Shown here: one piece after another, positions 1-64,000 of the stretch
Numbering within the stretch: the stretch's first letter is position 1
Layout of the letters: every line of letters begins with the position of its first letter
Source: Oleomonas cavernae
GTDB taxonomy: Bacteria; Pseudomonadota; Alphaproteobacteria; Zavarziniales; Zavarziniaceae
Assembly (NCBI RefSeq): GCF_003590945.1
Contig: NZ_QYUK01000011.1
Span: 1-64,000, forward strand
Reading direction: 5' to 3'
Length of the DNA stretch: 64,000 nucleotides
Position numbers and translations under genes: made by a program
The notes under the pieces: generated by a model
Databases searched by the model: none
What the model was told of the DNA's origin: nothing
The model's input: the letters and a program-made list of their open reading frames with translations, nothing else

Positions 1-1311
1 CGCCAGTCGAAATGATCTCGTAGGGTTCCTCGTTGTTCATGCCGAAGGCGATGTAGCGATCACCGAGCAAGTCATAAAGGACCTCGACGCAATACAGCGG
101 GACGGTCGCATCGGTATATTGGATCAGATGGCCTTCGGACACGCGCCACAACTCGCCACGGCCGTCGAAATGGTCGCCCGCGACGATCGACCAAGTGTCT
201 TCATCCATGTAATAGACCCGCTTGGCATAGATATGCCGCGACGCCGGCTTCAGTGTCGCCTCGACCACCCAGACCCGATGCAACTCATAGCGGGTCAATT
301 CCGGGTTCAGGTGCCCGGGCTTCAGAATGTCCGCGTATTTGAGCAAACGGTCATCGAGCCGGTTTGCATTGTAGGGAATATACATCTCCCGCTTGCCGAC
401 CAGCTTCCAGTCGTAACGATCGATGGCGCCGTTATACATGTCGAAATTGTCGTTGGTCCGGGCGCCGTCCGCTGCGATGCCCGGGTTGTCATAGCCGATT
501 TCCGGCGCGCGCAGGACGCGCCTGGTACCGGCATTGTAGATCCAGGCCTGCCGCGGCGCCCGCACCGGGTTGATGCGGTCGATCGCCAGCAAGGTGGTGC
601 CGGCGAGACGCTGGGGCTCCAGGATCTTCTGCACATCCTTCAGGACGATGTCGGCATTCTCCGGCGTCTCGGGAACACCGGAGCGGAAGGTCATCATATC
701 CCGGTAGATCATCGGGTCGAAGGAACCGTTCCGCTGCACCACGGCCTGGATCACGCGGCGTTCGAAGGCCTGCCCGCGATAGCGCACAAGGTGGTTCCAG
801 ATCGCTTCCTGCCCGGTCTTGGGGATCGGGAAGGGAACCGTCGAGAGACCCAGGTCGGACAGGCCATAGCCGCCGTCGGCCAGTTCGGTCTTGGTCGATT
901 GCGCCCGGATGTGCTGGTAGATCGTCTCGGGCAGGGCGGCACTCCGGTGCGTGGGATAGACGTTCATGAAGAACGTCTCCTTGTAGCGCGCCAGCATCGC
1001 GGCCTGGCCATCGGTCAGCTTGGCGCGATATTGCGCCATGTTCGCCGCGGTGATCTTGAACAGCGGCTTGTCCGCGGCATAGGGGTCAGGCCGCGAGACG
1101 CCCGGCACCACGCCCGGCAGCACCGTCTTGATCCCGCCGTCCCAGGCGGGGATCGAGCCGTCGGCATTGCCCGCGCGCTCGGCCCCCATCGGCGTCAGGT
1201 CGGTGCCCAGCCGGGCCGCCTCCTGCTCGGTAATCTTGGCAACGGCCGAAGCCGACACCATCAGGCACCCAGCATCGCCACCGCGGCGATCGTCCTCTTG
1301 TTCACGTTCAT
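1..1311 (-). CDS. DUF1329 family outer-membrane/periplasmic protein (C-terminus outside window; frameshift in signal peptide)
   Basis: The main frame is open from position 1261 down to the window edge, and its sequence is typical of the DUF1329 family, LolA/LolB-like proteins that nearly always sit beside DUF1302. The family's usual start is at 1311, behind a GGGGGAGGG ribosome site. It encodes MNVNKRTIAAVAMLGA and then hits a TGA, while the next frame continues as MVSASAVAKITEQEAARLG. Adding one base to the GG at 1264-1265 gives one continuous signal peptide ending ASAVA. It lies 14 bases after the DUF1302 stop, so the two form an operon. The role is probably in outer-membrane handling of hydrophobic compounds, which is a family inference. 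The C-terminus runs off the window. Without the correction, translation would start at 1261 with no signal peptide. Confidence 0.85.
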
Positions 1312-1325
1312 GCCCTCCCCCAATC

Positions 1326-3089
1326 TCAAAACCGAGCCGTCGCGTTCAACGAGAAGAAGTCGCGATCTTTGCCGTAGTTGTATTCGCCGCCGATGAAGCG
1401 GACATAGGAGCCGCCGACGCTGTAACCCTGATAGTCAAGATCGAGGCCCAGCCCCAGGGCCATGCGGCCCTCGATATAGGTGCCGTCCGAGGCCGTGCCG
1501 TTGACGTCGTGCGACCAGCTCAGGAACGGCTTGGCATTGATGCCGGCGACGACGTCGGGATAGTCGAAGATGGCGCGGCCACGATAACCCCAGGAGAAGG
1601 TGGTGACATAACCGTCGTCGTCGCACTTCTTCGCCGTGGTTTCGCGGCAGACGCCGTTGCGGGCGCCCACGCCATAGACCGCCGTGCGACCGTAACGCTT
1701 GTCGGCAGGCAGGCCGTCCAGCATTTCGGCGCCCACTTCACCCAGGACAGTGATACCGACAGCGCCCAGCATGGGCGGCAGGACCTTGAAGCCCGACACG
1801 GTGGCGCGGTACTGATCGGCCTCGTCATAGCCGTGGTAGAGCGCGCCCGAGCCTATCCTGACGTCGGGCGAAATCGGCGTATCGACGGCGGCACCACCCG
1901 AAGCGAAGGCGGCGAGCAGGTCGTTGGCGTTGAGCTGGACCGGCATGTCGGGGCGATAGCTCACCTCGCCGGCCACCGAGACCCCGGCCAGGACCGAGGC
2001 GAAGCTGAGGCCGTAGAGCTGAATATCCTCCGGGTATTCGATCACGTACCTGAAATTGCCGCCCAGCGGGTCGCCCGGGATGAAGGGCACGCCGCCGTTC
2101 GCCGCCGTGGTGTTGAAGACGCTGATATAGGGCGTGCGGCTGTGGTAGTTGACGAAATAGGCGCCGAACTCGGTGTCGAGACCGGCGGAGTAGTAACGCA
2201 GGGCGGCGCCATACTGGCCGCCGTCGTTGGCATCGAGGTCCTCCGCGCGCTTGGCGACGCGGCCGCCGGCGATCGCGGCGGTATCGGCCAGTGCCGCGCC
2301 CAGGGTGAAGCCGTTGCAGCCGTGGGCCACCGCGTCGACGGTCGAGAAGTAGGTGCCGCAGGCATCGATCTCGGTCGGCGCCCATTCGAACTCGTAGAAG
2401 GCCTCCAGGCTGAGATCGCCGGTGATGCCGAAATTGACATAGGCGAGGCCGACCGGGAGCAGCCCCTCCTTGAGCTCGGCCCCGGGGCGGCGGAAGGCGC
2501 TGACGTCGATCGGGTTGATCGAGTTGATGCCGCCGCCGATGAAGGTGCTCTCGCCCCAGCTCACCACCTGGCGGCCGACGCGGGCCTCCAGCGCATGGTC
2601 GCCCAGGTCGAAGGAGCCGCGGACATAGGCTTCGAGCAGTTCGACGCCCTTGAACTGGGCAAGATCGGACAGGCCGTCGTCGGACAGGGGCGCGCCGGCC
2701 CGGTAGCCGTTGACCATGTTGCCGTGGGGCCGATCGCCTTCCGACAGTTCATAGTCGTACCAGGCCTTGCCGCTGATCACGGCGCCGAAATTCTCGTAGG
2801 AAAGTTTCAGCTCGGACAGCGCCTTGACACCGCTCGAGACGACATCGCCCTTGTCGAAGTTCAGCGACGGATCGTCATAGGCATTGGTCGAGGCATAGCC
2901 GCCGGGCCGGTTGCCGGGCGCGATGAACTCGAGGCTGGGGTCTTCCGCGCGGATCAGGATGCCTGCGCTGAGGACGGTGGAGAATGAAATATCGACATTG
3001 CCCACCTGGTATTCCGCGGCGCTGGCGACAGTGGTGGTGAGCAGGCCCACGGCAGCCAGTGCGGACGCCGTGACGGCACGCGAATGAAT
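1326..3089 (-). CDS. DUF1302 family outer-membrane protein, 5' end lost
   Basis: About 580 residues match the DUF1302 family of beta-barrel-like outer-membrane proteins, paired here with DUF1329 as usual. The mature part begins AEYQVGNVDISF after a clear signal-peptide core (HSRAVTASALAAVGLL, then TVASA). The frame is open upstream to a stop at 3108-3110 but contains no ATG. The only listed initiator is a GTG at 3050 that would cut the signal peptide in half. Residues before His (codon at 3084-3086) do not look like this gene and instead coincide with the start of the SDR on the other strand. I conclude that the first few codons, ribosome site and promoter are missing. As drawn, the gene could not be exported normally. 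Confidence 0.85.
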   Translation of the reverse strand: MHSRAVTASALAAVGLLTTTVASAAEYQVGNVDISFSTVLSAGILIRAEDPSLEFIAPGNRPGGYASTNAYDDPSLNFDKGDVVSSGVKALSELKLSYENFGAVISGKAWYDYELSEGDRPHGNMVNGYRAGAPLSDDGLSDLAQFKGVELLEAYVRGSFDLGDHALEARVGRQVVSWGESTFIGGGINSINPIDVSAFRRPGAELKEGLLPVGLAYVNFGITGDLSLEAFYEFEWAPTEIDACGTYFSTVDAVAHGCNGFTLGAALADTAAIAGGRVAKRAEDLDANDGGQYGAALRYYSAGLDTEFGAYFVNYHSRTPYISVFNTTAANGGVPFIPGDPLGGNFRYVIEYPEDIQLYGLSFASVLAGVSVAGEVSYRPDMPVQLNANDLLAAFASGGAAVDTPISPDVRIGSGALYHGYDEADQYRATVSGFKVLPPMLGAVGITVLGEVGAEMLDGLPADKRYGRTAVYGVGARNGVCRETTAKKCDDDGYVTTFSWGYRGRAIFDYPDVVAGINAKPFLSWSHDVNGTASDGTYIEGRMALGLGLDLDYQGYSVGGSYVRFIGGEYNYGKDRDFFSLNATARF

Positions 3090-3679
3090 TGCAGGTGGGC
3101 CAGGCGATCACCTCGACGGTCGAGAAATTCGGCCGGCTCGACGTGCTGGTCAACAACGCCGGCATCGGCTCGTTCGGCCGGGTCGACATGCTCTCGACCG
3201 AGGAATGGCGCCGGGTGATGGCGGTCGATCTCGATGCCGTGTTCTTCGCCTGCCGTGCCGCCCTGCCGCACCTGGCGCAGGTGCGCGGCGCCATCGTCAG
3301 CACCGCGTCGATTTCGGGGACCGCGGCCGACTACGGCTTTGCCGCCTACAACGCCGCCAAGGCGGCGGTGATCAACCTGACGCGCGCCATCGCCATCGAC
3401 CATGCGGGCGAGGGCGTGCGCGCCAACAGCATCTCGCCCGGCTATGTCGTCACGCCGCTGACCGCGCCCTTGCAGGCCGACGACCGCATCGGCGAGGCTT
3501 ACCGCCAGCTCATCCCGCTGGGCCGGCCCTCGATGCCGGAGGAGCAGGCGGCGGCGATCCTGTTCCTGGCCTCCGACGATGCGAGCTACATCACCGGTGC
3601 CAACCTGATCGTCGACGGCGGCCTGACCGCGGCCACCGGCCAGCCCAATTTCGTGCGCATCTTCGCCGGGGCCAACTAG
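3089..3679 (+). pseudogene. Short-chain dehydrogenase/reductase, 5'-truncated
   Basis: The 196 visible residues start inside a classical SDR, at the stretch just before the FGRLDVLVNNAG motif. NNAG, the catalytic Ser (STASISG) and YNAAK are present, as is the usual C-terminus. The N-terminal Rossmann part with TGxxxGIG, roughly 55-60 residues, is missing. The only possible start is TTG at 3089, with no ribosome site. The 5' end abuts the equally truncated DUF1302 gene. Without the cofactor-binding motif it should be inactive unless the junction is an assembly error. It is followed after 76 bases by an acyl-CoA dehydrogenase on the same strand, so the intact gene was probably part of a catabolic operon. 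Confidence 0.85.
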
Positions 3680-3755
3680 AGCCGAACAAACCCGAGTAGA
3701 GGGGGAGGCATCCCTCCCGGTACCATTCAACGACAAGAATAGTGGAGGAGAGATC

Positions 3756-4988
3756 ATGGACCTTGCCCTGAGTGCCAAGGACGAGGCCTTCCGTGACGAG
3801 GTGCGGGGCTTCCTCGATGCCAGGCTGAACGATCGCCTGCGCGAGGCGGCGCGGCTGTCGACCAGCGTCTATACCGATCGCGAGACCATGCGCGAATGGC
3901 ACACCATCCTCCACGCCCAAGGCTGGATCGCGCCGGCCTGGCCAGTCGAATACGGCGGCTGCGGCTGGTCGGTGATCCAGCGCTATATCTTCGCGATCGA
4001 ATTGGCGCGGGCCAATGCGCCGGGCCTGTCGCCCATGGGGCTTGGCATGTGCGGGCCGGTGCTGATCGGCCACGGCAGCGCGGAACAGAAGGCGTTCTAT
4101 CTGCCGCGCATCCTCTCAGGCGAAGATTTCTGGTGCCAGGGCTATTCCGAGCCGGGTGCCGGCTCCGATCTTGCCGCCCTGCAGATGAGTGCCGTCGACG
4201 ACGGCGACCACTTCATCTGCTTCGGCTCGAAGATCTGGACCACTCACGGCCAGTATGCCAACCGCATCTTCTGCCTGGTGCGCACCGACAGGAGCGGCCC
4301 GCCCCAGCGCGGCATCACCTTCATCCTGATCGACATGGACACGCCGGGCATCGAGGTCAGCCCGCTGATCATGCTCACCGGCGAACATGTCCAGAACCAG
4401 ATCTTCTTCACCGATGTCCGTGTCCCCAGGGCCAATGTGGTGGGCCGCATCGGCGACGGCTGGACGGTCGCCAAATACCTGCTGGAATTCGAGCGCGGCG
4501 GCAATGCCTATGCCCCCTCGCTCCATGTCCGCCTCGACAAGATCCGCGCCATGGCCCGGGCGGAACAGGCGGGCGACGGCACCGCGCTGATCGATGACAG
4601 CAACTTCGCCCGGAAACTCGCCGAGGCCGCGGTGGAGATCATGGCGCTCGAATATACCGAGCATCGGGTGATGTCGGCTCTCTCCCAAGGCGGCACCCCG
4701 GGCATGCAGGCCTCGCTCATGAAGACCCGCGGCACCGAGATGAGCCAGCGCCTGACCGAACTGGCGATCGAGGCTGCGGCCTATTACACGGCGCCGTTCC
4801 AGCCCCATGCGATCAACCCGGCCGGCCCGGTCCCGGGCCACGCGCCGCCGGGCGGCAATGCCGCGCCCATCGGCCCCGACCATTCCCTGACCGTGATGGC
4901 CAAATACCTCAACGACCGGGCCGGCTCGATCTATGCCGGGTCGAACGATATCCAACGCAACATCATGGCCAAGGTGATGGGCCTGTAG
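3756..4988 (+). CDS. Acyl-CoA dehydrogenase family protein
   Basis: A 410-residue flavoprotein of the acyl-CoA dehydrogenase superfamily, which oxidises acyl-CoA to 2-enoyl-CoA and passes electrons to ETF. The three domains are visible: helical N-terminus, the beta-domain with the YSEPGAGSDLA FAD/substrate signature near residue 130, and a C-terminal helical domain ending GSNDIQRNIMAKVMGL. The start is supported by GTGGAGGAGAG just upstream. The protein has 'GSND' where many members have the catalytic 'YEGT', so the base may lie elsewhere and the substrate cannot be named. It follows the truncated SDR and precedes the FecR cassette, separated by a CRP-type palindrome just past its stop. Confidence 0.93.
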   Translation: MDLALSAKDEAFRDEVRGFLDARLNDRLREAARLSTSVYTDRETMREWHTILHAQGWIAPAWPVEYGGCGWSVIQRYIFAIELARANAPGLSPMGLGMCGPVLIGHGSAEQKAFYLPRILSGEDFWCQGYSEPGAGSDLAALQMSAVDDGDHFICFGSKIWTTHGQYANRIFCLVRTDRSGPPQRGITFILIDMDTPGIEVSPLIMLTGEHVQNQIFFTDVRVPRANVVGRIGDGWTVAKYLLEFERGGNAYAPSLHVRLDKIRAMARAEQAGDGTALIDDSNFARKLAEAAVEIMALEYTEHRVMSALSQGGTPGMQASLMKTRGTEMSQRLTELAIEAAAYYTAPFQPHAINPAGPVPGHAPPGGNAAPIGPDHSLTVMAKYLNDRAGSIYAGSNDIQRNIMAKVMGL

Positions 4989-4996
4989 CGTCCCGC

Positions 4997-5012
4997 TGTG
5001 ATCCGCATCACA
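4997..5012. promoter_or_regulatory. CRP-type palindrome upstream of the FecR-Crp-cyclase operon
   Basis: TGTGATCCGCATCACA matches the CRP core TGTGA-N6-TCACA exactly, and the arms extend to CTGTGAT/ATCACAG. It starts 9 bases after the stop of the preceding gene and lies 104 bases before the FecR start. A possible -10 element, TATTCT, is at 5028-5033, which would place the box over the -35 region. Direct control by the Crp homologue encoded two genes downstream is inferred, not shown. Confidence 0.65.
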
Positions 5013-5116
5013 GGCGGCGCGGCCCTGTATTCTTTCCCCGGCACAACCGCGCTATGGTGTCGCCGTCGTTGCGCCACCGGCAGGGCGGCGTGCGCATTGA
5101 GGTGGGGAGATCTCGG

Positions 5117-5743
5117 ATGGCAATCCTTCGTGCCGCCTGGGCGGCATCAGGGCTCCTGGCCGGTCTGCTGATCGGCCTGATGCCGATCGGTGCCGGCGAC
5201 GTTGCCCGCGCTGATACGGCCGCCGCCGGCCTGGTGCTCAACCTTCGCGGGAGTGCCGAGGCGACCAGGGAAACCGTCCAGCGGCCGCTGTCGCCGGAAG
5301 ATTCCGTCTTCACCGGCGATGCGGTGGCCACGGGCGCCAAGTCCCGGATCGAAATCCGCCTGGGCCGCGATACCACCATCGCCATCGGCGAGAACGGCCG
5401 GGTCAAGATCGACGATTTCCTGGCCGAAGCGGGCGGGGAAATTTCGCTCGAGGCCGGGGCCCTGATGCTCGACAAGGATCCCGAAAGCGTTGCCCGGCCG
5501 ATCAAGGTCAACAGCGACTTCGGCCAGATCGCGGTGCGCGGCACCAATTTCTTCGCCGGCCCCAGCCGGGGAAGCTTCGGCGTGCTGCTGCTCCGCGGCC
5601 ACGTCGTGGTCACGGCTGCCGGCACCAGCGTGGAACTGAAGGCCGGCGAGGGCACCGACATCGCCTATCCCGGCGCCCCGCCGTCGCCGCCCAAGGTCTG
5701 GGCGCCCGAGCGGGTCGAGGAGGCCCTGGCCCAACTTCGGTGA
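5117..5743 (+). CDS. Periplasmic FecR-domain protein
   Basis: The protein has 208 residues. An N-terminal signal peptide (hydrophobic core LLAGLLIGLMPIGAG, probable cleavage after ARA) is followed by one FecR domain, with conserved stretches such as SRIEIRLGRDTTIAIGENG and QIAVRGTNFF. Unlike classical FecR it lacks the cytoplasmic anti-sigma segment and transmembrane helix, so it should be a free periplasmic domain. No sigma factor gene is nearby. ATG 5117 is chosen because GGTGGGGAG precedes it and it gives the complete signal peptide. It is followed after 39 bases by a Crp regulator and then a CHASE2 cyclase. FecR and CHASE2 proteins commonly neighbour each other, which suggests it acts with the CHASE2 sensor. 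That partnership is an inference. Confidence 0.85.
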   Translation: MAILRAAWAASGLLAGLLIGLMPIGAGDVARADTAAAGLVLNLRGSAEATRETVQRPLSPEDSVFTGDAVATGAKSRIEIRLGRDTTIAIGENGRVKIDDFLAEAGGEISLEAGALMLDKDPESVARPIKVNSDFGQIAVRGTNFFAGPSRGSFGVLLLRGHVVVTAAGTSVELKAGEGTDIAYPGAPPSPPKVWAPERVEEALAQLR

Positions 5744-5782
5744 GCGGCGCCGTGTGTCTTGCCGCGTTTCGGGAGGGGGCCG

Positions 5783-6484
5783 ATGGCTGAAGCAGATCTC
5801 GTCGAAGCCTTGCTTGCCTCGACCGAGGCCTTCGGCGCCCTCGAGCCCGAGGATCTGGCGATCTGCGCCAAGGCGTTCCGGGAGGTCCATTTCGACAGCG
5901 GGCGCATGCTGTTTGCCGTCGGCGATCCCGGCTCCATGGCCTATCTCCTGGCCGAGGGGCTGGTGCGCCTTGCCCTGACCACCGCTTCCGGTCGCGAGTT
6001 GAGCTTCCGGGTCGCCGGTCCCGGCGAGTTGATCGGCGAGATCGCGGCCTTCGACAGCGGCCCGCGGACCGCCGATGCCACCGCCATTTCGCCGGTTCGG
6101 GCCTACGGCATTTCCGCCGCCGATTTCGACCATCTATTCGAGACCCGCCCCCGGCTGGCCCGCTCGGTGATACACCTGCTGTGCCGCCGCCTGCGGGCGA
6201 CCACCGATCAACTGGAGGGGATCGCGCTCCACAAGATCGAGGTGCGCCTGGCGCGCTTTCTCCTGGGCCTGCTCGGCCAGCGGACCGCCCCGCCAGGGCG
6301 GCGCCTGTCGCTCGAACTCGGCTACTCGCAAAGCGAGCTGGCACGCCTCGTCGGCAGCAGCCGGTCCAAGCTGAACATGGCGCTGGGCGTGCTCGAGGAT
6401 GCCGGTGCCATCAAACGCACCAGCGATCGCCTGTTCTGCGATCCCGCCATGCTCGCCCAATTCGCAGACTCGGCCGATGATTAG
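5783..6484 (+). CDS. Crp/Fnr-family transcriptional regulator
   Basis: The protein has 233 residues: a cyclic-nucleotide-binding fold (about residues 15-130, with PGELIGEIAAFDSGPRTADA in the phosphate-binding cassette region) and a C-terminal winged helix-turn-helix (YSQSELARLVGSSRSKLNMA). The cassette keeps GE and R-T near the positions that bind cAMP in CRP, so a cyclic nucleotide ligand is plausible. It has no N-terminal cysteine cluster, so it is not an FNR oxygen sensor. In the recognition helix the Glu and second Arg that read TGTGA in E. coli CRP are Ser and Met. ATG 5783 is preceded by GGGAGGGGG. Its last 8 bases overlap the cyclase start, which indicates translational coupling with the probable source of its ligand. 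Confidence 0.92.
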   Translation: MAEADLVEALLASTEAFGALEPEDLAICAKAFREVHFDSGRMLFAVGDPGSMAYLLAEGLVRLALTTASGRELSFRVAGPGELIGEIAAFDSGPRTADATAISPVRAYGISAADFDHLFETRPRLARSVIHLLCRRLRATTDQLEGIALHKIEVRLARFLLGLLGQRTAPPGRRLSLELGYSQSELARLVGSSRSKLNMALGVLEDAGAIKRTSDRLFCDPAMLAQFADSADD

Positions 6485-8447
6485 GCTGCTGCGCGGGAGA
6501 ATCGCGGCTGCCGCCCTAGGCGCCATGGCCTGCTTCGTCGTCTATGTCGCCTTCACCCTGTTGTTGCCGGACGTCCGGCAAAACCTGGAGGAGCGGGCGA
6601 CGGATCTCACGCTGGGCCTGGCGATGGAACTTGTGGCGACACCGGCGCCAGGGTCCACCCCGGTGGTGGTGATCGATATCGACGCGGCGAGTACCGGTGC
6701 CATCGGCGCTTGGCCCTGGCGGCGTTCGCTGCTGGCCGATCTCGTCGACAAGGCCGCTGCCGCCGGTGCCGTCGCGATCGCGATCGACATTCTGTTCGCC
6801 GACCCGGACCAGCGCTCGCCGGCGGCCCTGGCGCGCCGGCTGGGCCAGATGGTCGAGGACCCGTCGCTCGCCGCTTTGGCGGATCGCCTCGACGACGACG
6901 ACAGGCGCTTCGCCCAGGCCCTGGGAGGCAGGCCGACGGTGCTGGGCTTTGCCCTGACGCCGACGGCGGCCAAGACGGTGCGCGGCGCCCCCGTCCTGGT
7001 GCGCGGCCGCGCAGGCCTTGACGGGATGTGGCGCTTTGCGGGGGCCGATGCACCGACCGAGGTGCTGGCGGCGGCCGCCACTGGCAGCGGTTGCCTGGCC
7101 CTGCCGGGCGACAGCGACGGGATCGTCCGCCGGTTACCCCTGTTCGTCGGCGTCGGCGACGAAATCCGCCCTGGACTCGCGCTCGAAGCCGTGCGCGTGG
7201 GGGTGGGCGCTTCGCTCTACAAACTCGACGGCGGGCAGGGTCGGTTTGCCACCGGCAGCATCACCGGCGCCCTGGCCGCCGATGCGATGCTCAGGCTGCC
7301 GCCATTGGCTGCGACCCCGCCGATAAAGGCGATCCCGGCCCGTGACGTGCTGGCGGCGAACGGGCCTGTGGCGGCACTTGCCGGCGCGATCGTCTTCATC
7401 GGGGGCTCGGCGCCGGAACTGGGGGGCCTGCGGGCGACAGCGGGCGCGTCGCTGACCCCGTCGGTCATGATCCATGCCGCCGCCGCACGGCAGATCCTGC
7501 AGGGCTTCGTCCCGCGGACATCGGCGCTGCTCCAGCGCTACGCCTATATCGTCGCGGGTCTGGCCGGACTGGTCGGCGTGGCCATCCCTTTGCTGCTGCC
7601 GCCGCTCGCCGGTGCGGGCGTCATGCTGGCGGCGATCGCGGCTTTCGCGGTGTTCGTGGTCAATGCCGCCGCCGGCGGCGTTCTGATCGAGCCCGCTTTG
7701 GCCCTGGTGCTGGCCGCAACCGGCTATGTGGTCACGGCGATCCTGGCCTTCGCCTTCCAGCACCGGCGCGAGCGGCACATTCGCCGGCGCTTCGAGCAGC
7801 ATCTCTCGCCCCACGTCGTCGCGATGATCGCCCGTGATCCTTCCCTGCTGAAACTCAAAGGTCAGCGCCGCGAGGTGACGGCCATGTTCACCGATATCGC
7901 CAACTTCACCGGCCTGACCCATGGCACCGATCCGGAGACGCTGGTGGCCATGCTCGACGCCTATTTCGGCGGCATGTCCGAGATCGTCGTGGCCCATGGC
8001 GGCATGGTCGACAAGTTCGTCGGCGACGCCATCCATGCCCTGTTCAATGCCCCGCTGGAGCAGCCCGGGCACGCGCAAGCCGCCGTGCGCTGCGCCCTGG
8101 CGCTCCACGCCTGGAGCGAGGCGTTCCGCCGCCGGGAGGTGCCGGCGGCCCTGGGCTTCGGCCATACGCGGATCGGCGTCGAGACCGGCGAGGTGATCGT
8201 CGGCGATGTCGGCACGGGCTCGAAGCTCGACTATACCGCCTATGGCGACACGGTGAATGCCGCCGCAAGGCTCGAGGCAGCGAACAAGGAACTGGGCACG
8301 ATGATCTGCGTCGGGCCCGGCACGGCCGCCCGGTGCCCGGCCGGGCTGCTGCGCCCGGGCAAGACCATCCAGTTGCGCGGCTTCGACGTGCCGATACAGG
8401 TTTTCGAGCCTGTTACCCAGGGGACAGGCGGCTCACAGGTGCCATGA
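6477..8447 (+). CDS. CHASE2-domain class III adenylate/guanylate cyclase
   Basis: The protein has 656 residues. Order: one N-terminal membrane helix (about 10-28), an extracytoplasmic CHASE2 sensor domain (about 40-345), three closely spaced membrane helices (about 355-440), then a cytoplasmic class III cyclase domain (about 465-640). The cyclase has both metal aspartates (MFTDIANFTG and VGDAIHALF), the purine-specifying Lys in DKFVGD, and the transition-state Asn/Arg in TVNAAARLE, so it should be active as a homodimer. The product is most likely cAMP. ATG 6477 overlaps the Crp stop. It is the third gene of the FecR-Crp-cyclase cassette: an outside signal would alter cyclic nucleotide levels read by the adjacent regulator. 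Confidence 0.93.
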   Translation: MIRLLRGRIAAAALGAMACFVVYVAFTLLLPDVRQNLEERATDLTLGLAMELVATPAPGSTPVVVIDIDAASTGAIGAWPWRRSLLADLVDKAAAAGAVAIAIDILFADPDQRSPAALARRLGQMVEDPSLAALADRLDDDDRRFAQALGGRPTVLGFALTPTAAKTVRGAPVLVRGRAGLDGMWRFAGADAPTEVLAAAATGSGCLALPGDSDGIVRRLPLFVGVGDEIRPGLALEAVRVGVGASLYKLDGGQGRFATGSITGALAADAMLRLPPLAATPPIKAIPARDVLAANGPVAALAGAIVFIGGSAPELGGLRATAGASLTPSVMIHAAAARQILQGFVPRTSALLQRYAYIVAGLAGLVGVAIPLLLPPLAGAGVMLAAIAAFAVFVVNAAAGGVLIEPALALVLAATGYVVTAILAFAFQHRRERHIRRRFEQHLSPHVVAMIARDPSLLKLKGQRREVTAMFTDIANFTGLTHGTDPETLVAMLDAYFGGMSEIVVAHGGMVDKFVGDAIHALFNAPLEQPGHAQAAVRCALALHAWSEAFRRREVPAALGFGHTRIGVETGEVIVGDVGTGSKLDYTAYGDTVNAAARLEAANKELGTMICVGPGTAARCPAGLLRPGKTIQLRGFDVPIQVFEPVTQGTGGSQVP

Positions 8448-8685
8448 TACGACTTGTTCCTGAGGGCTGAGAGGCGCCGCCACGCTAGAGCGGACTGTCC
8501 GACCCGGTTCCTCGCTGTTACGGTTGCTTGCCGCTGCGTTTCACGCGGTCGCGTTGGGGGAATGTGTTCAATCCGGTGTGTTGTAGCCAGCCGCGGCTTG
8601 CGGCAGGCAACGCCCCCTGCGGTCCGGCAAGCCCGGTTTGTTTGCGTGGCCTCACTCAGGTCTGCACTGAACACAGGAGACGGCA

Positions 8686-11600
8686 ATGGCCGACATTCGT
8701 GGGACGACTTCCGGCAACACGCTCGACAGCGCCGACGGCGTCACCAGCGGTGATGACGAGATCTATGGCCGCGGCGGCGACGACGTCGTTTTCGGCCTGG
8801 GCGGCGATGATTTCATCGCCGACGGCGCCTGGAGCGGCGGCCCGGCCCGCACCCCGTTCAATGCCTTCCTGCACGGCTTCAGCACCTGGAGCAGCGGCGG
8901 CGACGACGAATTCCACGGCGGCTCGGGCGACGACACGCTGATCGGCGACGGTGGCGACGACACCCTGTTCGGCGACGGCGACGACGACACGCTCCAGGGC
9001 GGCCAGGGCAACGACACGCTGGACGGCGGCTCGGGCAACGACATCCTGATCGACGACACCGGCAACGAAGTCATCCGCGGCGGCACCGGCACGGACACGG
9101 TGCGCTACAACATCAGCGGCAGCAGCGATGCCGAGCCGACGGACTCCGAGCCCTTGTTCCCCGTGGGCGTAAAGGGCGTGTTCGTCGACATGGAAACGGG
9201 CCGCTCGGGTTTTGCCTTCGACGATCCCGCCGACAACCGCATTTTCGACGTCCGCTACGACAGCGCCGAAATCTTCGAACTGGGTTCGCGCAATGACGAA
9301 TTCCACGGCAACAACGCCAGCCAGACCATCCGTGGCCAGGGCGGTGACGATGTGCTCGAAGGACGCGGCGGCGGCGACACGCTGGACGGCGGCACGGGCA
9401 GCGATACGGCGAGCTATGAAAGCGCGCCAAGCGCCGTCTTCGTCACCCTGCGCTTCGGCGACATCAACATCATTTCCGGCGCCTCCGACGAACTGGGCGA
9501 CAGCCTGATCAGCATCGAGAACCTGACCGGTTCGCGCTTCGACGACGGGCTGACCGGCGGCGACGGCGCCAACATTCTCAAAGGCCTGAACGGCAACGAT
9601 TTCCTGGATGGCCGCGGCGGCGCCGACCGGCTGGACGGCGGCGGCAATACCGACACCGCCGACTACCAGGCCTCGAACGCGGCGATCAACATCTCGACCG
9701 ACGGCACCGCGGGCAGCGGCGGCTTTGCCGCGGGCGACCGCCTGACCAGCATCGAGAACATCATCGGTTCCAGCTTCAACGACGTGATCAGCGGCCACAG
9801 CAACGCCATCAACAATGTCTTCGAGGGGCGGGGCGGCAACGACAATCTCTTCGGCGTGGCCGGCGACGATATCCTCGCGGGCGGCACCGGCATCAACCTG
9901 ATCGATGGCGGCACGAGTGTCGACACGGTCAGCTACCGCGACATCGCGGGGCCGGTCAGCGTCTCGCTGCAGGACTTCGGCAACGGCGGCAGTGCTTCGG
10001 CCACCAATCTCAGCGACACGATCTTCGGCGTCGAGAATGTCGACGGCACCGATGCCGGCGACTTCGTGTTGGCCGACGCCAACGCCAACCGCCTGCGCGG
10101 CTTCGGCGGCAATGACGACCTGCGCGGCATCGGCGGCGAGGATGTGCTCGACGGCGGCGACGGCGACGACATCCTGATGGGCGGCACCAGCGGCGACCAG
10201 TTGCTGGGCGGCAAAGGCACCGATACGGCTAGCTATCGCCTGTCGGAGAAGCCGGTGCAGGTCAACCTCGCCACCGGCGAGACCGTCGGCGGTGAGGCGG
10301 CGGGCGACACCCTCTCCAGCATCGAGAACCTGATCGGTTCCTCCTTCGCCGACCGGCTGGTCGGCAACGCCTTCGCCAACGAGTTTTCCGGCCTGAACGG
10401 CAACGACACCCTGATTGGCGGCGCCGGCGCCGACCGCTTTGCCGGCGGCAGCGGCACCGATACGGTCTCCTACGAAACCTCGTCCTCGCCCATCATCCTC
10501 GACTTGGCCAACCCTGTGGTCAACACCGGCGACGCGGGTGGCGACACCTTCGACAGTATCGAACGCTTCATCGGCACCGGCGGCGCGGACATCATGTTCG
10601 GCGACGACGGCAACAACGAACTCCTGGGTGCCGGCGGGGCCGACTTCCTGTTCGGCCGCTGGGGCGACGATACCCTGCGCGGCGGTGGCGCCAGCGACAC
10701 GCTGGACGGCGGCGGCTGGAACGACCAGCTCTTCGGCGACGATGCCGACGACACGCTGGTGGGCGGCGCCGGATCCGACCTGCTCAACGGCGGGGCCGGG
10801 CGCGATACCGCGTCTTATTCGACGGCACCCGGGCGCATCGTCGTCGACCTGAACGACCCCACCCAGAACCGGGGCGATGCGGAAGGCGATAGCTTCGTCA
10901 GCATTGAGGTGATCACGGGCAGCACCGCCGACGATATCATCCGCGGTGCCAACGGCCTGGCGATGACGCTGATCGGGGGCGATGGCGCCGACGAACTGGT
11001 GGGCGGCAACCTCGACGATGTGCTGGAGGGCGGCCTGAAGGACGACGTCTTGACCGGCGGCATCGGTGCCGATGCGCTGCTGGGCGGGGACGGCATCGAC
11101 ACCGCCTCCTACGAGAATTCGATCCGCAGTGTGGTGATCGACCTGCGCCCCGGCGGGTCCCTGACCGGGGGTGACGCGGTTGGCGACACCTTCTCCTCGA
11201 TCGAGGTGTTCCGCGGCACCAACTTCTCCGATGTCTTCATCGGCAACGGCCAGGATCTCACGTTCCAGGGCCTGGGCAGCGGCGACACGTTCATCGGCAG
11301 CGCGGGCCGGGAGGTCTTCGACGGCGGGCCGGGCGACGACGTGGTCACCTATGCGCTCTCCGCCGATGCCATCACGCTCGACCTGTTCGATCGCACGCAG
11401 GACACTGGCGACGTGGTGGGCGACCGTTTCCTGTCGATCGCAGCCATCAATGGCACGGCCCTCGAGGATCGCCTGAGCGGCAACGACGAGGCAAACCACT
11501 TCCAGGGCCTGAGCGACGACGATGTGATCGACGGGCGTGCCGGCAACGACATCCTGTCGGGCGACGGGGGCGACGATACGCTGATCGGCGGCCAGGGCGC

Positions 11601-12231
11601 GGACAGCATGGCCGGCGGCGACGGCATCGACATCGCCAGCTATCTCCAGTCCACCGGCGTGACGGTTGCCCTCGACGGGACCCTGACCGCGACGGGTGAC
11701 GCCGTCGGCGACAGCATGGAGGAAATCGAGAACCTGCTCGGCTCGCGCACCGATGCCAACCGGCTGCGCGGCAACGGCGGCGTCAACGAGATCACGGGCG
11801 GCGATGCCCGCGATACTTTGGAAGGCCAGGGCGGCGACGACGTGCTGCATGGCGGCAAGGATGTCGACCGCCTGTTCGGCGGCGGCAACAACGACCGCCT
11901 GTTCGGCGAGGCCGGCGACGACATCCTGTCGGGCGGTTCCAACCGCGACACGCTGATCGGCGATGCCGGCAACGACACGCTGACCGGCGGCACCGACCTG
12001 GACCGCTTCCAGTTCACCACCCGCGAATTCGGCCGCGATACCGTGACCGACTGGCAGGGCGGCACGGACAAGCTGCGCACCAACCTGGCCGACGACCTGT
12101 CCGACTTCACCGTGACCGGCAACGGCACGACCGAGGTGGTGCTGACGCTGCTGTCCGATGTCGACAGCGTGATCGTGCTGCAAGCCGCCTCGGCCTTCAC
12201 CATCACGAACACGGATTTCGAGTTCGTGTAA
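8686..12231 (+). CDS. Large RTX (haemolysin-type calcium-binding) repeat protein
   Basis: 1,181 residues made almost wholly of GGxGxD nonapeptide repeats, which fold into calcium-filled beta-rolls outside the cell. There is no N-terminal signal peptide. The C-terminus (a DRFQF block, then an acidic-hydrophobic end, DFEFV) resembles a type I secretion signal. Superimposed on the nonapeptides is a longer unit of about 100 residues: DTxSY, a beta-strand pair, GDxxGDxxxSIENxxGSxxxD, then GG repeats. About nine copies of the SIENxxGS-like block are visible. No protease, lipase or other enzyme domain was seen, so it may be an adhesin or surface-layer-like protein. No type I secretion genes lie in the window. 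Start ATG 8686 follows an AGGAG. The 238 bases upstream hold its promoter region. Confidence 0.92.
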   Translation: MADIRGTTSGNTLDSADGVTSGDDEIYGRGGDDVVFGLGGDDFIADGAWSGGPARTPFNAFLHGFSTWSSGGDDEFHGGSGDDTLIGDGGDDTLFGDGDDDTLQGGQGNDTLDGGSGNDILIDDTGNEVIRGGTGTDTVRYNISGSSDAEPTDSEPLFPVGVKGVFVDMETGRSGFAFDDPADNRIFDVRYDSAEIFELGSRNDEFHGNNASQTIRGQGGDDVLEGRGGGDTLDGGTGSDTASYESAPSAVFVTLRFGDINIISGASDELGDSLISIENLTGSRFDDGLTGGDGANILKGLNGNDFLDGRGGADRLDGGGNTDTADYQASNAAINISTDGTAGSGGFAAGDRLTSIENIIGSSFNDVISGHSNAINNVFEGRGGNDNLFGVAGDDILAGGTGINLIDGGTSVDTVSYRDIAGPVSVSLQDFGNGGSASATNLSDTIFGVENVDGTDAGDFVLADANANRLRGFGGNDDLRGIGGEDVLDGGDGDDILMGGTSGDQLLGGKGTDTASYRLSEKPVQVNLATGETVGGEAAGDTLSSIENLIGSSFADRLVGNAFANEFSGLNGNDTLIGGAGADRFAGGSGTDTVSYETSSSPIILDLANPVVNTGDAGGDTFDSIERFIGTGGADIMFGDDGNNELLGAGGADFLFGRWGDDTLRGGGASDTLDGGGWNDQLFGDDADDTLVGGAGSDLLNGGAGRDTASYSTAPGRIVVDLNDPTQNRGDAEGDSFVSIEVITGSTADDIIRGANGLAMTLIGGDGADELVGGNLDDVLEGGLKDDVLTGGIGADALLGGDGIDTASYENSIRSVVIDLRPGGSLTGGDAVGDTFSSIEVFRGTNFSDVFIGNGQDLTFQGLGSGDTFIGSAGREVFDGGPGDDVVTYALSADAITLDLFDRTQDTGDVVGDRFLSIAAINGTALEDRLSGNDEANHFQGLSDDDVIDGRAGNDILSGDGGDDTLIGGQGADSMAGGDGIDIASYLQSTGVTVALDGTLTATGDAVGDSMEEIENLLGSRTDANRLRGNGGVNEITGGDARDTLEGQGGDDVLHGGKDVDRLFGGGNNDRLFGEAGDDILSGGSNRDTLIGDAGNDTLTGGTDLDRFQFTTREFGRDTVTDWQGGTDKLRTNLADDLSDFTVTGNGTTEVVLTLLSDVDSVIVLQAASAFTITNTDFEFV

Positions 12232-12248
12232 CACGCTCGATCAAAAAG

Positions 12249-12390
12249 CCCTCTCCTCCTAGGAGGAGAGGGTTGGGTGAGGAGGGCGGTCGGCGTAGGG
12301 CGCGGTCCGTACCGCCGACCACCTCACCCTCCCGTCGCTTCGCGCCGGGCCCCTCCCTCTCCCCCGCACGCGGCGGAGAGGGATTTTCTT
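12249..12390. repeat. Inverted repeat and terminator after the RTX gene
   Basis: A perfect 24-base palindrome occupies 12249-12272 (CCCTCTCCTCCT and its complement). Arms GGGTGAGG and CCTCACCC lie further out. A second stem at 12355-12382 (CCCTCTCC/GGAGAGGG) is followed by TTTTCTT on the plus strand. The last stem would end RTX transcription. The overall shape is that of a dispersed palindromic element between convergent genes. Confidence 0.6.
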
Positions 12391-13435
12391 ACGCCGCCAG
12401 GACCATCTTCAACGCGCCGTCCAGCTTGCCGTCGAAAATGCGGTAGGCGTCCGCACCCTGGTCCAGGGTCATGCGATGAGTGATGACCCGTTCGGGCTTC
12501 AGGCGGCCGCCGGCGACCAGCGGGATCAGTTGCGGCCACATGGTCTGGACGAAGCAGCCCGCCACCCGGAAGGTCAGGGTCTTGTTGAAGGCGGTCCACA
12601 GCGGATACTTAAACGCCTGGTTCTGGTTGACGCCGAAGACCGAGATGCTGGCGCCCTGGCCGGCCAGGGCGATGGCAAGCTGGATGGTCGCGTCCGATCC
12701 CACCGCCTCGACCGAACATTGGACCATGGCCCCGCTGGTTGCCTCGCGCACGAAGGCCACGGGGTCGGTGGGGTCGACCGGGATGGCGCCCAGTTGCTGC
12801 GCCCGGGCCCGCCGCGACTCGACCAGGTCGATGGCGAAGACCTTCGCGGCGCCCAGGGCGAAGGCGCATTCGATCGCCAGCAGGCCGATCGGGCCCAGGC
12901 CGACGATGGCGACCGTCTTGCCCGGGCCGATATCGGCATTGAGGCAACCCATATAGGCGGTGGGCAGGTTGTCGGTCAGCATCAGGGCCTGGTCGTCGGT
13001 GATGCCGTCGGGGATTCTCAGGGCGTTGCTGTCGGCATTGGGCACGGCGATGCCCTCCGACTGGCAGCCGGGCAGGGCGTGACCCAGGCCGTAGCACGAG
13101 ATCGTGCGCTGCGGGCATTGGGCGGCCAGGCCGGCGAAGCAGGCCGGGCACTTGCCGCAACTGCCGAAATTGACCGCGGCCGAGACCATCACCCGGTCGC
13201 CGACCTTCAGCGACTTGACCCCGCTGCCCACCTCGGCGATTTCGCCCACCGCCTCGTGGCCGACGCAGAAGCCCAGGTCCGGCGTGAAGCCGTGGCCGTG
13301 ATAGATGTGCAGGTCGCTGCCGCAGATGCCGCAGGCGGTCATCTTGACCACGGCACCGGTTACCCCCATCGGGGCCGCGTCCTTAACCTGGTCGCAGCGG
13401 ATGTCTTTTTCGCCGTGATAGCAAAGCGCCTTCAT
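12389..13435 (-). CDS. Zinc-dependent alcohol dehydrogenase (MDR family)
   Basis: 348 residues of the medium-chain dehydrogenase family. It has the catalytic zinc ligands ([11 protein letters not shown] and GHEAVG), a structural zinc cysteine cluster ([18 protein letters not shown]) and a Rossmann GLGPIG with the acidic residue after the second strand (FAIDLVES), indicating NAD(H). It oxidises a secondary alcohol or aldehyde; the substrate is unknown. Its ATG overlaps the TGA of the upstream acyl-CoA dehydrogenase by four bases, so the two are translated together. It is the last gene of the minus-strand operon that starts with the phosphotransferase at 16574. Confidence 0.92.
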
Positions 13436-14667
13436 GACCGGTCGTTCCTTCCCTGCGCGTTGTATTCCGCGATCTTGAGCTTGCCCAGTTGGGACAGGTG
13501 CACCTCGTCGGGGCCGTCGGCGATGCGCAGGAACCGGTTCAGGGTGAAGAAGCCGGCGATCGGCGTATCGGCGCTCACCCCCATGCCGCCATGGGCCTGA
13601 ATCGCCCGGTCGGTCACCGTCTGAGCCATCTGGGGTGCCACGATCTTGATCGCCGCGATCAGGTCGCGGGCACCCTTGTTGCCGAAGCGGTCCATGTGGT
13701 CGGCGGCCTTGAGCGTCAGCAGGCGGGCCTGCTCGATCTCGCAATAGGACCGTGCGACGTCCTGGCGGATGCTGCCCTGGTCGGCCAGCTTGCGGCCGAA
13801 GGCGACGCGGCTTTCGACCCGCCTTGCCATGATCTCCAGCGCCCGCTGGGCCTGGCCGATCGAGCGCATGCAGTGATGGATGCGGCCCGGGCCCAAGCGC
13901 CCCTGCGCGATCTCGAAGCCGCGGCCTTCGCCTAAGATCAGGTTTTCCTTGGGGACACGGACATTCTCCAGCAGCACCTCGGCCTCGCCGCCGGGCGAGT
14001 TGTGGTGACTGAAGACGCTCTGGTTGCGGACGATCTGCACGCCGGGGGTGTCGCGCGGCACGATGATGGTCGAATGCTGGCGATGCTTGGGCGCCGTGGT
14101 GTCGGTCTTGCCCATCACGATGAGGAGCTTGCAGCGCGGGTCCATGATGCCCGAGATCCACCACTTCAGCCCGTTGATGACGTAATCGTCGCCATCACGC
14201 ACGATCGAGGTTTCCAGGTTGGTCGCGTCCGACGAGGCGACATTCTTTTCGGTCATCAGATAGGCCGAGCGGATCTCGCCGGCCAGCAAGGGGGCGAGCC
14301 ACTGCGCCTGCTGCTGCGGCGTGCCGAACTTGGCCAGCACTTCCATGTTGCCGGTATCGGGGGCGGAGCAGTTGAAGATCTCCGACGACCACGGCACCCG
14401 GCCCATGATCTCGGCCAGGGGTGCATATTCGAGATTGGTCAGGTCGGCACTGAAATGGCCGTATTCCTCGGGCAGGAACAGGTTCCACAGGCCGGCCGCC
14501 CGGGCCTTGGCCTTGAGTTTGTCAAGGGCCGGCCAGGGCTTCCACAGATTGGCCATGTCGTGGACCCAGTCGTGGTGCGTCTGCTCGGCCGGGTAGACAT
14601 GGGTGTCCATGAAATCGTTGAGCTTGTCGATCAACGCCTGGGCCTTGTCCGAATGCTGGAAATTCAT
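13432..14667 (-). CDS. Acyl-CoA dehydrogenase family protein
   Basis: 411 residues, close to the ACAD10/11-like and phosphotransferase-associated acyl-CoA dehydrogenases. Visible features are [15 protein letters not shown] in the FAD region, the WWISG loop, and a C-terminal [15 protein letters not shown] helix. It would desaturate an acyl-CoA, possibly after its hydroxyl has been phosphorylated by the kinase-like protein in the same operon. That is the known logic of human ACAD10/11 and bacterial 4-hydroxyacid pathways, and is applied here by analogy. The start ATG 14667 has a GGGAGAGATCAC ribosome site. A longer in-frame start at 14694 is rejected because it lies in the adjoining palindromic repeat. 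Confidence 0.93.
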
Positions 14668-14688
14668 GTGATCTCTCCCTACCCATTT

Positions 14689-14775
14689 CGTCATCCCGGC
14701 CTCGAGCCGGGATCTTTCGACCAGTGTTTTCGGTGCTTCTTCGTCCCGAGATCCCGGCTCAGGGCCGGGATGACG
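14689..14775. repeat. Palindromic repeat, family A (CGTCATCCCGGC...GCCGGGATGACG)
   Basis: Two arms, CGTCATCCCGGCctcGAGCCGGG and CCCGGCTCAGGGCCGGGATGACG, flank a short spacer and can fold into a long hairpin. It lies between two genes of one operon. The same element recurs eight more times in this window. Confidence 0.75.
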
Positions 14776-14790
14776 CGCTAATGTTGTTTC

Positions 14791-15528
14791 TCAGGACAGG
14801 ATCAGGCCGCCGTCGACGATCAGCGTCTGGCCGATCACGTAGGCGGCGAGGGGGGAGGCGAGGAACAGGGCGGCGCTCGCCATATCGTCGGGCGTGCCCA
14901 TGCGGCCGGCGGGAATCGCGGCCAGGGCCATTTCCCGGCGCTTGGGGTTCTCGGTGGTGACCTTGGTCAGCTTGGTATCGACCAGGCCCGGCGCGATCCC
15001 GTTGACACGGATGCCCTCGGGCGCGAAAGCCTCGCCCAGCGTGCGGGTCAGGGCGACGGCACCGGCCTTGGAGGCGGCATAGGCCGGGTTGCCGCGATTG
15101 GCGGTGTAGCCGGAGACCGAACTGATGACGATCATCGAGCCCCTGGCCGCGCGCAGCAGCGGCCGGAACTTGTTGCTGCAGTTCATGACGCTGTCGAGGT
15201 TGACCGCCATGACCTTGTCCCAGCCGGAACGCTCGAACTCGCCCTGCTTGTAGAGCACCGTGCCCTGGCTGAGCACCAGCACGTCGAGCCGGTCGAAAGC
15301 CGGCACATGGCCCTCGATCGCGGCGGGATCGCCCACATCGACGCAAGCGTAGGCAAGGCCCGACAGGTCGGAGCCCTCGATGCCATCGTAGTCGGCCGCG
15401 GTGGGGCGGGTACCCCAGACATGCACTTCGGCCCCGCGCCGGCGGAAGCCCTGGGCGATGCCATTGCCGATGCCGCTGGATCCGCCGACGACCAGCACCG
15501 TCTTGCCCGTGAAATCGAGTTCGTTCAT
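14791..15528 (-). CDS. SDR family oxidoreductase
   Basis: 245-residue classical short-chain dehydrogenase. The cofactor motif is GGSSGIGNG (residues 15-23); the catalytic Ser is in ISSVSG, and Tyr/Lys in YAASK. The usual NNAG is LSQGT, a variant in the stabilising loop. The C-terminus FLASPLAAYVIGQTLIVDGG is typical. It probably oxidises a hydroxyacyl intermediate to a keto compound. It lies 9 bases after the phosphotransferase stop and is followed, after a palindromic repeat, by an acyl-CoA dehydrogenase and an alcohol dehydrogenase, which makes a catabolic operon. Confidence 0.92.
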   Translation of the reverse strand: MNELDFTGKTVLVVGGSSGIGNGIAQGFRRRGAEVHVWGTRPTAADYDGIEGSDLSGLAYACVDVGDPAAIEGHVPAFDRLDVLVLSQGTVLYKQGEFERSGWDKVMAVNLDSVMNCSNKFRPLLRAARGSMIVISSVSGYTANRGNPAYAASKAGAVALTRTLGEAFAPEGIRVNGIAPGLVDTKLTKVTTENPKRREMALAAIPAGRMGTPDDMASAALFLASPLAAYVIGQTLIVDGGLILS

Positions 15529-15537
15529 TGATCGCCC

Positions 15538-16574
15538 CTATTGGATCCAGCGCTGCGCGCGCTCGAGCAGCGAGATCGTGCCGGCATGCAGCATGTCGCC
15601 GGTCTCCTTGGGCGCCTTGCCGGCGCAGGCCCGGGCATAGGTCCCTTCCAGGATGATGCCCAGCTTGTAGCAGGCCAGCACCGCGTACCACTCGATGTGG
15701 GAAAGATCGCGGCCGGTGCGCGGCCGGTAATGCTCGATCAGCTCGGCGGCGCTGGGGAAGCCGTCCCAGGGCGTAACCCCGACCGTGCCGACCGTGCCCC
15801 GGCCGTCCTCGGGCCAGGTCGCCATCAGCCAGCCCAGGTCGATCAGCGGATCGCCGATCGTGGTCAGCTCCCAGTCGACGATGGCGGCCAATTCCGGACT
15901 GTCTTTTCGGAACATGACATTGGCCAGGTGATAGTCGCCGTGAATGATGCCGGGCTGGAAGCTGGCCGGGCGATGAGCCTCCAGCCAGGCGGCGATGCGC
16001 TCGACGCCGGGCAGTTGCGCCTGGCCCGGCCAGCCGGCGTGTTCGGCATAGGACTCGAGCTGCCCGCGCCAGCGCGCGACCTGCCGTTCCAGGTAATGGT
16101 CGGGCTTGCCGAAGTCGGTCAGGCCCACCGCCCTGTAGTCGACGGCGCCCAGGGTGGCGATCGCCTCGACCATCGACAGGCCCATGCGGTGGCGGATCGC
16201 AGGCGAGCCGGCGTGCAGCGGCAACAGGCCGGTGGTGGCGTTGAAGCCGTCCACCGGCTCCATCAGGTAGAAGGCGGCACCCAGGACATCTTCCTGGGGG
16301 CAGGGCGCGATCAGGCGCGGGTGGGGCACGGCGGTATCGGCCAGGGCGGCCAGCATGCGCATCTCGCGCCGCATGGTCTCGTTGGAATTGGCGCGCAGGT
16401 GCCGGGGCGGCCGGCGCAGGACATAGGCGCGGCCGTCCCGCTCCAGCAGCAGCAGCAGGTTCTGCGTGCCCCGGTCAGCACGCGGGTGCTGGTGATCGGC
16501 CCCTGGCCCAGACCCTCCCGGGTCATCCAGGCGGTGAGCGCGTCCAGATCCACGGGGATGTCCCGTTCGTTCAA
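15538..16574 (-). CDS. Phosphotransferase family protein (APH/ACAD10-N-terminal type), frameshifted
   Basis: About 345 residues of the aminoglycoside-phosphotransferase fold: the kinase loop IHGDYHLANVMF and the metal-binding IVDWELTTIGDPLIDLGWL are both clear. The correct N-terminus, MNERDIPVDLDALTAWM, starts at 16574 but is in a different frame. Adding one base to the CCCC run at 16469-16472 joins RVLTG to GTQNLLLLLERDG, as in homologues. Without the correction the N-lobe is lost. Members next to acyl-CoA dehydrogenases are thought to phosphorylate hydroxyacyl-CoAs. First gene of the minus-strand operon, divergent from a TetR regulator. Confidence 0.87.
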
Positions 16575-16596
16575 GGCCCTCTCCCTCGTCCAAATT

Positions 16597-16625
16597 TAAG
16601 TCATTTGGATAAATTGATTGACTTA
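16597..16625. promoter_or_regulatory. Probable TetR operator between phosphotransferase operon and TetR gene
   Basis: A perfect inverted repeat, TAAGTCA-N15-TGACTTA, lies in the AT-rich 105-base gap between two divergent genes. Position and symmetry fit an operator for the TetR regulator at 16680 controlling both directions. Confidence 0.55.
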
Positions 16626-16679
16626 GGTAAGGCCGTTCCAATAGCCTTGTCAAGGTCACCAGCGACGGTAAAAGGCGGC

Positions 16680-17396
16680 ATGAAGGACGAGAGCAAAAGG
16701 CAGCCGGCGGCACGCGAGCAGATCAAGCTGGCGGCGCTGCGCCTGTTTGCCGTCCATGGCATCGACGGCGTTACCGTGCGCCAGATCGTCGATGCCTGCG
16801 GGCAGAAGAACCATGCCGCGGTCAGCTACTATTTCGGCACCAAGGAAGCCCTGGTGCGCGAGCTGGTGGTGGACGGGGCCCGGCTGATCGATATTCGCCG
16901 CAATGCCCTGCTCGACACCCTGGAAGCAGTCGGCGACCCGGTGACGGTGACCCAGGTGGCGGAGGCGCTGGTCTATCCCTCGATCGACCTGGGCGGCGAG
17001 GGGGAGGAGGACAGCTACATCCGTTTCATCTTCATGCTGACCATGAACCAGCGGGCGCTGTTCATGGATGCGCTGGAGAACCGCTGGAACTCGGGTTACC
17101 TGCGCTGCCTCGATCATCTGCGCCGGCTGCTGCCGCATCTGTCGCCGGCCATGCAGAACCAACGCTTCGTCTTCATGGGCGCCTATGTCGCCTGCGTGCT
17201 GGCCTTCCGCGAGGCAGCGCTCAGCGATCGCTCGCGGCCCCATGCGATGTGGCGGGCGCACGGAACGCTGGCCGATTTCATCGTCACCCTGACCGCCATG
17301 CTGGAAGCGCCGCTGGCGCAGGAGGGCGGCCTGCCCGTGTCGCGCCGGGGCAAACCGCGCTCGATCGTCGGCTCGGTCGGCATGATCCTGGACTAG
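16680..17396 (+). CDS. TetR/AcrR family transcriptional regulator
   Basis: 238 residues. An N-terminal helix-turn-helix (REQIKLAALRLFAVHG...VTVRQIVDACGQKNHAAVSYYFGTKEALV) is followed by a helical ligand-binding domain. ATG 16680 is preferred over the upstream TTG at 16605, which lies inside the inverted repeat region. It is divergent from the phosphotransferase/SDR/acyl-CoA dehydrogenase/alcohol dehydrogenase operon and most likely represses it until an acyl-CoA or related ligand binds. The SnoaL-like gene follows after 22 bases on the same strand. Confidence 0.9.
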   Translation: MKDESKRQPAAREQIKLAALRLFAVHGIDGVTVRQIVDACGQKNHAAVSYYFGTKEALVRELVVDGARLIDIRRNALLDTLEAVGDPVTVTQVAEALVYPSIDLGGEGEEDSYIRFIFMLTMNQRALFMDALENRWNSGYLRCLDHLRRLLPHLSPAMQNQRFVFMGAYVACVLAFREAALSDRSRPHAMWRAHGTLADFIVTLTAMLEAPLAQEGGLPVSRRGKPRSIVGSVGMILD

Positions 17397-17418
17397 AACC
17401 ACGCAGAAGGGAAACGCG

Positions 17419-17856
17419 ATGACGGCAAAGACACCGGCGGGCAGACTGGTCACGGCCTTTGGCGATGTGGCGGCCATGAGCGCGCTCTATGCCCCCGACA
17501 TCGAATGGAGCCTGCCGGCCTCGCTGCCCTTTCCCCGCCCCATGAAGGGTTACGACGCGGTCGTTGCCTTCAATGTCGCGGTCTGGACCGAGAACTATTA
17601 TCCCGACTGTTCGGTGACCATCCTCGACGAGCTGGGCGACGAGGTGGCCAGCGCCGTGCGCTTCATCTACCGCGCCCGCTTCAAGGCGACCGGCGCACTT
17701 TACGAAAACGAGTACACGCTATTTGCCCGCGGCAGCGCTGCCGGCATCGCCCAGGTGTTCGAGGCCATGGACTCGGTGGCGATCATCGACCAGATGGGCG
17801 GCGGCAAGGTGGGCGACACCTTCCAGAAATTCCTGGCGGCGGCCCGACCGTCATGA
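17419..17856 (+). CDS. SnoaL-like/nuclear transport factor 2-fold protein
   Basis: 145 residues with the NTF2-like cone-fold pattern: an N-terminal helix, YAPDIEWSLPASLPFPRPMKG typical of ketosteroid-isomerase/SnoaL relatives, then a curved sheet ending in a short helix. Members isomerise or hydrate small hydrophobic compounds or simply bind them; no specific activity can be claimed. It follows the TetR gene closely and is probably co-transcribed with it. The ribosome site is GAAGGGAAACGCG. Confidence 0.75.
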   Translation: MTAKTPAGRLVTAFGDVAAMSALYAPDIEWSLPASLPFPRPMKGYDAVVAFNVAVWTENYYPDCSVTILDELGDEVASAVRFIYRARFKATGALYENEYTLFARGSAAGIAQVFEAMDSVAIIDQMGGGKVGDTFQKFLAAARPS

Positions 17857-17873
17857 ACGACGTACCTGTTTGA

Positions 17874-17969
17874 TCGTCATCCCCGCGAAGGCGGGGATCC
17901 ACGGCGGGTGAAAGCACGGGCGGACCCGTATCGCCATGACGGTGGATCCCCGCCTTCGCGGGGATGACG
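17874..17969. repeat. Palindromic repeat, family A (GCGAAGGCGGGGATCC form)
   Basis: Arms CGTCATCCCCGCGAAGGCGG and its complement flank a 40-base spacer in the gap between convergent genes. A near-identical copy, including the spacer, lies at 54795-54889. Confidence 0.75.
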
Positions 17970-17981
17970 GAATTTGATAGG

Positions 17982-18368
17982 TTACGCCGCCGCGCTGGCT
18001 GGCAGCACCACGGTGATCCAGAAGATCGACTGGGCGAGGCCCAGCAGTTCGGCGCCGAAGGAGACCCAGATCAGCGTCGTCGGCCGGCCGTCGGTGACGA
18101 AGCTGATCAGGCGGCCCAAGGTCAGGCCGGCGGTCAGCACGGCGACCAGGACCAGTGCGGGCAGGATCAGCACCGGTACCGCCGCCGCCGCGGTCACCAG
18201 GATGCCGGCGGCGACCGCGACACCACCGGCGCTGGCCCTGGTCTGGTTACGGGCATTGACGCTGTTCAGCTCGATGCCGAAGGGCAGGGACGCCGCCACC
18301 GGGCTGAAGATCGGGCGCAGCCCGACCAGAACGATGATGATGCCGGTAATGATCAGAAAGCCATCCAT
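17982..18368 (-). CDS. DUF4345-like small membrane protein
   Basis: 128 residues with about four membrane helices (an N-terminal FLIITGIIIVLVGL helix, two in the middle and one near the C-terminus). The pattern fits the DUF4345 family of inner-membrane proteins of unknown function. ATG 18368 follows GGGAGAGACGCTC. It lies 29 bases after a TetR gene on the same strand and is probably in its operon. Confidence 0.7.
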   Translation of the reverse strand: MDGFLIITGIIIVLVGLRPIFSPVAASLPFGIELNSVNARNQTRASAGGVAVAAGILVTAAAAVPVLILPALVLVAVLTAGLTLGRLISFVTDGRPTTLIWVSFGAELLGLAQSIFWITVVLPASAAA

Positions 18369-18397
18369 GAGCGTCTCTCCCTTATGTTCTTGCTTGG

Positions 18398-18975
18398 TTA
18401 CGCCTGGCAGGCCAGCAGGGCCTGTACCGTCTTCCTCACCACGGCCGCTGCCGCCTCGACCGGCAGGCCCTGCTCCTGGCGCAGGCGCCGCCAGGCCTCG
18501 AAGCTCATGGCCAGGTCGATCGCATCGATCAGCACCGGGTCGGTCATCTCGGGCGGCAGCACGTCGAGGATCATCTTGCGCTGGAAATGGACCAGGAACT
18601 GGTGGTCCTCGGTCAGGTAGGGCGAGCGGAAGCGCTGCACGTCGGCGGCGTTCTTCACCGGCATCAGCTTCTCCACCACGCGCACGCGGCGGTCGATGAG
18701 CGCGAAGAGCCGGTCGGGCCAGGCCGCGGGCAGGGGGTGGCGACCAGGGGCGCCAGTTCGGCATAGAGGATGCTGTGGATCTCGCGGTAGAGCGAATCCA
18801 TGTCCTCGAACAGGCGGAACACGGTGCGCAGGCCGACACCGGCCTTGGCCGCCACGGCTTCCGCGCCGGGCGCCACATCGCCCGCCCGCACCAGGGCCAG
18901 CATGGCCTCGACGATGCGGCGGCGATTGTCGACCGCGCGCTGACGCCGGCCGTCCAGCAGGGGTGCCTCCGCCAT
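18398..18975 (-). CDS. TetR-type transcriptional regulator, frameshifted
   Basis: The N-terminal half (from ATG 18975) contains a TetR DNA-binding domain: NRRRIVEAMLALVRAGDVAP, then AVAAKAGVGLRTVFRLFEDM. The C-terminal half (18398-18685, RVVEKLMPVKNAADVQRFR) is in another frame. Adding one base to the G5 run at 18733-18737 joins LAPLVATP to LPAAWPDRLFALIDRRVRVV, a single protein of about 192 residues. The start overlaps the stop of the DUF1330-like gene by one base (TGATG). The target is unknown; the neighbouring DUF4345 gene is a natural candidate. Confidence 0.8.
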
Positions 18976-19388
18976 CAAAAGGCGTCGGGCCGGCAGGCGA
19001 TCAGCAATTGCCCCTCCAATCCGGCACTGCGGTGGCCGGAGATCGCCCGCACCGCGTCCGAGGTGGCGATGGCGGCAAAGGCGGCGCGCGAGGGGTACTC
19101 GACCAGGGCGACCACATGCCAGGGCGCCTCGGCCGTACCGATGACCATGCCTGTCGCGTCGCCCGAGAAGATCAGGCGCCCGCCCTGGGACTCGACCAAG
19201 GCCTTCATGGCGGCGGCATAGCGCCCGTAGGCGCCGCGCCCGCTCAAGGCGGCATCCTGGCCGTCGGGATAGGCCGCGGTCTCGCGAAAGCGCAGCAGGT
19301 TCAGCATCACCACCGGGCCGTCGTCCTGAGCGTCGAACAGGGCGCGGATCTGCTCGCCCCTGGGCATTACCGCATTTTCGACCTGCAT
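18975..19388 (-). CDS. DUF1330-like alpha-beta barrel protein
   Basis: 137 residues resembling the DUF1330/dimeric alpha-beta barrel group: VVMLNLLRFRETA, GAYGRYAAAMKALVESQGG, and HVVALVEYPSRAAFAAIATS are the usual core blocks. Function is unknown; the fold is shared with small mono-oxygenases and EthD-like proteins. Its stop overlaps the TetR start, so the order in the operon is DUF1330, TetR, DUF4345. Confidence 0.75.
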   Translation of the reverse strand: MQVENAVMPRGEQIRALFDAQDDGPVVMLNLLRFRETAAYPDGQDAALSGRGAYGRYAAAMKALVESQGGRLIFSGDATGMVIGTAEAPWHVVALVEYPSRAAFAAIATSDAVRAISGHRSAGLEGQLLIACRPDAF

Positions 19389-19496
19389 TGTCGCGCCCTT
19401 CCCTGGCCGATTTTATGACACTGACCGTGCCAATATAGCGCGGCGGCGTCAAGCATCCGCTCTTGACAGGCAACTAGATGGTTGCATATTAAGCCT

Positions 19497-19823
19497 ATGG
19501 ATCTCGACGAGGTGTTCAAGGCCCTGGCGGACCCGACAAGGCGCGCCCTGCTGGACCGGCTTCATGCCCGCAACGGCCAGACCCTGGGCGAATTATGCGA
19601 AGGCCTGGGCATGTCACGCCAGGCGGTGACCAAGCATTTGGGCATCCTGGAGGCAGCGAACCTGGTGGCGGTGCTGCGGCGCGGGCGCGAGAAGCTGCAC
19701 TACCTCAACCCGGTGCCGATCCACGCCATTTCGCAGCGCTGGATCAGCAAATACGAGCACGGCCGGCTGCAGGCACTCGCCGAGCTCAAGAAGCGACTGG
19801 AGGAAGACCCCGATGGCCCATGA
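19497..19823 (+). CDS. ArsR-family winged-helix regulator
   Basis: 108 residues. It has the ArsR helix-turn-helix (ADPTRRALLDRLHARNGQTL, then MSRQAVTKHLGILEAANLV) and a wing RRGREKLHYLNPVP. No metal-binding cysteine motif is seen, so it is of the non-metal type usually paired with SRPBCC proteins. ATG 19497 is preferred over TTG 19482. Its 3' end overlaps the SRPBCC gene by 11 bases. Such pairs usually form a small self-regulated operon. Confidence 0.9.
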   Translation: MDLDEVFKALADPTRRALLDRLHARNGQTLGELCEGLGMSRQAVTKHLGILEAANLVAVLRRGREKLHYLNPVPIHAISQRWISKYEHGRLQALAELKKRLEEDPDGP

Positions 19824-20274
19824 CCGTTTCGTCTATGTCACCTATATCCGCACCACGGTGGAGAAGCTGTGGCAGGCCCTGATCGAGCCCGACTTCACCC
19901 GCCGCTATTGGGCCGAGACCTGGCAGGATTGCACCTGGCAGCCCGGCGCGGCCTGGCGCCTGATGATCCCCGACGGGCGCATCGGCGATGCCGGCGAGGT
20001 TCTGGAGATCGAGCCGCCCCGCCGCCTGGTCCTGTCCTGGCGCAACGAGTTCAAGCCCGAACTGCGCGTCGAAGGCTTCTCCCGCCTGACCTACGAGCTC
20101 GAGACCATGGGCGACATGGTTAAGCTCACCCTGATCCACGAGATGGAGCTGACCGGCTCCAAGCTGATCGAGGCGGTCTCCAGCGGCTGGCCGATGATCC
20201 TGGCCAGCCTCAAGAGCCTGCTCGAAACCGGTCAATCCCTGGAGGCCACCCGCCGCTGGCCGGAAGGGGTTTGA
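19813..20274 (+). CDS. SRPBCC (AHSA1-like) domain protein
   Basis: 153 residues with the START/Bet v1-like fold of the AHSA1 group: VYVTYIRTTVEKLWQALIEP at the N-terminus, RYWAETWQDC, and a long C-terminal helix (GWPMILASLKSLLETGQSL). It should bind a hydrophobic ligand in its cavity; the ligand is unknown. Co-translated with the ArsR regulator, which is a very common arrangement. Confidence 0.9.
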   Translation: MAHDRFVYVTYIRTTVEKLWQALIEPDFTRRYWAETWQDCTWQPGAAWRLMIPDGRIGDAGEVLEIEPPRRLVLSWRNEFKPELRVEGFSRLTYELETMGDMVKLTLIHEMELTGSKLIEAVSSGWPMILASLKSLLETGQSLEATRRWPEGV

Positions 20275-20367
20275 CCGAAATATGCTATCGTCGCCCTTCC
20301 CGCCAAGACAGGAGACGTAACGCCAGCAATTCAGACCAACGATCGACCTGCCCGCCGGCGGTGTTCT

Positions 20368-20733
20368 GTGGTTAGCACCGATCCCCGGGCATTCCTGGAT
20401 CTTTTGGCCCGGCGCGTCACCGCCGTGCTGCGCGCCTCTGGCGACAACAATCTCCGCTTCCTTGCCGTGGATGCGCTGTTCCTCGACTACAGCTTTCTCG
20501 AGCCCGAACAACGGGCCCTGATCGGCATTGCCTACATGTTCGGCATCGGCGGCCGGAAGGGGAACTCGACCTTCGCTTTGAGGCTGGATTTCAGCGATGG
20601 GGCGGCCGCGTCCTGGCGGCTTGGCCGGCTGGTCGAGTTGCTGCCCGATCCGGAAGACCCCCGCTGGCTCGATATCGATCGAAACCAGTGCTACCTCGGC
20701 ATTCGCCTGGGCGAGGTGGCGCAAGGCGTTTGA
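20368..20733 (+). CDS. Hypothetical protein
   Basis: 121 residues, no family recognised. It is predicted to be soluble and mixed alpha/beta, with a C-terminal DIDRNQCYLGIRLGEVAQG. The start is unclear: GTG 20368 has no ribosome site, while a good AGGAGA at 20310-20315 is followed by an open frame without a standard start codon. The true N-terminus may therefore lie about 15 codons upstream, with a start codon lost or non-standard. GC-rich coding usage argues that it is real. Confidence 0.5.
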   Translation: MVSTDPRAFLDLLARRVTAVLRASGDNNLRFLAVDALFLDYSFLEPEQRALIGIAYMFGIGGRKGNSTFALRLDFSDGAAASWRLGRLVELLPDPEDPRWLDIDRNQCYLGIRLGEVAQGV

Positions 20734-20742
20734 CGTAATGGT

Positions 20743-20786
20743 ACCGGCAAAGGCAGGCCTGCCATGTCGGGGGCACCCTTGCCGGT
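20743..20786. other. Hairpin in the gap before azlC
   Basis: ACCGGCAA at 20743-20750 pairs with TTGCCGGT at 20779-20786, and GGCAGGCCTGCC inside it is self-complementary. There is no T-run, so it is not a typical terminator. It could be a 5' leader structure for azlCD. Confidence 0.35.
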
Positions 20787-20840
20787 GATCCCGAGCCGTG
20801 GTGCCATCGCCGCCCCGAGAGCAAGGCTTGGCGCAAGGTA

Positions 20841-21554
20841 ATGACCAGCTCACCGACCCCCCGCCGCGAGATCCTCGACGGCCTGCGCGCCGGCATTACC
20901 ATCTCGCTGGGTGCTGCCCCCTTTGGCCTGATGGTGGGGGCCTCGGCCATGTCGCATGGGTTGAGCCCGCTCGAGGCCATCGCCATGTCGATGCTGGTCT
21001 TCGCCGGGGCGGCGCAGTTTGCCGCTATCGAGCTGTGGGCACAGCCGCTGCCGGTGGCGGCGATCGTGCTGACCGTGGCCGTGCTCAATATCCGCCACCT
21101 CCTGATGGGGGCGTCGATCCGCCCGGTCCTGTTGCCGGCGGGGAAGCTCGGGGCTTCCGGCCTCGTCTTCTTCCTGACCGACGAGAGCTGGGCCGTCACC
21201 TTGGACGCTACCCGGCGGCGCGCCGTGGGGCCGGCGTTCTATGCCGGGGTCTCGCTTCTGCTCTATGGCGTGTGGGTCACCTCGACCGCGCTCGGCACCC
21301 TGCTCAGCCGCGTCATCGAGGACCCCAGCCGGCTTGGTCTCGACTTCATCCTGGTCGCGGTCTTCACCGTGCTGATCCTGGGCCGCTGGACGGGTAAGCG
21401 GGATCTGGCACCCTGGGTGGTCAGCGCCGGCGTGGCGCTGGCTGTCCATCTGCTGCTGCCCGGCAAGTGGTATGTGATCGCCGGTGCGATCGCGGGGGCC
21501 GTTACCGCCGCGGCCCTGCATGAAGAGCCTGAAACGGTGGAGGTCACGCCATGA
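20841..21554 (+). CDS. azlC: AzlC family branched-chain amino acid exporter, large subunit
   Basis: 237 residues with the AzlC pattern of about five to six membrane helices: GITISLGAAPFGLMVGASAM near the N-terminus, VFAGAAQFAAIEL, and VLNIRHLLMGAS. With AzlD it forms a two-subunit exporter for branched-chain amino acids or their analogues in the inner membrane. The gene overlaps azlD by ATGA. No Lrp-type regulator is adjacent. Confidence 0.93.
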   Translation: MTSSPTPRREILDGLRAGITISLGAAPFGLMVGASAMSHGLSPLEAIAMSMLVFAGAAQFAAIELWAQPLPVAAIVLTVAVLNIRHLLMGASIRPVLLPAGKLGASGLVFFLTDESWAVTLDATRRRAVGPAFYAGVSLLLYGVWVTSTALGTLLSRVIEDPSRLGLDFILVAVFTVLILGRWTGKRDLAPWVVSAGVALAVHLLLPGKWYVIAGAIAGAVTAAALHEEPETVEVTP

Positions 21555-21850
21555 TCGACGCCGACCTGGTCCTCGCCTTCGCCGGCATGATCGCCGTCAC
21601 CTATGGCGCGCGCCTCGGCGGGCTGTGGCTGGGCGGCCTGATCCCCACCCACGGCCGCTGGCGCGCGGCGCTCGACGCGCTCACCCCCGCCATGCTGATT
21701 TCCCTGATCGTGCCGACCGCGCTCGCCACCGGCGTCGCCGAGACGGTGGCGACGCTGGTGGTCGCGGTTGCCGTGGTGGCGTGGAAGGCACCGAACCTGG
21801 CGCTGCTGCTGGGCGTGGTGGCGGTCGCGGGGCTGCGGGCGGTGGGGTGA
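21551..21850 (+). CDS. azlD: AzlD family branched-chain amino acid exporter, small subunit
   Basis: 99 residues with four membrane helices, including the family's AVTYGARLGGLWLGGLIP and DALTPAMLISLIVPTALATG. Its ATG overlaps the azlC stop by four bases. It is the partner of AzlC in an inner-membrane exporter. Confidence 0.92.
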   Translation: MIDADLVLAFAGMIAVTYGARLGGLWLGGLIPTHGRWRAALDALTPAMLISLIVPTALATGVAETVATLVVAVAVVAWKAPNLALLLGVVAVAGLRAVG

Positions 21851-21854
21851 GGGT

Positions 21855-21870
21855 CGTCTCGAAGGACGCG
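21855..21870. repeat. Single arm of palindromic repeat family B
   Basis: CGTCTCGAAGGACGCG directly after the azlD stop matches one outer arm of the family B elements at 40733, 46231 and 49180. The other arm is absent, so this is a remnant. Confidence 0.55.
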
Positions 21871-21887
21871 CCTTGTTACCCCGGCCC

Positions 21888-22475
21888 TCAGCCTGCCTTG
21901 AGCCCGGCCAGCACCAGTTTCCACACCCCGTCGAAGGCCGCCATGATGCCCGGATCGCGCCATTCCCCGGCATGGGCGGGCTTGTGGAACCGGGCGGTGG
22001 CATCGAGCACGGCGCGGGCGGTGGCGATGGGGTCGGTGGTTTTGAAGATCCCTTGCGCGGCGCCGTCGGCGATGATGCGGGTCAACTGGTCGAGCAGGTG
22101 GTCGACATGGGCGATGACCACCTCGCGGGCATCCATGGCGATGCGGTGGTAGGTCTCGAACAGTTCGGGATCGTCCAGCACCTTGCGGTGCTTGGCCTCG
22201 ATCAGGCGGTCGAACCACTGGCGCAGGCGCGCATCAGCCGGGCCATCGTCCCGGGCGATGGCTTCGAGCGGCGCCGAGACGCGGGCGAGCCAGCGTTCGG
22301 CCACGGCATCGCGTAGGGCGGCCTTGCTGGCGAAGTGGCGATAGACGCTGCCGTGGCTGACATTCAGCGCACGGGCAACGTCCACCACCGTGGCCTTCTG
22401 CGGCCCGAAGCGGCGCAGGACATCCTCCGCCGCTTCCAGGATCCGCTCGCGGCTCAAGACCTCGTCAGCGGCCAT
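21888..22475 (-). CDS. TetR/AcrR family transcriptional regulator
   Basis: 195 residues. The helix-turn-helix is textbook (RERILEAAEDVLRRFGPQKA, then DVARALNVSHGSVYRHFASK). The C-terminal half resembles the TetR_C_7/AcrR-type domain. It begins 5 bases after the stop of the aldo/keto reductase gene, so the two are one operon and the regulator probably controls itself and the reductase from the promoter upstream of 23482. Confidence 0.92.
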   Translation of the reverse strand: MAADEVLSRERILEAAEDVLRRFGPQKATVVDVARALNVSHGSVYRHFASKAALRDAVAERWLARVSAPLEAIARDDGPADARLRQWFDRLIEAKHRKVLDDPELFETYHRIAMDAREVVIAHVDHLLDQLTRIIADGAAQGIFKTTDPIATARAVLDATARFHKPAHAGEWRDPGIMAAFDGVWKLVLAGLKAG

Positions 22476-22480
22476 CGGGC

Positions 22481-23482
22481 CTATCCCCGTTCGCTGTCCA
22501 GCAGGGCCATCTGCTCGGGCGCATAGCGGGTGCCGGCGATGGCATCGGCGGGGATCGCCCGTTCGATGTCGGCCAGATCGGCAGGGGTAAGCTCAAGGGT
22601 CAAGGCTCCAAGCGACTCGGCGAGGCGGTCCCGGCGACGGGCACCGATCAGCGGGACGATATCCGATCCCCGCGACAGTGCCCAGGCAACCGCGACCTGG
22701 GCGACCGAGGCGCCCTTGTCGGCCGCCACGCCGCGCAAGGTCTCCACCAGTTTCAGGTTCGCCTCGAGATTGGCGCCCTGGAAGCGCGGGCTGTGGGCCC
22801 TGAAATCGCCCGGGCCGGACGCCCCGCCGGCCTGCCAGTGGCCCCCGAGCAGGCCGCGCGAGAGCACGCCGTAAGCGGTGATGCCGATACCCAATTCGCG
22901 GGCGGTGGGCAGGATCTTGGCCTCGATCCCGCGCGTGATCAGGGAATATTCGATCTGCAGGTCGACGATCGGGTGAACGCTGGCGGCCCGGCGCAGGGTC
23001 TGCGCGCCGACTTCCGACAGGCCGATGTGGCGGATGTAGCCGGCCTTAACCAGGTCGGCCAGGGTCCCCACCGTTTCCTCGATCGGCACATTGGGGTCGA
23101 GGCGGGCGGGGCGGTAGATGTCGATGTAGTCGGTGCCCAGGCGTTTCAGCGAATAGGCCAGGAAGTTCTTCAGCGCGGCCGGGCGGTTGTCGATGCCGAC
23201 GAAGGCGCCCTTGGGATCGCGCATGGCGCCGAACTTCACGCTGATCTGTACCGCCTCACGCGGCCGGCCGGCCAGGGCTTCGTGGATCAGCAGCTCGTTG
23301 TGGCCCATGCCATAGAAGTCGCCGGTGTCGATCAGGGTGATGCCGGCATCGAGCGCCGCGTGGATGGTGGCGATGCTCTCCGCCCGGTCGGGCGCGCCAT
23401 AGAAATCGGACATGCCCATGGCGCCGAGGCCCAGGGGGAAGGACTGCGGGCCGGTGCGGCCCAGGGTGCGAAGCGTGGTCAT
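22481..23482 (-). CDS. Aldo/keto reductase (AKR13-like)
   Basis: 333 residues with the aldo/keto reductase barrel: GLGAMGMSDFYG, DTGDFYGMGHNE with the catalytic Asp and Tyr, and the catalytic Lys in SVKFGAMRDP. The usual catalytic His region reads DYIDIYRPARLDP, with Arg where most families have His; this is typical of the AKR13/YajO-like branch. It reduces aldehydes or ketones with NADPH; substrate unknown. ATG 23482 is preferred to the upstream start, which would include an AT-rich control region. First gene of an operon with a TetR regulator. Confidence 0.92.
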   Translation of the reverse strand: MTTLRTLGRTGPQSFPLGLGAMGMSDFYGAPDRAESIATIHAALDAGITLIDTGDFYGMGHNELLIHEALAGRPREAVQISVKFGAMRDPKGAFVGIDNRPAALKNFLAYSLKRLGTDYIDIYRPARLDPNVPIEETVGTLADLVKAGYIRHIGLSEVGAQTLRRAASVHPIVDLQIEYSLITRGIEAKILPTARELGIGITAYGVLSRGLLGGHWQAGGASGPGDFRAHSPRFQGANLEANLKLVETLRGVAADKGASVAQVAVAWALSRGSDIVPLIGARRRDRLAESLGALTLELTPADLADIERAIPADAIAGTRYAPEQMALLDSERG

Positions 23483-23530
23483 GGGGGCTTCCTCGGTTGC
23501 GGTGAAGGGAACATAAACGCACGAATAACA

Positions 23531-23557
23531 AAAATCAATATCTGTCATTTAGATTTT
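23531..23557. promoter_or_regulatory. Possible operator upstream of the aldo/keto reductase
   Basis: AAAATC-N15-GATTTT in the AT-rich gap between divergent genes. It is a weak inverted repeat, but its position suits the TetR regulator of the reductase operon. Confidence 0.3.
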
Positions 23558-23628
23558 GAGGCGGAGCGAAAAATCCGGTGCCATACCGCCCGAATCCCCC
23601 GGGTGTCGTGCTAGACACAAATCTTCAT

Positions 23629-23668
23629 CGTCATCCCGGACGAAGCGCAGCGCAGATCCGGGATGACG
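23629..23668. repeat. Palindromic repeat, family A, short form
   Basis: CGTCATCCCGGA and TCCGGGATGACG flank a 16-base loop. It overlaps the earliest possible start of the HerA-like gene, which argues for a later start there. Confidence 0.65.
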
Positions 23669-23695
23669 GTTTCAATGAGTGCGCGTGGAGGCGGC

Positions 23696-25192
23696 ATGAA
23701 GGTCGGTGTCGAGATGGGGGTGACGGCGAAGGGCGCCGCGGCCATGCTCGATCTCGAGGAATTGCTGGCCACGCGCCTGCTGGTCCAGGGCAATTCCGGC
23801 TCGGGCAAGTCGCACCTGCTGCGCCGCCTGCTGGAGCAGAGCGCCGCCCATGTCCAGCAGGCGGTGATCGATCCGGAGGGCGATTTCATCACCCTGGCCG
23901 ACCGCTTCGGCCATGTCGTGGTCGATGCCGGGCGCAGCGAGGCCGATCTCCAGCGTATCGCCGCCCGCGCCCGCCAGCACCGGGTCTCGGTCGTGCTGAA
24001 CCTCGAAGGCCTGGACGGCGAGGCGCAGATGCGCTGCGCCGCAGCCTTCTTAGGGGGCCTGTTCGATGCCGAGCGTGACTTCTGGTATCCCATGCTGGTG
24101 GTGGTGGACGAGGCGCAATTGTTCGCGCCGTCGGCCGCCGGCGATGTTTCGGACGAGGCGCGCAAGGTCTCGCTGGGGGCCATGGCCAACCTGATGTCGC
24201 GCGGGCGCAAGCGGGGCCTGGCCGGCGTCATCGCCACCCAGCGCCTGGCCAAGCTGGCCAAGAACGTGGCGGCCGAGGCCTCCAATTTCCTGATGGGCCG
24301 CACCTTCCTCGATATCGACATGGCCCGTGCCGCCGACCTGCTGGGCATGGACCGGCGCCAGGCCGAAATGTTCCGCGATCTCACCCGCGGCCAGTTCGTC
24401 GCCTTGGGCCCCGCCTTGTCACGCCTGCCCGTGCCCCTGCACATCGGCGCGGTCGAGACCAGTGCCCGCAGCACCAGCCCGATCCTGGTGCCGTTGCCGC
24501 AGCAGCCGCCGGAAGATGCCCACGACCTGATCTTCAAGCGCGGCGAGGGCGAGCCGGTGCGCCTGGTGCCGATCCGCCCGCCGGCGCCGCCGCCGACGGC
24601 CGACATCCTGCTGGACCTGGCACGCGCCCGCGCCGCCTTCGCCCCGGCCCCGGAAGAACCGGTGGACGAGATGCCGGCCGCCGAGCGCGAGGCCGCCCAG
24701 CGCGCGATCATGGCCGAGATCCTGGCCGACCGGGATGCCGCCTATCGCTCCGTCGCCATCCTCTACCAGGATTTCCTGGTGCGCTGCCGGATCAAGCGCC
24801 TGACCGGCCAGCCCCTGGACCTGCCCGGCTTCCGCCGCCTCCTCGCCGTGGTGCGGGCCGGGGTGGCGGCACCCGCTGACGGCGAGGCGGATGCGGCTTC
24901 GGCCAAGGCGCAGGAGATGGCGGGTGCCTTGTCGGAGGATTTACAGGGCATTTTCCTGCTGCTGGCCCAGGCGGCGATCGCCAATGTGCCGTGCCCACCG
25001 GACGCCGCCATCGCCCGGGCCTATGGCACCCAGTCGCTGGGCCGGGCGCGGCGGTTGCTGACCTATCTGGAAGAATGCGGCGTCATCGTCTGCCGCAACG
25101 ATTTCCGTGGCGGCAGGGTGGTTGCCATCCCCGAACTGGACCGCGAAACCGCCCCGGGCGATCCCAATGCCGCCGACGCCGCGGTGGGGTGA
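23696..25192 (+). CDS. HerA-like/DUF87 ATP-binding protein
   Basis: About 498 residues. The Walker A motif is GNSGSGKSHLLRRLLE (about residue 32), Walker B is LVVVDEAQLF (about residue 135), and an ATQRLAKLAKNV sensor-like segment follows, as in the HerA/FtsK group of DNA-pumping hexameric ATPases. A Pro-rich linker (about residue 290-320) leads to a C-terminal helical region with a winged-helix-like end. HerA normally works with the NurA nuclease, which is not adjacent here, so the process served is unknown. ATG 23696 is chosen because earlier starts fall in the palindromic repeat. Confidence 0.8.
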   Translation: MKVGVEMGVTAKGAAAMLDLEELLATRLLVQGNSGSGKSHLLRRLLEQSAAHVQQAVIDPEGDFITLADRFGHVVVDAGRSEADLQRIAARARQHRVSVVLNLEGLDGEAQMRCAAAFLGGLFDAERDFWYPMLVVVDEAQLFAPSAAGDVSDEARKVSLGAMANLMSRGRKRGLAGVIATQRLAKLAKNVAAEASNFLMGRTFLDIDMARAADLLGMDRRQAEMFRDLTRGQFVALGPALSRLPVPLHIGAVETSARSTSPILVPLPQQPPEDAHDLIFKRGEGEPVRLVPIRPPAPPPTADILLDLARARAAFAPAPEEPVDEMPAAEREAAQRAIMAEILADRDAAYRSVAILYQDFLVRCRIKRLTGQPLDLPGFRRLLAVVRAGVAAPADGEADAASAKAQEMAGALSEDLQGIFLLLAQAAIANVPCPPDAAIARAYGTQSLGRARRLLTYLEECGVIVCRNDFRGGRVVAIPELDRETAPGDPNAADAAVG

Positions 25193-25203
25193 CAGCCAAT
25201 TTA

Positions 25204-25283
25204 TGTCATTCCGGCGAAGGCCGGAATCCATTGAGACATCGCGCGCTGCCCCAGAATGGATCCCGGCCTTCGCCGGGATGACG
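25204..25283. repeat. Palindromic repeat, family A (CGGCGAAGGCCGG form)
   Basis: TGTCATTCCGGCGAAGGCCGG and a matching CGGCCTTCGCCGGGATGACG flank a 40-base spacer, between convergent genes. Confidence 0.75.
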
Positions 25284-25290
25284 ATAGGGA

Positions 25291-26313
25291 TTACAATGCG
25301 GCCCGGAACTCCCCCGGGGTCAGCCCGGTCCAGCGCTTGAAGGCGTGCTGGAACGTGCTCTGTTCCGTATAGCCCAGCATGAAGGCGATCTCGACCAGGG
25401 AGATTTCAGGGTTGCGCAGGTAGCTTTCAGCGCGCGAGCGGCGCACGGCGTCGGTCAGGTCGCGGAAGCTGCAGCCGTGGTCGGCCAGCCGGCGGTGCAG
25501 GGTGCGCGGCGACAGGCCCAGGGCCGGCGCCACCTGGTCCAGCGAGGCGCGGCCCAGCCCTAAGTTTTCCGCGATCACCAGGCGCGTTCGCCGCAGCAGG
25601 CCGGGTTCGCCCGCCAGGGCTTTCAGGGCGCTCTCTGCCTGCAACTCCGCCAGCCGGCGCAGTTCGGGGCTGCCCATGGCGATCGGCAGATCCAGCACCC
25701 AGGCCGGGAAGGTGAGCTTGGTCACCGGCTGGTCGAAGCGCGGGGTGGCGCGGAAGATGCGCTCGTATTCCGCGATCCGGGCCGGGCGGGGAAAGCGGAA
25801 ATGCGCCTCCCAGGCCAGGTCGGTGCGCCCGGTCAGCCAGCCGCCCAGGCTGACGGTGGCCGCCGCCCAAAGCTGGTCCATGGCCGGGGGCGGGGTCTCG
25901 CCCGCCCATTCGAAGACATCCTCCGCCCGGTCCCCCTCGCGGTGAACGCGCGAGCGGCCGACATCGCCCATCAGGCGGTGATAGCGGCCGAACTGCTGCC
26001 CCGCTTCGCCCAGTGTGGCGCAATTGACCAGGACATAGCCGGCCACCCCCATGTGGCGGATGCGGAAGGCCTCGCCCACCTTGAGCGCCAGGTCCGGGTC
26101 GTCGGTATGGCCGGTGATCCGGCCCAGCATGCCCAGCCAGTTGGCGCGGGAGGTGAGGGCATGGGAGTCCTTGGCCTCGATCTCCGCCACCTGCCAGGCC
26201 GGCAGCACGCTCGCGGGGGCGAGGCCCAGGGCGCGCAGATAGTCGAACAGCAGCCGGGCATAGGCGGCCGAAATCGTCGGCGCGTCGGGGCGTGCTGCGT
26301 CGGCCAAGGTCAT
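25291..26313 (-). CDS. AraC family transcriptional regulator with arabinose-binding-like N-domain
   Basis: 340 residues. The N-terminal two-thirds resemble the PF12625 domain of OruR/ArgR-like and steroid- or lipid-associated AraC regulators; the C-terminus has the two helix-turn-helix units (LGLSPRTLHRRLADHGCSF and SLVEIAFMLGYTEQSTFQHAFKRWTG). ATG 26313 fits homologues; longer starts run into the divergent promoter. It faces the SDR/3-beta-HSD/EthD-like/5-alpha-reductase operon and is the obvious candidate for its activator. Confidence 0.92.
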   Translation of the reverse strand: MTLADAARPDAPTISAAYARLLFDYLRALGLAPASVLPAWQVAEIEAKDSHALTSRANWLGMLGRITGHTDDPDLALKVGEAFRIRHMGVAGYVLVNCATLGEAGQQFGRYHRLMGDVGRSRVHREGDRAEDVFEWAGETPPPAMDQLWAAATVSLGGWLTGRTDLAWEAHFRFPRPARIAEYERIFRATPRFDQPVTKLTFPAWVLDLPIAMGSPELRRLAELQAESALKALAGEPGLLRRTRLVIAENLGLGRASLDQVAPALGLSPRTLHRRLADHGCSFRDLTDAVRRSRAESYLRNPEISLVEIAFMLGYTEQSTFQHAFKRWTGLTPGEFRAAL

Positions 26314-26334
26314 TTCCCAATCCCTCCCGACGCG

Positions 26335-26355
26335 ATTGTGGCGGAATTTCACAAT
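26335..26355. promoter_or_regulatory. Inverted repeat between AraC gene and steroid-like operon
   Basis: ATTGTG-N9-CACAAT is a perfect inverted repeat in the 121-base divergent gap. It is a candidate operator for the AraC regulator, although AraC proteins more often bind direct repeats. Confidence 0.4.
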
Positions 26356-26401
26356 GATTTGGCAAGTTTTCGCAATATCAGGCTGCGGCGCGCCCCGCAT
26401 T

Positions 26402-26418
26402 CTTAGCCCGTGGCTAAG
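26402..26418. promoter_or_regulatory. Short hairpin just before the SDR start
   Basis: CTTAGCC-CGT-GGCTAAG ends 16 bases before ATG 26435. It could fold in the mRNA leader or act as an operator. Confidence 0.35.
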
Positions 26419-26434
26419 TGGCGGACCGGCACCC

Positions 26435-27247
26435 ATGATCCTGTTTCCTGAATTTCATCAACGCTATGGCCCCTGGGCCATCGTGGCCGGCGCCTCCGAG
26501 GGGATCGGCCAGGCCTATGCCCATGTCCTGGCCGAACGTGGCCTGAACCTGGTCACCCTGGCGCGCCGGATCGAGGTGCTGGAACAGGACGCGCAACTGA
26601 TCCGCCGCCGTCACCGGGTGGAAGTGCGGCCCGTCTCCGTCGACCTCGCCGCGCCCGACCTGGCGCAGCAGATCGACGCGGCGACCGCCGGCCTCGACAT
26701 CGGCCTTGGCATCTACAATGCCTGCTATTCCCGGATCGCCGATTTCACCGATGTGGCACTGGACGATCACCAGCGGATGCTGGACGTGAACTGCCGCGGG
26801 CCGTTGATCCTGGCCCAGCGTTTGGGCCCACGCCTGGTGGCGCGCAAGCGCGGCGGCCTCCTGCTGATGTCCAGCATGTCGGGCTTCCAGGGCTCGGCCC
26901 TGATCGCGACCTATGCCGCGACCAAGGCCTTCAACATCACGCTGGCCGAGAGCCTGTGGACCGAGTTGAAGCCCCACGGCGTCGATGTCATCGCCTGCGT
27001 CGCCGGCGCCACGCTCACGCCGGGGTTCGAGAGCTATACGCCTGAGGCCAAGCGCGGCAAGGCCTTCCCCATGCGCGCCGATGCCGTGGCCCGCGAGGGG
27101 CTGGCGGCACTGGGCAAGGGGCCGATCCATATCGCCGGGCGCCTGAACCGCCTGGTCAATGGCGTGACCCGGTTCATGTCCCACCGGCAGCGGACCAACT
27201 TCTTCAGCAATGCCACCCGCAGCATCTATGGGTCATCTGAATCATGA
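26435..27247 (+). CDS. SDR family oxidoreductase (DhrS/17-beta-HSD-like)
   Basis: 270 residues. The cofactor motif is AGASEGIG (about residues 18-25); the NNAG position reads YNACYS; catalytic Ser is in MSSMSGFQG and Tyr/Lys in YAATKAF. The SEGIG cofactor loop and C-terminal extension are typical of the membrane-associated 17-beta-hydroxysteroid and very-long-chain 3-ketoacyl reductases. It starts at ATG 26435 and overlaps the next gene by ATGA. First gene of a four-gene, fully overlapping operon. Confidence 0.9.
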   Translation: MILFPEFHQRYGPWAIVAGASEGIGQAYAHVLAERGLNLVTLARRIEVLEQDAQLIRRRHRVEVRPVSVDLAAPDLAQQIDAATAGLDIGLGIYNACYSRIADFTDVALDDHQRMLDVNCRGPLILAQRLGPRLVARKRGGLLLMSSMSGFQGSALIATYAATKAFNITLAESLWTELKPHGVDVIACVAGATLTPGFESYTPEAKRGKAFPMRADAVAREGLAALGKGPIHIAGRLNRLVNGVTRFMSHRQRTNFFSNATRSIYGSSES

Positions 27248-28311
27248 GCGCCACCGATCAGCTTGGGCCCGCACACCTGGGGGCGCGCTGCCTGGTGACC
27301 GGGGGTGCCGGCTATGTCGGCCGTAACCTGATCCGGCGCTTGGGCAAGCAGGGCTGCGCCGTCACCAGCTTCGACGTGATCGCACACAGCCATGGCGACG
27401 GGGTTGCGACGGTGGTCGGCGACCTGCGCGACTATGGCGCCGTCCGCGCGGCCTGCGAAGGCGTGGACACGGTCTTCCACACCGCCGCCCTGATCAACAC
27501 CCTGAGCCTCTATCGCCAGGCCGAGCGGCGCTTCGTCTTCGAGGTCAATGCAGGCGGGACGGGCAATGTCGTCCGCGCCGCCGGCGAGGCGGGCGTGGGC
27601 GCGGTGGTTCACACCAGTTCCTTCAATGTGGCGCTGGACGGGTCGGCGGCGGCGCAGGACGAATCCCTGCCCTATGCCGTAGGGGCCAGGGATCTCTACA
27701 CCCTGTCCAAGATCGAGGCGGAGAAGGCAGCGCTGGCGGCCGACCGTCCAGGTAGCCTGCGGGTCTGCGCCCTACGGCCGGGCGGGATCTGGGGCACGGA
27801 CACCGGCTCGATGATGATCCGCAGCTTTCTCGAGCAATTGGCGGCGGGCAAGTTCAAGGCCCTGGTCGGCGACAAGAACACGGTCACCGACAATACCCAT
27901 GTCGACAACCTGGTGGATGCCATGCTGCTGGCCGCCCGGGCCCTGCGCGCGGCGCCGGAGGCGGTCGGCGGCCAGGCCTTCTACATCACCGATGGCGAGC
28001 CGATGAACGGCATGGCCTGGTTCCGGCCCCTGGTCGAGGGGGTTGGCTTCCGCTTCCCCACCACCTGGCTGCCCATGTGGCTGATCCGCACGGTGGCGCG
28101 GGTCGCGGAACTGTCCCATTACCTGGGCGCGCCGATGCCCATGCTGACGGTGCGGGGCGTCAATAACCTGGCCGAGAATTCGCGGCTGTCGATCGCCAAG
28201 GCGCAGCGCCTGCTCGGCTACACGCCGCGTTACACCTCGGCCACTGCCGTGCCGCTGCTGTTGCCGGCGGCCCGCGACTTCATCGCTGCCAGGCAGGGGC
28301 GCAAAGCATGA
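27244..28311 (+). CDS. NAD-dependent epimerase/dehydratase, 3-beta-hydroxysteroid dehydrogenase-like
   Basis: 355 residues of the extended SDR class. The N-terminal motif is TGGAGYVGRNLIRRL, with the acidic FDV after the second strand for NAD. Catalytic Ser-Tyr-Lys are visible around HTSSFNVALDG and LYTLSKIEAEK. The segment LRPGGIWGTD and NTHVDNLVDAMLLAAR match the 3-beta-HSD/sterol-4-alpha-carboxylate dehydrogenase (NSDHL) group. The expected reaction is oxidation of a 3-beta-hydroxyl on a sterol or steroid-like ring, inferred from the family. Overlaps both neighbours by four bases. Confidence 0.88.
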   Translation: MSATDQLGPAHLGARCLVTGGAGYVGRNLIRRLGKQGCAVTSFDVIAHSHGDGVATVVGDLRDYGAVRAACEGVDTVFHTAALINTLSLYRQAERRFVFEVNAGGTGNVVRAAGEAGVGAVVHTSSFNVALDGSAAAQDESLPYAVGARDLYTLSKIEAEKAALAADRPGSLRVCALRPGGIWGTDTGSMMIRSFLEQLAAGKFKALVGDKNTVTDNTHVDNLVDAMLLAARALRAAPEAVGGQAFYITDGEPMNGMAWFRPLVEGVGFRFPTTWLPMWLIRTVARVAELSHYLGAPMPMLTVRGVNNLAENSRLSIAKAQRLLGYTPRYTSATAVPLLLPAARDFIAARQGRKA

Positions 28312-29039
28312 GCAAGCTGATCTATCTGTTGTGGTCGCGCGGGGCCATGACCCCGGCCGAGCGGCGCCGGATCCTGCTCGACGACTGCGCACCAAAACTG
28401 CTGGGGATGGCTCCGGCCGGCCTGCAAATGAACATCGCCGACGATCTCATCACCATCGCTTCGCCCGCACCCCGGATGCTGGGGCCAAAGCCCTTCGTCG
28501 CCCAGATCAACCTGTGGCTCGATGATCCCACACAGCGCCAGCCTTATGAGGCGGTGTTGCAGGCAGCCGGTTTCGATCTTGCCGGCTACCGGGTGGACGA
28601 ATGGCTCTACACGGACTATGGCGAGAATGCCCATGGCAAGTCCAGGGACTGGCCCGATGGCCAGCGCAGCCCGGGCCTGCTGGCGGTAACCTTGCTGGAG
28701 CGCCCGAAGTCCATCCCCAGGGATGAATGGATGCGGCGCTGGTTCGGCTGGCAATCGCCGATGAGCGAATGGATGCAGCCGCGCGCCCGCTATGTCCGCA
28801 ATGTGGTGGAGGAAGTGCTGACCCCCGGCGTGGCCGCCCTGGACGGCATCGTCGAGGAGGCTTGGCCGTCGGAGGCGCATGTCACCAACAAGCTGGTGTT
28901 CTTCGGCGCCCGCAACCGGCTGCAGCTCATGCGCCACATGACCATCATGCTGCGCTCGGTCTCGCGCATCTTCCGCATGTGGAAGATCACCACGGTGATG
29001 ATGAGCGAGCATTTCCTGAAAACCCTGGGGAAACCGTGA
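28308..29039 (+). CDS. EthD-like/hypothetical protein of the steroid-like operon
   Basis: 243 residues with two alpha-beta segments (LIYLLWSRGAMTPAERRRIL at the start and LLAVTLLERPKSIPRDEWMR near residue 125), which suggests a duplicated dimeric alpha-beta barrel of the EthD type. Proteins like this accompany degradative operons, but no catalytic role is established. A Met/Arg-rich C-terminal tail could bind a membrane. It is translationally coupled on both sides (ATGA and TGATG). Confidence 0.6.
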   Translation: MSKLIYLLWSRGAMTPAERRRILLDDCAPKLLGMAPAGLQMNIADDLITIASPAPRMLGPKPFVAQINLWLDDPTQRQPYEAVLQAAGFDLAGYRVDEWLYTDYGENAHGKSRDWPDGQRSPGLLAVTLLERPKSIPRDEWMRRWFGWQSPMSEWMQPRARYVRNVVEEVLTPGVAALDGIVEEAWPSEAHVTNKLVFFGARNRLQLMRHMTIMLRSVSRIFRMWKITTVMMSEHFLKTLGKP

Positions 29040-29824
29040 TGGCCTGGTATACCGGCAACGAGACTTTCGATACCTGGCTGGCAGTCGGCTTCGGCTTCGC
29101 TGCTTTCACCCTGCTGGGTTCGCTGTTCGCCAAGAGCCCCTATGGCCGCTTCGCCTCGGACAAGATGGGGGTGAACCTGAATCCCAAACTCGGCTGGTGG
29201 CTGATGGAACTGCCGGCGACGGTGGTGTTCTTCTGGTTCTACCTGCAAGGGGCCCGCGCGTTCGAGGTAACGCCGCTGGCCCTGGCCCTGGTCTGGACCA
29301 TCCACTACGGCAACCGCGGCTGGTTCTTCCCGCTGTCCCTGCGTGTCGCCAGGAACCGCAGCAGCACCTTCAGCATCACGGTCATGCTGCTCGGCATGTT
29401 CGTGACCGGCCTGCACGGCTATCTGAATGCGACTTTCTTCACGCAGTACGCACCGCACCTGACCGGCGCCTGGCTGGCCGATCCGCGCTTCATCGGCGGT
29501 CTGGCGGTCTATCTCTGCGGCCTGTTCCTGACGGTTCGGTCGGAAGCGATCATGCGTCACCTGCGCGATCCAAACGCGGCAGGGCAGGACTATAAGATCC
29601 CCTACGGCGGCGCCTTCCGCTATGTTTCGAGCCCGCAGTACCTGGGTGAACTCACCGCCTGGGCCGGCTTCGCCCTGATGACCTGGGGCCTGCCCGGCGT
29701 CATGATCTTCCTGATCTCCGCCGGCAACCTGGTCCCCCGCGCCTTCCAGAGCCACCGCTGGTACCACGAGAGATTCCCCGGCTACCCCAGCGACCGCAAG
29801 GCGATCATCCCGTTTATTATCTGA
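29039..29824 (+). CDS. 3-oxo-5-alpha-steroid 4-dehydrogenase family membrane protein
   Basis: 261 residues with about six membrane helices. The C-terminal half has the steroid 5-alpha-reductase signature: DYKIPYGGAFRYVSSPQYLGEL and FQSHRWYHERFPGYPSDRKAIIPF. The family reduces the C4-C5 double bond of 3-oxo-steroids (or similar enones) with NADPH in the membrane. The start ATG overlaps the upstream TGA. Together with the 3-beta-HSD-like gene it suggests A-ring redox of steroids or hopanoid/sterol-like compounds. Confidence 0.9.
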   Translation: MAWYTGNETFDTWLAVGFGFAAFTLLGSLFAKSPYGRFASDKMGVNLNPKLGWWLMELPATVVFFWFYLQGARAFEVTPLALALVWTIHYGNRGWFFPLSLRVARNRSSTFSITVMLLGMFVTGLHGYLNATFFTQYAPHLTGAWLADPRFIGGLAVYLCGLFLTVRSEAIMRHLRDPNAAGQDYKIPYGGAFRYVSSPQYLGELTAWAGFALMTWGLPGVMIFLISAGNLVPRAFQSHRWYHERFPGYPSDRKAIIPFII

Positions 29825-29826
29825 TT

Positions 29827-29920
29827 GTCATCCCGGCGAAGGCCGGGATCCACCGTCGTGGCAATACCGGTTGGGCCGCGCGCTCCACCGCAGTGGATCC
29901 CGGCCTTCGCCGGGATGACG
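29827..29920. repeat. Palindromic repeat, family A
   Basis: GTCATCCCGGCGAAGGCCGG and its complement flank a 45-base spacer immediately after the last gene of the steroid-like operon, where the hairpin could also protect the mRNA 3' end. Confidence 0.75.
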
Positions 29921-29989
29921 GCGGTAAGATTGCAGGCGGAGGCATCTTGCCGGGGGCGTCGATTGCGCCTTATCCTGGCGCTTACAACC

Positions 29990-30262
29990 ATGTCAGTCCA
30001 AACCATGACCGGCCACCACTCGTTCAATGAACTGCGTAAAGCCCTGCCGCCCGTGCGTCGGGCCCGCAATGCGCAGGCCACGCAGGATGTGCTGCAAGAG
30101 ATGGAGGTTGATACACGCCGTTTGGCGGGGGAAGAGCCCCCTGAAGATTTTGGTAGCGGAACATCGGACTAGCCAGCGGGGGTGGTCAAGCTGGAGAGGC
30201 ATGCAGACATTCATCTGTGCAGCCTGCCACGCTATGTTGAAGCACTTGGCGGCACATTGTAA
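29990..30262 (+). pseudogene. Decayed HigA-type (XRE) antitoxin
   Basis: One reading frame runs from ATG 29990 (or 30005) through FNELRKALPPVRRARNAQAT, the usual N-terminus of XRE antitoxins of the HigA type, to an in-frame TAG at 30170-30172. The same frame then continues with KLERHADIHLCSLPRYVEAL and ends at TAA 30260-30262. That second block matches the end of the helix-turn-helix and the conserved tail of these antitoxins. The segment between is a few residues short and degraded. No toxin gene remains next to it. I read it as the relic of a toxin-antitoxin module. Confidence 0.6.
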
Positions 30263-30285
30263 GTCACCGCAAAAATTCTCGAATT

Positions 30286-31038
30286 CTAATTTCTCCTCAA
30301 TAGGAGACGATAGAATGATGTTGATTTGCTGTTATTAGCATCAAGTATTATTTTTAGGTATTTTGTGTAGGCGCTGCATAGCGTATCGCTGTTTGATGAG
30401 CTAAGGCTTTCCATTGCAGACAATTCATTTTGTGAAAATAATTTTTCTTTGGGTTTAATAATTTGCTGATAAAGTTTATCGATATCCTGAATTTCTGCCA
30501 AGTCGGGTGTTTTGATGCCATCAATATAGGATATGCGAAGTTGGTTTATATATTCATCAGCCGCCGCGTATTTTTCCATCGGAATGTTTTTTCCTGCCGC
30601 TAAGTTTGCGCAATCATCTGCGTTTTCGCCGGATAAATATTTTATAAATTTATAGTATGACTTTAAAAGTAATTTAATATTCATCTCAGATGAAAAGGAT
30701 GATTTAACGTGTATGCTTGTAACCAATTTGTCCCAGGCGGCTTCTCTATCTCTTTCGTCTTCCGTTGTAAAGTCAGATTGCTTATTCTGCACCGTCCTCT
30801 TATAGACTATGTACATGCTATCAAGATATTGTTTATATGTAAGTTGATCATTCTCTTTTACAAGAATGATCGACGAAAGTTCTCCAGCATTATATAAAAG
30901 TATATCTTTCTCGAATTGATCTTTAGTTTTATATTTTGGACTGAAATTATCTAATATTTTAGGTGCAAGATATACGGTTAGGGCAATTGCTACCAATACC
31001 ATTAAAATGCTGGATATGGAAGATATGACGTGTTTCAT
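30286..31038 (-). CDS. AT-rich orphan gene, membrane-anchored hypothetical protein
   Basis: 250 residues, no recognised family. One N-terminal membrane helix (ISSILMVLVAIALTVYLAP) is followed by a polar, Lys/Ser/Tyr-rich, mostly helical domain, probably facing the periplasm. The base composition is strikingly AT-rich (runs such as AATATTTTATAAATTTATAG) in contrast with every neighbour, and codon use is equally different. ATG 31038 starts the helix. Together with the decayed antitoxin beside it, this marks a recently acquired patch. Confidence 0.7.
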   Translation of the reverse strand: MKHVISSISSILMVLVAIALTVYLAPKILDNFSPKYKTKDQFEKDILLYNAGELSSIILVKENDQLTYKQYLDSMYIVYKRTVQNKQSDFTTEDERDREAAWDKLVTSIHVKSSFSSEMNIKLLLKSYYKFIKYLSGENADDCANLAAGKNIPMEKYAAADEYINQLRISYIDGIKTPDLAEIQDIDKLYQQIIKPKEKLFSQNELSAMESLSSSNSDTLCSAYTKYLKIILDANNSKSTSFYRLLLRRN

Positions 31039-31098
31039 TCGGATGATCTGCCCTGCGCCAGATTGTTCCCGTATTCTATAGTGTGTTAGTTCTTGATT

Positions 31099-31479
31099 CT
31101 AGTGAAGATTGTCGTGCTGCGCCACCCCCGCCGCGCGCAAGTGCTTCCCCAGCCGCCCGCTGGCCCACAGGAAGAACATCCGATAATCCGAGACCAGCGA
31201 CCACAGCGGGTAGGTGAAGGTGGCCGGGCGGTTTTTTTCGATGCCGAAGTGGCCGACCCAGGCGAAGAAATAGCCGGCGAGCGGCATGCCCAGCAGCCAC
31301 CAGGGATTCAGGGTGGCGATGGCGGCGGCCAGGAAGCCCAGCGTCAGCCCTGTGCCGAAATAGTGGATGGCGCGGGTTGCCGGCTTGGCATGTTCCTGCA
31401 AATAATAGGGAAAGAAGTCGCGGTAGCGCGTGATCGTCGCGGGCCGGTTGGTGCCCGCCGCTGGTTCGCTTTTGGACAT
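31099..31479 (-). CDS. Mpo1-like (DUF962) membrane protein
   Basis: 126 residues with two to three membrane helices. The family signature is visible: RDFFPYYLQEHAKPATRAIHYFGT and FFAWVGHFGIEKNRPATF, with the conserved histidines that bind iron in yeast Mpo1, a dioxygenase of fatty-acid alpha-oxidation. Bacterial members are little studied, so the activity is a family inference. ATG 31479 has a GGAGGATATCG ribosome site. It is divergent from the MerR regulator and shares its palindrome-bearing promoter region. Confidence 0.88.
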   Translation of the reverse strand: MSKSEPAAGTNRPATITRYRDFFPYYLQEHAKPATRAIHYFGTGLTLGFLAAAIATLNPWWLLGMPLAGYFFAWVGHFGIEKNRPATFTYPLWSLVSDYRMFFLWASGRLGKHLRAAGVAQHDNLH

Positions 31480-31600
31480 CGATATCCTCCGCACCCGTCG
31501 CCGTGATCGGCCTCGTTGTTACATCTATTTGGCGTCCACCTCCCGGCGGTTTCAAGCGCGGGGTTACGACCGGAATTCTTGCTGACTGACAAATTGGCAG

Positions 31601-31616
31601 TTGACGTTAACGTCAA
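31601..31616. promoter_or_regulatory. Perfect palindrome, probable MerR (LiuR-type) operator
   Basis: TTGACGTTAACGTCAA is a perfect 16-base palindrome 65 bases before the MerR start. Related sites lie at 33900 and 53762, both upstream of acyl-CoA genes. Autoregulation by the adjacent MerR protein is the simplest reading. Confidence 0.7.
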
Positions 31617-31681
31617 CGTCACCTATGAGTCCCCGAAATCGGAGGAAACGGCTCAAGTGAGCCACCAGGGGAGAGGCAACG

Positions 31682-32116
31682 GTGTCGAAGACCTATTCCA
31701 TCACCCAGCTTTCCGAAGAGTTCGCGGTCACCCCGCGGGCGATCCGGTTCTATGAGGATCGCGGCCTGCTCCATCCCAAGCGGGAAGGCCAGACCCGGAT
31801 CTATTCCCAGCGCGACTGGGTGCGCCTGCTCTTGATCCTGCGGGGCAAGCGGGTTGGCTTCTCGCTCGCCGAACTGCGCGAAATCCTCGACCTCTACGAC
31901 CTGGGCGACGGCCAGACCGAGCAGATCCGCCGTACCCTGGAGACCTCGCGCCTGAAACTCGAGGCCCTGGAGCGCCAGCGCCAGGATATCGAGCAGGTGA
32001 TGCACGAATTGACCAATTCCTGCGGCTATCTCGAAGGCCTGCTGCGCGAGCGCGGCGTCGACCCCGATGCCCCCGTCACCGCGCCGCTCAAGCGCAAGAA
32101 GGTGAACGCGGCGTGA
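31682..32116 (+). CDS. MerR-family regulator, LiuR-like
   Basis: 144 residues. The MerR helix-turn-helix and wing are clear (YSITQLSEEFAVTPRAIRFY and EDRGLLHPKREGQTRIY), followed by the LILRGKRVGFSLAEL segment and a coiled dimerisation helix. There are no metal cysteines, so it belongs with the acyl-CoA-related members such as LiuR, which controls branched-chain amino acid and fatty acid breakdown. Start is GTG 31682 after GGAGAGGCAACG. Its stop overlaps the next acyl-CoA dehydrogenase start (GTGA). Confidence 0.9.
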   Translation: MSKTYSITQLSEEFAVTPRAIRFYEDRGLLHPKREGQTRIYSQRDWVRLLLILRGKRVGFSLAELREILDLYDLGDGQTEQIRRTLETSRLKLEALERQRQDIEQVMHELTNSCGYLEGLLRERGVDPDAPVTAPLKRKKVNAA

Positions 32117-33876
32117 CCAACCGGCCGGCCAGGCCCCGACTGCCGTATCCGATCAAGGGCGGAAATTTCTACGCCCTGGACGGGTCGTTGCAGCGCCTGC
32201 TCGGCCGCCTGATCCCCGACAGCCTGGCCCGCCAGCAGGCCCGCCTCGAAGACTTCGGCGCCTTCTGCGGCGGCCCGGTCGAAGAGGCGGCGGATTATAC
32301 CGACCGCTTTGCCCCGCCGCGGCTCGAGACCTATGACCGGTCGGGCCGGATGGTCAATGTCATTCACCACAACCCGGCCTGGGACGCGGTCAGCCGCGAG
32401 GTTTACGAGCGCGGCGCCGTGGGCCTGGCGTTTGGCGAAAAGGCCGAGCCTTACACGCTGACCTTCGCCTTCGGCTACCTGCTGGGCATGGCCGATATCT
32501 CGCTGCACTGTCCCGTCACCATGACTGGGGCGGTCGCCTATGTGCTGGACCGCTTCGCGCCCGAGAGCGTGCGGGAACGCTATCTGCCCGAGATGACCCG
32601 GATGGACGGCCAGGCGCTAACCGGCGGCACCTGGGCGACGGAACATCACGGCGGCTCCGACATCGGCGCCACCACGACCCGGGCCACGTTACAGGGCGAC
32701 GGTACCGCGCGGCTCACCGGCCTGAAATGGTTCACCTCCAACGCCAATGGCGGCCTCGCCCTGGCGACGGCGCGGCCCGAGGGCGCCCCTGAAGGCTCCA
32801 AGGGCCTGGGGGCGTATCTGGTACCCACGCACCGGGACGATGGCGCACCCAATTCGATGCGCATTCGCCGGCTGAAGGAAAAGCTCGGCACCAAGGGCAT
32901 CCCCACCGGCGAGATCGACCTGATCGATACCTGGGCCGTAGAAGTGGCGCCGCCGCCGCGCGGCTTCAAGCTGATGGTCGAGGCGCTGGAATTCAGCCGC
33001 ATCCACAACGCCATGGGCAGTGTCGGCGTGCAGCGCCGGGCCTATCTGGAAGCCCTTGGCTACGCCGATCAGCGCGCCGCCTTCGGCCACACCATCACCG
33101 ATTATCCCATGGTGCAGGACGAGCTTTTGAAGATGCTCGTCGCCCATGAGGCGGGCCTGGTCCTGGCCTTTGAATCCGCCCGCGCCTTCGACGCCGCCCA
33201 TGGCCGCGATGTGGCCGAGGCCGAGACGGCGGAGCGGGCCTGGCTGCGCGTTGCGACCGCCCTGGCCAAATACCAGACGGCGGAAGATGCCTGCGCCACC
33301 ACGCGCGGGGCGATCGAGCTGATCGGCGGCAATGGTTACACCGCCGATCATGTCACGCCGCGCCTGCTGCGTGATGCCCAGGTGCTGACCGTTTGGGAAG
33401 GCCCGGCTAACATCCAGGCGCTGGAACTGCTGCGCCTGCTGGGCAACCGCCTGCCGGGCTTCGAGACCTATCGGGCCCGCATCGAGAAGGTCACCGGATC
33501 GGCACCGCCCGCTTTGTCGGTACTGGCCCGGTCGACCGAGGCCGGCCTGGCCGAGGTAACGCAAGCCGTGGCGCTGCTGCAGGCCGACGCGGCCCTGGCC
33601 CAGCGCCATGCCCGCCGCCTGCTGGCCCTGATGGCCGAGGTATTGGCCGCGGCCCTGCTGCTGGAAAGTGCCGTGGTCGAACTGGGGCAGGGTAATGCCC
33701 GCATGGCCCTGGTCACCCGCCTGTTCATCGAAACCCGGGTGGAGCCGCTGGCCCATCGCGGCATCGTTGCGGGCCGGGAGTGGACTTCACGCTATTTCGA
33801 GGCGCTGGCCTTCGACGGCGTGGTCGATCCCTCGGCGGTCGCCAGCCTGCCCGCCATGACGGGAGTCGCGGCATGA
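32113..33876 (+). CDS. AidB-like acyl-CoA dehydrogenase
   Basis: 587 residues, longer than ordinary acyl-CoA dehydrogenases. It has the AidB-type layout: extended N-terminus, ALTGGTWATEHHGGSDIGA FAD-binding segment, RIHNAMGSVGVQRRAYLEAL, IELIGGNGYTADHVTPRLLRD, and a helical C-terminal extension. E. coli AidB binds DNA; LiuR-linked homologues instead appear to act on acyl-CoAs, which fits this context. GTG 32113 overlaps the MerR stop, so the two are co-translated. Confidence 0.92.
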   Translation: MTNRPARPRLPYPIKGGNFYALDGSLQRLLGRLIPDSLARQQARLEDFGAFCGGPVEEAADYTDRFAPPRLETYDRSGRMVNVIHHNPAWDAVSREVYERGAVGLAFGEKAEPYTLTFAFGYLLGMADISLHCPVTMTGAVAYVLDRFAPESVRERYLPEMTRMDGQALTGGTWATEHHGGSDIGATTTRATLQGDGTARLTGLKWFTSNANGGLALATARPEGAPEGSKGLGAYLVPTHRDDGAPNSMRIRRLKEKLGTKGIPTGEIDLIDTWAVEVAPPPRGFKLMVEALEFSRIHNAMGSVGVQRRAYLEALGYADQRAAFGHTITDYPMVQDELLKMLVAHEAGLVLAFESARAFDAAHGRDVAEAETAERAWLRVATALAKYQTAEDACATTRGAIELIGGNGYTADHVTPRLLRDAQVLTVWEGPANIQALELLRLLGNRLPGFETYRARIEKVTGSAPPALSVLARSTEAGLAEVTQAVALLQADAALAQRHARRLLALMAEVLAAALLLESAVVELGQGNARMALVTRLFIETRVEPLAHRGIVAGREWTSRYFEALAFDGVVDPSAVASLPAMTGVAA

Positions 33877-33899
33877 CTCCGGCGGGTTTCCTCGTCTTG

Positions 33900-33925
33900 G
33901 TGACGTTAGCGTCAACTATATTGAC
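33900..33925. promoter_or_regulatory. LiuR-like site with a nested second palindrome
   Basis: GTGACGTTAGCGTCAA (33900-33915) matches the perfect palindrome at 31601 in 14 of 16 positions. It overlaps GTCAA-CTATA-TTGAC (33911-33925), a second perfect inverted repeat. The site lies 155 bases before the acyl-CoA dehydrogenase at 34080 in an otherwise empty 203-base gap. Confidence 0.6.
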
Positions 33926-34079
33926 AATTATGTTCAGAAAAGAGCTTGAAGTGCCGTTGCGTTGTCGGTATGGCGATGCAAGCCGGAAGGCCAGACCGGG
34001 TTTTGCGCAACAAAATTGCGTCGACTACCTGGTAAACAAGATGGCCGTCCGGGCCCGCGCATTCTGAGGAGAGATCGAG

Positions 34080-35867
34080 ATGCCTAGCTACAAGGCGCCC
34101 GTCGACGATATTCGCTTCGTCCTGAACGACGTGCTGAATATCGGGAAGTATTCCAACCTGGCCGGCTTTGCCGACGCCCCGCGCGACGTGGTCGATGCGA
34201 TCCTCGACGAGGGCGCCAAGATCTGCGAACGCGTCCTGGCGCCGCTGAACCAGGTGGGCGATGCCGAAGGCTGTAAGATCGCCGACGGCGTGGTGACCAC
34301 GCCGACCGGCTTCAAGCAAGCCTACAAGACCTTCGTCGACGGCGGCTGGCCCGGCATCACCGGCGACCCGGAGTTCGGCGGCCAGGGCATGCCCTACGTC
34401 CTGGGCTTCGCACTCAACGAATTCGTCTCGTCGTCCAACATGGCCTTCGGCATGTATCCCGGCCTGTCCCACGGCGCCTATGCGGCGATCCACCAGTGGG
34501 GCACCGACGACCAGAAGCAGACCTACCTGCCCAAGCTCGTCTCGGGCGAGTGGACCGGCACCATGAACCTGACCGAGCCGCATTGCGGCACGGATCTGGG
34601 CCTGCTGCGCACTCGCGCCGAGCCGCAGGGCGACGGCACCTACAAGATCACCGGCACCAAGATCTTCATCTCGGCCGGCGAACACGACATGTCGGACAAC
34701 ATCATCCACCTCGTGCTGGCCAAGATCCCTGGCGGCCCGGAAGGGGTGAAGGGCATTTCGCTGTTCATCGTGCCGAAGTTCATGGTCGAGGCCGATGGTT
34801 CGCTGGGTGCCCGCAATGGCGTGAAGGCCGGCAACATCGAACACAAGATGGGCATCATCGGCAATTCCACCTGTGTCATGAACTTCGACGAGGCCACCGG
34901 CTTCCTGATCGGGGAAGAGCACAAGGGCCTGCGCGCCATGTTCACCATGATGAACGCGGCCCGCCTCGGCGTCGGCATCCAGGGCCTGTCCCAGGCCGAG
35001 GTCGCCTACCAGAACGCGGCGATCTATGCCAAGGACCGGTTGCAGATGCGCTCGATCTCGGGCACCAAGTTCCCCGAGAAGCCGGCCGACCCGATCATCG
35101 TGCACCCCGACGTGCGCCGCATGCTGCTCTCGATCCGCTCCTTCGTCGAGGGTGCGCGCGCCTTCTACCTGTGGACCGGGCTGAAGATCGACCTGTCGCA
35201 CAAGGATCCCGATCCGGCGGTGCGCGAGGCCAATGACGACATCGTCGCCCTGGTCACCCCGGTCGTGAAGGGTTACCTGACCGACAAGGGCTTCGAGTCG
35301 ACCGTCGCCGCCCAGCAGGTGTTCGGCGGCCACGGCTACATCAAGGAGTGGGGGATGGAGCAGTTCGTGCGCGACGCTCGCATCAGCCAGATCTACGAAG
35401 GCACCAACGGCATCCAGGCGCTCGACCTGGTCGGCCGCAAGCTGGGCCAGAACGGTGGCCGCGGCCTGTTCGCCTATATCGGCGAGGTCGAGCACTTCGT
35501 CGCCGAGAATGCCGGCAACGCCGAGCTGAAGCCGTTCCTGGACGGCTTGCAGAAGGCGACGGGCGACCTGCGCGACGGCGCCATGTGGTTCATGCAGAAC
35601 GCCATGGCCAACCCGGACAACGCCGGTGCCGGCTCGGTCGAGTACATGCACCTGTTCGGCATCCAGGTGCTGGCCTACATGTGGTCGCAGATGGCCAAGA
35701 TCTCGCTCGACGCCAAGGCCGCCGGCACGGCGACCGAGTTCCACGAGAACAAGCTGATCGTCGGCCGCTTCTTCCTGGACCGCATCGTGCCCGACACCGC
35801 CTCGCTGCTGGTCAAGCTCAGCGCCGGCGCGGACAGCATCATGGCGCTGAAGGCCGCCAATTTCTGA
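34080..35867 (+). CDS. Acyl-CoA dehydrogenase with C-terminal extension (FadE-type)
   Basis: 595 residues. N-terminal AcdN-like segment, then the standard domains: NLTEPHCGTDLGLLRTRAEP (FAD/substrate), the GGHGYIKEWGMEQFVRD helix and IYEGTNGIQALDLVGRK with the catalytic-Glu type motif. A C-terminal PF12806-like domain follows. This class handles medium- to long-chain acyl-CoAs. The start has GAGGAGAGATCGAG. First of four beta-oxidation genes running to the terminator at 40658, preceded by the LiuR-like site. Confidence 0.95.
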   Translation: MPSYKAPVDDIRFVLNDVLNIGKYSNLAGFADAPRDVVDAILDEGAKICERVLAPLNQVGDAEGCKIADGVVTTPTGFKQAYKTFVDGGWPGITGDPEFGGQGMPYVLGFALNEFVSSSNMAFGMYPGLSHGAYAAIHQWGTDDQKQTYLPKLVSGEWTGTMNLTEPHCGTDLGLLRTRAEPQGDGTYKITGTKIFISAGEHDMSDNIIHLVLAKIPGGPEGVKGISLFIVPKFMVEADGSLGARNGVKAGNIEHKMGIIGNSTCVMNFDEATGFLIGEEHKGLRAMFTMMNAARLGVGIQGLSQAEVAYQNAAIYAKDRLQMRSISGTKFPEKPADPIIVHPDVRRMLLSIRSFVEGARAFYLWTGLKIDLSHKDPDPAVREANDDIVALVTPVVKGYLTDKGFESTVAAQQVFGGHGYIKEWGMEQFVRDARISQIYEGTNGIQALDLVGRKLGQNGGRGLFAYIGEVEHFVAENAGNAELKPFLDGLQKATGDLRDGAMWFMQNAMANPDNAGAGSVEYMHLFGIQVLAYMWSQMAKISLDAKAAGTATEFHENKLIVGRFFLDRIVPDTASLLVKLSAGADSIMALKAANF

Positions 35868-35884
35868 TTGTCACCAATCCAAGG

Positions 35885-35909
35885 ACGGGGGCGCATTTGG
35901 CGCCCCCGT
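35885..35909. terminator. GC-rich hairpin between two acyl-CoA dehydrogenase genes
   Basis: ACGGGGGCGC and GCGCCCCCGT form a perfect 10-base stem with a 5-base loop 18 bases after a stop codon. There is no T-run directly after it, so it may attenuate transcription or protect mRNA rather than end it. Confidence 0.45.
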
Positions 35910-35963
35910 TCCAAGATAAAAAAAGTTCGGTAACCAGCCCAAACGGCGGAGGAGAGATCGCCC

Positions 35964-37109
35964 ATGTTCCAGCGTAGCCTGAAGCTCAACGAAGAGCATG
36001 AGATGGTGCGGGACAACGCCCGCCGGTTCTTCGAAAAGGAATGCGTGCCCTATAATCAGAAGTGGGCCGAAGACGGCGTGATCAGCCGCGAGGCCTGGTT
36101 GAAGGCGGGCGAGGCCGGCATCCTGTGCGCGACCATGCCGGAGGAATACGGCGGCTCGGGCATGGACTTCAAGGCCTCCGCCCTGCTGATGGAAGCGCAG
36201 GTCGACGCCGGCGCCTCAGGCCCCGGCTTCTCGCTGCATTCGGACATCGTAGCACCCTACATCCACACCTACGGCTCGGAAGAGCAGAAGAAGAAGTGGC
36301 TGCCACGCATGGCCACGGGCGAGCTGATCGGCGCCATCGCCATGACCGAGCCGGGCGCCGGCTCGGATCTCCAGGGCGTTCGCACTTCGGCCAAGAAGGA
36401 TGGCAACCACTACGTCATCAACGGCCAGAAGACTTTCATCACCAATGGCCAGCTCGCCAACCTGATCATCGTCGTGACCAAGACCGACCCGACCAAGGGC
36501 GCCCATGGCACTTCGCTGATCGTGGTCGAGACCGACGAGGTCGAAGGCTTCCGCCGCGGCCGCAACCTCGACAAGATCGGCATGCACGCGCAGGACACCT
36601 CCGAGCTGTTCTTCGACGAGGTCCGCGTGCCGACCGCCAACCTGCTGGGCCATGAGGAAGGCCAGGGCTTCATCCAGCTCATGCAGCAGCTCCCCTCGGA
36701 ACGCCTGCAGATCGCCATCACCGCGGTGAAGACCTGCGAGAAGGCGGTCGAGGAGACGGTCAAGTACACCAAGGACCGCAAGGCCTTCGGCAAGTCGATC
36801 TTCGATTTCCAGAACACCCGCTTCAAGCTGGCCGAATGCGCGACCGAGACCCGCATCGCCCGCGTCTTCGTCGACCACTGCATCGAGCTGCTGGTCGAGG
36901 GCAAGCTCGACGTCCAGACCGCGGCCATGGCCAAGTATTGGTGCTCGGACCTGCAGGGCAAGGTCGTCGACGAGTGCCTGCAGCTCCACGGCGGCTATGG
37001 CTACATGATGGAATACCCGATCGCGCAAATGTATGTGAACGGCCGCGTTCAGCGCATCTACGGCGGCGCCAACGAGATCATGAAGGAACTGATCAGCCGG
37101 ATGCTGTGA
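35964..37109 (+). CDS. Acyl-CoA dehydrogenase
   Basis: 381 residues, normal family length. Clear motifs: AMTEPGAGSDLQGVRTSA (FAD), FITNGQLANL, FGKSIFDFQNTRFKLAE, and the C-terminal QLHGGYGYMMEYPIAQMYVN with RIYGGANEIMKELI. It resembles long-chain or short/branched-chain dehydrogenases; the exact chain length cannot be told. The start is ATG 35964 after GGAGGAGAGATCGCCC. In the beta-oxidation run. Confidence 0.95.
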   Translation: MFQRSLKLNEEHEMVRDNARRFFEKECVPYNQKWAEDGVISREAWLKAGEAGILCATMPEEYGGSGMDFKASALLMEAQVDAGASGPGFSLHSDIVAPYIHTYGSEEQKKKWLPRMATGELIGAIAMTEPGAGSDLQGVRTSAKKDGNHYVINGQKTFITNGQLANLIIVVTKTDPTKGAHGTSLIVVETDEVEGFRRGRNLDKIGMHAQDTSELFFDEVRVPTANLLGHEEGQGFIQLMQQLPSERLQIAITAVKTCEKAVEETVKYTKDRKAFGKSIFDFQNTRFKLAECATETRIARVFVDHCIELLVEGKLDVQTAAMAKYWCSDLQGKVVDECLQLHGGYGYMMEYPIAQMYVNGRVQRIYGGANEIMKELISRML

Positions 37110-37123
37110 GGTTCCTTGTCCTG

Positions 37124-37205
37124 CGTCATCCCGGCCTCGAGCCGGGATCTCGTGGGGATAGAGTGCTTACTGGTTACAAGATCCCGGCTCGAGGCCGGGG
37201 TGACG
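37124..37205. repeat. Palindromic repeat, family A (CTCGAGCCGGG form)
   Basis: CGTCATCCCGGCCTCGAGCC and GGCTCGAGGCCGGGGTGACG flank a 35-base spacer between the dehydrogenase and thiolase genes. It resembles the copy at 14689 more than the others. Confidence 0.75.
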
Positions 37206-37237
37206 ATCGAGACAAAAACTTCTGAGGAGTAGAGACC

Positions 37238-38442
<1,205 letters not shown>

Positions 38443-38456
38443 TCGAGGGTCGGAAC

Positions 38457-40634
38457 ATGAGCAACAACATCAATTACGCCGTCGACGCGGACGGTATCGC
38501 CACCATCACCTGGGACATGGCCGGCCGGTCGATGAACGTCCTCAACGAAGGCTCGATCCGGGACTTCGCCGAGGCAACCGAGAAGGCCATCGCCGACGAG
38601 AAGGTGAAGGGGGTCATCATCACCTCGGCCAAGGACGCGTTCCTGGCCGGCGCCGACCTCGACATGCTGGTCAAGACCGCCTTCGGCCCCAAGGATGCCA
38701 AGGCCCTGACCGACAATTCGGGCACCCTGCAGAAGATCTTCCGCCGCTATGAGACCAGCGGTAAGCCCTTCGTCGCCGCGATCAACGGCACCGCGCTGGG
38801 CGGCGGCCTGGAAATCACCCTGGCCTGCCACTACCGCATCGCCGCCGACAATTCCCGCACCAAGCTGGGCCTGCCGGAAGTGAAGGTCGGTCTCCTGCCG
38901 GGCGCCGGTGGCACCCAGCGTCTGCCCCGCCTGATCGGTGCGGCCAATGCCCTGCCGCTGCTGCTCCAGGGCAAGGAACTCGATCCCCAGGGCGCCCTGG
39001 GCCAGGGTGTCGTCAACGAAGTGGTGCCGGCGGCCGACCTGCTGGCCCGTGCCAAGGCCTATCTGCTGGACAAGCCGCGCAGCGTCCAGCCCTGGGACGA
39101 GAAGAACTTCAAGATCCCCGGCGGCGGCGTCTACACGCCTTCGGGCATGCAGACCTTCCCGGGCGCCATCGCCATGAGCCACCGCGAGAGCCAGGGCAAC
39201 TACCCGGCGATCAAGGCGATCCTGTCCTGCGTCTATGAGGGCCTGCAGGTTCCCTTCGACGCCGGCCTGCGTATCGAGACCCGTTACTTCGTCTCGCTGC
39301 TGATCGACCCGACCTCGGGCAACATGATCCGCACCCTGTTCATCTCCATGCAGGAGCTGAACAAGGGCGTGCGTCGCCCGGCCGGCCAGCCGGCGACCGA
39401 CGTCAAGAAGCTGGGCATCCTGGGTGCCGGCATGATGGGCGCCGGCATCGCCTATGTCTCGGCCTCGGCCGGGATCGAATGCGTGCTGCTCGACCAGACG
39501 ATCGAGGCGGCCGAGAAGGGCAAGGCCTATTCGACCGGCCTGCTGGACAAGGCGATCAGCCGTGGCAAGTCCACTGAAGACAAGAAGGCCAAGCTGCTGG
39601 GCCTGATCAAGCCGACCACCGATCATGCCGATCTCGCCGGCTGCGATCTGGTCATCGAGGCGGTGTTCGAAAACCGCGAGGTGAAGGCCGAGGCGACGAA
39701 GAAGTCGGAAGCCGTCATCCCCGCGACCTCGATCTATGCCTCCAACACCTCGACCCTGCCGATTTCCGGCCTGGCCGAGGCGAGCGTGCGTCCTGAGAGC
39801 TTCATCGGCATCCACTTCTTCTCGCCCGTCGACAAGATGATGCTGGTCGAGATCATCATGGGCAAGAAGACGGACCAGCGCGCCCTGGCGGTCGCCATGG
39901 ATTACGTCAAGAAGATCAAGAAGACCCCGATCGTGGTCAACGACAGCCGCGGCTTCTACACCAGCCGCTGCTTCGGCACCTACGTCAGCGAAGGCATCGA
40001 GATGCTGGCCGAGGGCATTGCCCCGGCGATCATCGACAACATCGGCCGGGCCACGGGCATGCCCCGCGGGCCGCTCGAGATGAACGACGACGTGGCGCTC
40101 GACCTCGGCCACAAGGTGCGCACCCAGACCAGGAAGGACCTGGGCGATGCCTATGAGGCGACTCCGGCCGATGCCCTGGTTGCCACCCTGGTCGAGAAGC
40201 TGGGCCGCTATGGCCGCAAGAACGGCAAGGGCTTCTACGAGTATCCGGCCGACGGCAAGAAGTACCTGTGGGAAGGCCTGGCCGATCTCGCCCCGGTGAA
40301 GATCGCCGAGAGCAGCACGGACCTGATCAAGGAAATCCGCACCCGCCTCTTGTTCCGCCAGGCGGTGGAAGCAGCCCGCTGCTACGCCGAAGGCGTGGTC
40401 ACGGACGTGCGCGATGCCGACGTCGGCTCGATCCTGGCCTGGGGCTTCGCGCCCTGGACCGGCGGCCCGCTGTCGCTGATCGACCGGGTCGGCGTCGCCG
40501 CCTTCGTCGCCCAGTGCGATGTCTTCGCCCAGAAGTACGGCAAGCGTTACAGCCCGCCGCAGCTCCTGCGCGACATGGCCGCCAAGGGCGAGACCTTCTA
40601 CCAGACCGCCAAGCTCGCGGCCGCCGCCGAGTAA
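38457..40634 (+). CDS. FadB/FadJ-like enoyl-CoA hydratase/3-hydroxyacyl-CoA dehydrogenase
   Basis: 725 residues. N-terminal crotonase domain (about 1-190) with the oxyanion-hole [17 protein letters not shown] and [15 protein letters not shown] (two conserved acids); middle linker; Rossmann domain with [10 protein letters not shown] (about residue 322) and SNTSTLPIS; then 3HCDH C-terminal domains with [13 protein letters not shown] (catalytic His-Glu region). It performs hydration and NAD-dependent oxidation in beta-oxidation and would hand its product to the thiolase just upstream. ATG 38457 follows GAGGGTCGGAAC. Last gene before a strong terminator. Confidence 0.95.
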
Positions 40635-40657
40635 GGTTGAGGCTTACGACTTGAGAA

Positions 40658-40692
40658 GGGCCGGCGGGGCAACCCGCCGGCCCTTTTCTTTT
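40658..40692 (+). terminator. Rho-independent terminator of the beta-oxidation operon
   Basis: GGGCCGGCGGG-GCAA-CCCGCCGGCCC is a perfect 11-base stem with a GCAA tetraloop, followed at once by TTTTCTTTT. It ends 58 bases after the FadB-like stop. Confidence 0.93.
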
Positions 40693-40732
40693 GCGATGCC
40701 CGGCGTGGCGAAAAAGTTTTGCACCGGCGTCG

Positions 40733-40846
40733 TGCGTCCTTCGAGACGGCCCTTCGGGCCTCCTCAGGATGAGGAGAATCTTTATGGCAAAAAGACTTTC
40801 CTCATCCTGAGGAGCCATGCGAAGCGTGGCGTCTCGAAGGACGCAC
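40733..40846. repeat. Palindromic repeat, family B (TGCGTCCTTCGAGACG...)
   Basis: Outer arms TGCGTCCTTCGAGACG and CGTCTCGAAGGACGCA enclose inner arms CCTCAGGATGAGG/CCTCATCCTGAGG. Full copies also occur at 46231 and 49180, and a single arm at 21855. Confidence 0.8.
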
Positions 40847-40978
40847 CATGCCTCTCCAAACCTATCAGCTTTGCCGTTCACCGTGATAGTGATCAGACAA
40901 TTGCAATTTATTCTTACTAGCAAACACCTACAGTCCCCCTGAATTTCCGCGCTGCGGCGGAAACCCTGGGGTTTGCAG
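40847..40978. promoter_or_regulatory. AT-rich leader of the TonB receptor gene
   Basis: With the terminator and the family B repeat, this fills the 344-base gap before the receptor. It is locally AT-rich (ACAATTGCAATTTATTCTTA), unlike surrounding DNA, and must contain the receptor's promoter. GATAGTGATCA and the AT-rich stretch are loosely reminiscent of iron-regulator sites, but no good Fur, Irr or RirA match can be made by eye. Confidence 0.35.
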
Positions 40979-43117
40979 ATGAGTAGGTTCGGCTCGCGTC
41001 ATGGGCGCCATGGCTTTTCCATTGTGGCGCTGCTCGTGGCGCTGGCCGCCGGCGATGGCGCCGCGGCGCAGGAGGCGGGCAGCGACGGCACCATCACGCT
41101 CGACACGGTGACCGTCGAAGGGCAGTCGCAGGCGGCCGATCCGGTCGGGCCGGGTGTGGGCTATGGGGCGGACACCAGCCGCGCCGGCACCAAGACCGAT
41201 ACGCCGATCCTGGAGGTGCCGCAGTCGATCCAGGTGCTGACGCGGCAGTTGATCGAGGATACGGGCGCGCGCTCGCTGACCGACATCCTGCGCCATGCCG
41301 CCGGCGTCATGCCGGGCGGCTACTACAATGGCTGGGACTATGTGCGTATCCGCGGCTTCGAGGCCGATACCTCGGTCTTTCTCGATGGCCTGGTCAACGA
41401 CTACTACGTCGGGATCGCCACCGATCCGCTTTTGCTCGACCGGGTCGAGGTGGTGCGCGGTCCGGCCTCCACCCTCTATGGCGCAGGCTCCGCCGGCGGC
41501 ATGGTGAACCTGGTCAGCAAGCGGCCGGTCCCTGAGAACTTCGCCACCGTGACGACGATGGCGGGGACCGAGGGCGACTATCAGGCGACGCTGGATGCCG
41601 GCCTGGTCCTGACCCCGGACGAGACGCTGTACGGGCGGCTGCTCATCCTGCTCGGCTCGGAAGATACGTTCATCGAGCATGTCGATCCCTCGAAGCGGAT
41701 CGTCGTCGCGCCCTCGCTGACCTGGAAGCCGAACGCGCAGACCAGCCTGACACTGCTTGCCCGCTATTCGGAAAACTGGGACCGGGCGGCGCCCACGCTG
41801 CCGGCGCGGGGCACCGTGCTGCCCAATGCCAACGGCAAGCTGCCGCTCGACAGGTTCCTGGGCGAGCCGGACTATCCCGGCAAGCTGAACCTGGAGAGCC
41901 AGCGCCTCGGCTACGAATTCCGCCACGAGTTCGATGAGACCTTTGCCGTGCGCCAGAACCTGCGCATGAGCTGGTTCGACTCCAAGTGGAGCAACATCAT
42001 CTATCCAGGTTTTCTCGCCGCCGACGATCGTACCCTGATGCGCTTCTATTACTCGCAGCGGGACAAGTGGACGGTCTTCAGCATCGACACAGCAGCCGAA
42101 GCGCGGTTCTCGACCGGCTCGTTGCAGCATTTCGTGGCCGTTGGCGTCGACTACAGCGCCTATGACGACGAAAACGATGCATCCGATTTCAGCGTCTTCG
42201 ACTTCATCGATATCTTCGACCCGGATTACGGCCAACCGTCGCCGGCGCAGCCGCTGACCGTACATACGCAGGCGGATTCGCGTGCCTTGGGCTTCTATGT
42301 CCAGGATCAAGTCAAGATCGGCAGCGACGTGACGGTGACGCTCGGCGGCCGTTTCGATCGCGCAAAGACCAGTTCCGACGGGCCAAGCGGCCACGCGGAG
42401 AGCGAAGACGACAAGTTCAGCCCCAAGGCCGGCATCACCTGGGAATTCCAGCCGGGCTTCGCGGCCTATGCCACTTACAGCGAGTCTTTCCGGCCACAGC
42501 CGGGAAGAAGCACGGCAAGCGGTGGAAATGTCGAGCCCGAGACCGGGGTCAACTACGAGATCGGCCTCAAGGCCGACAGCGAGGATGGAACCTTGGGCGG
42601 GACGCTTGCCCTCTTCGACATAACCCGGCAGAACGTTGCATCGTCGACCGGGTTTCCCAATGTCTACGCCGTCTCGGGCGAGCAGCGCAGCCGTGGCGTC
42701 GAGCTCGACGCCCGCTGGTCGCCGGCACCGGGGCTCGACCTGACCGCCGCCTACACCTACACCCATATCAGGGTGACGGAGGGCGACAACGACGGTGCCA
42801 CGCCCCGGAATGTCCCGGCTCACATGTACAGTGCCTGGGCGCACTACCGCCTTCAGGACGGGCCGCTCGAAGGCTTCGGTTTTGGCGCCGGCGTCAGCCA
42901 CTACACCAAGCAGCAGGGTGACGACGGCAATAGCTTCACCCTGCCGGCCTATACGCTGGTCGATGCCACGCTATCCTATGAGCAAGGCCCGTACCGTGCC
43001 CAGCTCAACGTGAGCAACCTGTTCGACGAGGAATATTACGTCGGCTCCTACAGCGACTTCTACGTCCTGCCGGGCGCCCCGACCGAGGCGCGCCTGACCC
43101 TGGGCTATACCTTCTGA
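40979..43117 (+). CDS. TonB-dependent siderophore receptor
   Basis: 712 residues. Signal peptide (FSIVALLVALAAGDGAAA, then QEA), plug domain (EVPQSIQVLTRQLIEDTGAR, IRGFEADTSVFLDGL, DRVEVVRGPASTLYGAGSAGG) and a 22-strand outer-membrane barrel ending LTLGYTF with terminal Phe. The IRGF and VVRGPAS motifs are of the ferric-siderophore receptor class (FhuA/FpvA-like). ATG 40979 is used. Neither TonB/ExbBD nor a periplasmic transporter is near, so it would rely on genes elsewhere. Confidence 0.94.
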   Translation: MSRFGSRHGRHGFSIVALLVALAAGDGAAAQEAGSDGTITLDTVTVEGQSQAADPVGPGVGYGADTSRAGTKTDTPILEVPQSIQVLTRQLIEDTGARSLTDILRHAAGVMPGGYYNGWDYVRIRGFEADTSVFLDGLVNDYYVGIATDPLLLDRVEVVRGPASTLYGAGSAGGMVNLVSKRPVPENFATVTTMAGTEGDYQATLDAGLVLTPDETLYGRLLILLGSEDTFIEHVDPSKRIVVAPSLTWKPNAQTSLTLLARYSENWDRAAPTLPARGTVLPNANGKLPLDRFLGEPDYPGKLNLESQRLGYEFRHEFDETFAVRQNLRMSWFDSKWSNIIYPGFLAADDRTLMRFYYSQRDKWTVFSIDTAAEARFSTGSLQHFVAVGVDYSAYDDENDASDFSVFDFIDIFDPDYGQPSPAQPLTVHTQADSRALGFYVQDQVKIGSDVTVTLGGRFDRAKTSSDGPSGHAESEDDKFSPKAGITWEFQPGFAAYATYSESFRPQPGRSTASGGNVEPETGVNYEIGLKADSEDGTLGGTLALFDITRQNVASSTGFPNVYAVSGEQRSRGVELDARWSPAPGLDLTAAYTYTHIRVTEGDNDGATPRNVPAHMYSAWAHYRLQDGPLEGFGFGAGVSHYTKQQGDDGNSFTLPAYTLVDATLSYEQGPYRAQLNVSNLFDEEYYVGSYSDFYVLPGAPTEARLTLGYTF

Positions 43118-43189
43118 CCCGGTTGTTTCCCCGTTTGCCGAACGGGCGGACCTGGACGATCATCGCCCAAGGTGAGGAGGTCCAGGTCC

Positions 43190-43474
43190 ATGGAACGCAG
43201 CTATGCGCGCGCCCTGCTGCTGGCGGGGTTGACCCTGATGGGGGCGGGATTTCTTGCCTTTGCCCTGTTCGAGGCGCTGTTGCCGCTGCTCGGCACGGCC
43301 CTGGCGGCGGCGGTGACCGGCATCCTCTGCCTGGTGCCGGTGCTGGCCATCGCCCTGCGCGAGCGCAAGGCGCCGCCCTCCGTGGCGGCTTCGGCCGCCA
43401 GCTCGGCGGTGGCCGCCACCTCGGTGCTCGAGGGCTTTGCCGGCCTCCTCGATCCCGCCAAGCGGCGGAAGTAG
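43190..43474 (+). CDS. Small two-helix membrane protein, hypothetical
   Basis: 94 residues with two membrane helices (ALLLAGLTLMGAGFLAFALF and a second about residues 33-55) and an Ala/Ser-rich C-terminal tail ending in a basic DPAKRRK. It resembles the phage-holin/DUF1469-type small membrane proteins in shape, but no family is claimed. It follows the TonB receptor by 72 bases; ATG 43190 has GGTGAGGAGGTCC upstream. Confidence 0.65.
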   Translation: MERSYARALLLAGLTLMGAGFLAFALFEALLPLLGTALAAAVTGILCLVPVLAIALRERKAPPSVAASAASSAVAATSVLEGFAGLLDPAKRRK

Positions 43475-43484
43475 GCCTCAGCGT

Positions 43485-44405
43485 TCAGCCCGGCCACGCC
43501 GCCGTCTGGCCCGCCATCAGCGCGCGGATCTCGTCGGGGACCTCGATTGCCTTGCGGGCCTGCATGTCGAAATAGACCGCGACGATTTCGACGGTGGCGA
43601 GCGGGGTGCCGCTCGCCTCGTCGAACAGCCAGTGGAACAGGCGCAGGGTGCGGCCCACGATGCCGCTGGAGCCCGAGCGCAGGACGACGATGTCGCCCGG
43701 CCTGGACGGGGCCAGCCAGCGCACCTTGTAGTCCAGCGCGGCCGAGCCGATGTGGCGCGCGCGCAGCGCCTCGGCCGAGATCGCGTCGCTGGCGATCAGA
43801 TGGCCCACGGCCTGCGACAGGCGCGAGATATAGGCCTGGCGGGTCAACAGCCCACCGGCGGCCAGGTCGCCGGGCCGCACGAGGCTGACCAGCGTTTCCT
43901 TGAGGCCGAAATCCGCCGCCGCCCGGCCGGACACGCCGCCCGCCGGCCCGGGCAGTTCCGGCTGGGCCGGCGCGTTCACGGCATTGGGTGCCACCAGCAG
44001 CGCCGCGGCCGCGTCGAGCACGCCGGCGGGCAGGGGGCACAGGGCACCGGTTTGGGCATCGGCCCCGCCCATGACGGTATCGAGTACCGCCGCCAGGGTG
44101 TCGCTGGCCGACTGGTACATCTCGTGGCGCAGGCGGATGGTGCCGGCCGCCCGGTCGAGGCCGATCACGGCGGTCTGGGTGTGCAGCACGGCGCCGGATC
44201 GGCTCTCGCGCTTGAACACGATCTGGTCGGTCAGGGGGCGCGGGGCGATGGCGCTGGCCAGGGGCAGGCCCAGGCGGGTCATCATGACGGCCTGGGATTC
44301 GTCGAACTTGCGGCCGTAGAACTGGACGTTCATATGACCCATCTGGTCGCATTCCCAGGCATCGGTCGCACCGCGCCAGGTCGTCTGGAAACCGGGCTTG
44401 CTCAA
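43485..44405 (-). CDS. Double hot-dog acyl-CoA thioesterase-like protein
   Basis: 306 residues built of two 4-hydroxybenzoyl-CoA-thioesterase hot-dog units. The first has WECDQMGHMNVQFYGRKFDE (the catalytic-Asp type DxMGHMNV motif); the second ends in LFHWLFDEASGTPLATVEIVAVYFD. It should hydrolyse acyl-CoAs to free acids and CoA in the cytoplasm. The tail faces the small membrane-protein gene; the head is divergent from the GST gene, with GGTGGG/CCCACC repeats in the 213-base gap. Confidence 0.85.
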   Translation of the reverse strand: MSKPGFQTTWRGATDAWECDQMGHMNVQFYGRKFDESQAVMMTRLGLPLASAIAPRPLTDQIVFKRESRSGAVLHTQTAVIGLDRAAGTIRLRHEMYQSASDTLAAVLDTVMGGADAQTGALCPLPAGVLDAAAALLVAPNAVNAPAQPELPGPAGGVSGRAAADFGLKETLVSLVRPGDLAAGGLLTRQAYISRLSQAVGHLIASDAISAEALRARHIGSAALDYKVRWLAPSRPGDIVVLRSGSSGIVGRTLRLFHWLFDEASGTPLATVEIVAVYFDMQARKAIEVPDEIRALMAGQTAAWPG

Positions 44406-44618
44406 AAGCTGCTCCCTCTACTCGACCAGTGATTCATCGCCTGAGCTTATCGCCCTTTGCCGGCAACCGGGCAATGTTGTCGTCGCCGCATCCGACGGGG
44501 TGTTGCGTGCCGGTGGGTCGGTAGCTTTCCCACCAAAGGGGATTGCGGGTGATTTTGCCTTTTCCCTCACAGGCGGTACCGTGGCAAAGCATGGCCGACG
44601 CGACGAGGGGGAGATCTC

Positions 44619-45539
44619 ATGCCCGACCTGATTCTGCATCACTACGCGCTTTCGCCCTTCTCGGCGAAGGTTCGCGCCATGCTCGGGTCCGCGCAGCTTT
44701 CCTGGCGCTCGGCTGTAACACGCGAATTCCCGCCCCGCCCGGTCCTGGCGCAGCTTGCCGGCGGATACCGGCGGATCCCCGTCGCGCAGATCGGCGCCGA
44801 CATCTTCTGCGATTCCAAGGTCATTGCCGAAGAGATCGCAGCGCTGTCCGGCCATGCCGCCCTCTCGCTCGAGCATTGCAGCGACGAGGTGCGGGCCTAT
44901 GCCCGGGAGGTCGACCTCAAGATCTTCCTCGCCTGCATGATGTCGGCGGGGGGCGCCAGCCTCCTGCGGACCATGGGATCGTCCATGAACCCGTTCGACC
45001 TCCTGCGCGCCCTGTGGGACCGGGTGCAGATCGGGCGCAAATCCTCGGTGAAGCTCGGGGACCTGGGCAGGCCGCGCCAGCGGGTGCTGGCGCATCTGGC
45101 CGGGGTCGAACAGCGCCTGCGCCAGCACCCGTTCCTGTTCGGTGCCGAGCCGAACCACGCGGATTTTTCGACCTATCACAGCCTGTGGTTCATGCGCGAC
45201 CTCGGGGCCTCGTCGCTCATCGACCCGTTCCCCGAAACCATCGCCTGGATGGAGCGGATCAAGGCCTTCGGCGAAGGACAGCGCGAGGAGATTTCGCCCG
45301 ACGAGACCCTGGCGGTGGCCAAGGGCGCATCGCCCAGGCCGATCCTGGACGAGCACCGCGCCGATCCGTCGATCGGCCGGCCGGTTCGCATCGGCCCGGC
45401 GGATTATGCGCAGGGTCGGACCGCGGGCACGCTGGTCGGGGCGACGGCATCGCGCTGGATCCTGGCCCGCGAGCCGGCCGGGCTGGGCACGCTCCACGTC
45501 CATTTCCCGCGCACCGGCTATGAGCTGTTGCCGGCCTAG
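44619..45539 (+). CDS. Glutathione S-transferase family protein
   Basis: 306 residues. N-terminal thioredoxin-like domain (LILHHYALSPFSAKVRAML, with Ser at the position that activates glutathione in many bacterial GSTs; RIPVAQIGADIFCDSKVIAE contains the cis-Pro and the SKxI glutathione-binding turn), then an all-helical C-terminal domain. There is an extra C-terminal segment of about 80 residues (SRWILAREPAGLGTLHVHFP) that looks like a separate small sheet domain. Start after GAGGGGGAGATCTC. Role unknown; such extended GSTs are often catabolic accessories. Confidence 0.85.
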   Translation: MPDLILHHYALSPFSAKVRAMLGSAQLSWRSAVTREFPPRPVLAQLAGGYRRIPVAQIGADIFCDSKVIAEEIAALSGHAALSLEHCSDEVRAYAREVDLKIFLACMMSAGGASLLRTMGSSMNPFDLLRALWDRVQIGRKSSVKLGDLGRPRQRVLAHLAGVEQRLRQHPFLFGAEPNHADFSTYHSLWFMRDLGASSLIDPFPETIAWMERIKAFGEGQREEISPDETLAVAKGASPRPILDEHRADPSIGRPVRIGPADYAQGRTAGTLVGATASRWILAREPAGLGTLHVHFPRTGYELLPA

Positions 45540-45544
45540 CCGGG

Positions 45545-46192
45545 TCAAAGGCCGATGAGGCGCGGCAGCGCGCCCATGTCGTCGAAGGTTTCCGCCCCGG
45601 CGGCGGCCAGCAGGGCGGCATCGGTATCGCGGGCAAAGCCCAGGGCACGCATGCCGGCGGCAACCGCGCCGGTGACGCCGGGCACGCTGTCCTCGACCAC
45701 GACGGTCGCCTCGGGCGCCAGACCCATGCGCCGCGCCGCCAGCAGGAAGAGATCGGGGGCCGGCTTGCCCCGCGCCACCTGCACGGCCGAAAACAGCCGG
45801 TCGCCGAACAGCGGGCGCAGGCCGGTCAGGCCCAGGGTCAGTTCCATCTTGTCGGGCGAGCCCGAGGAGGCGACACAGGTGGCGATGCCCGCCGCCAAGA
45901 TCCGCTCGATCGCCGCGCGCACGCCGGGGATGGCCTGAAGCTCTGCCCGGAAACAGGCATAGGTCTTGGCCTGGAGGGCGGCCAGCCAGCCTGCGGGCAG
46001 GGGCCGGCCGGTCATCGCCTCGATCCGGGCCATGACCGATGTCATCGACAGGCCGACGAACTGTGCCCGGCTGCCCGCCTCGTCCATGGGCAGCCCCAAG
46101 GCCGTGACCGCCTCGCCCAGGCAACGGTTGGCCGGGCCTTCGGAATCGACCAGCACGCCGTCGCAATCGAAAATCACCAGGGACGGCCGCAA
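45545..46192 (-). CDS. HAD family hydrolase (beta-phosphoglucomutase/GPH-like)
   Basis: 215 residues. HAD motif I is FDCDGVLVDSEG, motif II is VASSGSPDKME, motif III the Lys in RGKPAPDLFLLAA, motif IV VVEDSVPGV. It hydrolyses or transfers phosphate from a small phosphorylated metabolite, probably a sugar phosphate or phosphoglycolate. The start is probably TTG 46192 (GGAGG 7 bases upstream, giving RPSLVIFDCDG). The in-frame ATG at 46228 lies almost in the palindromic repeat and has no ribosome site. Confidence 0.9.
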   Translation of the reverse strand: MRPSLVIFDCDGVLVDSEGPANRCLGEAVTALGLPMDEAGSRAQFVGLSMTSVMARIEAMTGRPLPAGWLAALQAKTYACFRAELQAIPGVRAAIERILAAGIATCVASSGSPDKMELTLGLTGLRPLFGDRLFSAVQVARGKPAPDLFLLAARRMGLAPEATVVVEDSVPGVTGAVAAGMRALGFARDTDAALLAAAGAETFDDMGALPRLIGL

Positions 46193-46230
46193 TGCGTTAC
46201 CTCCAGGAAGTTCTCGTTGCAGCGGCATGG

Positions 46231-46341
46231 TGCGTCCTTCGAGACGGCCCTCCGGGCCTCCTCAGGATGAGGACGTTCTTTGTGGCAGAAAAGTCCTCCT
46301 CATCCTGAGGAGCCCCCGCAGGGGGCGTCTCGAAGGACGCA
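46231..46341. repeat. Palindromic repeat, family B
   Basis: TGCGTCCTTCGAGACG and CGTCTCGAAGGACGCA outer arms with the CCTCAGGATGAGG inner arm, between two minus-strand genes. Confidence 0.8.
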
Positions 46342-46367
46342 ACGCCCGTTGTCCGGGGGCTGACTTA

Positions 46368-47546
46368 TCACAACCCCAACTGCCGCGCGGCCAGGTCGCG
46401 CATGATTTCTTCCGAGCCGCCGCCGATCGCGTTCACCCGCACCTCGCGATAGATGCGCTCGGTCTTGGTGCCGCGCATGTAACCGGCGCCGCCCAGGATC
46501 TGCATGGCCTCGCGGGCGCAGAATTCCATGGTCAGGGTCGCCTGGTTCTTCAGCATGCAGATCTCGGCGATCGGCGCATCGCCCTGGTCGACCCGCCAGG
46601 CCAGGTTCTCCAGCATGCACTTCGTCGCCTCGATGCGCATGGCCATGTCGACGATCTTGTGCCGGATCACCTGGTGATCGGCCAGGCGCTTGCCGAAGGT
46701 GGTGCGCTGGCGCGCCCAGGCGATGGCCTCTTCCAGGGCCACCCGCGCGAAGGCGTTGGCGCCGGCGGCCAGGCCGATGCGCTCGCCGTTGAAATTGCGC
46801 ACGATGCCGAGGAAGCCGGCGTTCTCCGGCCCCACCAGGTTCTCCGCCGGGACCTCGACATTGTCGAAATAGATCGCGGCGGTGTCCGACATCCACCAGC
46901 CCATCTTTTTGAGCGGCGTGCGGGTGATGCCGGCGCGGTCCATCTCGATCAGCAACAGCGAGATGCCGCCAAAGCCCTTGCCGCCGGTGCGCACCGCGGT
47001 GGTGAGATAGTCGCAGCGCATGCCTGACGTGATGAAGATCTTCGAGCCGTTGACGATGTACCTGTCGCCCTCGCGCCGCGCCGTGGTCTGCAGGTTGGCG
47101 ACGTCCGAGCCGCCCGAGGGTTCGGTGATGCCAAGCGCGGAGATCTTCTCGCCCGCCATGATCCCGGGCAGCACGCGCGCCTTCAATTCGTCGGAGCCCA
47201 GGGCCGCGATCGGCGGCGCGCCGATGCCATGGGTCATCAGGCCGGCGATCAGGCCGCCTGCCCCGGCGCGGGCCAGTTCCTCGGTCGCGACGATCGAATG
47301 GAAGATGTCGGTGCCCTCGATGCCGCCGTATTCCTCCGGGAAGCCCATGCGCAGCAGGCCGATCTCCGAGGCCTTTTTATAGAGCTCGCGCGGGAAGGTG
47401 CCGGCTTCATCCCATTCGTCGACGAAGGGGGCGACATGCTCGTCCACCCACCGGCGCAACTGGGCGCGGTAGGTGTGATGCTCTTCCTTGAAATAGGGGC
47501 TGGGCACCGGCTTCAGCAGCGGGTCGAACAGGGACATGTCGGTCAT
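46368..47546 (-). CDS. Acyl-CoA dehydrogenase family protein
   Basis: 392 residues with all family blocks: GFPEEYGGIEG, ALGITEPSGGSDVANLQTTA, the IFITSGMRCDYL loop, RTTFGKRLADHQVIRHK, and the C-terminal ILGGAGYMRGTKTERIYREVRV with GGGSEEIMRDLAARQ. It resembles citronellyl- and short/branched-chain acyl-CoA dehydrogenases (AtuD-like); this is a tentative assignment. ATG 47546 has GGAGGAGAGACC upstream. It is divergent from the DUF4412 pair across a 209-base gap with two CRP-like palindromes. Confidence 0.94.
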   Translation of the reverse strand: MTDMSLFDPLLKPVPSPYFKEEHHTYRAQLRRWVDEHVAPFVDEWDEAGTFPRELYKKASEIGLLRMGFPEEYGGIEGTDIFHSIVATEELARAGAGGLIAGLMTHGIGAPPIAALGSDELKARVLPGIMAGEKISALGITEPSGGSDVANLQTTARREGDRYIVNGSKIFITSGMRCDYLTTAVRTGGKGFGGISLLLIEMDRAGITRTPLKKMGWWMSDTAAIYFDNVEVPAENLVGPENAGFLGIVRNFNGERIGLAAGANAFARVALEEAIAWARQRTTFGKRLADHQVIRHKIVDMAMRIEATKCMLENLAWRVDQGDAPIAEICMLKNQATLTMEFCAREAMQILGGAGYMRGTKTERIYREVRVNAIGGGSEEIMRDLAARQLGL

Positions 47547-47661
47547 GGTCTCTCCTCCATCGGCCTTGCCGACGCTTATCATTTTGGCCCAGGGTGCCCT
47601 GGGTGGCGGGGGTCTGCAAGCACCCCGCCGAGACGCCAGGATGACGCGACGGTGACGGGTC

Positions 47662-47677
47662 TGTGACCGCCGTCACC
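47662..47677. promoter_or_regulatory. CRP-like palindrome 1 before the DUF4412 pair
   Basis: TGTGACCGCCGTCACC, i.e. TGTGA-N6-TCACc with GTGAC/GTCAC arms. It lies 26 bases upstream of a perfect second site and 78 bases before the first DUF4412 start. Confidence 0.5.
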
Positions 47678-47687
47678 GCGCCGGAAT

Positions 47688-47703
47688 TGTGAACCATGTC
47701 ACA
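47688..47703. promoter_or_regulatory. CRP-like palindrome 2 before the DUF4412 pair
   Basis: TGTGAACCATGTCACA is a perfect TGTGA-N6-TCACA core, 52 bases before ATG 47756. It is the same core as the box at 4997. Confidence 0.6.
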
Positions 47704-47755
47704 GTGGCGACAGGTCACGAATCGCCATGTCGCCGCCCGTATTCAGGGGAAAATC

Positions 47756-48396
47756 ATGCGTTGCCTTGCCTTGTTCGTCGTCGCCGTCCTGCCCTTCACG
47801 TTCCGCACCGAGCGGGCGGATGCGGCCGCGGACAGCCAGATGGTGCCCAAGGTCGACTACAGCGCCACCTACACGATCGAGCCCGATGGCGAGACCATGA
47901 CCATGGCCCATCACGACGGCATCATCCGCCTGGAAATGGGCGCGGCCGGCGAGGCGATCGCCATCCTGCTGGAGCCGTTGGCGCACCGCGCGATCATGCT
48001 GATGCAGGGCATGGCGATCGAGCTCGACACCCGCCAGGGCAGCCCCGGCATCTCGGCCAAGCCCGGCGTCGGTCCCGGCGATGTCCTGGGCGGTTCCCGC
48101 ATCGACCCGACCCCGCTGGGGAGCAAGACCATCGCCGGCCTCACCTGCGTGGTCTATGACGCCATCTGCAACGCCGGCGGCGAAGAGGTCCATTCCAGGG
48201 TCTGCCTGACGCCCGACAATGTGATGCTCGAATCCGTTTCGACGGACCCGGGCAAGCCCTTCACCATGACCGCGACCCAGGTTTCGATCGCCCCGCAAGA
48301 CCCCGCGCGCTTCAGCCCTCCCGCCGGTGTCCAGGTGATGAGCATGGATCAGATGATGCAGGGGATGGGGGAATGCCCGGTTTGCCGGTCAGGTGA
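47756..48396 (+). CDS. DUF4412-type secreted protein, first copy (frameshift at 3' end)
   Basis: The restored protein has 213 residues. A signal peptide (CLALFVVAVLPFTF, cleavage near ADA) is followed by a domain with PKVDYSATYTIEPDGETMTM and VCLTPDNVMLESVS, as in DUF4412 proteins. As written the frame runs on into the next gene and gives an apparent 481-residue fusion. Adding one base to the G run at 48367-48371 instead ends the protein as MMQGMGGMPGLPVR at TGA 48394-48396, matching the end of the second copy (MMQGLGG...). ATG 47756 is chosen because it gives a full signal peptide. Function unknown; probably periplasmic. Confidence 0.75.
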
Positions 48397-48475
48397 GGGA
48401 ACCGGCACCCGCCCCGGCGATTTATCACCGAGGGGCGGTCGTGGCAGTATCGGCGCTCGCTCAGGAGGATCCGCC

Positions 48476-49141
48476 ATGAGTCGCCTTGCCACCCTCGCCG
48501 CAACGACCGCGCTTTGCGCCCTGGCCGCCTTGCCCGCCGCGGCCGATCCGCTGCCCCTGCCCAAGGTCGACTATGCCGCCACCTACACCGTGACGCCGGG
48601 CGGGCAGACCATGCAACTGGCCCATCACCAGGGCTTGATGCGCATGGACATGACCGAGCGGGGCCAGCCCATGACCGGATTCATGAACCTGCACACCAAC
48701 CGGATGTTCGTGCTGCTGCAATCGCCGATGCTCATGGCCTTCGAGATGGACATGTCCCAGCCCATCCCCGGCGCCCCGGGGGCGGCCGGCGGCATGAGCC
48801 CGCAGAAGATGATGACCGAGGCCGACGTGACCCTGACCCGGATCGGCACCAGGACCATTGCCGGGGTCGGCTGCACCTTCTATGACGCGATCGGCACCCT
48901 GGGCAAGGACCGGGTCGATGCCAAGGTCTGCCTGACCCCCGACAATGTGCTGCTCTATTCCGAGACCGTCGACCAGGGCAAGACCTATGTGGTCACAGCC
49001 ACCCGTGTCTCGCTCACCCCGCAGGACCCCGGCCGCTTCCAGGTGCCGGCCGGTGTCCCGATCATGCCGGCGGAGCAGATGATGCAGGGACTGGGCGGGA
49101 TAGGCGGGCTGGGCGGCCTCCGCATCCCGGGGCTGAACTAG
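48476..49141 (+). CDS. DUF4412-type secreted protein, second copy
   Basis: 221 residues. It has its own AGGAGGA ribosome site and a clear signal peptide (LATLAATTALCALAALPAAA), so it is a separate gene. PKVDYAATYTVTPGGQTMQL, GMSPQKMMTEADVTLTRIGT and VCLTPDNVLLYSETVD align with the first copy; the two arose by tandem duplication. A Met/Gln-rich C-terminus (MMQGLGGIGGLGGLRIPG) is odd. Two Cys pairs could form a disulfide after export. No function is known. Confidence 0.82.
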   Translation: MSRLATLAATTALCALAALPAAADPLPLPKVDYAATYTVTPGGQTMQLAHHQGLMRMDMTERGQPMTGFMNLHTNRMFVLLQSPMLMAFEMDMSQPIPGAPGAAGGMSPQKMMTEADVTLTRIGTRTIAGVGCTFYDAIGTLGKDRVDAKVCLTPDNVLLYSETVDQGKTYVVTATRVSLTPQDPGRFQVPAGVPIMPAEQMMQGLGGIGGLGGLRIPGLN

Positions 49142-49179
49142 GCAGCCGTTCCGCCGCATCGCGCCTTGGTGCAACATGG

Positions 49180-49290
49180 TGCGTCCTTCGAGACGCCACG
49201 TGCCGTGGCTCCTCAGGATGAGGTAAGTCTTTTTGCCACAAAGATTCTCCTCATCCTGAGGAGGCCCAAAGGGCCGTCTCGAAGGACGCA
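49180..49290. repeat. Palindromic repeat, family B
   Basis: TGCGTCCTTCGAGACG and CGTCTCGAAGGACGCA arms with inner CCTCAGGATGAGG/CCTCATCCTGAGG, between convergent genes. Confidence 0.8.
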
Positions 49291-49309
49291 GGGTGTTCCT
49301 GCCGGCGCC

Positions 49310-50800
49310 CTAGCGCGGATCGAAGCTGTTCTGCCCGCCCGACGAGGTGACCTTGCCCTTCCTGCCGATGGCTTCGCCGTCGAGCAGCCAGTCCAGCACC
49401 TCGCGGTCGCCCGGCGTGTTGGCGGCGAAGCGGCTGCCGTCTTCCAGGCGGCCGATGACGATGCCCAGATAAGGCTCGCCGTCGCGGCCGTGGACCACCG
49501 TGTAGGTCTCGATCTTGGCGTTGCCGTTGGCCTCCTCGACGATCACCGGCTTGGGATCGGCGTCGATCTCGGCCTGGTAGGTCTTGGGATCCTTGCGCTC
49601 GAACGCCTTCATCGGCGGCTCGGTCGAATAGATTCCGGCCGCATGCTTGGTGATGTACCAGCCGTTGGCGGTGACCAGGCCGTATTTGCCCGGGTTGGCG
49701 CGCAGGCACCGGGCCATCTCCGCGATCGAATGCATGACGTAATTGTTCCCGGCGCCGCCGAAATAGGGCAGGCCGCCGGTCACGGTCAGCGGCTTCTCGT
49801 CGACTTCGGGCAGGGCCAGTTCCTGCTTGGCGATCTGCACCGCCGAGGGGAAGCAGGAATAGATGTCGAAGAAGTCGATATCGGCCACGGTCTTGCCGGC
49901 CATGGCAAAGGTCTCGCGGCCCACGGTGCGGATGGCGGGCGAGGAGTGGTAGTTCACCCGTTCCAGCACGTACCAGTGATCCTTGGCATCGGCGCAACCA
50001 TGCAGGTACACCCAGTTGGCTTCGGGCACGCCCAGGCGCCGGGCCTGCGCGACCGAGGTCATGATGACCGCGGCCGACTGGTCGACCTCGATGATCGAAT
50101 TGACCAGCTTGGTATAGGGATAGCCGACGAAGCGGTTCTTGGCGCTGGGCGTGGTCAGTTCCGCCGCGCTGCGCTCGATCGGGAACCAGGCCAGCGGGTT
50201 GGCGGCGGCGACCTTGGTGAAGGGCGCGAACAATTCGCCGATCTTGACCAGGTGGGCCTTCTGGCTGCGCCCGCGCTTGGCCCGGATCGCGTTCTCGAAC
50301 ATCGGGTAGACGTTGACCGGCGGGAACATGCTGTGGGCCAGTTCCGTGGGCAGGGAGCCATTGCGGTCCTCCTCCGTCAGGGTGACCGTGCCGAAGGGGA
50401 TGGAAACGCCACTACGCTGGGCCTTGGTGATGGTCGCCAGGACTTCCACACCGGTCAACAGGGCCAGGCGGCATTCGCCCTTGGCGATCCTTTCCGCCGT
50501 CTCGTTGACCAGCATCTGGGGCGAGTTGCCGCCGACCGAGGTCAGGTGCTTGTCGGCCGGGTGAGCGCCCAGCGCCTCGGCCAGGGTGGCGACGGGATCG
50601 TCGAAGTGACCTGAGAGGAAACGCACCACGCCCAGGCGGTCGATCTCGGCCAAGCCCGCCGCGCCGATGCCGGCATCCTCGGCCGCCAGGCGCGCCGCCT
50701 CGGCCATCATCGCGATGGGGCCGCGCGCCACCAGCGGGTCGACATCCTTCTGGGTAACCTGGCCGGTGCCGATCAGCACCGGTGTAAACTCGTCGGACAT
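49310..50800 (-). CDS. Thiolase-like acetyl-CoA acetyltransferase (long form)
   Basis: 496 residues, longer than normal thiolases. N-terminal thiolase half with VTQKDVDPLVARGPIAMMAEA and GGNSPQMLVNETAERIAKGE at the place of the nucleophile (Ser/Asn-rich rather than CxS), C-terminal half with DIDFFDIYSCFPSAVQIAKQ and GGLPYFGGAGNNYVMHSIAE, then a small OB-like C-terminal domain (YTVVHGRDGEPYLGIVIGRL). This is the SCP2-thiolase-like group annotated as acetyl-CoA acetyltransferase. Because the usual N-terminal Cys is not obvious, activity is uncertain. ATG 50800 follows GGGAGAGAGTA. Last gene of the minus-strand lipid operon. Confidence 0.85.
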   Translation of the reverse strand: MSDEFTPVLIGTGQVTQKDVDPLVARGPIAMMAEAARLAAEDAGIGAAGLAEIDRLGVVRFLSGHFDDPVATLAEALGAHPADKHLTSVGGNSPQMLVNETAERIAKGECRLALLTGVEVLATITKAQRSGVSIPFGTVTLTEEDRNGSLPTELAHSMFPPVNVYPMFENAIRAKRGRSQKAHLVKIGELFAPFTKVAAANPLAWFPIERSAAELTTPSAKNRFVGYPYTKLVNSIIEVDQSAAVIMTSVAQARRLGVPEANWVYLHGCADAKDHWYVLERVNYHSSPAIRTVGRETFAMAGKTVADIDFFDIYSCFPSAVQIAKQELALPEVDEKPLTVTGGLPYFGGAGNNYVMHSIAEMARCLRANPGKYGLVTANGWYITKHAAGIYSTEPPMKAFERKDPKTYQAEIDADPKPVIVEEANGNAKIETYTVVHGRDGEPYLGIVIGRLEDGSRFAANTPGDREVLDWLLDGEAIGRKGKVTSSGGQNSFDPR

Positions 50801-50826
50801 TACTCTCTCCCCTGATTTTCTATTGC

Positions 50827-50921
50827 CGTCATCCCGGCGAAGGCCGGGATCCACCGATGGGGAGCACTGGAGCAGACCCGTATTGCCACGCCAGTGGATC
50901 CCGGCCTTCGCCGGGATGACG
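50827..50921. repeat. Palindromic repeat, family A
   Basis: CGTCATCCCGGCGAAGGCCG and its complement flank a 45-base spacer within the lipid operon. Confidence 0.75.
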
Positions 50922-50933
50922 AATTCGAGCTGG

Positions 50934-51728
50934 TTACATCAGTTCCGAAATCGGCGCCTCGGTGCGGTCGTAGCCGGCGTCGGGCGTGATCACCAGCCAT
51001 TGGCCGTCGGCGCGATCCTCCAGCCAGGGCTGGACCATCACCGGCGGGTTGGCCCGCGCGCGTGCCACCGCGTCGGCCACCGTGTTGTCCCGCGCCAGGA
51101 TCGAGAGGTTCATGCGGGTCGGGAAAATCACCGAGCGCTTGCCGCTGATGCCGTCCGCGATCGCCTGGCCCGGGTTGATCCAGATGCTGTCGACCGTCTC
51201 GCCGCCGTCGTGCAGGGCCAGTTGATCGGCCGGCGCCGTGGCCAGGAAGAAGTGGGTGTCGAAACGCTTGGGCATGAAGCTGGGCGTTACCCAATGGGAA
51301 TAGCGGGTGAGGCGGTCGAGGGCCAGGGTCAGGTCCTCGGCCGCGAGCATCTCCTGGATGCCGATCTCGCCCTTGGCCATGGGACCCCGCCAGCGCGCCT
51401 CGATCTGCGCTAGGCGGGCGGCATCGACCAGGGAGTCGCTGCCCTTGGGGCCCGCCAGCAGCACGCCGCATTCCTCGAAGGCTTCGCGGATGGTGGCAAC
51501 CGCGAAGGGGATCAGCTCGGGCGTCAGGTCCGGGGTGGGCGAGAGATGGGCCGCCACGCCGGGATCGCTGTCGCGTTTGTCGACCTTGCCGCCGGGAAAC
51601 ACCAGGGCCCCGGCGGCAAAATCGATCTGATGGTGCCGCTGGACCATGAAGACCTCCAGCCCCGCTGCGCCATCGCGCAGCAGGAGCACGGTGGCGGCGG
51701 GAAGCAGCCGGTCGTTGGCACCGCTCAT
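50934..51728 (-). CDS. NUDIX hydrolase (NUDT19/CoA-diphosphatase-like)
   Basis: 264 residues. The Nudix box is spread over ALVFPGGKVDKRD and IREAFEECGVL, with a long insertion between the two halves, as in NUDT19-type enzymes. These cut CoA or acyl-CoA diphosphate bonds, which fits a lipid operon. It starts 4 bases after the MaoC gene stop. ATG 51728 is plausible (the following MSGANDRLLPAATVLLL begins the domain directly). Confidence 0.87.
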   Translation of the reverse strand: MSGANDRLLPAATVLLLRDGAAGLEVFMVQRHHQIDFAAGALVFPGGKVDKRDSDPGVAAHLSPTPDLTPELIPFAVATIREAFEECGVLLAGPKGSDSLVDAARLAQIEARWRGPMAKGEIGIQEMLAAEDLTLALDRLTRYSHWVTPSFMPKRFDTHFFLATAPADQLALHDGGETVDSIWINPGQAIADGISGKRSVIFPTRMNLSILARDNTVADAVARARANPPVMVQPWLEDRADGQWLVITPDAGYDRTEAPISELM

Positions 51729-51732
51729 GGCA

Positions 51733-52586
51733 TCAATCCTTGATCACGGCTTTGCCGTTGTTGATGGCGATCACGTCACGCTCCACCACGCGGGTGCGGA
51801 ACGAGATCACGTTGCCGTCCTGCCACATCTGGGTCTCCAGCGTCTCGCCCGGGAACACGGGGGCCGAGAAGCGGGCATTGAACTCGACGATACGCGAGGG
51901 ATCCCAGCCGCAGTAGGCCTCGGTGACGGCGCGGCAGGCATTGCCATAGGTTGCCAGGCCGTGGAGGATCGGCCGGGGGAAGCCCGCCATCTCGGCAAAG
52001 CCGGGATCGGCGTGCAGCGGGTTGCGATCGCCCGAAAGGCGATAGATCAGCGCCTGCGACGGCAGGGTCTTGTAGGCGACCGCCGTCTCGTGCGCCCGCT
52101 CGGGCAGCTTGTGCGGCTCGGGCCCGCCGCCGGCCGGGCCGCCGAAGCCGCCGTCGCCGCGGGCAAAGATGGTCATGCCGATGGTGATCAGCTTGATCCC
52201 CGTCGCCTTGTCGCGGATCTCGGTTTCCAGCAGGATGATGGCGCCCTTGCCGGCACCCTTGTCGTAACAGCCGGTGACCTTGCCCGTGCATTCGATCTCG
52301 CCCTCGTAGGGCAGGGGGTTGTGCACCACCAGGCGTTCCTCACCGTGCACGACCATGATGAAGTTCACGCCCGAATTGGCCAGGATCGTGTTGTCCCAGG
52401 CGACCACGGTGGCCTGCGAGGGCAGGACCTTGAGGCCGTTCTCGTAGACGAAGGGAAGTTCGTCCCGGTTCATCGGGTCGAGGCCCAGCCCCACGCCCAG
52501 GGCATAGAGCATGGTCTCGCGGTCGGTGTATTTGACGGTCCAGGGGCCGGACGTCATCCCATGATCTGCTCGTGGTCGATGGCCAT
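51733..52586 (-). CDS. MaoC-like (R)-specific enoyl-CoA hydratase 2, frameshift near the start
   Basis: About 284 residues if restored. Two hot-dog halves; the catalytic hydratase-2 motif is in the second (YRLSGDRNPLHADPGFAEMA, then FPRPILHGL) around residues 195-220. It resembles the hydratase part of peroxisomal MFE-2 and hydrates 2-enoyl-CoA to 3R-hydroxyacyl-CoA. The best ribosome site (GAGGAGAGAGATC) precedes ATG 52586, which encodes MAIDHEQIMG and then TGA. One extra base in the CCC run at 52558-52560 joins it to MTSGPWTVKYTDRETMLYAL. Otherwise translation would begin at 52557 without a ribosome site. Confidence 0.87.
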
Positions 52587-52617
52587 GATCTCTCTCCTCG
52601 TTGCTTTTGTTATCGGG

Positions 52618-53748
52618 TCATTGGGTCAACAGGCGCCCGGTACGATGGGGCAGGGGGACCGGCCCGGCCACCTTGGCCGCCGGCAGGCCCGGCCGCGCCA
52701 GGGCATGGCCGGCGCGGGCGAACAGAATGCCGCTGGCCCGGCTGACCAGCGGGGTGCGGGCGCCGGTGGCGGGGTTCAGGATCTCGGCCACCAGGTCGCC
52801 CGCCGCGACCGTGGCACCGGCCGCCTGCTTGAACAGCAGCACGCCGCCGTGCGGGCATTCGATGATGTCGGTGCCGTCCAGCGGGGTGGCGGCGCACAGG
52901 GCCTTGGGCAGCGGGCCGGGGTCGGCATCGATCAGGCCGCGCCGGCCCAGAAAGCGGAACAGGGCGGCGGCATCGGCGCTCGCCAGGTCGTCGCTCACGT
53001 CCCGGTCGCCGCGCAGCTCGACCGTGGCCGACAGGCAGGCGGCGGGAATCGCGGCCTTAGGGAAGCGCTTGGCCAGTTGCCACCAGATGCCGCCCACCGC
53101 CTCGTCGAAGGGTTCGCCGCCCGAGACCTCGGCGGTCAGCACCGCCTGGGCCTGCAACTCGGCCGCCAGGTCGGCGGCGCCGGGCCACAGGGCGGTGCCC
53201 AGATAGAGGTGCATCACCGCTTCATCGTCGCAATGCAGGTCCAGGGCATAATCGGCATCGACGCTCAGCCGCATCAATTCCAGGCGCAGGTGGTCGACCT
53301 CGCTCCTGGGGTTGATGGCGGCCAGCAGGCGGTTCGCCTCGGCCCGGATCAGGGCGACATTGGCGCCGGCGTCGGGCCCCAGCCTGTCCGACAGGGCATC
53401 GCCGATCGGCGCGGCCAGATCGGGATACAGCCGGTTGAAATTGCCCAGAGAGTCGAATTCGTAGCGGCCGGCGTGCTTGCCGAACAGGTATTGCGACAGG
53501 CCGATGGGATTGGCGTAGGGCACCAGGATGATGTCGCCGGTGATCCGGCCCGCCGCCGCGGCCTGATCCAGCAGGGCCAGCAGGTGCTGCATGACCACCA
53601 GGCCGGGCAGTTCATCGGCGTGCAGCCCGGTCTGGAGATAGGCCTTGGGGCCGCGGCCCGGCGAGCCATAGCGATGGACGGTGATCTGGCGCGCGGTGCC
53701 GGGGCTGGACGACATCAGCGGGATGATCTCGGTCTGCCGCGCCTGCAC
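52618..53748 (-). CDS. Succinylglutamate desuccinylase/aspartoacylase-family (M14) protein
   Basis: 376 residues. Zinc ligands of the family are visible as TGLHADELPGL (His, Glu) and ALDLHCDD (second His); EVSGGEPFDEAVGG follows. The C-terminal third is a small beta-domain. It removes acyl groups from an amide or related bond; substrate unknown. The start is probably GTG 53748, behind GGGAGAGACGAC and just downstream of a LiuR-like palindrome; ATG 53715 is an alternative. First gene of the operon M14, MaoC, NUDIX, thiolase-like. Confidence 0.85.
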   Translation of the reverse strand: MQARQTEIIPLMSSSPGTARQITVHRYGSPGRGPKAYLQTGLHADELPGLVVMQHLLALLDQAAAAGRITGDIILVPYANPIGLSQYLFGKHAGRYEFDSLGNFNRLYPDLAAPIGDALSDRLGPDAGANVALIRAEANRLLAAINPRSEVDHLRLELMRLSVDADYALDLHCDDEAVMHLYLGTALWPGAADLAAELQAQAVLTAEVSGGEPFDEAVGGIWWQLAKRFPKAAIPAACLSATVELRGDRDVSDDLASADAAALFRFLGRRGLIDADPGPLPKALCAATPLDGTDIIECPHGGVLLFKQAAGATVAAGDLVAEILNPATGARTPLVSRASGILFARAGHALARPGLPAAKVAGPVPLPHRTGRLLTQ

Positions 53749-53761
53749 GTCGTCTCTCCCA

Positions 53762-53777
53762 CTGCCGTTAACGTCAG
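53762..53777. promoter_or_regulatory. LiuR-like palindrome before the M14/MaoC/NUDIX/thiolase-like operon
   Basis: CTGCCGTTAACGTCAG contains the GTTAAC core and CGTTAACGTCA of the site at 31601 (13 of 16 positions). It ends 14 bases upstream of the GTG start of the first gene, so it overlaps the promoter or leader. Confidence 0.5.
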
Positions 53778-53830
53778 CCTTCGTGCAACGCTGCATAGGG
53801 CATGTCAAGCCGGGTGGGCAGGACGTCGCG

Positions 53831-54673
53831 TCACTCTAGGGTCAGGACATCGATCACCGGCGGGTTCAGGAAGCGCAGGGGCAGGCCCGTCTCGCCTAAC
53901 CCTGAGGTGACATAGACCGGCAGCCCCTGCCAATCGACCAGACCACGGTCGAAGGGCGGGTGCGCGGGGATCATCCGGCGGTAGAGGAAGGGCAGGCGCA
54001 CCTGCCCGCCATGGGTATGACCGGCCAGCAGCAGGGCTGCCGTGCCGGCCGGCACATCCATCGCGGTGTCGGGATTGTGGGTCAGCAGGACGATCGGCCG
54101 GTCGTGGGGCAGGGTGGCGACGAAGCTTGGCGAATCCTTGCCTGCCCAGCGGTCGCCCAGGCCCACCAGGGTGATGCCGCCCACGGGCACCGCCTTGCCC
54201 TCGATCACGGTGACGCCGTAGCGGGCCAGCACCCGGCGCAGTTCCTCGCCCAGGGGCGGCCCCGGCCGCTGCTCGTCATGATTGCCCAGGACGGCATAGG
54301 TGGGGTGCCTGAGCCGGGCCAGGGGGGCGAAGAGGTAGTCGAGCGGTTCGGCGGGTTCGCCCGTCAGGTCGCCCGCGATCAGCACGGCATCGACATCGAG
54401 CGCGTTCAGCCTGTCGACCACCCGGTCGAGGAAGACACGGCCCTTGAAGACGCCGAGGTGGATGTCGGAAATCAGGGCAAGGCGGGCTTTGCCGCCGACC
54501 GCGATGGTCGCCTCGCGCGTGATGATCCAGTTGGGCTCGATGAAGCGGGTCCACAGCCCCAGGAGCAGGACTGCCAGCACCAGGCCGGTCCACAGGCCCG
54601 GGCGCCGGATGACCCCGGCCAGGGCCAGCAGGCTGAACGGAATAAGCGCGAAACTGCCCCAATAGACGATCAT
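53831..54673 (-). CDS. Membrane-anchored metallophosphoesterase
   Basis: 280 residues. Two N-terminal membrane helices (SFALIPFSLLALAGVI and LWTGLVLAVLLLGLWT) lead to a calcineurin-like domain with ISDIHLG, GDLTGE, LGNHDEQ, LLTHNPD and GHTHGGQVRLP, i.e. all metal-binding blocks. It resembles YkuE/UDP-2,3-diacylglucosamine-hydrolase-like phosphoesterases attached to the membrane. Substrate unknown. Start ATG 54673; a much longer open frame upstream runs through a palindromic repeat and is rejected. Confidence 0.92.
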   Translation of the reverse strand: MIVYWGSFALIPFSLLALAGVIRRPGLWTGLVLAVLLLGLWTRFIEPNWIITREATIAVGGKARLALISDIHLGVFKGRVFLDRVVDRLNALDVDAVLIAGDLTGEPAEPLDYLFAPLARLRHPTYAVLGNHDEQRPGPPLGEELRRVLARYGVTVIEGKAVPVGGITLVGLGDRWAGKDSPSFVATLPHDRPIVLLTHNPDTAMDVPAGTAALLLAGHTHGGQVRLPFLYRRMIPAHPPFDRGLVDWQGLPVYVTSGLGETGLPLRFLNPPVIDVLTLE

Positions 54674-54794
54674 CGGATACCCCCGGCGTGACGCCGAAGG
54701 TATGACCGTCCCGCGCGGCTTTTGCATGGCGGCGCGTGTCCGCCCCATTGTCTTGTGTTGGAGATTTGGTGCAGGTGCATCCCTCACACCCCGT

Positions 54795-54889
54795 CGTGAT
54801 CCCCGCGAAGGCGGGGATCCACCGTCGGGGAACACTGGGGCAGACCCGTATCGCCACTGCCGTGGATCCCCGCCTTCGCGGGGATGACG
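54795..54889. repeat. Palindromic repeat, family A (GCGAAGGCGGGGATCC form)
   Basis: CGTGATCCCCGCGAAGGCGG and its complement flank a spacer with GCAGACCCGTATCGCC, shared in part with the copy at 17874. Confidence 0.75.
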
Positions 54890-54964
54890 AGTGAGTAATC
54901 GGCACAAGCATGACAAGTCCTTGAGAATGTGGTGGGTTCTTGCCCAATAAGGGGAGGAAGCCTG

Positions 54965-57900
54965 TTGTTTACCCGCCTGCTGATCGCCAATCGCGGCGAG
55001 ATCGCCATCCGCATCGCCCGGGCCGCCGCCGGGCTCGACATCGCCACCGTCGCCGTTCATGGCGAGGATGACGCGGCGTCATTGCATGTAACCGCGGCCG
55101 ATGAATCCCGGGTGCTGGGCGGGCGCGGCGTCGCGCCCTATCTCGACGGCGCACAGATCATCGCGGTGGCCCAGGCGGCGGGTTGCGACGCCATCCACCC
55201 CGGCTATGGCTTCCTGGCCGAGAATGCAGGGTTCGCCCGCGATTGTGCGGCAGCCGGGATCACGTTCGTCGGCCCCCGGCCCGACCTGCTCGATCTGTTC
55301 GGCGACAAGGCCGCCGCCCGGCGCTTTGCCGTGACCGCGGGCGTGCCGGTGGCGGAAGGCACGGCCGGGGCGGTGGACCTGGCCGGCGCCCAGGCCTTCC
55401 TGGCCGGCCTGGGCGACGGCGCGCGGGTGATGGTGAAAGCCGTGGCCGGCGGCGGCGGGCGCGGCATGCGCGTGGTCGAGCGGGCCGAGGATCTGGCGCA
55501 GGCCTTCACCCGTTGCGAATCCGAGGCCCGCGCCGCCTTCGGCAACGGCGCCCTCATCGTCGAGCGCTTCATCCCCGCCGCCCGTCATATCGAGGTGCAG
55601 ATCCTGGGCGACGGGACGGGCCAGGTGGCCCATCTGTTCGAGCGCGATTGCAGCCTGCAACGCCGCCACCAGAAACTGGTCGAGATCGCCCCGGCGCCCG
55701 GCCTGGACGCGGGCCTGCGCCGGCGCATCATCGAGGCGGCGCTGACGCTTGGCCGGGCCGCCCGCTACGACAACATCGGCACGGTCGAATTCCTGGTCGA
55801 CGGCGATGCTTTCTTCTTCATCGAAGCCAACCCACGCCTGCAGGTGGAGCACACGGTGACCGAGATGGTCACGGGCGCGGATATCGTCGCGACGCAGATC
55901 CGCCTGGCCGCCGGGGCCGGCCTCGACGCGCTGGGCCTGGATACTGTGGCGGCGCGCGGCCAGGCGATGGAACTGCGCATCAACCTCGAAGCCATCGCCC
56001 CCAATGGCGAGGCGCGGCCTTCGGGCGGCACGCTCAGCGTGTTCGAGATGGCGTCAGGCCCGGGTATTCGTGTCGATGCCTGCGGCTATGCCGGTTACAC
56101 CACCAATCCCAGCTTCGATCCCTTGATCGCCAAGCTGATCGTCCAGACGCCCAAGGCGGATTTCCCCGCCCTGGTGAAGGCGGCGGCGAAGGCCCTGGGC
56201 CAGAGCCGGATCGAGGGTGTCGCCAGCAACCTGGCCTTCCTCGAACATCTGCTGGGCGAGGGCGACATCGCCGCCGTCCGCTTCGACAATCGCTGGGTGG
56301 AACGGGTGGCGCCGCGCCTGGCGGCAGCCGGCGCCGCGCGGGCCAACCGCTTCTTCCCCGCGGCCCCGGTGGCAGCCAAAGGCCCGGCCGCGATCGATGC
56401 GCCGGACGGCACCGTGCCGGTTCCAGCCCCCCTGTCGGGCAAGGTGGTGGTGATCGAGGTGGCGCCGGGCGATGCCATCGCCGCCGGCCAGCCCATCGCC
56501 GTGCTGGAAGCCATGAAGATGGAGCATGTGGTGAAGGCGCCCGTCGCCGGCATCGTCCGCGCCATCGGGCCGCAGGTGGGCGACGTGGTGTTCGAGGACA
56601 GCGCGCTGCTGTTCATCGAACCCGGCGACGTGGCGGCCGATGCCGCCAGCCAGCAAGGCGCGATCGATCCCGATTACATCCGGCCGGACCTGGCCGAGGT
56701 GATCGCCCGTCATGGCCTTACCCTGGACGAGAACCGGCCCAAGGCGGTCGCCCGCCGCCGCGCCACGGGCCAGCGCACGGCGCGCGAGAATGTGACCGAC
56801 CTGGTCGATCCCGGCAGCTTTATCGAATACGGCGCCCTGCTGCTGGCGGCCCAGCGCCGCCGCCGCGGCCTCGACGACCTGCTCACCGCCAGCCCGGCCG
56901 ACGGCCTGCTGACCGGCATCGGGTCGGTCAACGGCGCCCTGTTCGACGAGGCTGCCAGCCGCACCATGGTGATCGCCTATGATTACACCGTGTTCGCCGG
57001 CACCCAGGGCATGCTGAACCACAAGAAGACCGACCGCATGCTGCATCTGGCGGCCGACCAGCGCCTGCCCATTGTGCTGTTTGCCGAGGGCGGCGGCGGG
57101 CGCCCCGGCGATACCGATTTCGTCGGCGTCGCCGGCCTCGACGTGCCGACCTTCGCCGCCTACGCCAAGCTCTCGGGTCTGGTCCCGCGCATCGGCATCG
57201 TCTCGGGCTTCTGCTTTGCCGGCAATGCCGCGCTGCTCGGCTGTTCCGATCTTGTCGTGGCCTGCGAGAACGCTTCCTTCGGCATGGCCGGCCCGGCGAT
57301 GATCGAGGGCGGGGGCTTAGGGATCTACAAGCCTGAGGAGGTCGGCCCGGTCGCCATGCAATGGGCCAACGGCAACATCGATGTGCTGGTGGCGGACGAG
57401 GCGCAAGCGGTCGCCGTGACCAAGCGCCTGCTGGGGTACTTCCAGGGCCCACTTAGGGACTGGTCGGCGCCCGACCAGCGTGCCCTGCGCCACGCCGTGC
57501 CGGAAAACCGCCTGCGCGTCTACGACATCCGCAAGGTGATCGAGGGCTTGGCGGATGTGGGCTCCGTCAGCGAACTGCGCGGCGGCTTCGGCCGCGGCAT
57601 GGTGACGGCGCTGATCCGCCTGGAAGGCCGCCCCTTCGGCCTGATCGCCAACGATCCCACGCACCTGGGCGGCGCCATCGACGCCCCGGCGTCGGAAAAG
57701 GCCGCCCGCTTCCTCCAGCTGTGCGACGCCTATGATCTCCCGGTGGTCAGCCTGGTGGACACGCCGGGCTTCATGGTCGGCCCCGATTGCGAGGCGACCG
57801 CCATGGTGCGGCGCTGCTCGCGCCTGTTCGTCGCCGGGGCCAACATGGACGTGCCGGTCTTCGCCGTGGTCTTGCGCAAGGGCTACGGCCTGGGTGCCAT

Positions 57901-58234
57901 GGCCATGACCGGCGGCGGCTTTCACGAAAGCATCTTCACCGTGGCCTGGCCCTCGGGCGAATTCGGCGGCATGGGCCTGGAAGGCGCGGTGCGCCTGGGC
58001 TTCGCCCGCGAACTCGCCGCCGTCGCCGATCCCGCCGAACGCCAGGCCCTCTACGAGAAACTGGTGGCCCAGCAATATGCCAACGGCAAAGGCATCAACA
58101 TGGCCTCCTTCGCCGAAATCGACGACGTGATCGACCCGGCGGAGACCCGGCACTGGATCATGCGGGCGCTGAAGGCACTGCCGCCGAAGACGCCGCGGGC
58201 GGGGAAGAAGCGGAATTTCGTGGATACGTGGTGA
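54965..58234 (+). CDS. Single-chain biotin-dependent acyl-CoA carboxylase (BC-BCCP-CT)
   Basis: 1,089 residues. Order: biotin carboxylase N-domain (LLIANRGEIAIRI), ATP-grasp (VKAVAGGGGRGMRVVE, EANPRLQVEHTVTE), BC C-domain, biotinyl domain with AMKMEH (Lys near residue 518), then carboxyltransferase N and C halves (SFIEYGALLLAAQRRRRGLDD; GMAGPAMIEGGG; VVLRKGYGLGAMAMTGGGFH). All steps from bicarbonate to carboxylated acyl-CoA are thus on one chain, as in the long-chain acyl-CoA carboxylases. The start is probably TTG 54965 (GGGGAGGA upstream, giving FTRLLIANRGE); GTG 54929 is less likely. It is not in an operon with other fatty acid genes. Confidence 0.93.
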   Translation: MFTRLLIANRGEIAIRIARAAAGLDIATVAVHGEDDAASLHVTAADESRVLGGRGVAPYLDGAQIIAVAQAAGCDAIHPGYGFLAENAGFARDCAAAGITFVGPRPDLLDLFGDKAAARRFAVTAGVPVAEGTAGAVDLAGAQAFLAGLGDGARVMVKAVAGGGGRGMRVVERAEDLAQAFTRCESEARAAFGNGALIVERFIPAARHIEVQILGDGTGQVAHLFERDCSLQRRHQKLVEIAPAPGLDAGLRRRIIEAALTLGRAARYDNIGTVEFLVDGDAFFFIEANPRLQVEHTVTEMVTGADIVATQIRLAAGAGLDALGLDTVAARGQAMELRINLEAIAPNGEARPSGGTLSVFEMASGPGIRVDACGYAGYTTNPSFDPLIAKLIVQTPKADFPALVKAAAKALGQSRIEGVASNLAFLEHLLGEGDIAAVRFDNRWVERVAPRLAAAGAARANRFFPAAPVAAKGPAAIDAPDGTVPVPAPLSGKVVVIEVAPGDAIAAGQPIAVLEAMKMEHVVKAPVAGIVRAIGPQVGDVVFEDSALLFIEPGDVAADAASQQGAIDPDYIRPDLAEVIARHGLTLDENRPKAVARRRATGQRTARENVTDLVDPGSFIEYGALLLAAQRRRRGLDDLLTASPADGLLTGIGSVNGALFDEAASRTMVIAYDYTVFAGTQGMLNHKKTDRMLHLAADQRLPIVLFAEGGGGRPGDTDFVGVAGLDVPTFAAYAKLSGLVPRIGIVSGFCFAGNAALLGCSDLVVACENASFGMAGPAMIEGGGLGIYKPEEVGPVAMQWANGNIDVLVADEAQAVAVTKRLLGYFQGPLRDWSAPDQRALRHAVPENRLRVYDIRKVIEGLADVGSVSELRGGFGRGMVTALIRLEGRPFGLIANDPTHLGGAIDAPASEKAARFLQLCDAYDLPVVSLVDTPGFMVGPDCEATAMVRRCSRLFVAGANMDVPVFAVVLRKGYGLGAMAMTGGGFHESIFTVAWPSGEFGGMGLEGAVRLGFARELAAVADPAERQALYEKLVAQQYANGKGINMASFAEIDDVIDPAETRHWIMRALKALPPKTPRAGKKRNFVDTW

Positions 58235-58261
58235 AGCCGTGATCACAAGGTGCAGGGCGCG

Positions 58262-58630
58262 CTATTCGCCGTTGATGGCGTAGACCTTGGAGCCCATCAG
58301 GATGTAGTGCGCGCCGCTTTCCTTCACCGAGAAGGTGCCGCCGCGACCCATGTCGTAATTGAGGCCGCTCAGCCAGCGGACCCGCTGTTCGGCGGGCTCG
58401 TACCGGTATTCGCCCTGGCTTTTGAGCGAATTGTCGAACTCGCGCACTTCGTAGCGTCCGCCGTCGAGCAGGATGAGGTCGTAGACGTAGGAGGCCGTCG
58501 TCAACTGCACGAGATAGACCTTGTAGCGGCCGGTCCTGGGGCCTTCCTCGGCCCTGGCCGCGCCGAAGGCCACCATCGCCAGCAGGACCGCGGCCACCGC
58601 AACCGCGCGCACCAGTGCCGAGCGCAACAT
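58262..58630 (-). CDS. Small secreted hypothetical protein
   Basis: 122 residues. A signal peptide (AVAAVLLAMVAFGAARA, cleavage before EEG) is followed by about 95 residues of predicted beta-strands (GRYKVYLVQLTTASYVYDLI and GGRYEVREFDNSLKSQGEYR). No family recognised. It lies tail to tail with the carboxylase. ATG 58630 is preceded by GGAGAAGCC. Confidence 0.72.
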   Translation of the reverse strand: MLRSALVRAVAVAAVLLAMVAFGAARAEEGPRTGRYKVYLVQLTTASYVYDLILLDGGRYEVREFDNSLKSQGEYRYEPAEQRVRWLSGLNYDMGRGGTFSVKESGAHYILMGSKVYAINGE

Positions 58631-58743
58631 GGCTTCTCCTTTGCCGAACCTCTTCGAGGGCCTCGGGTCTCAGGCGTAGGGTGGTCGTAAGCGGAACCTG
58701 GCGCTGCCGAGTATGGCATTCCGCCGGGCGCAGGCAAGCCTCC

Positions 58744-59811
58744 TCACCCCACCCGCCTTGCCAAAAACCTTGCCAGCGGCGGCCCGGCCAGCAGCACCAG
58801 CAGGAAGCGGGCGACCTGCAGGGCCATGACGAAGGACAGGTCGACATTGCTGGAGGCGGCGATCACGGCGACCGAATCCATGCCGCCGGGGCTGGTCGCG
58901 AGATAGGCGGTCAGGGGATCAATGCCCATCACCCGGTGCAGCAGATAGGCGAGGCCGCCGCAGAAGGCCATCAGTGCCAGGATCGAGGCGACGATCTGGG
59001 GCAGGGCGCGGGAGGCATGGCGCAACAGCGGCAGGGTGAAGCCCAGGCCGATGTTCCAGCCCAGCAGGGCGTAACTCATCGCGAGCAGCCAGGGCGGCAG
59101 GAAGATGGTGATCAGGCCCAGGGCGTTGAGCACCGAGCCGATCGCCAGGGGCACCAGCATGGCGCCCGCCGGGATCTTCAGCGCGCGGCCCAGCGCCCCG
59201 CCCGCCAGGGCGAGCATGATGGTCTGTCCGAACGGGATCCAGTCGATCGGCGGGAACCAGACGATCGCGGGGAGCGTGGCGCCCGAGGTATCGACCCACA
59301 GCCGGGCGATGACCGAGGCGGCGGTGGCGACGAAGACCACCCGCAGATACTGCATGAAGGCGACCAGGCGGGCGTCGGCGCCGAAGGCCTCCGCCATCAG
59401 CATCATCGCTGTCGCCGCCCCGGGGGAGGAGCCCCAGATGGCGGTAGTGCCCGGCAGAACGCTCCAGCGGCTGATCAGCCAGCCCAGGAAACTGCTGGCG
59501 CCCAAGGTGGAGAGCACGACGGCGGCGAACAGCGGCCAGTCGCCGGCGAAGGAGACAAGGATGTCGGGCGTCATGGCCCGGGCGATCAGGCAGCCGACCA
59601 CCGCCTGCGCACCCAGATAAGGCACGCGCGGCGGCCGCACCGTGGCGCCGCAGCAGCCCAGCACCACGCCGGCGATCATCGGCCCCAGCAGCAAGGCCGC
59701 CGGCAGGCCGCACAGTTCGAGCAGGAAAGCGAGAAGGCCGGAGCCGACGAGCAGCAGCGGCCATTGCCGATACCGCGGCCAGGCGGCCAGCGGACCCTGA
59801 AGAGAAGTCAT
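58744..59811 (-). CDS. AbrB-family membrane protein (PF05145-type)
   Basis: 355 residues with about ten membrane helices in two similar halves. The first half has GAQAVVGCLIARAMTP and WGSSPGAATAMMLMAEAFGA; the second repeats LATSPGGMDSVAVIAAS. The SPGGxxxM/V motifs and length match the AbrB/AidA-like (formerly ammonia monooxygenase) membrane family. It may be a transporter; the substrate is unknown. ATG 59811 is followed by a short cytoplasmic tail. Confidence 0.9.
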   Translation of the reverse strand: MTSLQGPLAAWPRYRQWPLLLVGSGLLAFLLELCGLPAALLLGPMIAGVVLGCCGATVRPPRVPYLGAQAVVGCLIARAMTPDILVSFAGDWPLFAAVVLSTLGASSFLGWLISRWSVLPGTTAIWGSSPGAATAMMLMAEAFGADARLVAFMQYLRVVFVATAASVIARLWVDTSGATLPAIVWFPPIDWIPFGQTIMLALAGGALGRALKIPAGAMLVPLAIGSVLNALGLITIFLPPWLLAMSYALLGWNIGLGFTLPLLRHASRALPQIVASILALMAFCGGLAYLLHRVMGIDPLTAYLATSPGGMDSVAVIAASSNVDLSFVMALQVARFLLVLLAGPPLARFLARRVG

Positions 59812-59953
59812 CGAACACCCATCTCGTTCAGTCCCGGGCTGAGTCGCTTAGGCGGCAGGATAGGCAGAAAAGGGCCTGGCGACACCCCGCGCCGGGGCAG
59901 GGGCGGGGCAGGTGCCTTGCATATCGGGTCGCCTTGCGGGAATGATCCGCGCC

Positions 59954-60778
59954 ATGACGCAGCGCGAAATTCCTCCCAACATGTCACCGGCCGTCGTCGC
60001 CACCATTGACGCGCGGCTGGCGGCCGTGCGCCGCGATCACGGCGTGGTGATGCCCCTGGCGATTGAAAGCGGCAGCCGGGCCTGGGGTTTTCCCTCGCCT
60101 GATAGCGACTATGACTGTCGCTTCATCTATGTCCGTCCGGTCGATCAATATCTCTCGCCCTGGCAACCGCGCGATGTGATCGAAACGCCGATGGACGGAA
60201 TCCTGGACGTCAACGGCTGGGACCTGGGCAAGGCGCTGAAGCTGCTGCTCAAAGGCAATGCGGTGATCATCGAATGGCTGATGTCGCCGATCACCTGTGG
60301 CGCCGACCTCGGCTTTCGCGCCGCCTTCTTGGCGCTGGCCCGGCAACTGGCCAGGCGCGACCTGGTCGGGCGGCACTACCTGCACCTGGGCCAGCGGCAG
60401 CGCCGGGTGCATTTCGGCGAGGGCGGCAGCGTGCCGCAGAAGAAAATCTTCTATGCCTTGCGTCCGGCCGCCGCGCTGCGTTGGTTGCGCCTGCACGTGG
60501 ACGCCACCGTGGCACCCATGCACTTTCCCACCTTGATCGCGCAATGCGAGCCGCCAGCCGAGGTAACCGATATCATCACCGAGCTGATCACCCGCAAGGC
60601 GGTGACGCGGGAGCTGGGGACAGAGCCGTTGCCCCCTGCCATCAACGCTTTCCTCGACAGCGAATTCGCCCTGGCATCCAGCGTCTTTCCCATCCGGCCG
60701 GCGTTGATTGCCGAGGCGGAACGGGAAGCGACGGAGGATTTCTTCCGGACCTGGGTGCGGCGCTTCGATCCCGCCTAG
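59954..60778 (+). CDS. RlaP-type nucleotidyltransferase
   Basis: About 274 residues of the DNA-polymerase-beta-like nucleotidyltransferase fold, PF10127/RlaP class. The G-S-R...D-Y-D motif is ESGSRAWGFPSPDSDYDCRF (metal aspartates), and KKIFYALRPAAALRWL follows in the helical part. In phage and bacteria RlaP accompanies RNA ligases in RNA repair. No ligase, kinase or other repair gene is near here, so the role is unproven. The start may be ATG 59954 or 59942; neither has a strong ribosome site. Its end overlaps the convergent DUF2855 gene by 4 bases. Confidence 0.82.
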   Translation: MTQREIPPNMSPAVVATIDARLAAVRRDHGVVMPLAIESGSRAWGFPSPDSDYDCRFIYVRPVDQYLSPWQPRDVIETPMDGILDVNGWDLGKALKLLLKGNAVIIEWLMSPITCGADLGFRAAFLALARQLARRDLVGRHYLHLGQRQRRVHFGEGGSVPQKKIFYALRPAAALRWLRLHVDATVAPMHFPTLIAQCEPPAEVTDIITELITRKAVTRELGTEPLPPAINAFLDSEFALASSVFPIRPALIAEAEREATEDFFRTWVRRFDPA

Positions 60779-61857
60779 GCCCCCAGCGACAGGATCGGCG
60801 CCACGTCCGGCGTGACCTTGCCCGCCAGCACGGCCTGGTAGATGCGCTCGACCGCGGCCGGCCCGGCGTGGTGCTCGATGGTCAGCCAGCGCGGGCTGTC
60901 GGCCAGCATGCTCGCCCAGGCCTCGCCCAGGCGCTGGGTCAGCAGGGGCACGCCCCAGGCCTTGCGCCGCTCCACGATGTGGCTGGGGGTGAAGAAGAAT
61001 TCAGGGGTGGGGCCGGGCAGGGCCGCCGCCTTGTCGTCCGCCGACCAGTGGGTGGCGCCGACCAGGATGGAGCGGGTGATGCTGTCGCCCAGGTGATGGT
61101 GGATGGTGCTGCGCACGGCGCCGTCGCCCGCGATGTCGACCACCACCGTGGGCACGTCGGCGGGAAGGCTGGCGATCTCGGCATAAGGCACGACGGCGTC
61201 GTAGTGCCCGGTCTTGGCCACGAAGGCGGTACTGCGCGGCGAAGTCAGGCCCACCACTTCGATCCCCGGCCGGTGCGCGGCCAGGAGCAGGGCGGTGGCG
61301 ATCGCGGTCTTGGCCGAGGCGCTGGTCAGGATCACGCGCTTCGCCCCGAAGAAATCGGCCTCCGCCAGGTGGGCGGCCAGGAAGAAGGCCAGCGCGAACA
61401 AGGGGCGCAGGATCAGGTGCTGGTCGGCATGGGCCGGGCTGTAATCGGGGGCGTGGTCGATGCGGGCGTATTCGTTATAGGTGCCGGGCAGGGGGGCCCG
61501 GTGGGCAGCGCCATCGATGAAGCGCACCGGCTTGATGCCGGCAGGCGCCAGCTTCAGGTGGCTGGCCATCGGGAAATAGCCATAGACATTCTCGCCCTCG
61601 GCCAACTCGGCATTGCGCGAGGCGGCGATGCGGCCGGTCGCCCAGACCGGGATCTGGCCCCAAGGCGCGGGGGCGGGGAAGAACTGCCAATACTGCACCG
61701 CGTCGCCGTATTTGGCATAGGTGATGTTGTTGGCGGTCAGGCCGAAGCGGGTAACCTCGACAATTACCTCGCCCGGCGCCATGTCCGCGACCGGGGCCTG
61801 GTTCCAGCGCCATTGGTGCAGGTCGCCGCGGTCGACCTGAAAGCTCGTCGCATCCAT
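60775..61857 (-). CDS. DUF2855 family protein
   Basis: 360 residues. The sequence matches the DUF2855 family (WNQAPVADMAPGEVIVEVTRFGLTANN, YGYFPMASHLKLAP, LTSASAKTAIATALLLA, GATHWSADD), a group with an overall medium-chain-dehydrogenase-like fold but without the zinc ligands and with a degenerate Rossmann glycine motif. Function is unknown. It is divergent from an HxlR regulator across a 19-base perfect inverted repeat, suggesting regulation by that protein. ATG 61857 follows GGGAGAGCAAC. Confidence 0.9.
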   Translation of the reverse strand: MDATSFQVDRGDLHQWRWNQAPVADMAPGEVIVEVTRFGLTANNITYAKYGDAVQYWQFFPAPAPWGQIPVWATGRIAASRNAELAEGENVYGYFPMASHLKLAPAGIKPVRFIDGAAHRAPLPGTYNEYARIDHAPDYSPAHADQHLILRPLFALAFFLAAHLAEADFFGAKRVILTSASAKTAIATALLLAAHRPGIEVVGLTSPRSTAFVAKTGHYDAVVPYAEIASLPADVPTVVVDIAGDGAVRSTIHHHLGDSITRSILVGATHWSADDKAAALPGPTPEFFFTPSHIVERRKAWGVPLLTQRLGEAWASMLADSPRWLTIEHHAGPAAVERIYQAVLAGKVTPDVAPILSLGA

Positions 61858-61883
61858 GTTGCTCTCCCTGGGGGCAGGTGACA

Positions 61884-61902
61884 TGCTATGACATCAATAG
61901 CA
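61884..61902. promoter_or_regulatory. Perfect inverted repeat, probable HxlR operator
   Basis: TGCTAT-GACATCA-ATAGCA lies in the 63-base gap between the divergent DUF2855 and HxlR genes. Its size and placement suit a winged-helix HxlR dimer repressing both. Confidence 0.65.
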
Positions 61903-61920
61903 TTCTGAATTCGCGGGCAA

Positions 61921-62265
61921 ATGAAATCTTCCCTACCCCTGCCCGGCCAGAAGGTCCGCGGCTCGCGTACCGGCCGGCCGGTCATGGCGGCGTTGGACCT
62001 GCTGGGCCGGCGCGGCGCCCTGCGCCTGATCTGGGAATTGCGCGAGGGCCGCGTGCTGACCTTCCGTGCCCTGGCGGCGGCTTGCGACCTGCCGCCGGCG
62101 ACGCTCAACGCCCGCATCAAGGAATTGCGCGAGGCGATGCTGATCGCGCCCGAGGACGGCTATCGCCTCACCCCCCTGGGCGTGGCGCTGTTCGAGGCTT
62201 TCGCGCCCTTCGAGCGCTGGTCCCGGCACTGGGCGAAAGCGGTGCCGGGGTTGATCGAGCCCTGA
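61921..62265 (+). CDS. HxlR-family winged-helix regulator
   Basis: 114 residues. The HxlR winged-helix core is visible: ALDLLGRRGALRLIWELREG, LAAACDLPPATLNARIKELR and a wing ending in YRLTPLGVALFEAFAP. The usual N-terminal Cys used by redox-sensing members is absent, so it is likely ligand-responsive. ATG 61921 is used. It should control itself and the divergent DUF2855 gene through the operator at 61884. Confidence 0.9.
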   Translation: MKSSLPLPGQKVRGSRTGRPVMAALDLLGRRGALRLIWELREGRVLTFRALAAACDLPPATLNARIKELREAMLIAPEDGYRLTPLGVALFEAFAPFERWSRHWAKAVPGLIEP

Positions 62266-62278
62266 CCTGTTCCACAAT

Positions 62279-62358
62279 CGTCATCCCGGCGAAGGCCGGG
62301 ATCCATTCGGGGGCAGCGCGCGACGTCTCAATGGATTCCGGCCTGCGCCGGAATGACG
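62279..62358. repeat. Palindromic repeat, family A
   Basis: CGTCATCCCGGCGAAGGCCG and a slightly diverged complement flank a 35-base spacer between convergent genes. The spacer resembles that of the copy at 25204 in reverse. Confidence 0.75.
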
Positions 62359-62368
62359 ATAGATGGTG

Positions 62369-63070
62369 TCAGCGCTTCGCCGGGCCGCGCTTGGTGCGGC
62401 GCCAGTCGCGCTTGGGCTGGTTCGCCTTGACCACCGCCAGCAGCTTCTCGAAGGTCGCCGCCATTGCTGTCTCGATCTCGGGTTTGCGCTCCAGCCGGCT
62501 GAGCAGCAGGCCGGCCGCCTCGAGCGTCGACAGCGCCTCGCGCCGCGGCTCCTTGCGCATTTTGCCGTAGGCGGAGGGCTTTGAGGGGTTCAGCACCAGG
62601 CGCCGGGATTTCAGCACCCAGGAATTGCGCCACCACAGGGTCTTGGCCTGGGACCAGGTGCCGTCCAGCAGGATGACACCGTGCAATCCGCGTAAGGCCG
62701 CCTCCTGATCGTCCAGCGGTGTGTTCTTGGCATCGACGGCGACTACTTCACGGCCCGGCGGCAGGCTGGCCATGTCGGTCGAGCCCAGGTACAGCACCGC
62801 CCATTTGGACGGGTCGACCTCGCGGCCCAGCAGCTTGGTCAGGCTGGGCCAGGACAGGCCGATCTTGAAGGTCGATTTGGCCAGGTGCAGCGCGGTCAGG
62901 CGCGCGGTGCCCAGGGCCTCCTCCTTCTCCTGCGGGTGCTGGAGGATGACGAGCTCGATCTTGTTGGCGATCGGGGTGATGCCCTCGCAGACGCAGAATT
63001 TGGGTTCCTTGCCGCAACGGGGGCAGGGGGCGGGCTCGGCCGCGGGGGCTTCGATCTTGTCGGTGGTCAT
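62369..63070 (-). CDS. DTW-domain tRNA-uridine aminocarboxypropyltransferase
   Basis: About 233 residues. N-terminal zinc-like cysteines (CPRCGKEPKFCVC), IVILQHP-type segment (ELVILQHPQEKEEALGTAR) and the DTW-like motif in LLDGTWSQAKTLWWRNSW. The family (TapT/TuaA/DTWD) transfers a 3-amino-3-carboxypropyl group from SAM to tRNA uridines. The C-terminus is long and basic (KRDWRRTKRGPAKR), suitable for RNA binding. ATG 63070 is a likely start, ATG 63085 an alternative. Confidence 0.88.
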   Translation of the reverse strand: MTTDKIEAPAAEPAPCPRCGKEPKFCVCEGITPIANKIELVILQHPQEKEEALGTARLTALHLAKSTFKIGLSWPSLTKLLGREVDPSKWAVLYLGSTDMASLPPGREVVAVDAKNTPLDDQEAALRGLHGVILLDGTWSQAKTLWWRNSWVLKSRRLVLNPSKPSAYGKMRKEPRREALSTLEAAGLLLSRLERKPEIETAMAATFEKLLAVVKANQPKRDWRRTKRGPAKR

Positions 63071-63212
63071 GATGGCGCGGATCATGCCCAAAAGGGGCAC
63101 CGGCTTCACGCGCTATTATTGCGGGCGGCCCTGCTCCACCCCGAACGGGGGGAGGGCACCGGCCCGGCGATATGCCTCGCTGTCGGCCAAAACAAGGGCG
63201 AGGGAGGCGAGA

Positions 63213-64000
63213 ATGCGCCGGGACATCGAGTTCAAGACAGAGGACGGCATTACCCTGCGTGGCTGGCTCTACCCCGCCCAAGGTGTCACCGGCCCGGCGC
63301 CCACGGTGGTCATGGCCCACGGTTTCTCCGCCGTGAAGGAAATGTACCTCGACGATTTCGCCGCCCACTTCGCCGCCAACGGCCTCGCCTGCCTGGTCTA
63401 CGACCACCGGAACCTGGGCGCGAGCGACGGCACCCCGCGCGGCCATATCGATCCTCAAGGGCAGATCAGTGGCTACCGCGATGCCATCACCTTCGCCGGC
63501 TCCCTGGTCGAGGTCGACGCGGGCCGCATCGGCATCTGGGGCTCCAGCTATTCCGGCGGCCATGTCCTGGTGGTCGCGGCGATCGACCGACGCGTGAAAT
63601 GCGTCGTCTCCCAAGTGCCGCTGGTCGCCGGCCTGGAAAATGCCCGGCGCCTGATCCGGGCCGACCATTGGGTGGGCCTGCGCGGCAATTTCGATGCCGA
63701 CCGCCAGGCCCGCTATGCCGGCGATCCGCCCGGCCGCATCCCGGTCACGGCGCCGGAGGGCGAACCCTGCGCCCTGCCCACGGCCGACACCTGGGCCTTC
63801 TTCCAGGGCTATCGTGCCCAGCACCCAGTCACCACCTGGGTGAACGAGGTGACCGTCCATTCGATCGAACTCTTCACCGAATACGAACCCGGCGCCTATA
63901 TCCCCCGCATTTCGCCCACGCCGCTGCTGATGGTGGTGGCCCGTGACGACCACCTCACCCCTGCCGACATGACCACCGCGGCCTACGAGACGGCGCACGA
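63213..64000 (+). CDS. Alpha/beta hydrolase (S15/dienelactone-hydrolase-like), 3' end outside window
   Basis: The 262 visible residues carry a complete serine-hydrolase core: HGFSAVKEMYLDDFA (oxyanion strand), the nucleophile Ser in GIWGSSYSGGHVLV and a probable catalytic Asp in VVARDDHLTPA. The catalytic His is beyond the edge. It resembles X-Pro dipeptidyl-peptidase-like or esterase members. ATG 63213 is preceded by GAGGGAGGCGAGA. Substrate unknown. Confidence 0.88.
   Translation, partial: MRRDIEFKTEDGITLRGWLYPAQGVTGPAPTVVMAHGFSAVKEMYLDDFAAHFAANGLACLVYDHRNLGASDGTPRGHIDPQGQISGYRDAITFAGSLVEVDAGRIGIWGSSYSGGHVLVVAAIDRRVKCVVSQVPLVAGLENARRLIRADHWVGLRGNFDADRQARYAGDPPGRIPVTAPEGEPCALPTADTWAFFQGYRAQHPVTTWVNEVTVHSIELFTEYEPGAYIPRISPTPLLMVVARDDHLTPADMTTAAYETAH

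Follow-up and report, generated by a model that had tools for sequence, protein, structure and literature searches.

The closest described counterpart of the locus reported here is the clr-cyaD1-smc02177/smc02178 region of S. meliloti (PMC5498481, PMC10127613, PMC4222275), in which clr, cyaD1, and a FecR gene (SMc02177) are accompanied by a sel1-repeat gene and a phosphodiesterase gene. Clr is a regulator dependent on cAMP or cGMP (PMC5498481; PMC10127613). The smc02177 gene is activated by Clr and required for the control of secondary infection, and a smc02177 mutant is still responsive to Medicago shoot extract (PMC5498481). CyaK has been assigned the shoot-extract signal (signal 1), and CyaD1/D2 a second one; both pass through the outer-membrane protein NsrA (PMC7529298). 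FecR-domain and CHASE2 proteins also occur together in two other described systems. In a Campylobacterota cluster (PMC9239204), a CHASE2 cyclase and a FecR-domain envelope protein have been proposed to form one pathway, but the cluster as described contains a phosphodiesterase gene and a TPR gene instead of a Clr-type Crp. In the BiofilmReg operon of Burkholderia (PMC5192318), a FecR-domain protein adjoins a CHASE2 sensor protein, but the output consists of a histidine kinase and a response regulator, and the FecR protein carries LysM.

Organization and conservation of the FecR-Crp-cyclase locus

The window, i.e. the whole 64,000-nt stretch of the Oleomonas cavernae genome that was analysed, contains three genes encoded in one direction (plus strand) behind a TGTGA-N6-TCACA box: a FecR-domain gene (5117-5743; PF04773, E 3e-11 by Pfam), a crp gene for a Clr-type Crp/Fnr regulator of 233 aa (5783-6484; PF00027, E 2e-19, and PF13545, E 7e-11 by Pfam), and a gene for a CHASE2 adenylate cyclase of 656 aa (6477-8447, ATG at 6477), which was assigned from the ORF, its Pfam domains, and a match to CyaD1 in a plasmid collection. 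The cyclase start lies inside crp, giving an 8-nt overlap that runs to the end of the crp stop codon (6482-6484). These coordinates agree with the tight linkage and 8-base overlap given in the original prediction, and the perfect palindrome that it placed upstream was recovered by sequence search as TGTGATCCGCATCACA at 4997-5012 (extended form CTGT-N10-ACAG). Its description of the unit as undescribed does not hold, given the known clr-cyaD1-SMc02177 locus and the FecR-CHASE2 clusters of Campylobacterota and Burkholderia.

The three genes probably represent an alphaproteobacterial Clr-CyaD1-FecR module in which a cAMP loop would be closed through the promoter dyad. A periplasmic signal would stimulate the membrane cyclase through its CHASE2 domain and raise cAMP; the neighbouring Clr-type Crp, together with the nucleotide, would then occupy TGT-N10-ACA dyads, including that at the front of the module, and so induce the operon along with the secreted FecR protein. 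The periplasmic FecR protein may serve as an output that the response requires, or it may act in feedback by touching CHASE2 or a receptor in the outer membrane.

The S. meliloti locus encodes the same three protein families, with identities of 37% (Crp), 37% (cyclase), and 31% (FecR) to the window proteins, and the DNA-contact residues of Clr are kept in the window Crp. The two loci differ in gene order (clr-cyaD1 with the FecR gene in the opposite orientation in S. meliloti), in the absence of a smc02178-like or phosphodiesterase neighbour alongside the window module, and in the promoter element, a Clr box preceding a module gene in S. meliloti and a CRP-like box in the window.

As had been expected of a genuine unit, FecR-Crp-CHASE2 triplets are conserved: a search of other genomes yielded the trio in nine further alphaproteobacteria, in seven of which the FecR domain was verified by Pfam and in two by a model built in this study. 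The order fecR-crp-cya is retained in three of them (G001, of the same genus, G193, and G399), and the genes are rearranged within a few kb in the other six (G365, G329, G392, G327, G308, and G098). Two genomes of the same genus, G002 and G004, lack the trio. Across 11 trios, the pairwise identities of FecR, Crp, and cyclase are correlated (r 0.91-0.94), which partly reflects species relatedness. These data place a module that has been studied as a rhizobial symbiosis circuit in other alphaproteobacteria. A crp-CHASE2 cyclase pair was also found on plasmid p2 of Gemmobacter fulvus (L066); there, a Clr-core site precedes crp by 80 bp, and a FecR gene lies at a distance of about 6.6 kb.

The Clr-type regulator and the promoter dyad

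The module Crp has the architecture of the Crp/Fnr family, i.e. a cNMP-binding domain (PF00027) and an HTH_Crp domain (PF13545). Among solved structures, S. meliloti Clr is its best match (7PZA/7PZB, E 3e-39); the regulator encoded in the S. meliloti locus was in turn matched to 7PZA as the same protein. In the Crp tree, the trio Crps, with one exception among 11 (that of G098), and S. meliloti Clr form a single clade of 14 rows (support 99/98), in which 11 rows have a cyclase next door and three do not; the module Crp groups with Clr, apart from the other Crps of its own genome. DNA-contact residues of Clr and CAP have been named previously (PMC10127613). Alignment to Clr, in which SRSKLN and SQ are aligned, showed that the Clr contacts Q184, S194, R195, K197, and N199 are all kept in the module Crp, part of whose DNA-recognition region (VGSSRSKLNM) is encoded at 6350-6379 on the plus strand. 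E181 and R185 of E. coli CAP are not present, and the canonical CRP/CAP recognition motif RE(T/M)VGR is absent from the protein, which has RSKLNM instead. The ligand-region residues GE, RT, and TTD are kept.

The box at 4997-5012 lies 8 bp after the stop codon of the upstream gene, with its centre about 112 bp before the fecR start. Base composition predicts 0.017 perfect boxes for a 64-kb stretch and about 3e-5 for the leader of about 115 bp; genome-wide, 10 distinct perfect boxes were found vs 1.5 expected. A second perfect box in the window, at 47688-47703, precedes by about 60 bp an ORF that encodes an exported protein and starts near 47756.

CRP and Clr boxes have the TGT-N10-ACA frame in common, and the recognition core of Clr is GTNNC-N4-GNNAC. 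The module's own box, TGTGAT-N4-ATCACA, lacks this core and has the form of a CRP site of E. coli. Since the module Crp keeps the Clr contacts and lacks E181 and R185 of CAP, its recognition helix does not predict a CAP-type box. The Clr core is present in 7 of the 26 upstream regions of trio genes, several of the seven sites coming from one genus, vs 1.2 expected. The promoters with this core include those of fecR in G001 and G193, and also the S. meliloti box TGTTCCGCGGGAAACA, an experimentally proven Clr box. The Clr-core sites precede fecR at -157 in G001 and -127 in G193, and the corresponding position of the window box is -120. Since Clr-type sites occupy the matching position in sibling promoters, the proposed autoregulatory loop through the promoter dyad is plausible. 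A search of the window's genome for a Clr regulon with GTTCC-N4-GGAAC gave 9 sites vs 18 in a reversed control, i.e. no enrichment.

A second regulator of the same genome has to be considered as a reader of the window box. The Crp encoded at C11:979943-980656 (L168:1444-2157) carries a CAP-like RETVAR recognition helix, and a perfect box lies 75 bp upstream of its start. Judged from these sequence features, it is a candidate reader of the 4997-5012 box equally as good as the module Crp. There is somewhat less than an even chance that the box belongs to this CAP-like protein, in which case the module would be placed under a global regulator, with no local loop, and the adjacent Clr-type Crp would act at other sites. 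The excess of perfect boxes in the genome fits a CAP-like reader, as does the lack of E181 and R185 in the module Crp. The positions of the Clr-core sites in the G001 and G193 modules speak against this assignment: these sites and the window box are about equally far upstream of fecR, so the position is that of an ancestral Clr-type site. Furthermore, the T127-type adenine contact is missing from the CAP-like Crp, whose sequence, inspected by eye, reads A-D instead of T-S, so its binding of cAMP is uncertain.

The CHASE2 cyclase and the role of FecR

The cyclase consists of an extracytoplasmic CHASE2 sensor domain (aa 25-361, 6549-7559; PF05226, E 2e-41) and a class III cyclase domain (aa 464-604, 7866-8288; PF00211, E 4e-19; aligned to 3R5G), both on the plus strand. 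All the class III catalytic residues are present, with roles assigned by position: D473 and D517 for metal, K513 and T587 for the base, and N594 and R598 for the transition state. The K/T pattern is that of P. aeruginosa CyaB (3R5G alignment), i.e. a class IIIb-like adenylyl pattern. In its domains and residues, the protein has what is required of a class III (IIIb-like) CHASE2 adenylate cyclase, and it is predicted to make cAMP in response to an outside signal. When its matches in an annotated plasmid collection were ordered by the product of coverage and identity, S. meliloti CyaD1 came first. Scanning genome contigs with the cyclase returned distant cyclase-domain matches only. A second CHASE2 cyclase (C11:2130324) and further cyclase-domain genes are encoded in the genome, together with at least seven Crp/Fnr-type proteins, including the module Crp, and the cAMP pool and its regulators are therefore likely to be shared. 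The suggestion of a self-contained circuit is thus unsupported.

The FecR protein has 208 aa from the ATG at 5117, which is preceded by AGGTGGGGAG. It is small and predicted to be secreted, consisting of a leader and a single PF04773 domain according to Pfam and the structure model. The AlphaFold model, for which the alignment was built from genome loci only, is confident (pLDDT 84) and matched the cell-surface signalling domain of PupR (6OVK) in Foldseek with an E value of 5e-5 and a TM of about 0.5; a sequence search against the PDB gave nothing significant. The periplasmic FecR/CSS domain of the FecR/PupR anti-sigma signalling proteins is thus present, as judged by PF04773 and the 6OVK fold match. 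In contrast to those proteins, the module FecR has no cytoplasmic anti-sigma part, its 208 aa being taken up by the leader and one domain, and no sigma gene was found among the ORFs adjoining the module. Elsewhere in the genome, PF04773 was detected only in a near-identical contig-end copy of the same stretch. The statement that no sigma factor accompanies FecR was borne out in these respects.

In a search that started from FecR, covering 385 genomes of the alphaproteobacterial class, a CHASE2 gene was adjacent (within 1.5 kb) at 16 of the 30 best loci, which were those examined. When the four trio loci were left out, the count was 12 of 26, and 11 of these 12 had no Crp in the same stretch. 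The FecR gene thus accompanies the CHASE2 sensor more widely than it does the regulator.

Two roles can be considered for FecR, each of which we rate at rather less than even. As a part of the sensor, it would relay the state of the envelope or of an outer-membrane receptor to CHASE2, with cAMP replacing the sigma factor. The PupR-like fold and the frequent adjacency to CHASE2 point in this direction, as does the requirement for the outer-membrane protein NsrA upstream of CyaD1 in S. meliloti (PMC7529298); moreover, FecR is found beside CHASE2 cyclases in Campylobacterota and beside CHASE2 kinases in Burkholderia, so that the common part is FecR plus CHASE2 and not the output. Against a sensor role stands the smc02177 mutant, which kept its response to shoot extract (PMC5498481). 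This negative result does not bear on FecR acting with CyaD1, however, because the shoot-extract signal runs via CyaK and not CyaD1. A further objection is that the S. meliloti FecR gene is itself a Clr target and is needed for the downstream phenotype (PMC5498481). Alternatively, FecR may be an output only, i.e. an envelope or secretion factor that is induced with the module and stays outside sensing. This is what would be expected from smc02177, with its activation by Clr, its requirement against secondary infection, and its dispensability for perceiving shoot extract (PMC5498481), and type I secretion or RTX genes adjoin several modules. A pure output role is at odds with the presence of FecR genes beside CHASE2 genes at loci that have no Clr-type Crp in the vicinity, an arrangement that suggests a tie to the sensor and not to the regulon. 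We tentatively propose, while regarding it as somewhat doubtful, that FecR proteins of the small, secreted type act in the periplasm as dedicated regulators of CHASE2 sensors, serving cAMP or kinase signalling without a sigma factor, and that the Clr-type Crp closes the loop in alphaproteobacteria. If this is true, FecR-type cell-surface signalling can go through cAMP or a kinase.

Adjacent genes and the contig-end copy

Directly after the cyclase gene, a large RTX calcium-binding repeat protein (PF00353) is encoded at 8686-12231; the Clr core and the TGTGA box were both sought in the leader of this gene, and neither was found. An RTX gene is also located beside the crp-cyclase pair of Gemmobacter (L066), and HlyD-type secretion genes lie alongside the modules of G193 and G399 (L100 and L156, respectively).

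A second copy of the module, 99.8% identical, is located at a contig end (C8:5328-8716, L046), with a frameshift in both crp and the cyclase gene. A duplication of the trio in the genome was considered and is unlikely, given the near-identity, the frameshifts, and the contig-end position; the C8 copy is probably unpolished contig-end sequence. Positions 3083-13775 of the window match the start of contig C8 in inverted orientation (99.8%, 13 gaps), and positions 1-3082 have no match there. A shared AATGAATTG is present at the 3083 join. The SDR gene at 3089-3679 lacks its N-terminus in the window and is full-length on C8, so position 3083 looks like a misjoin or a rearrangement.
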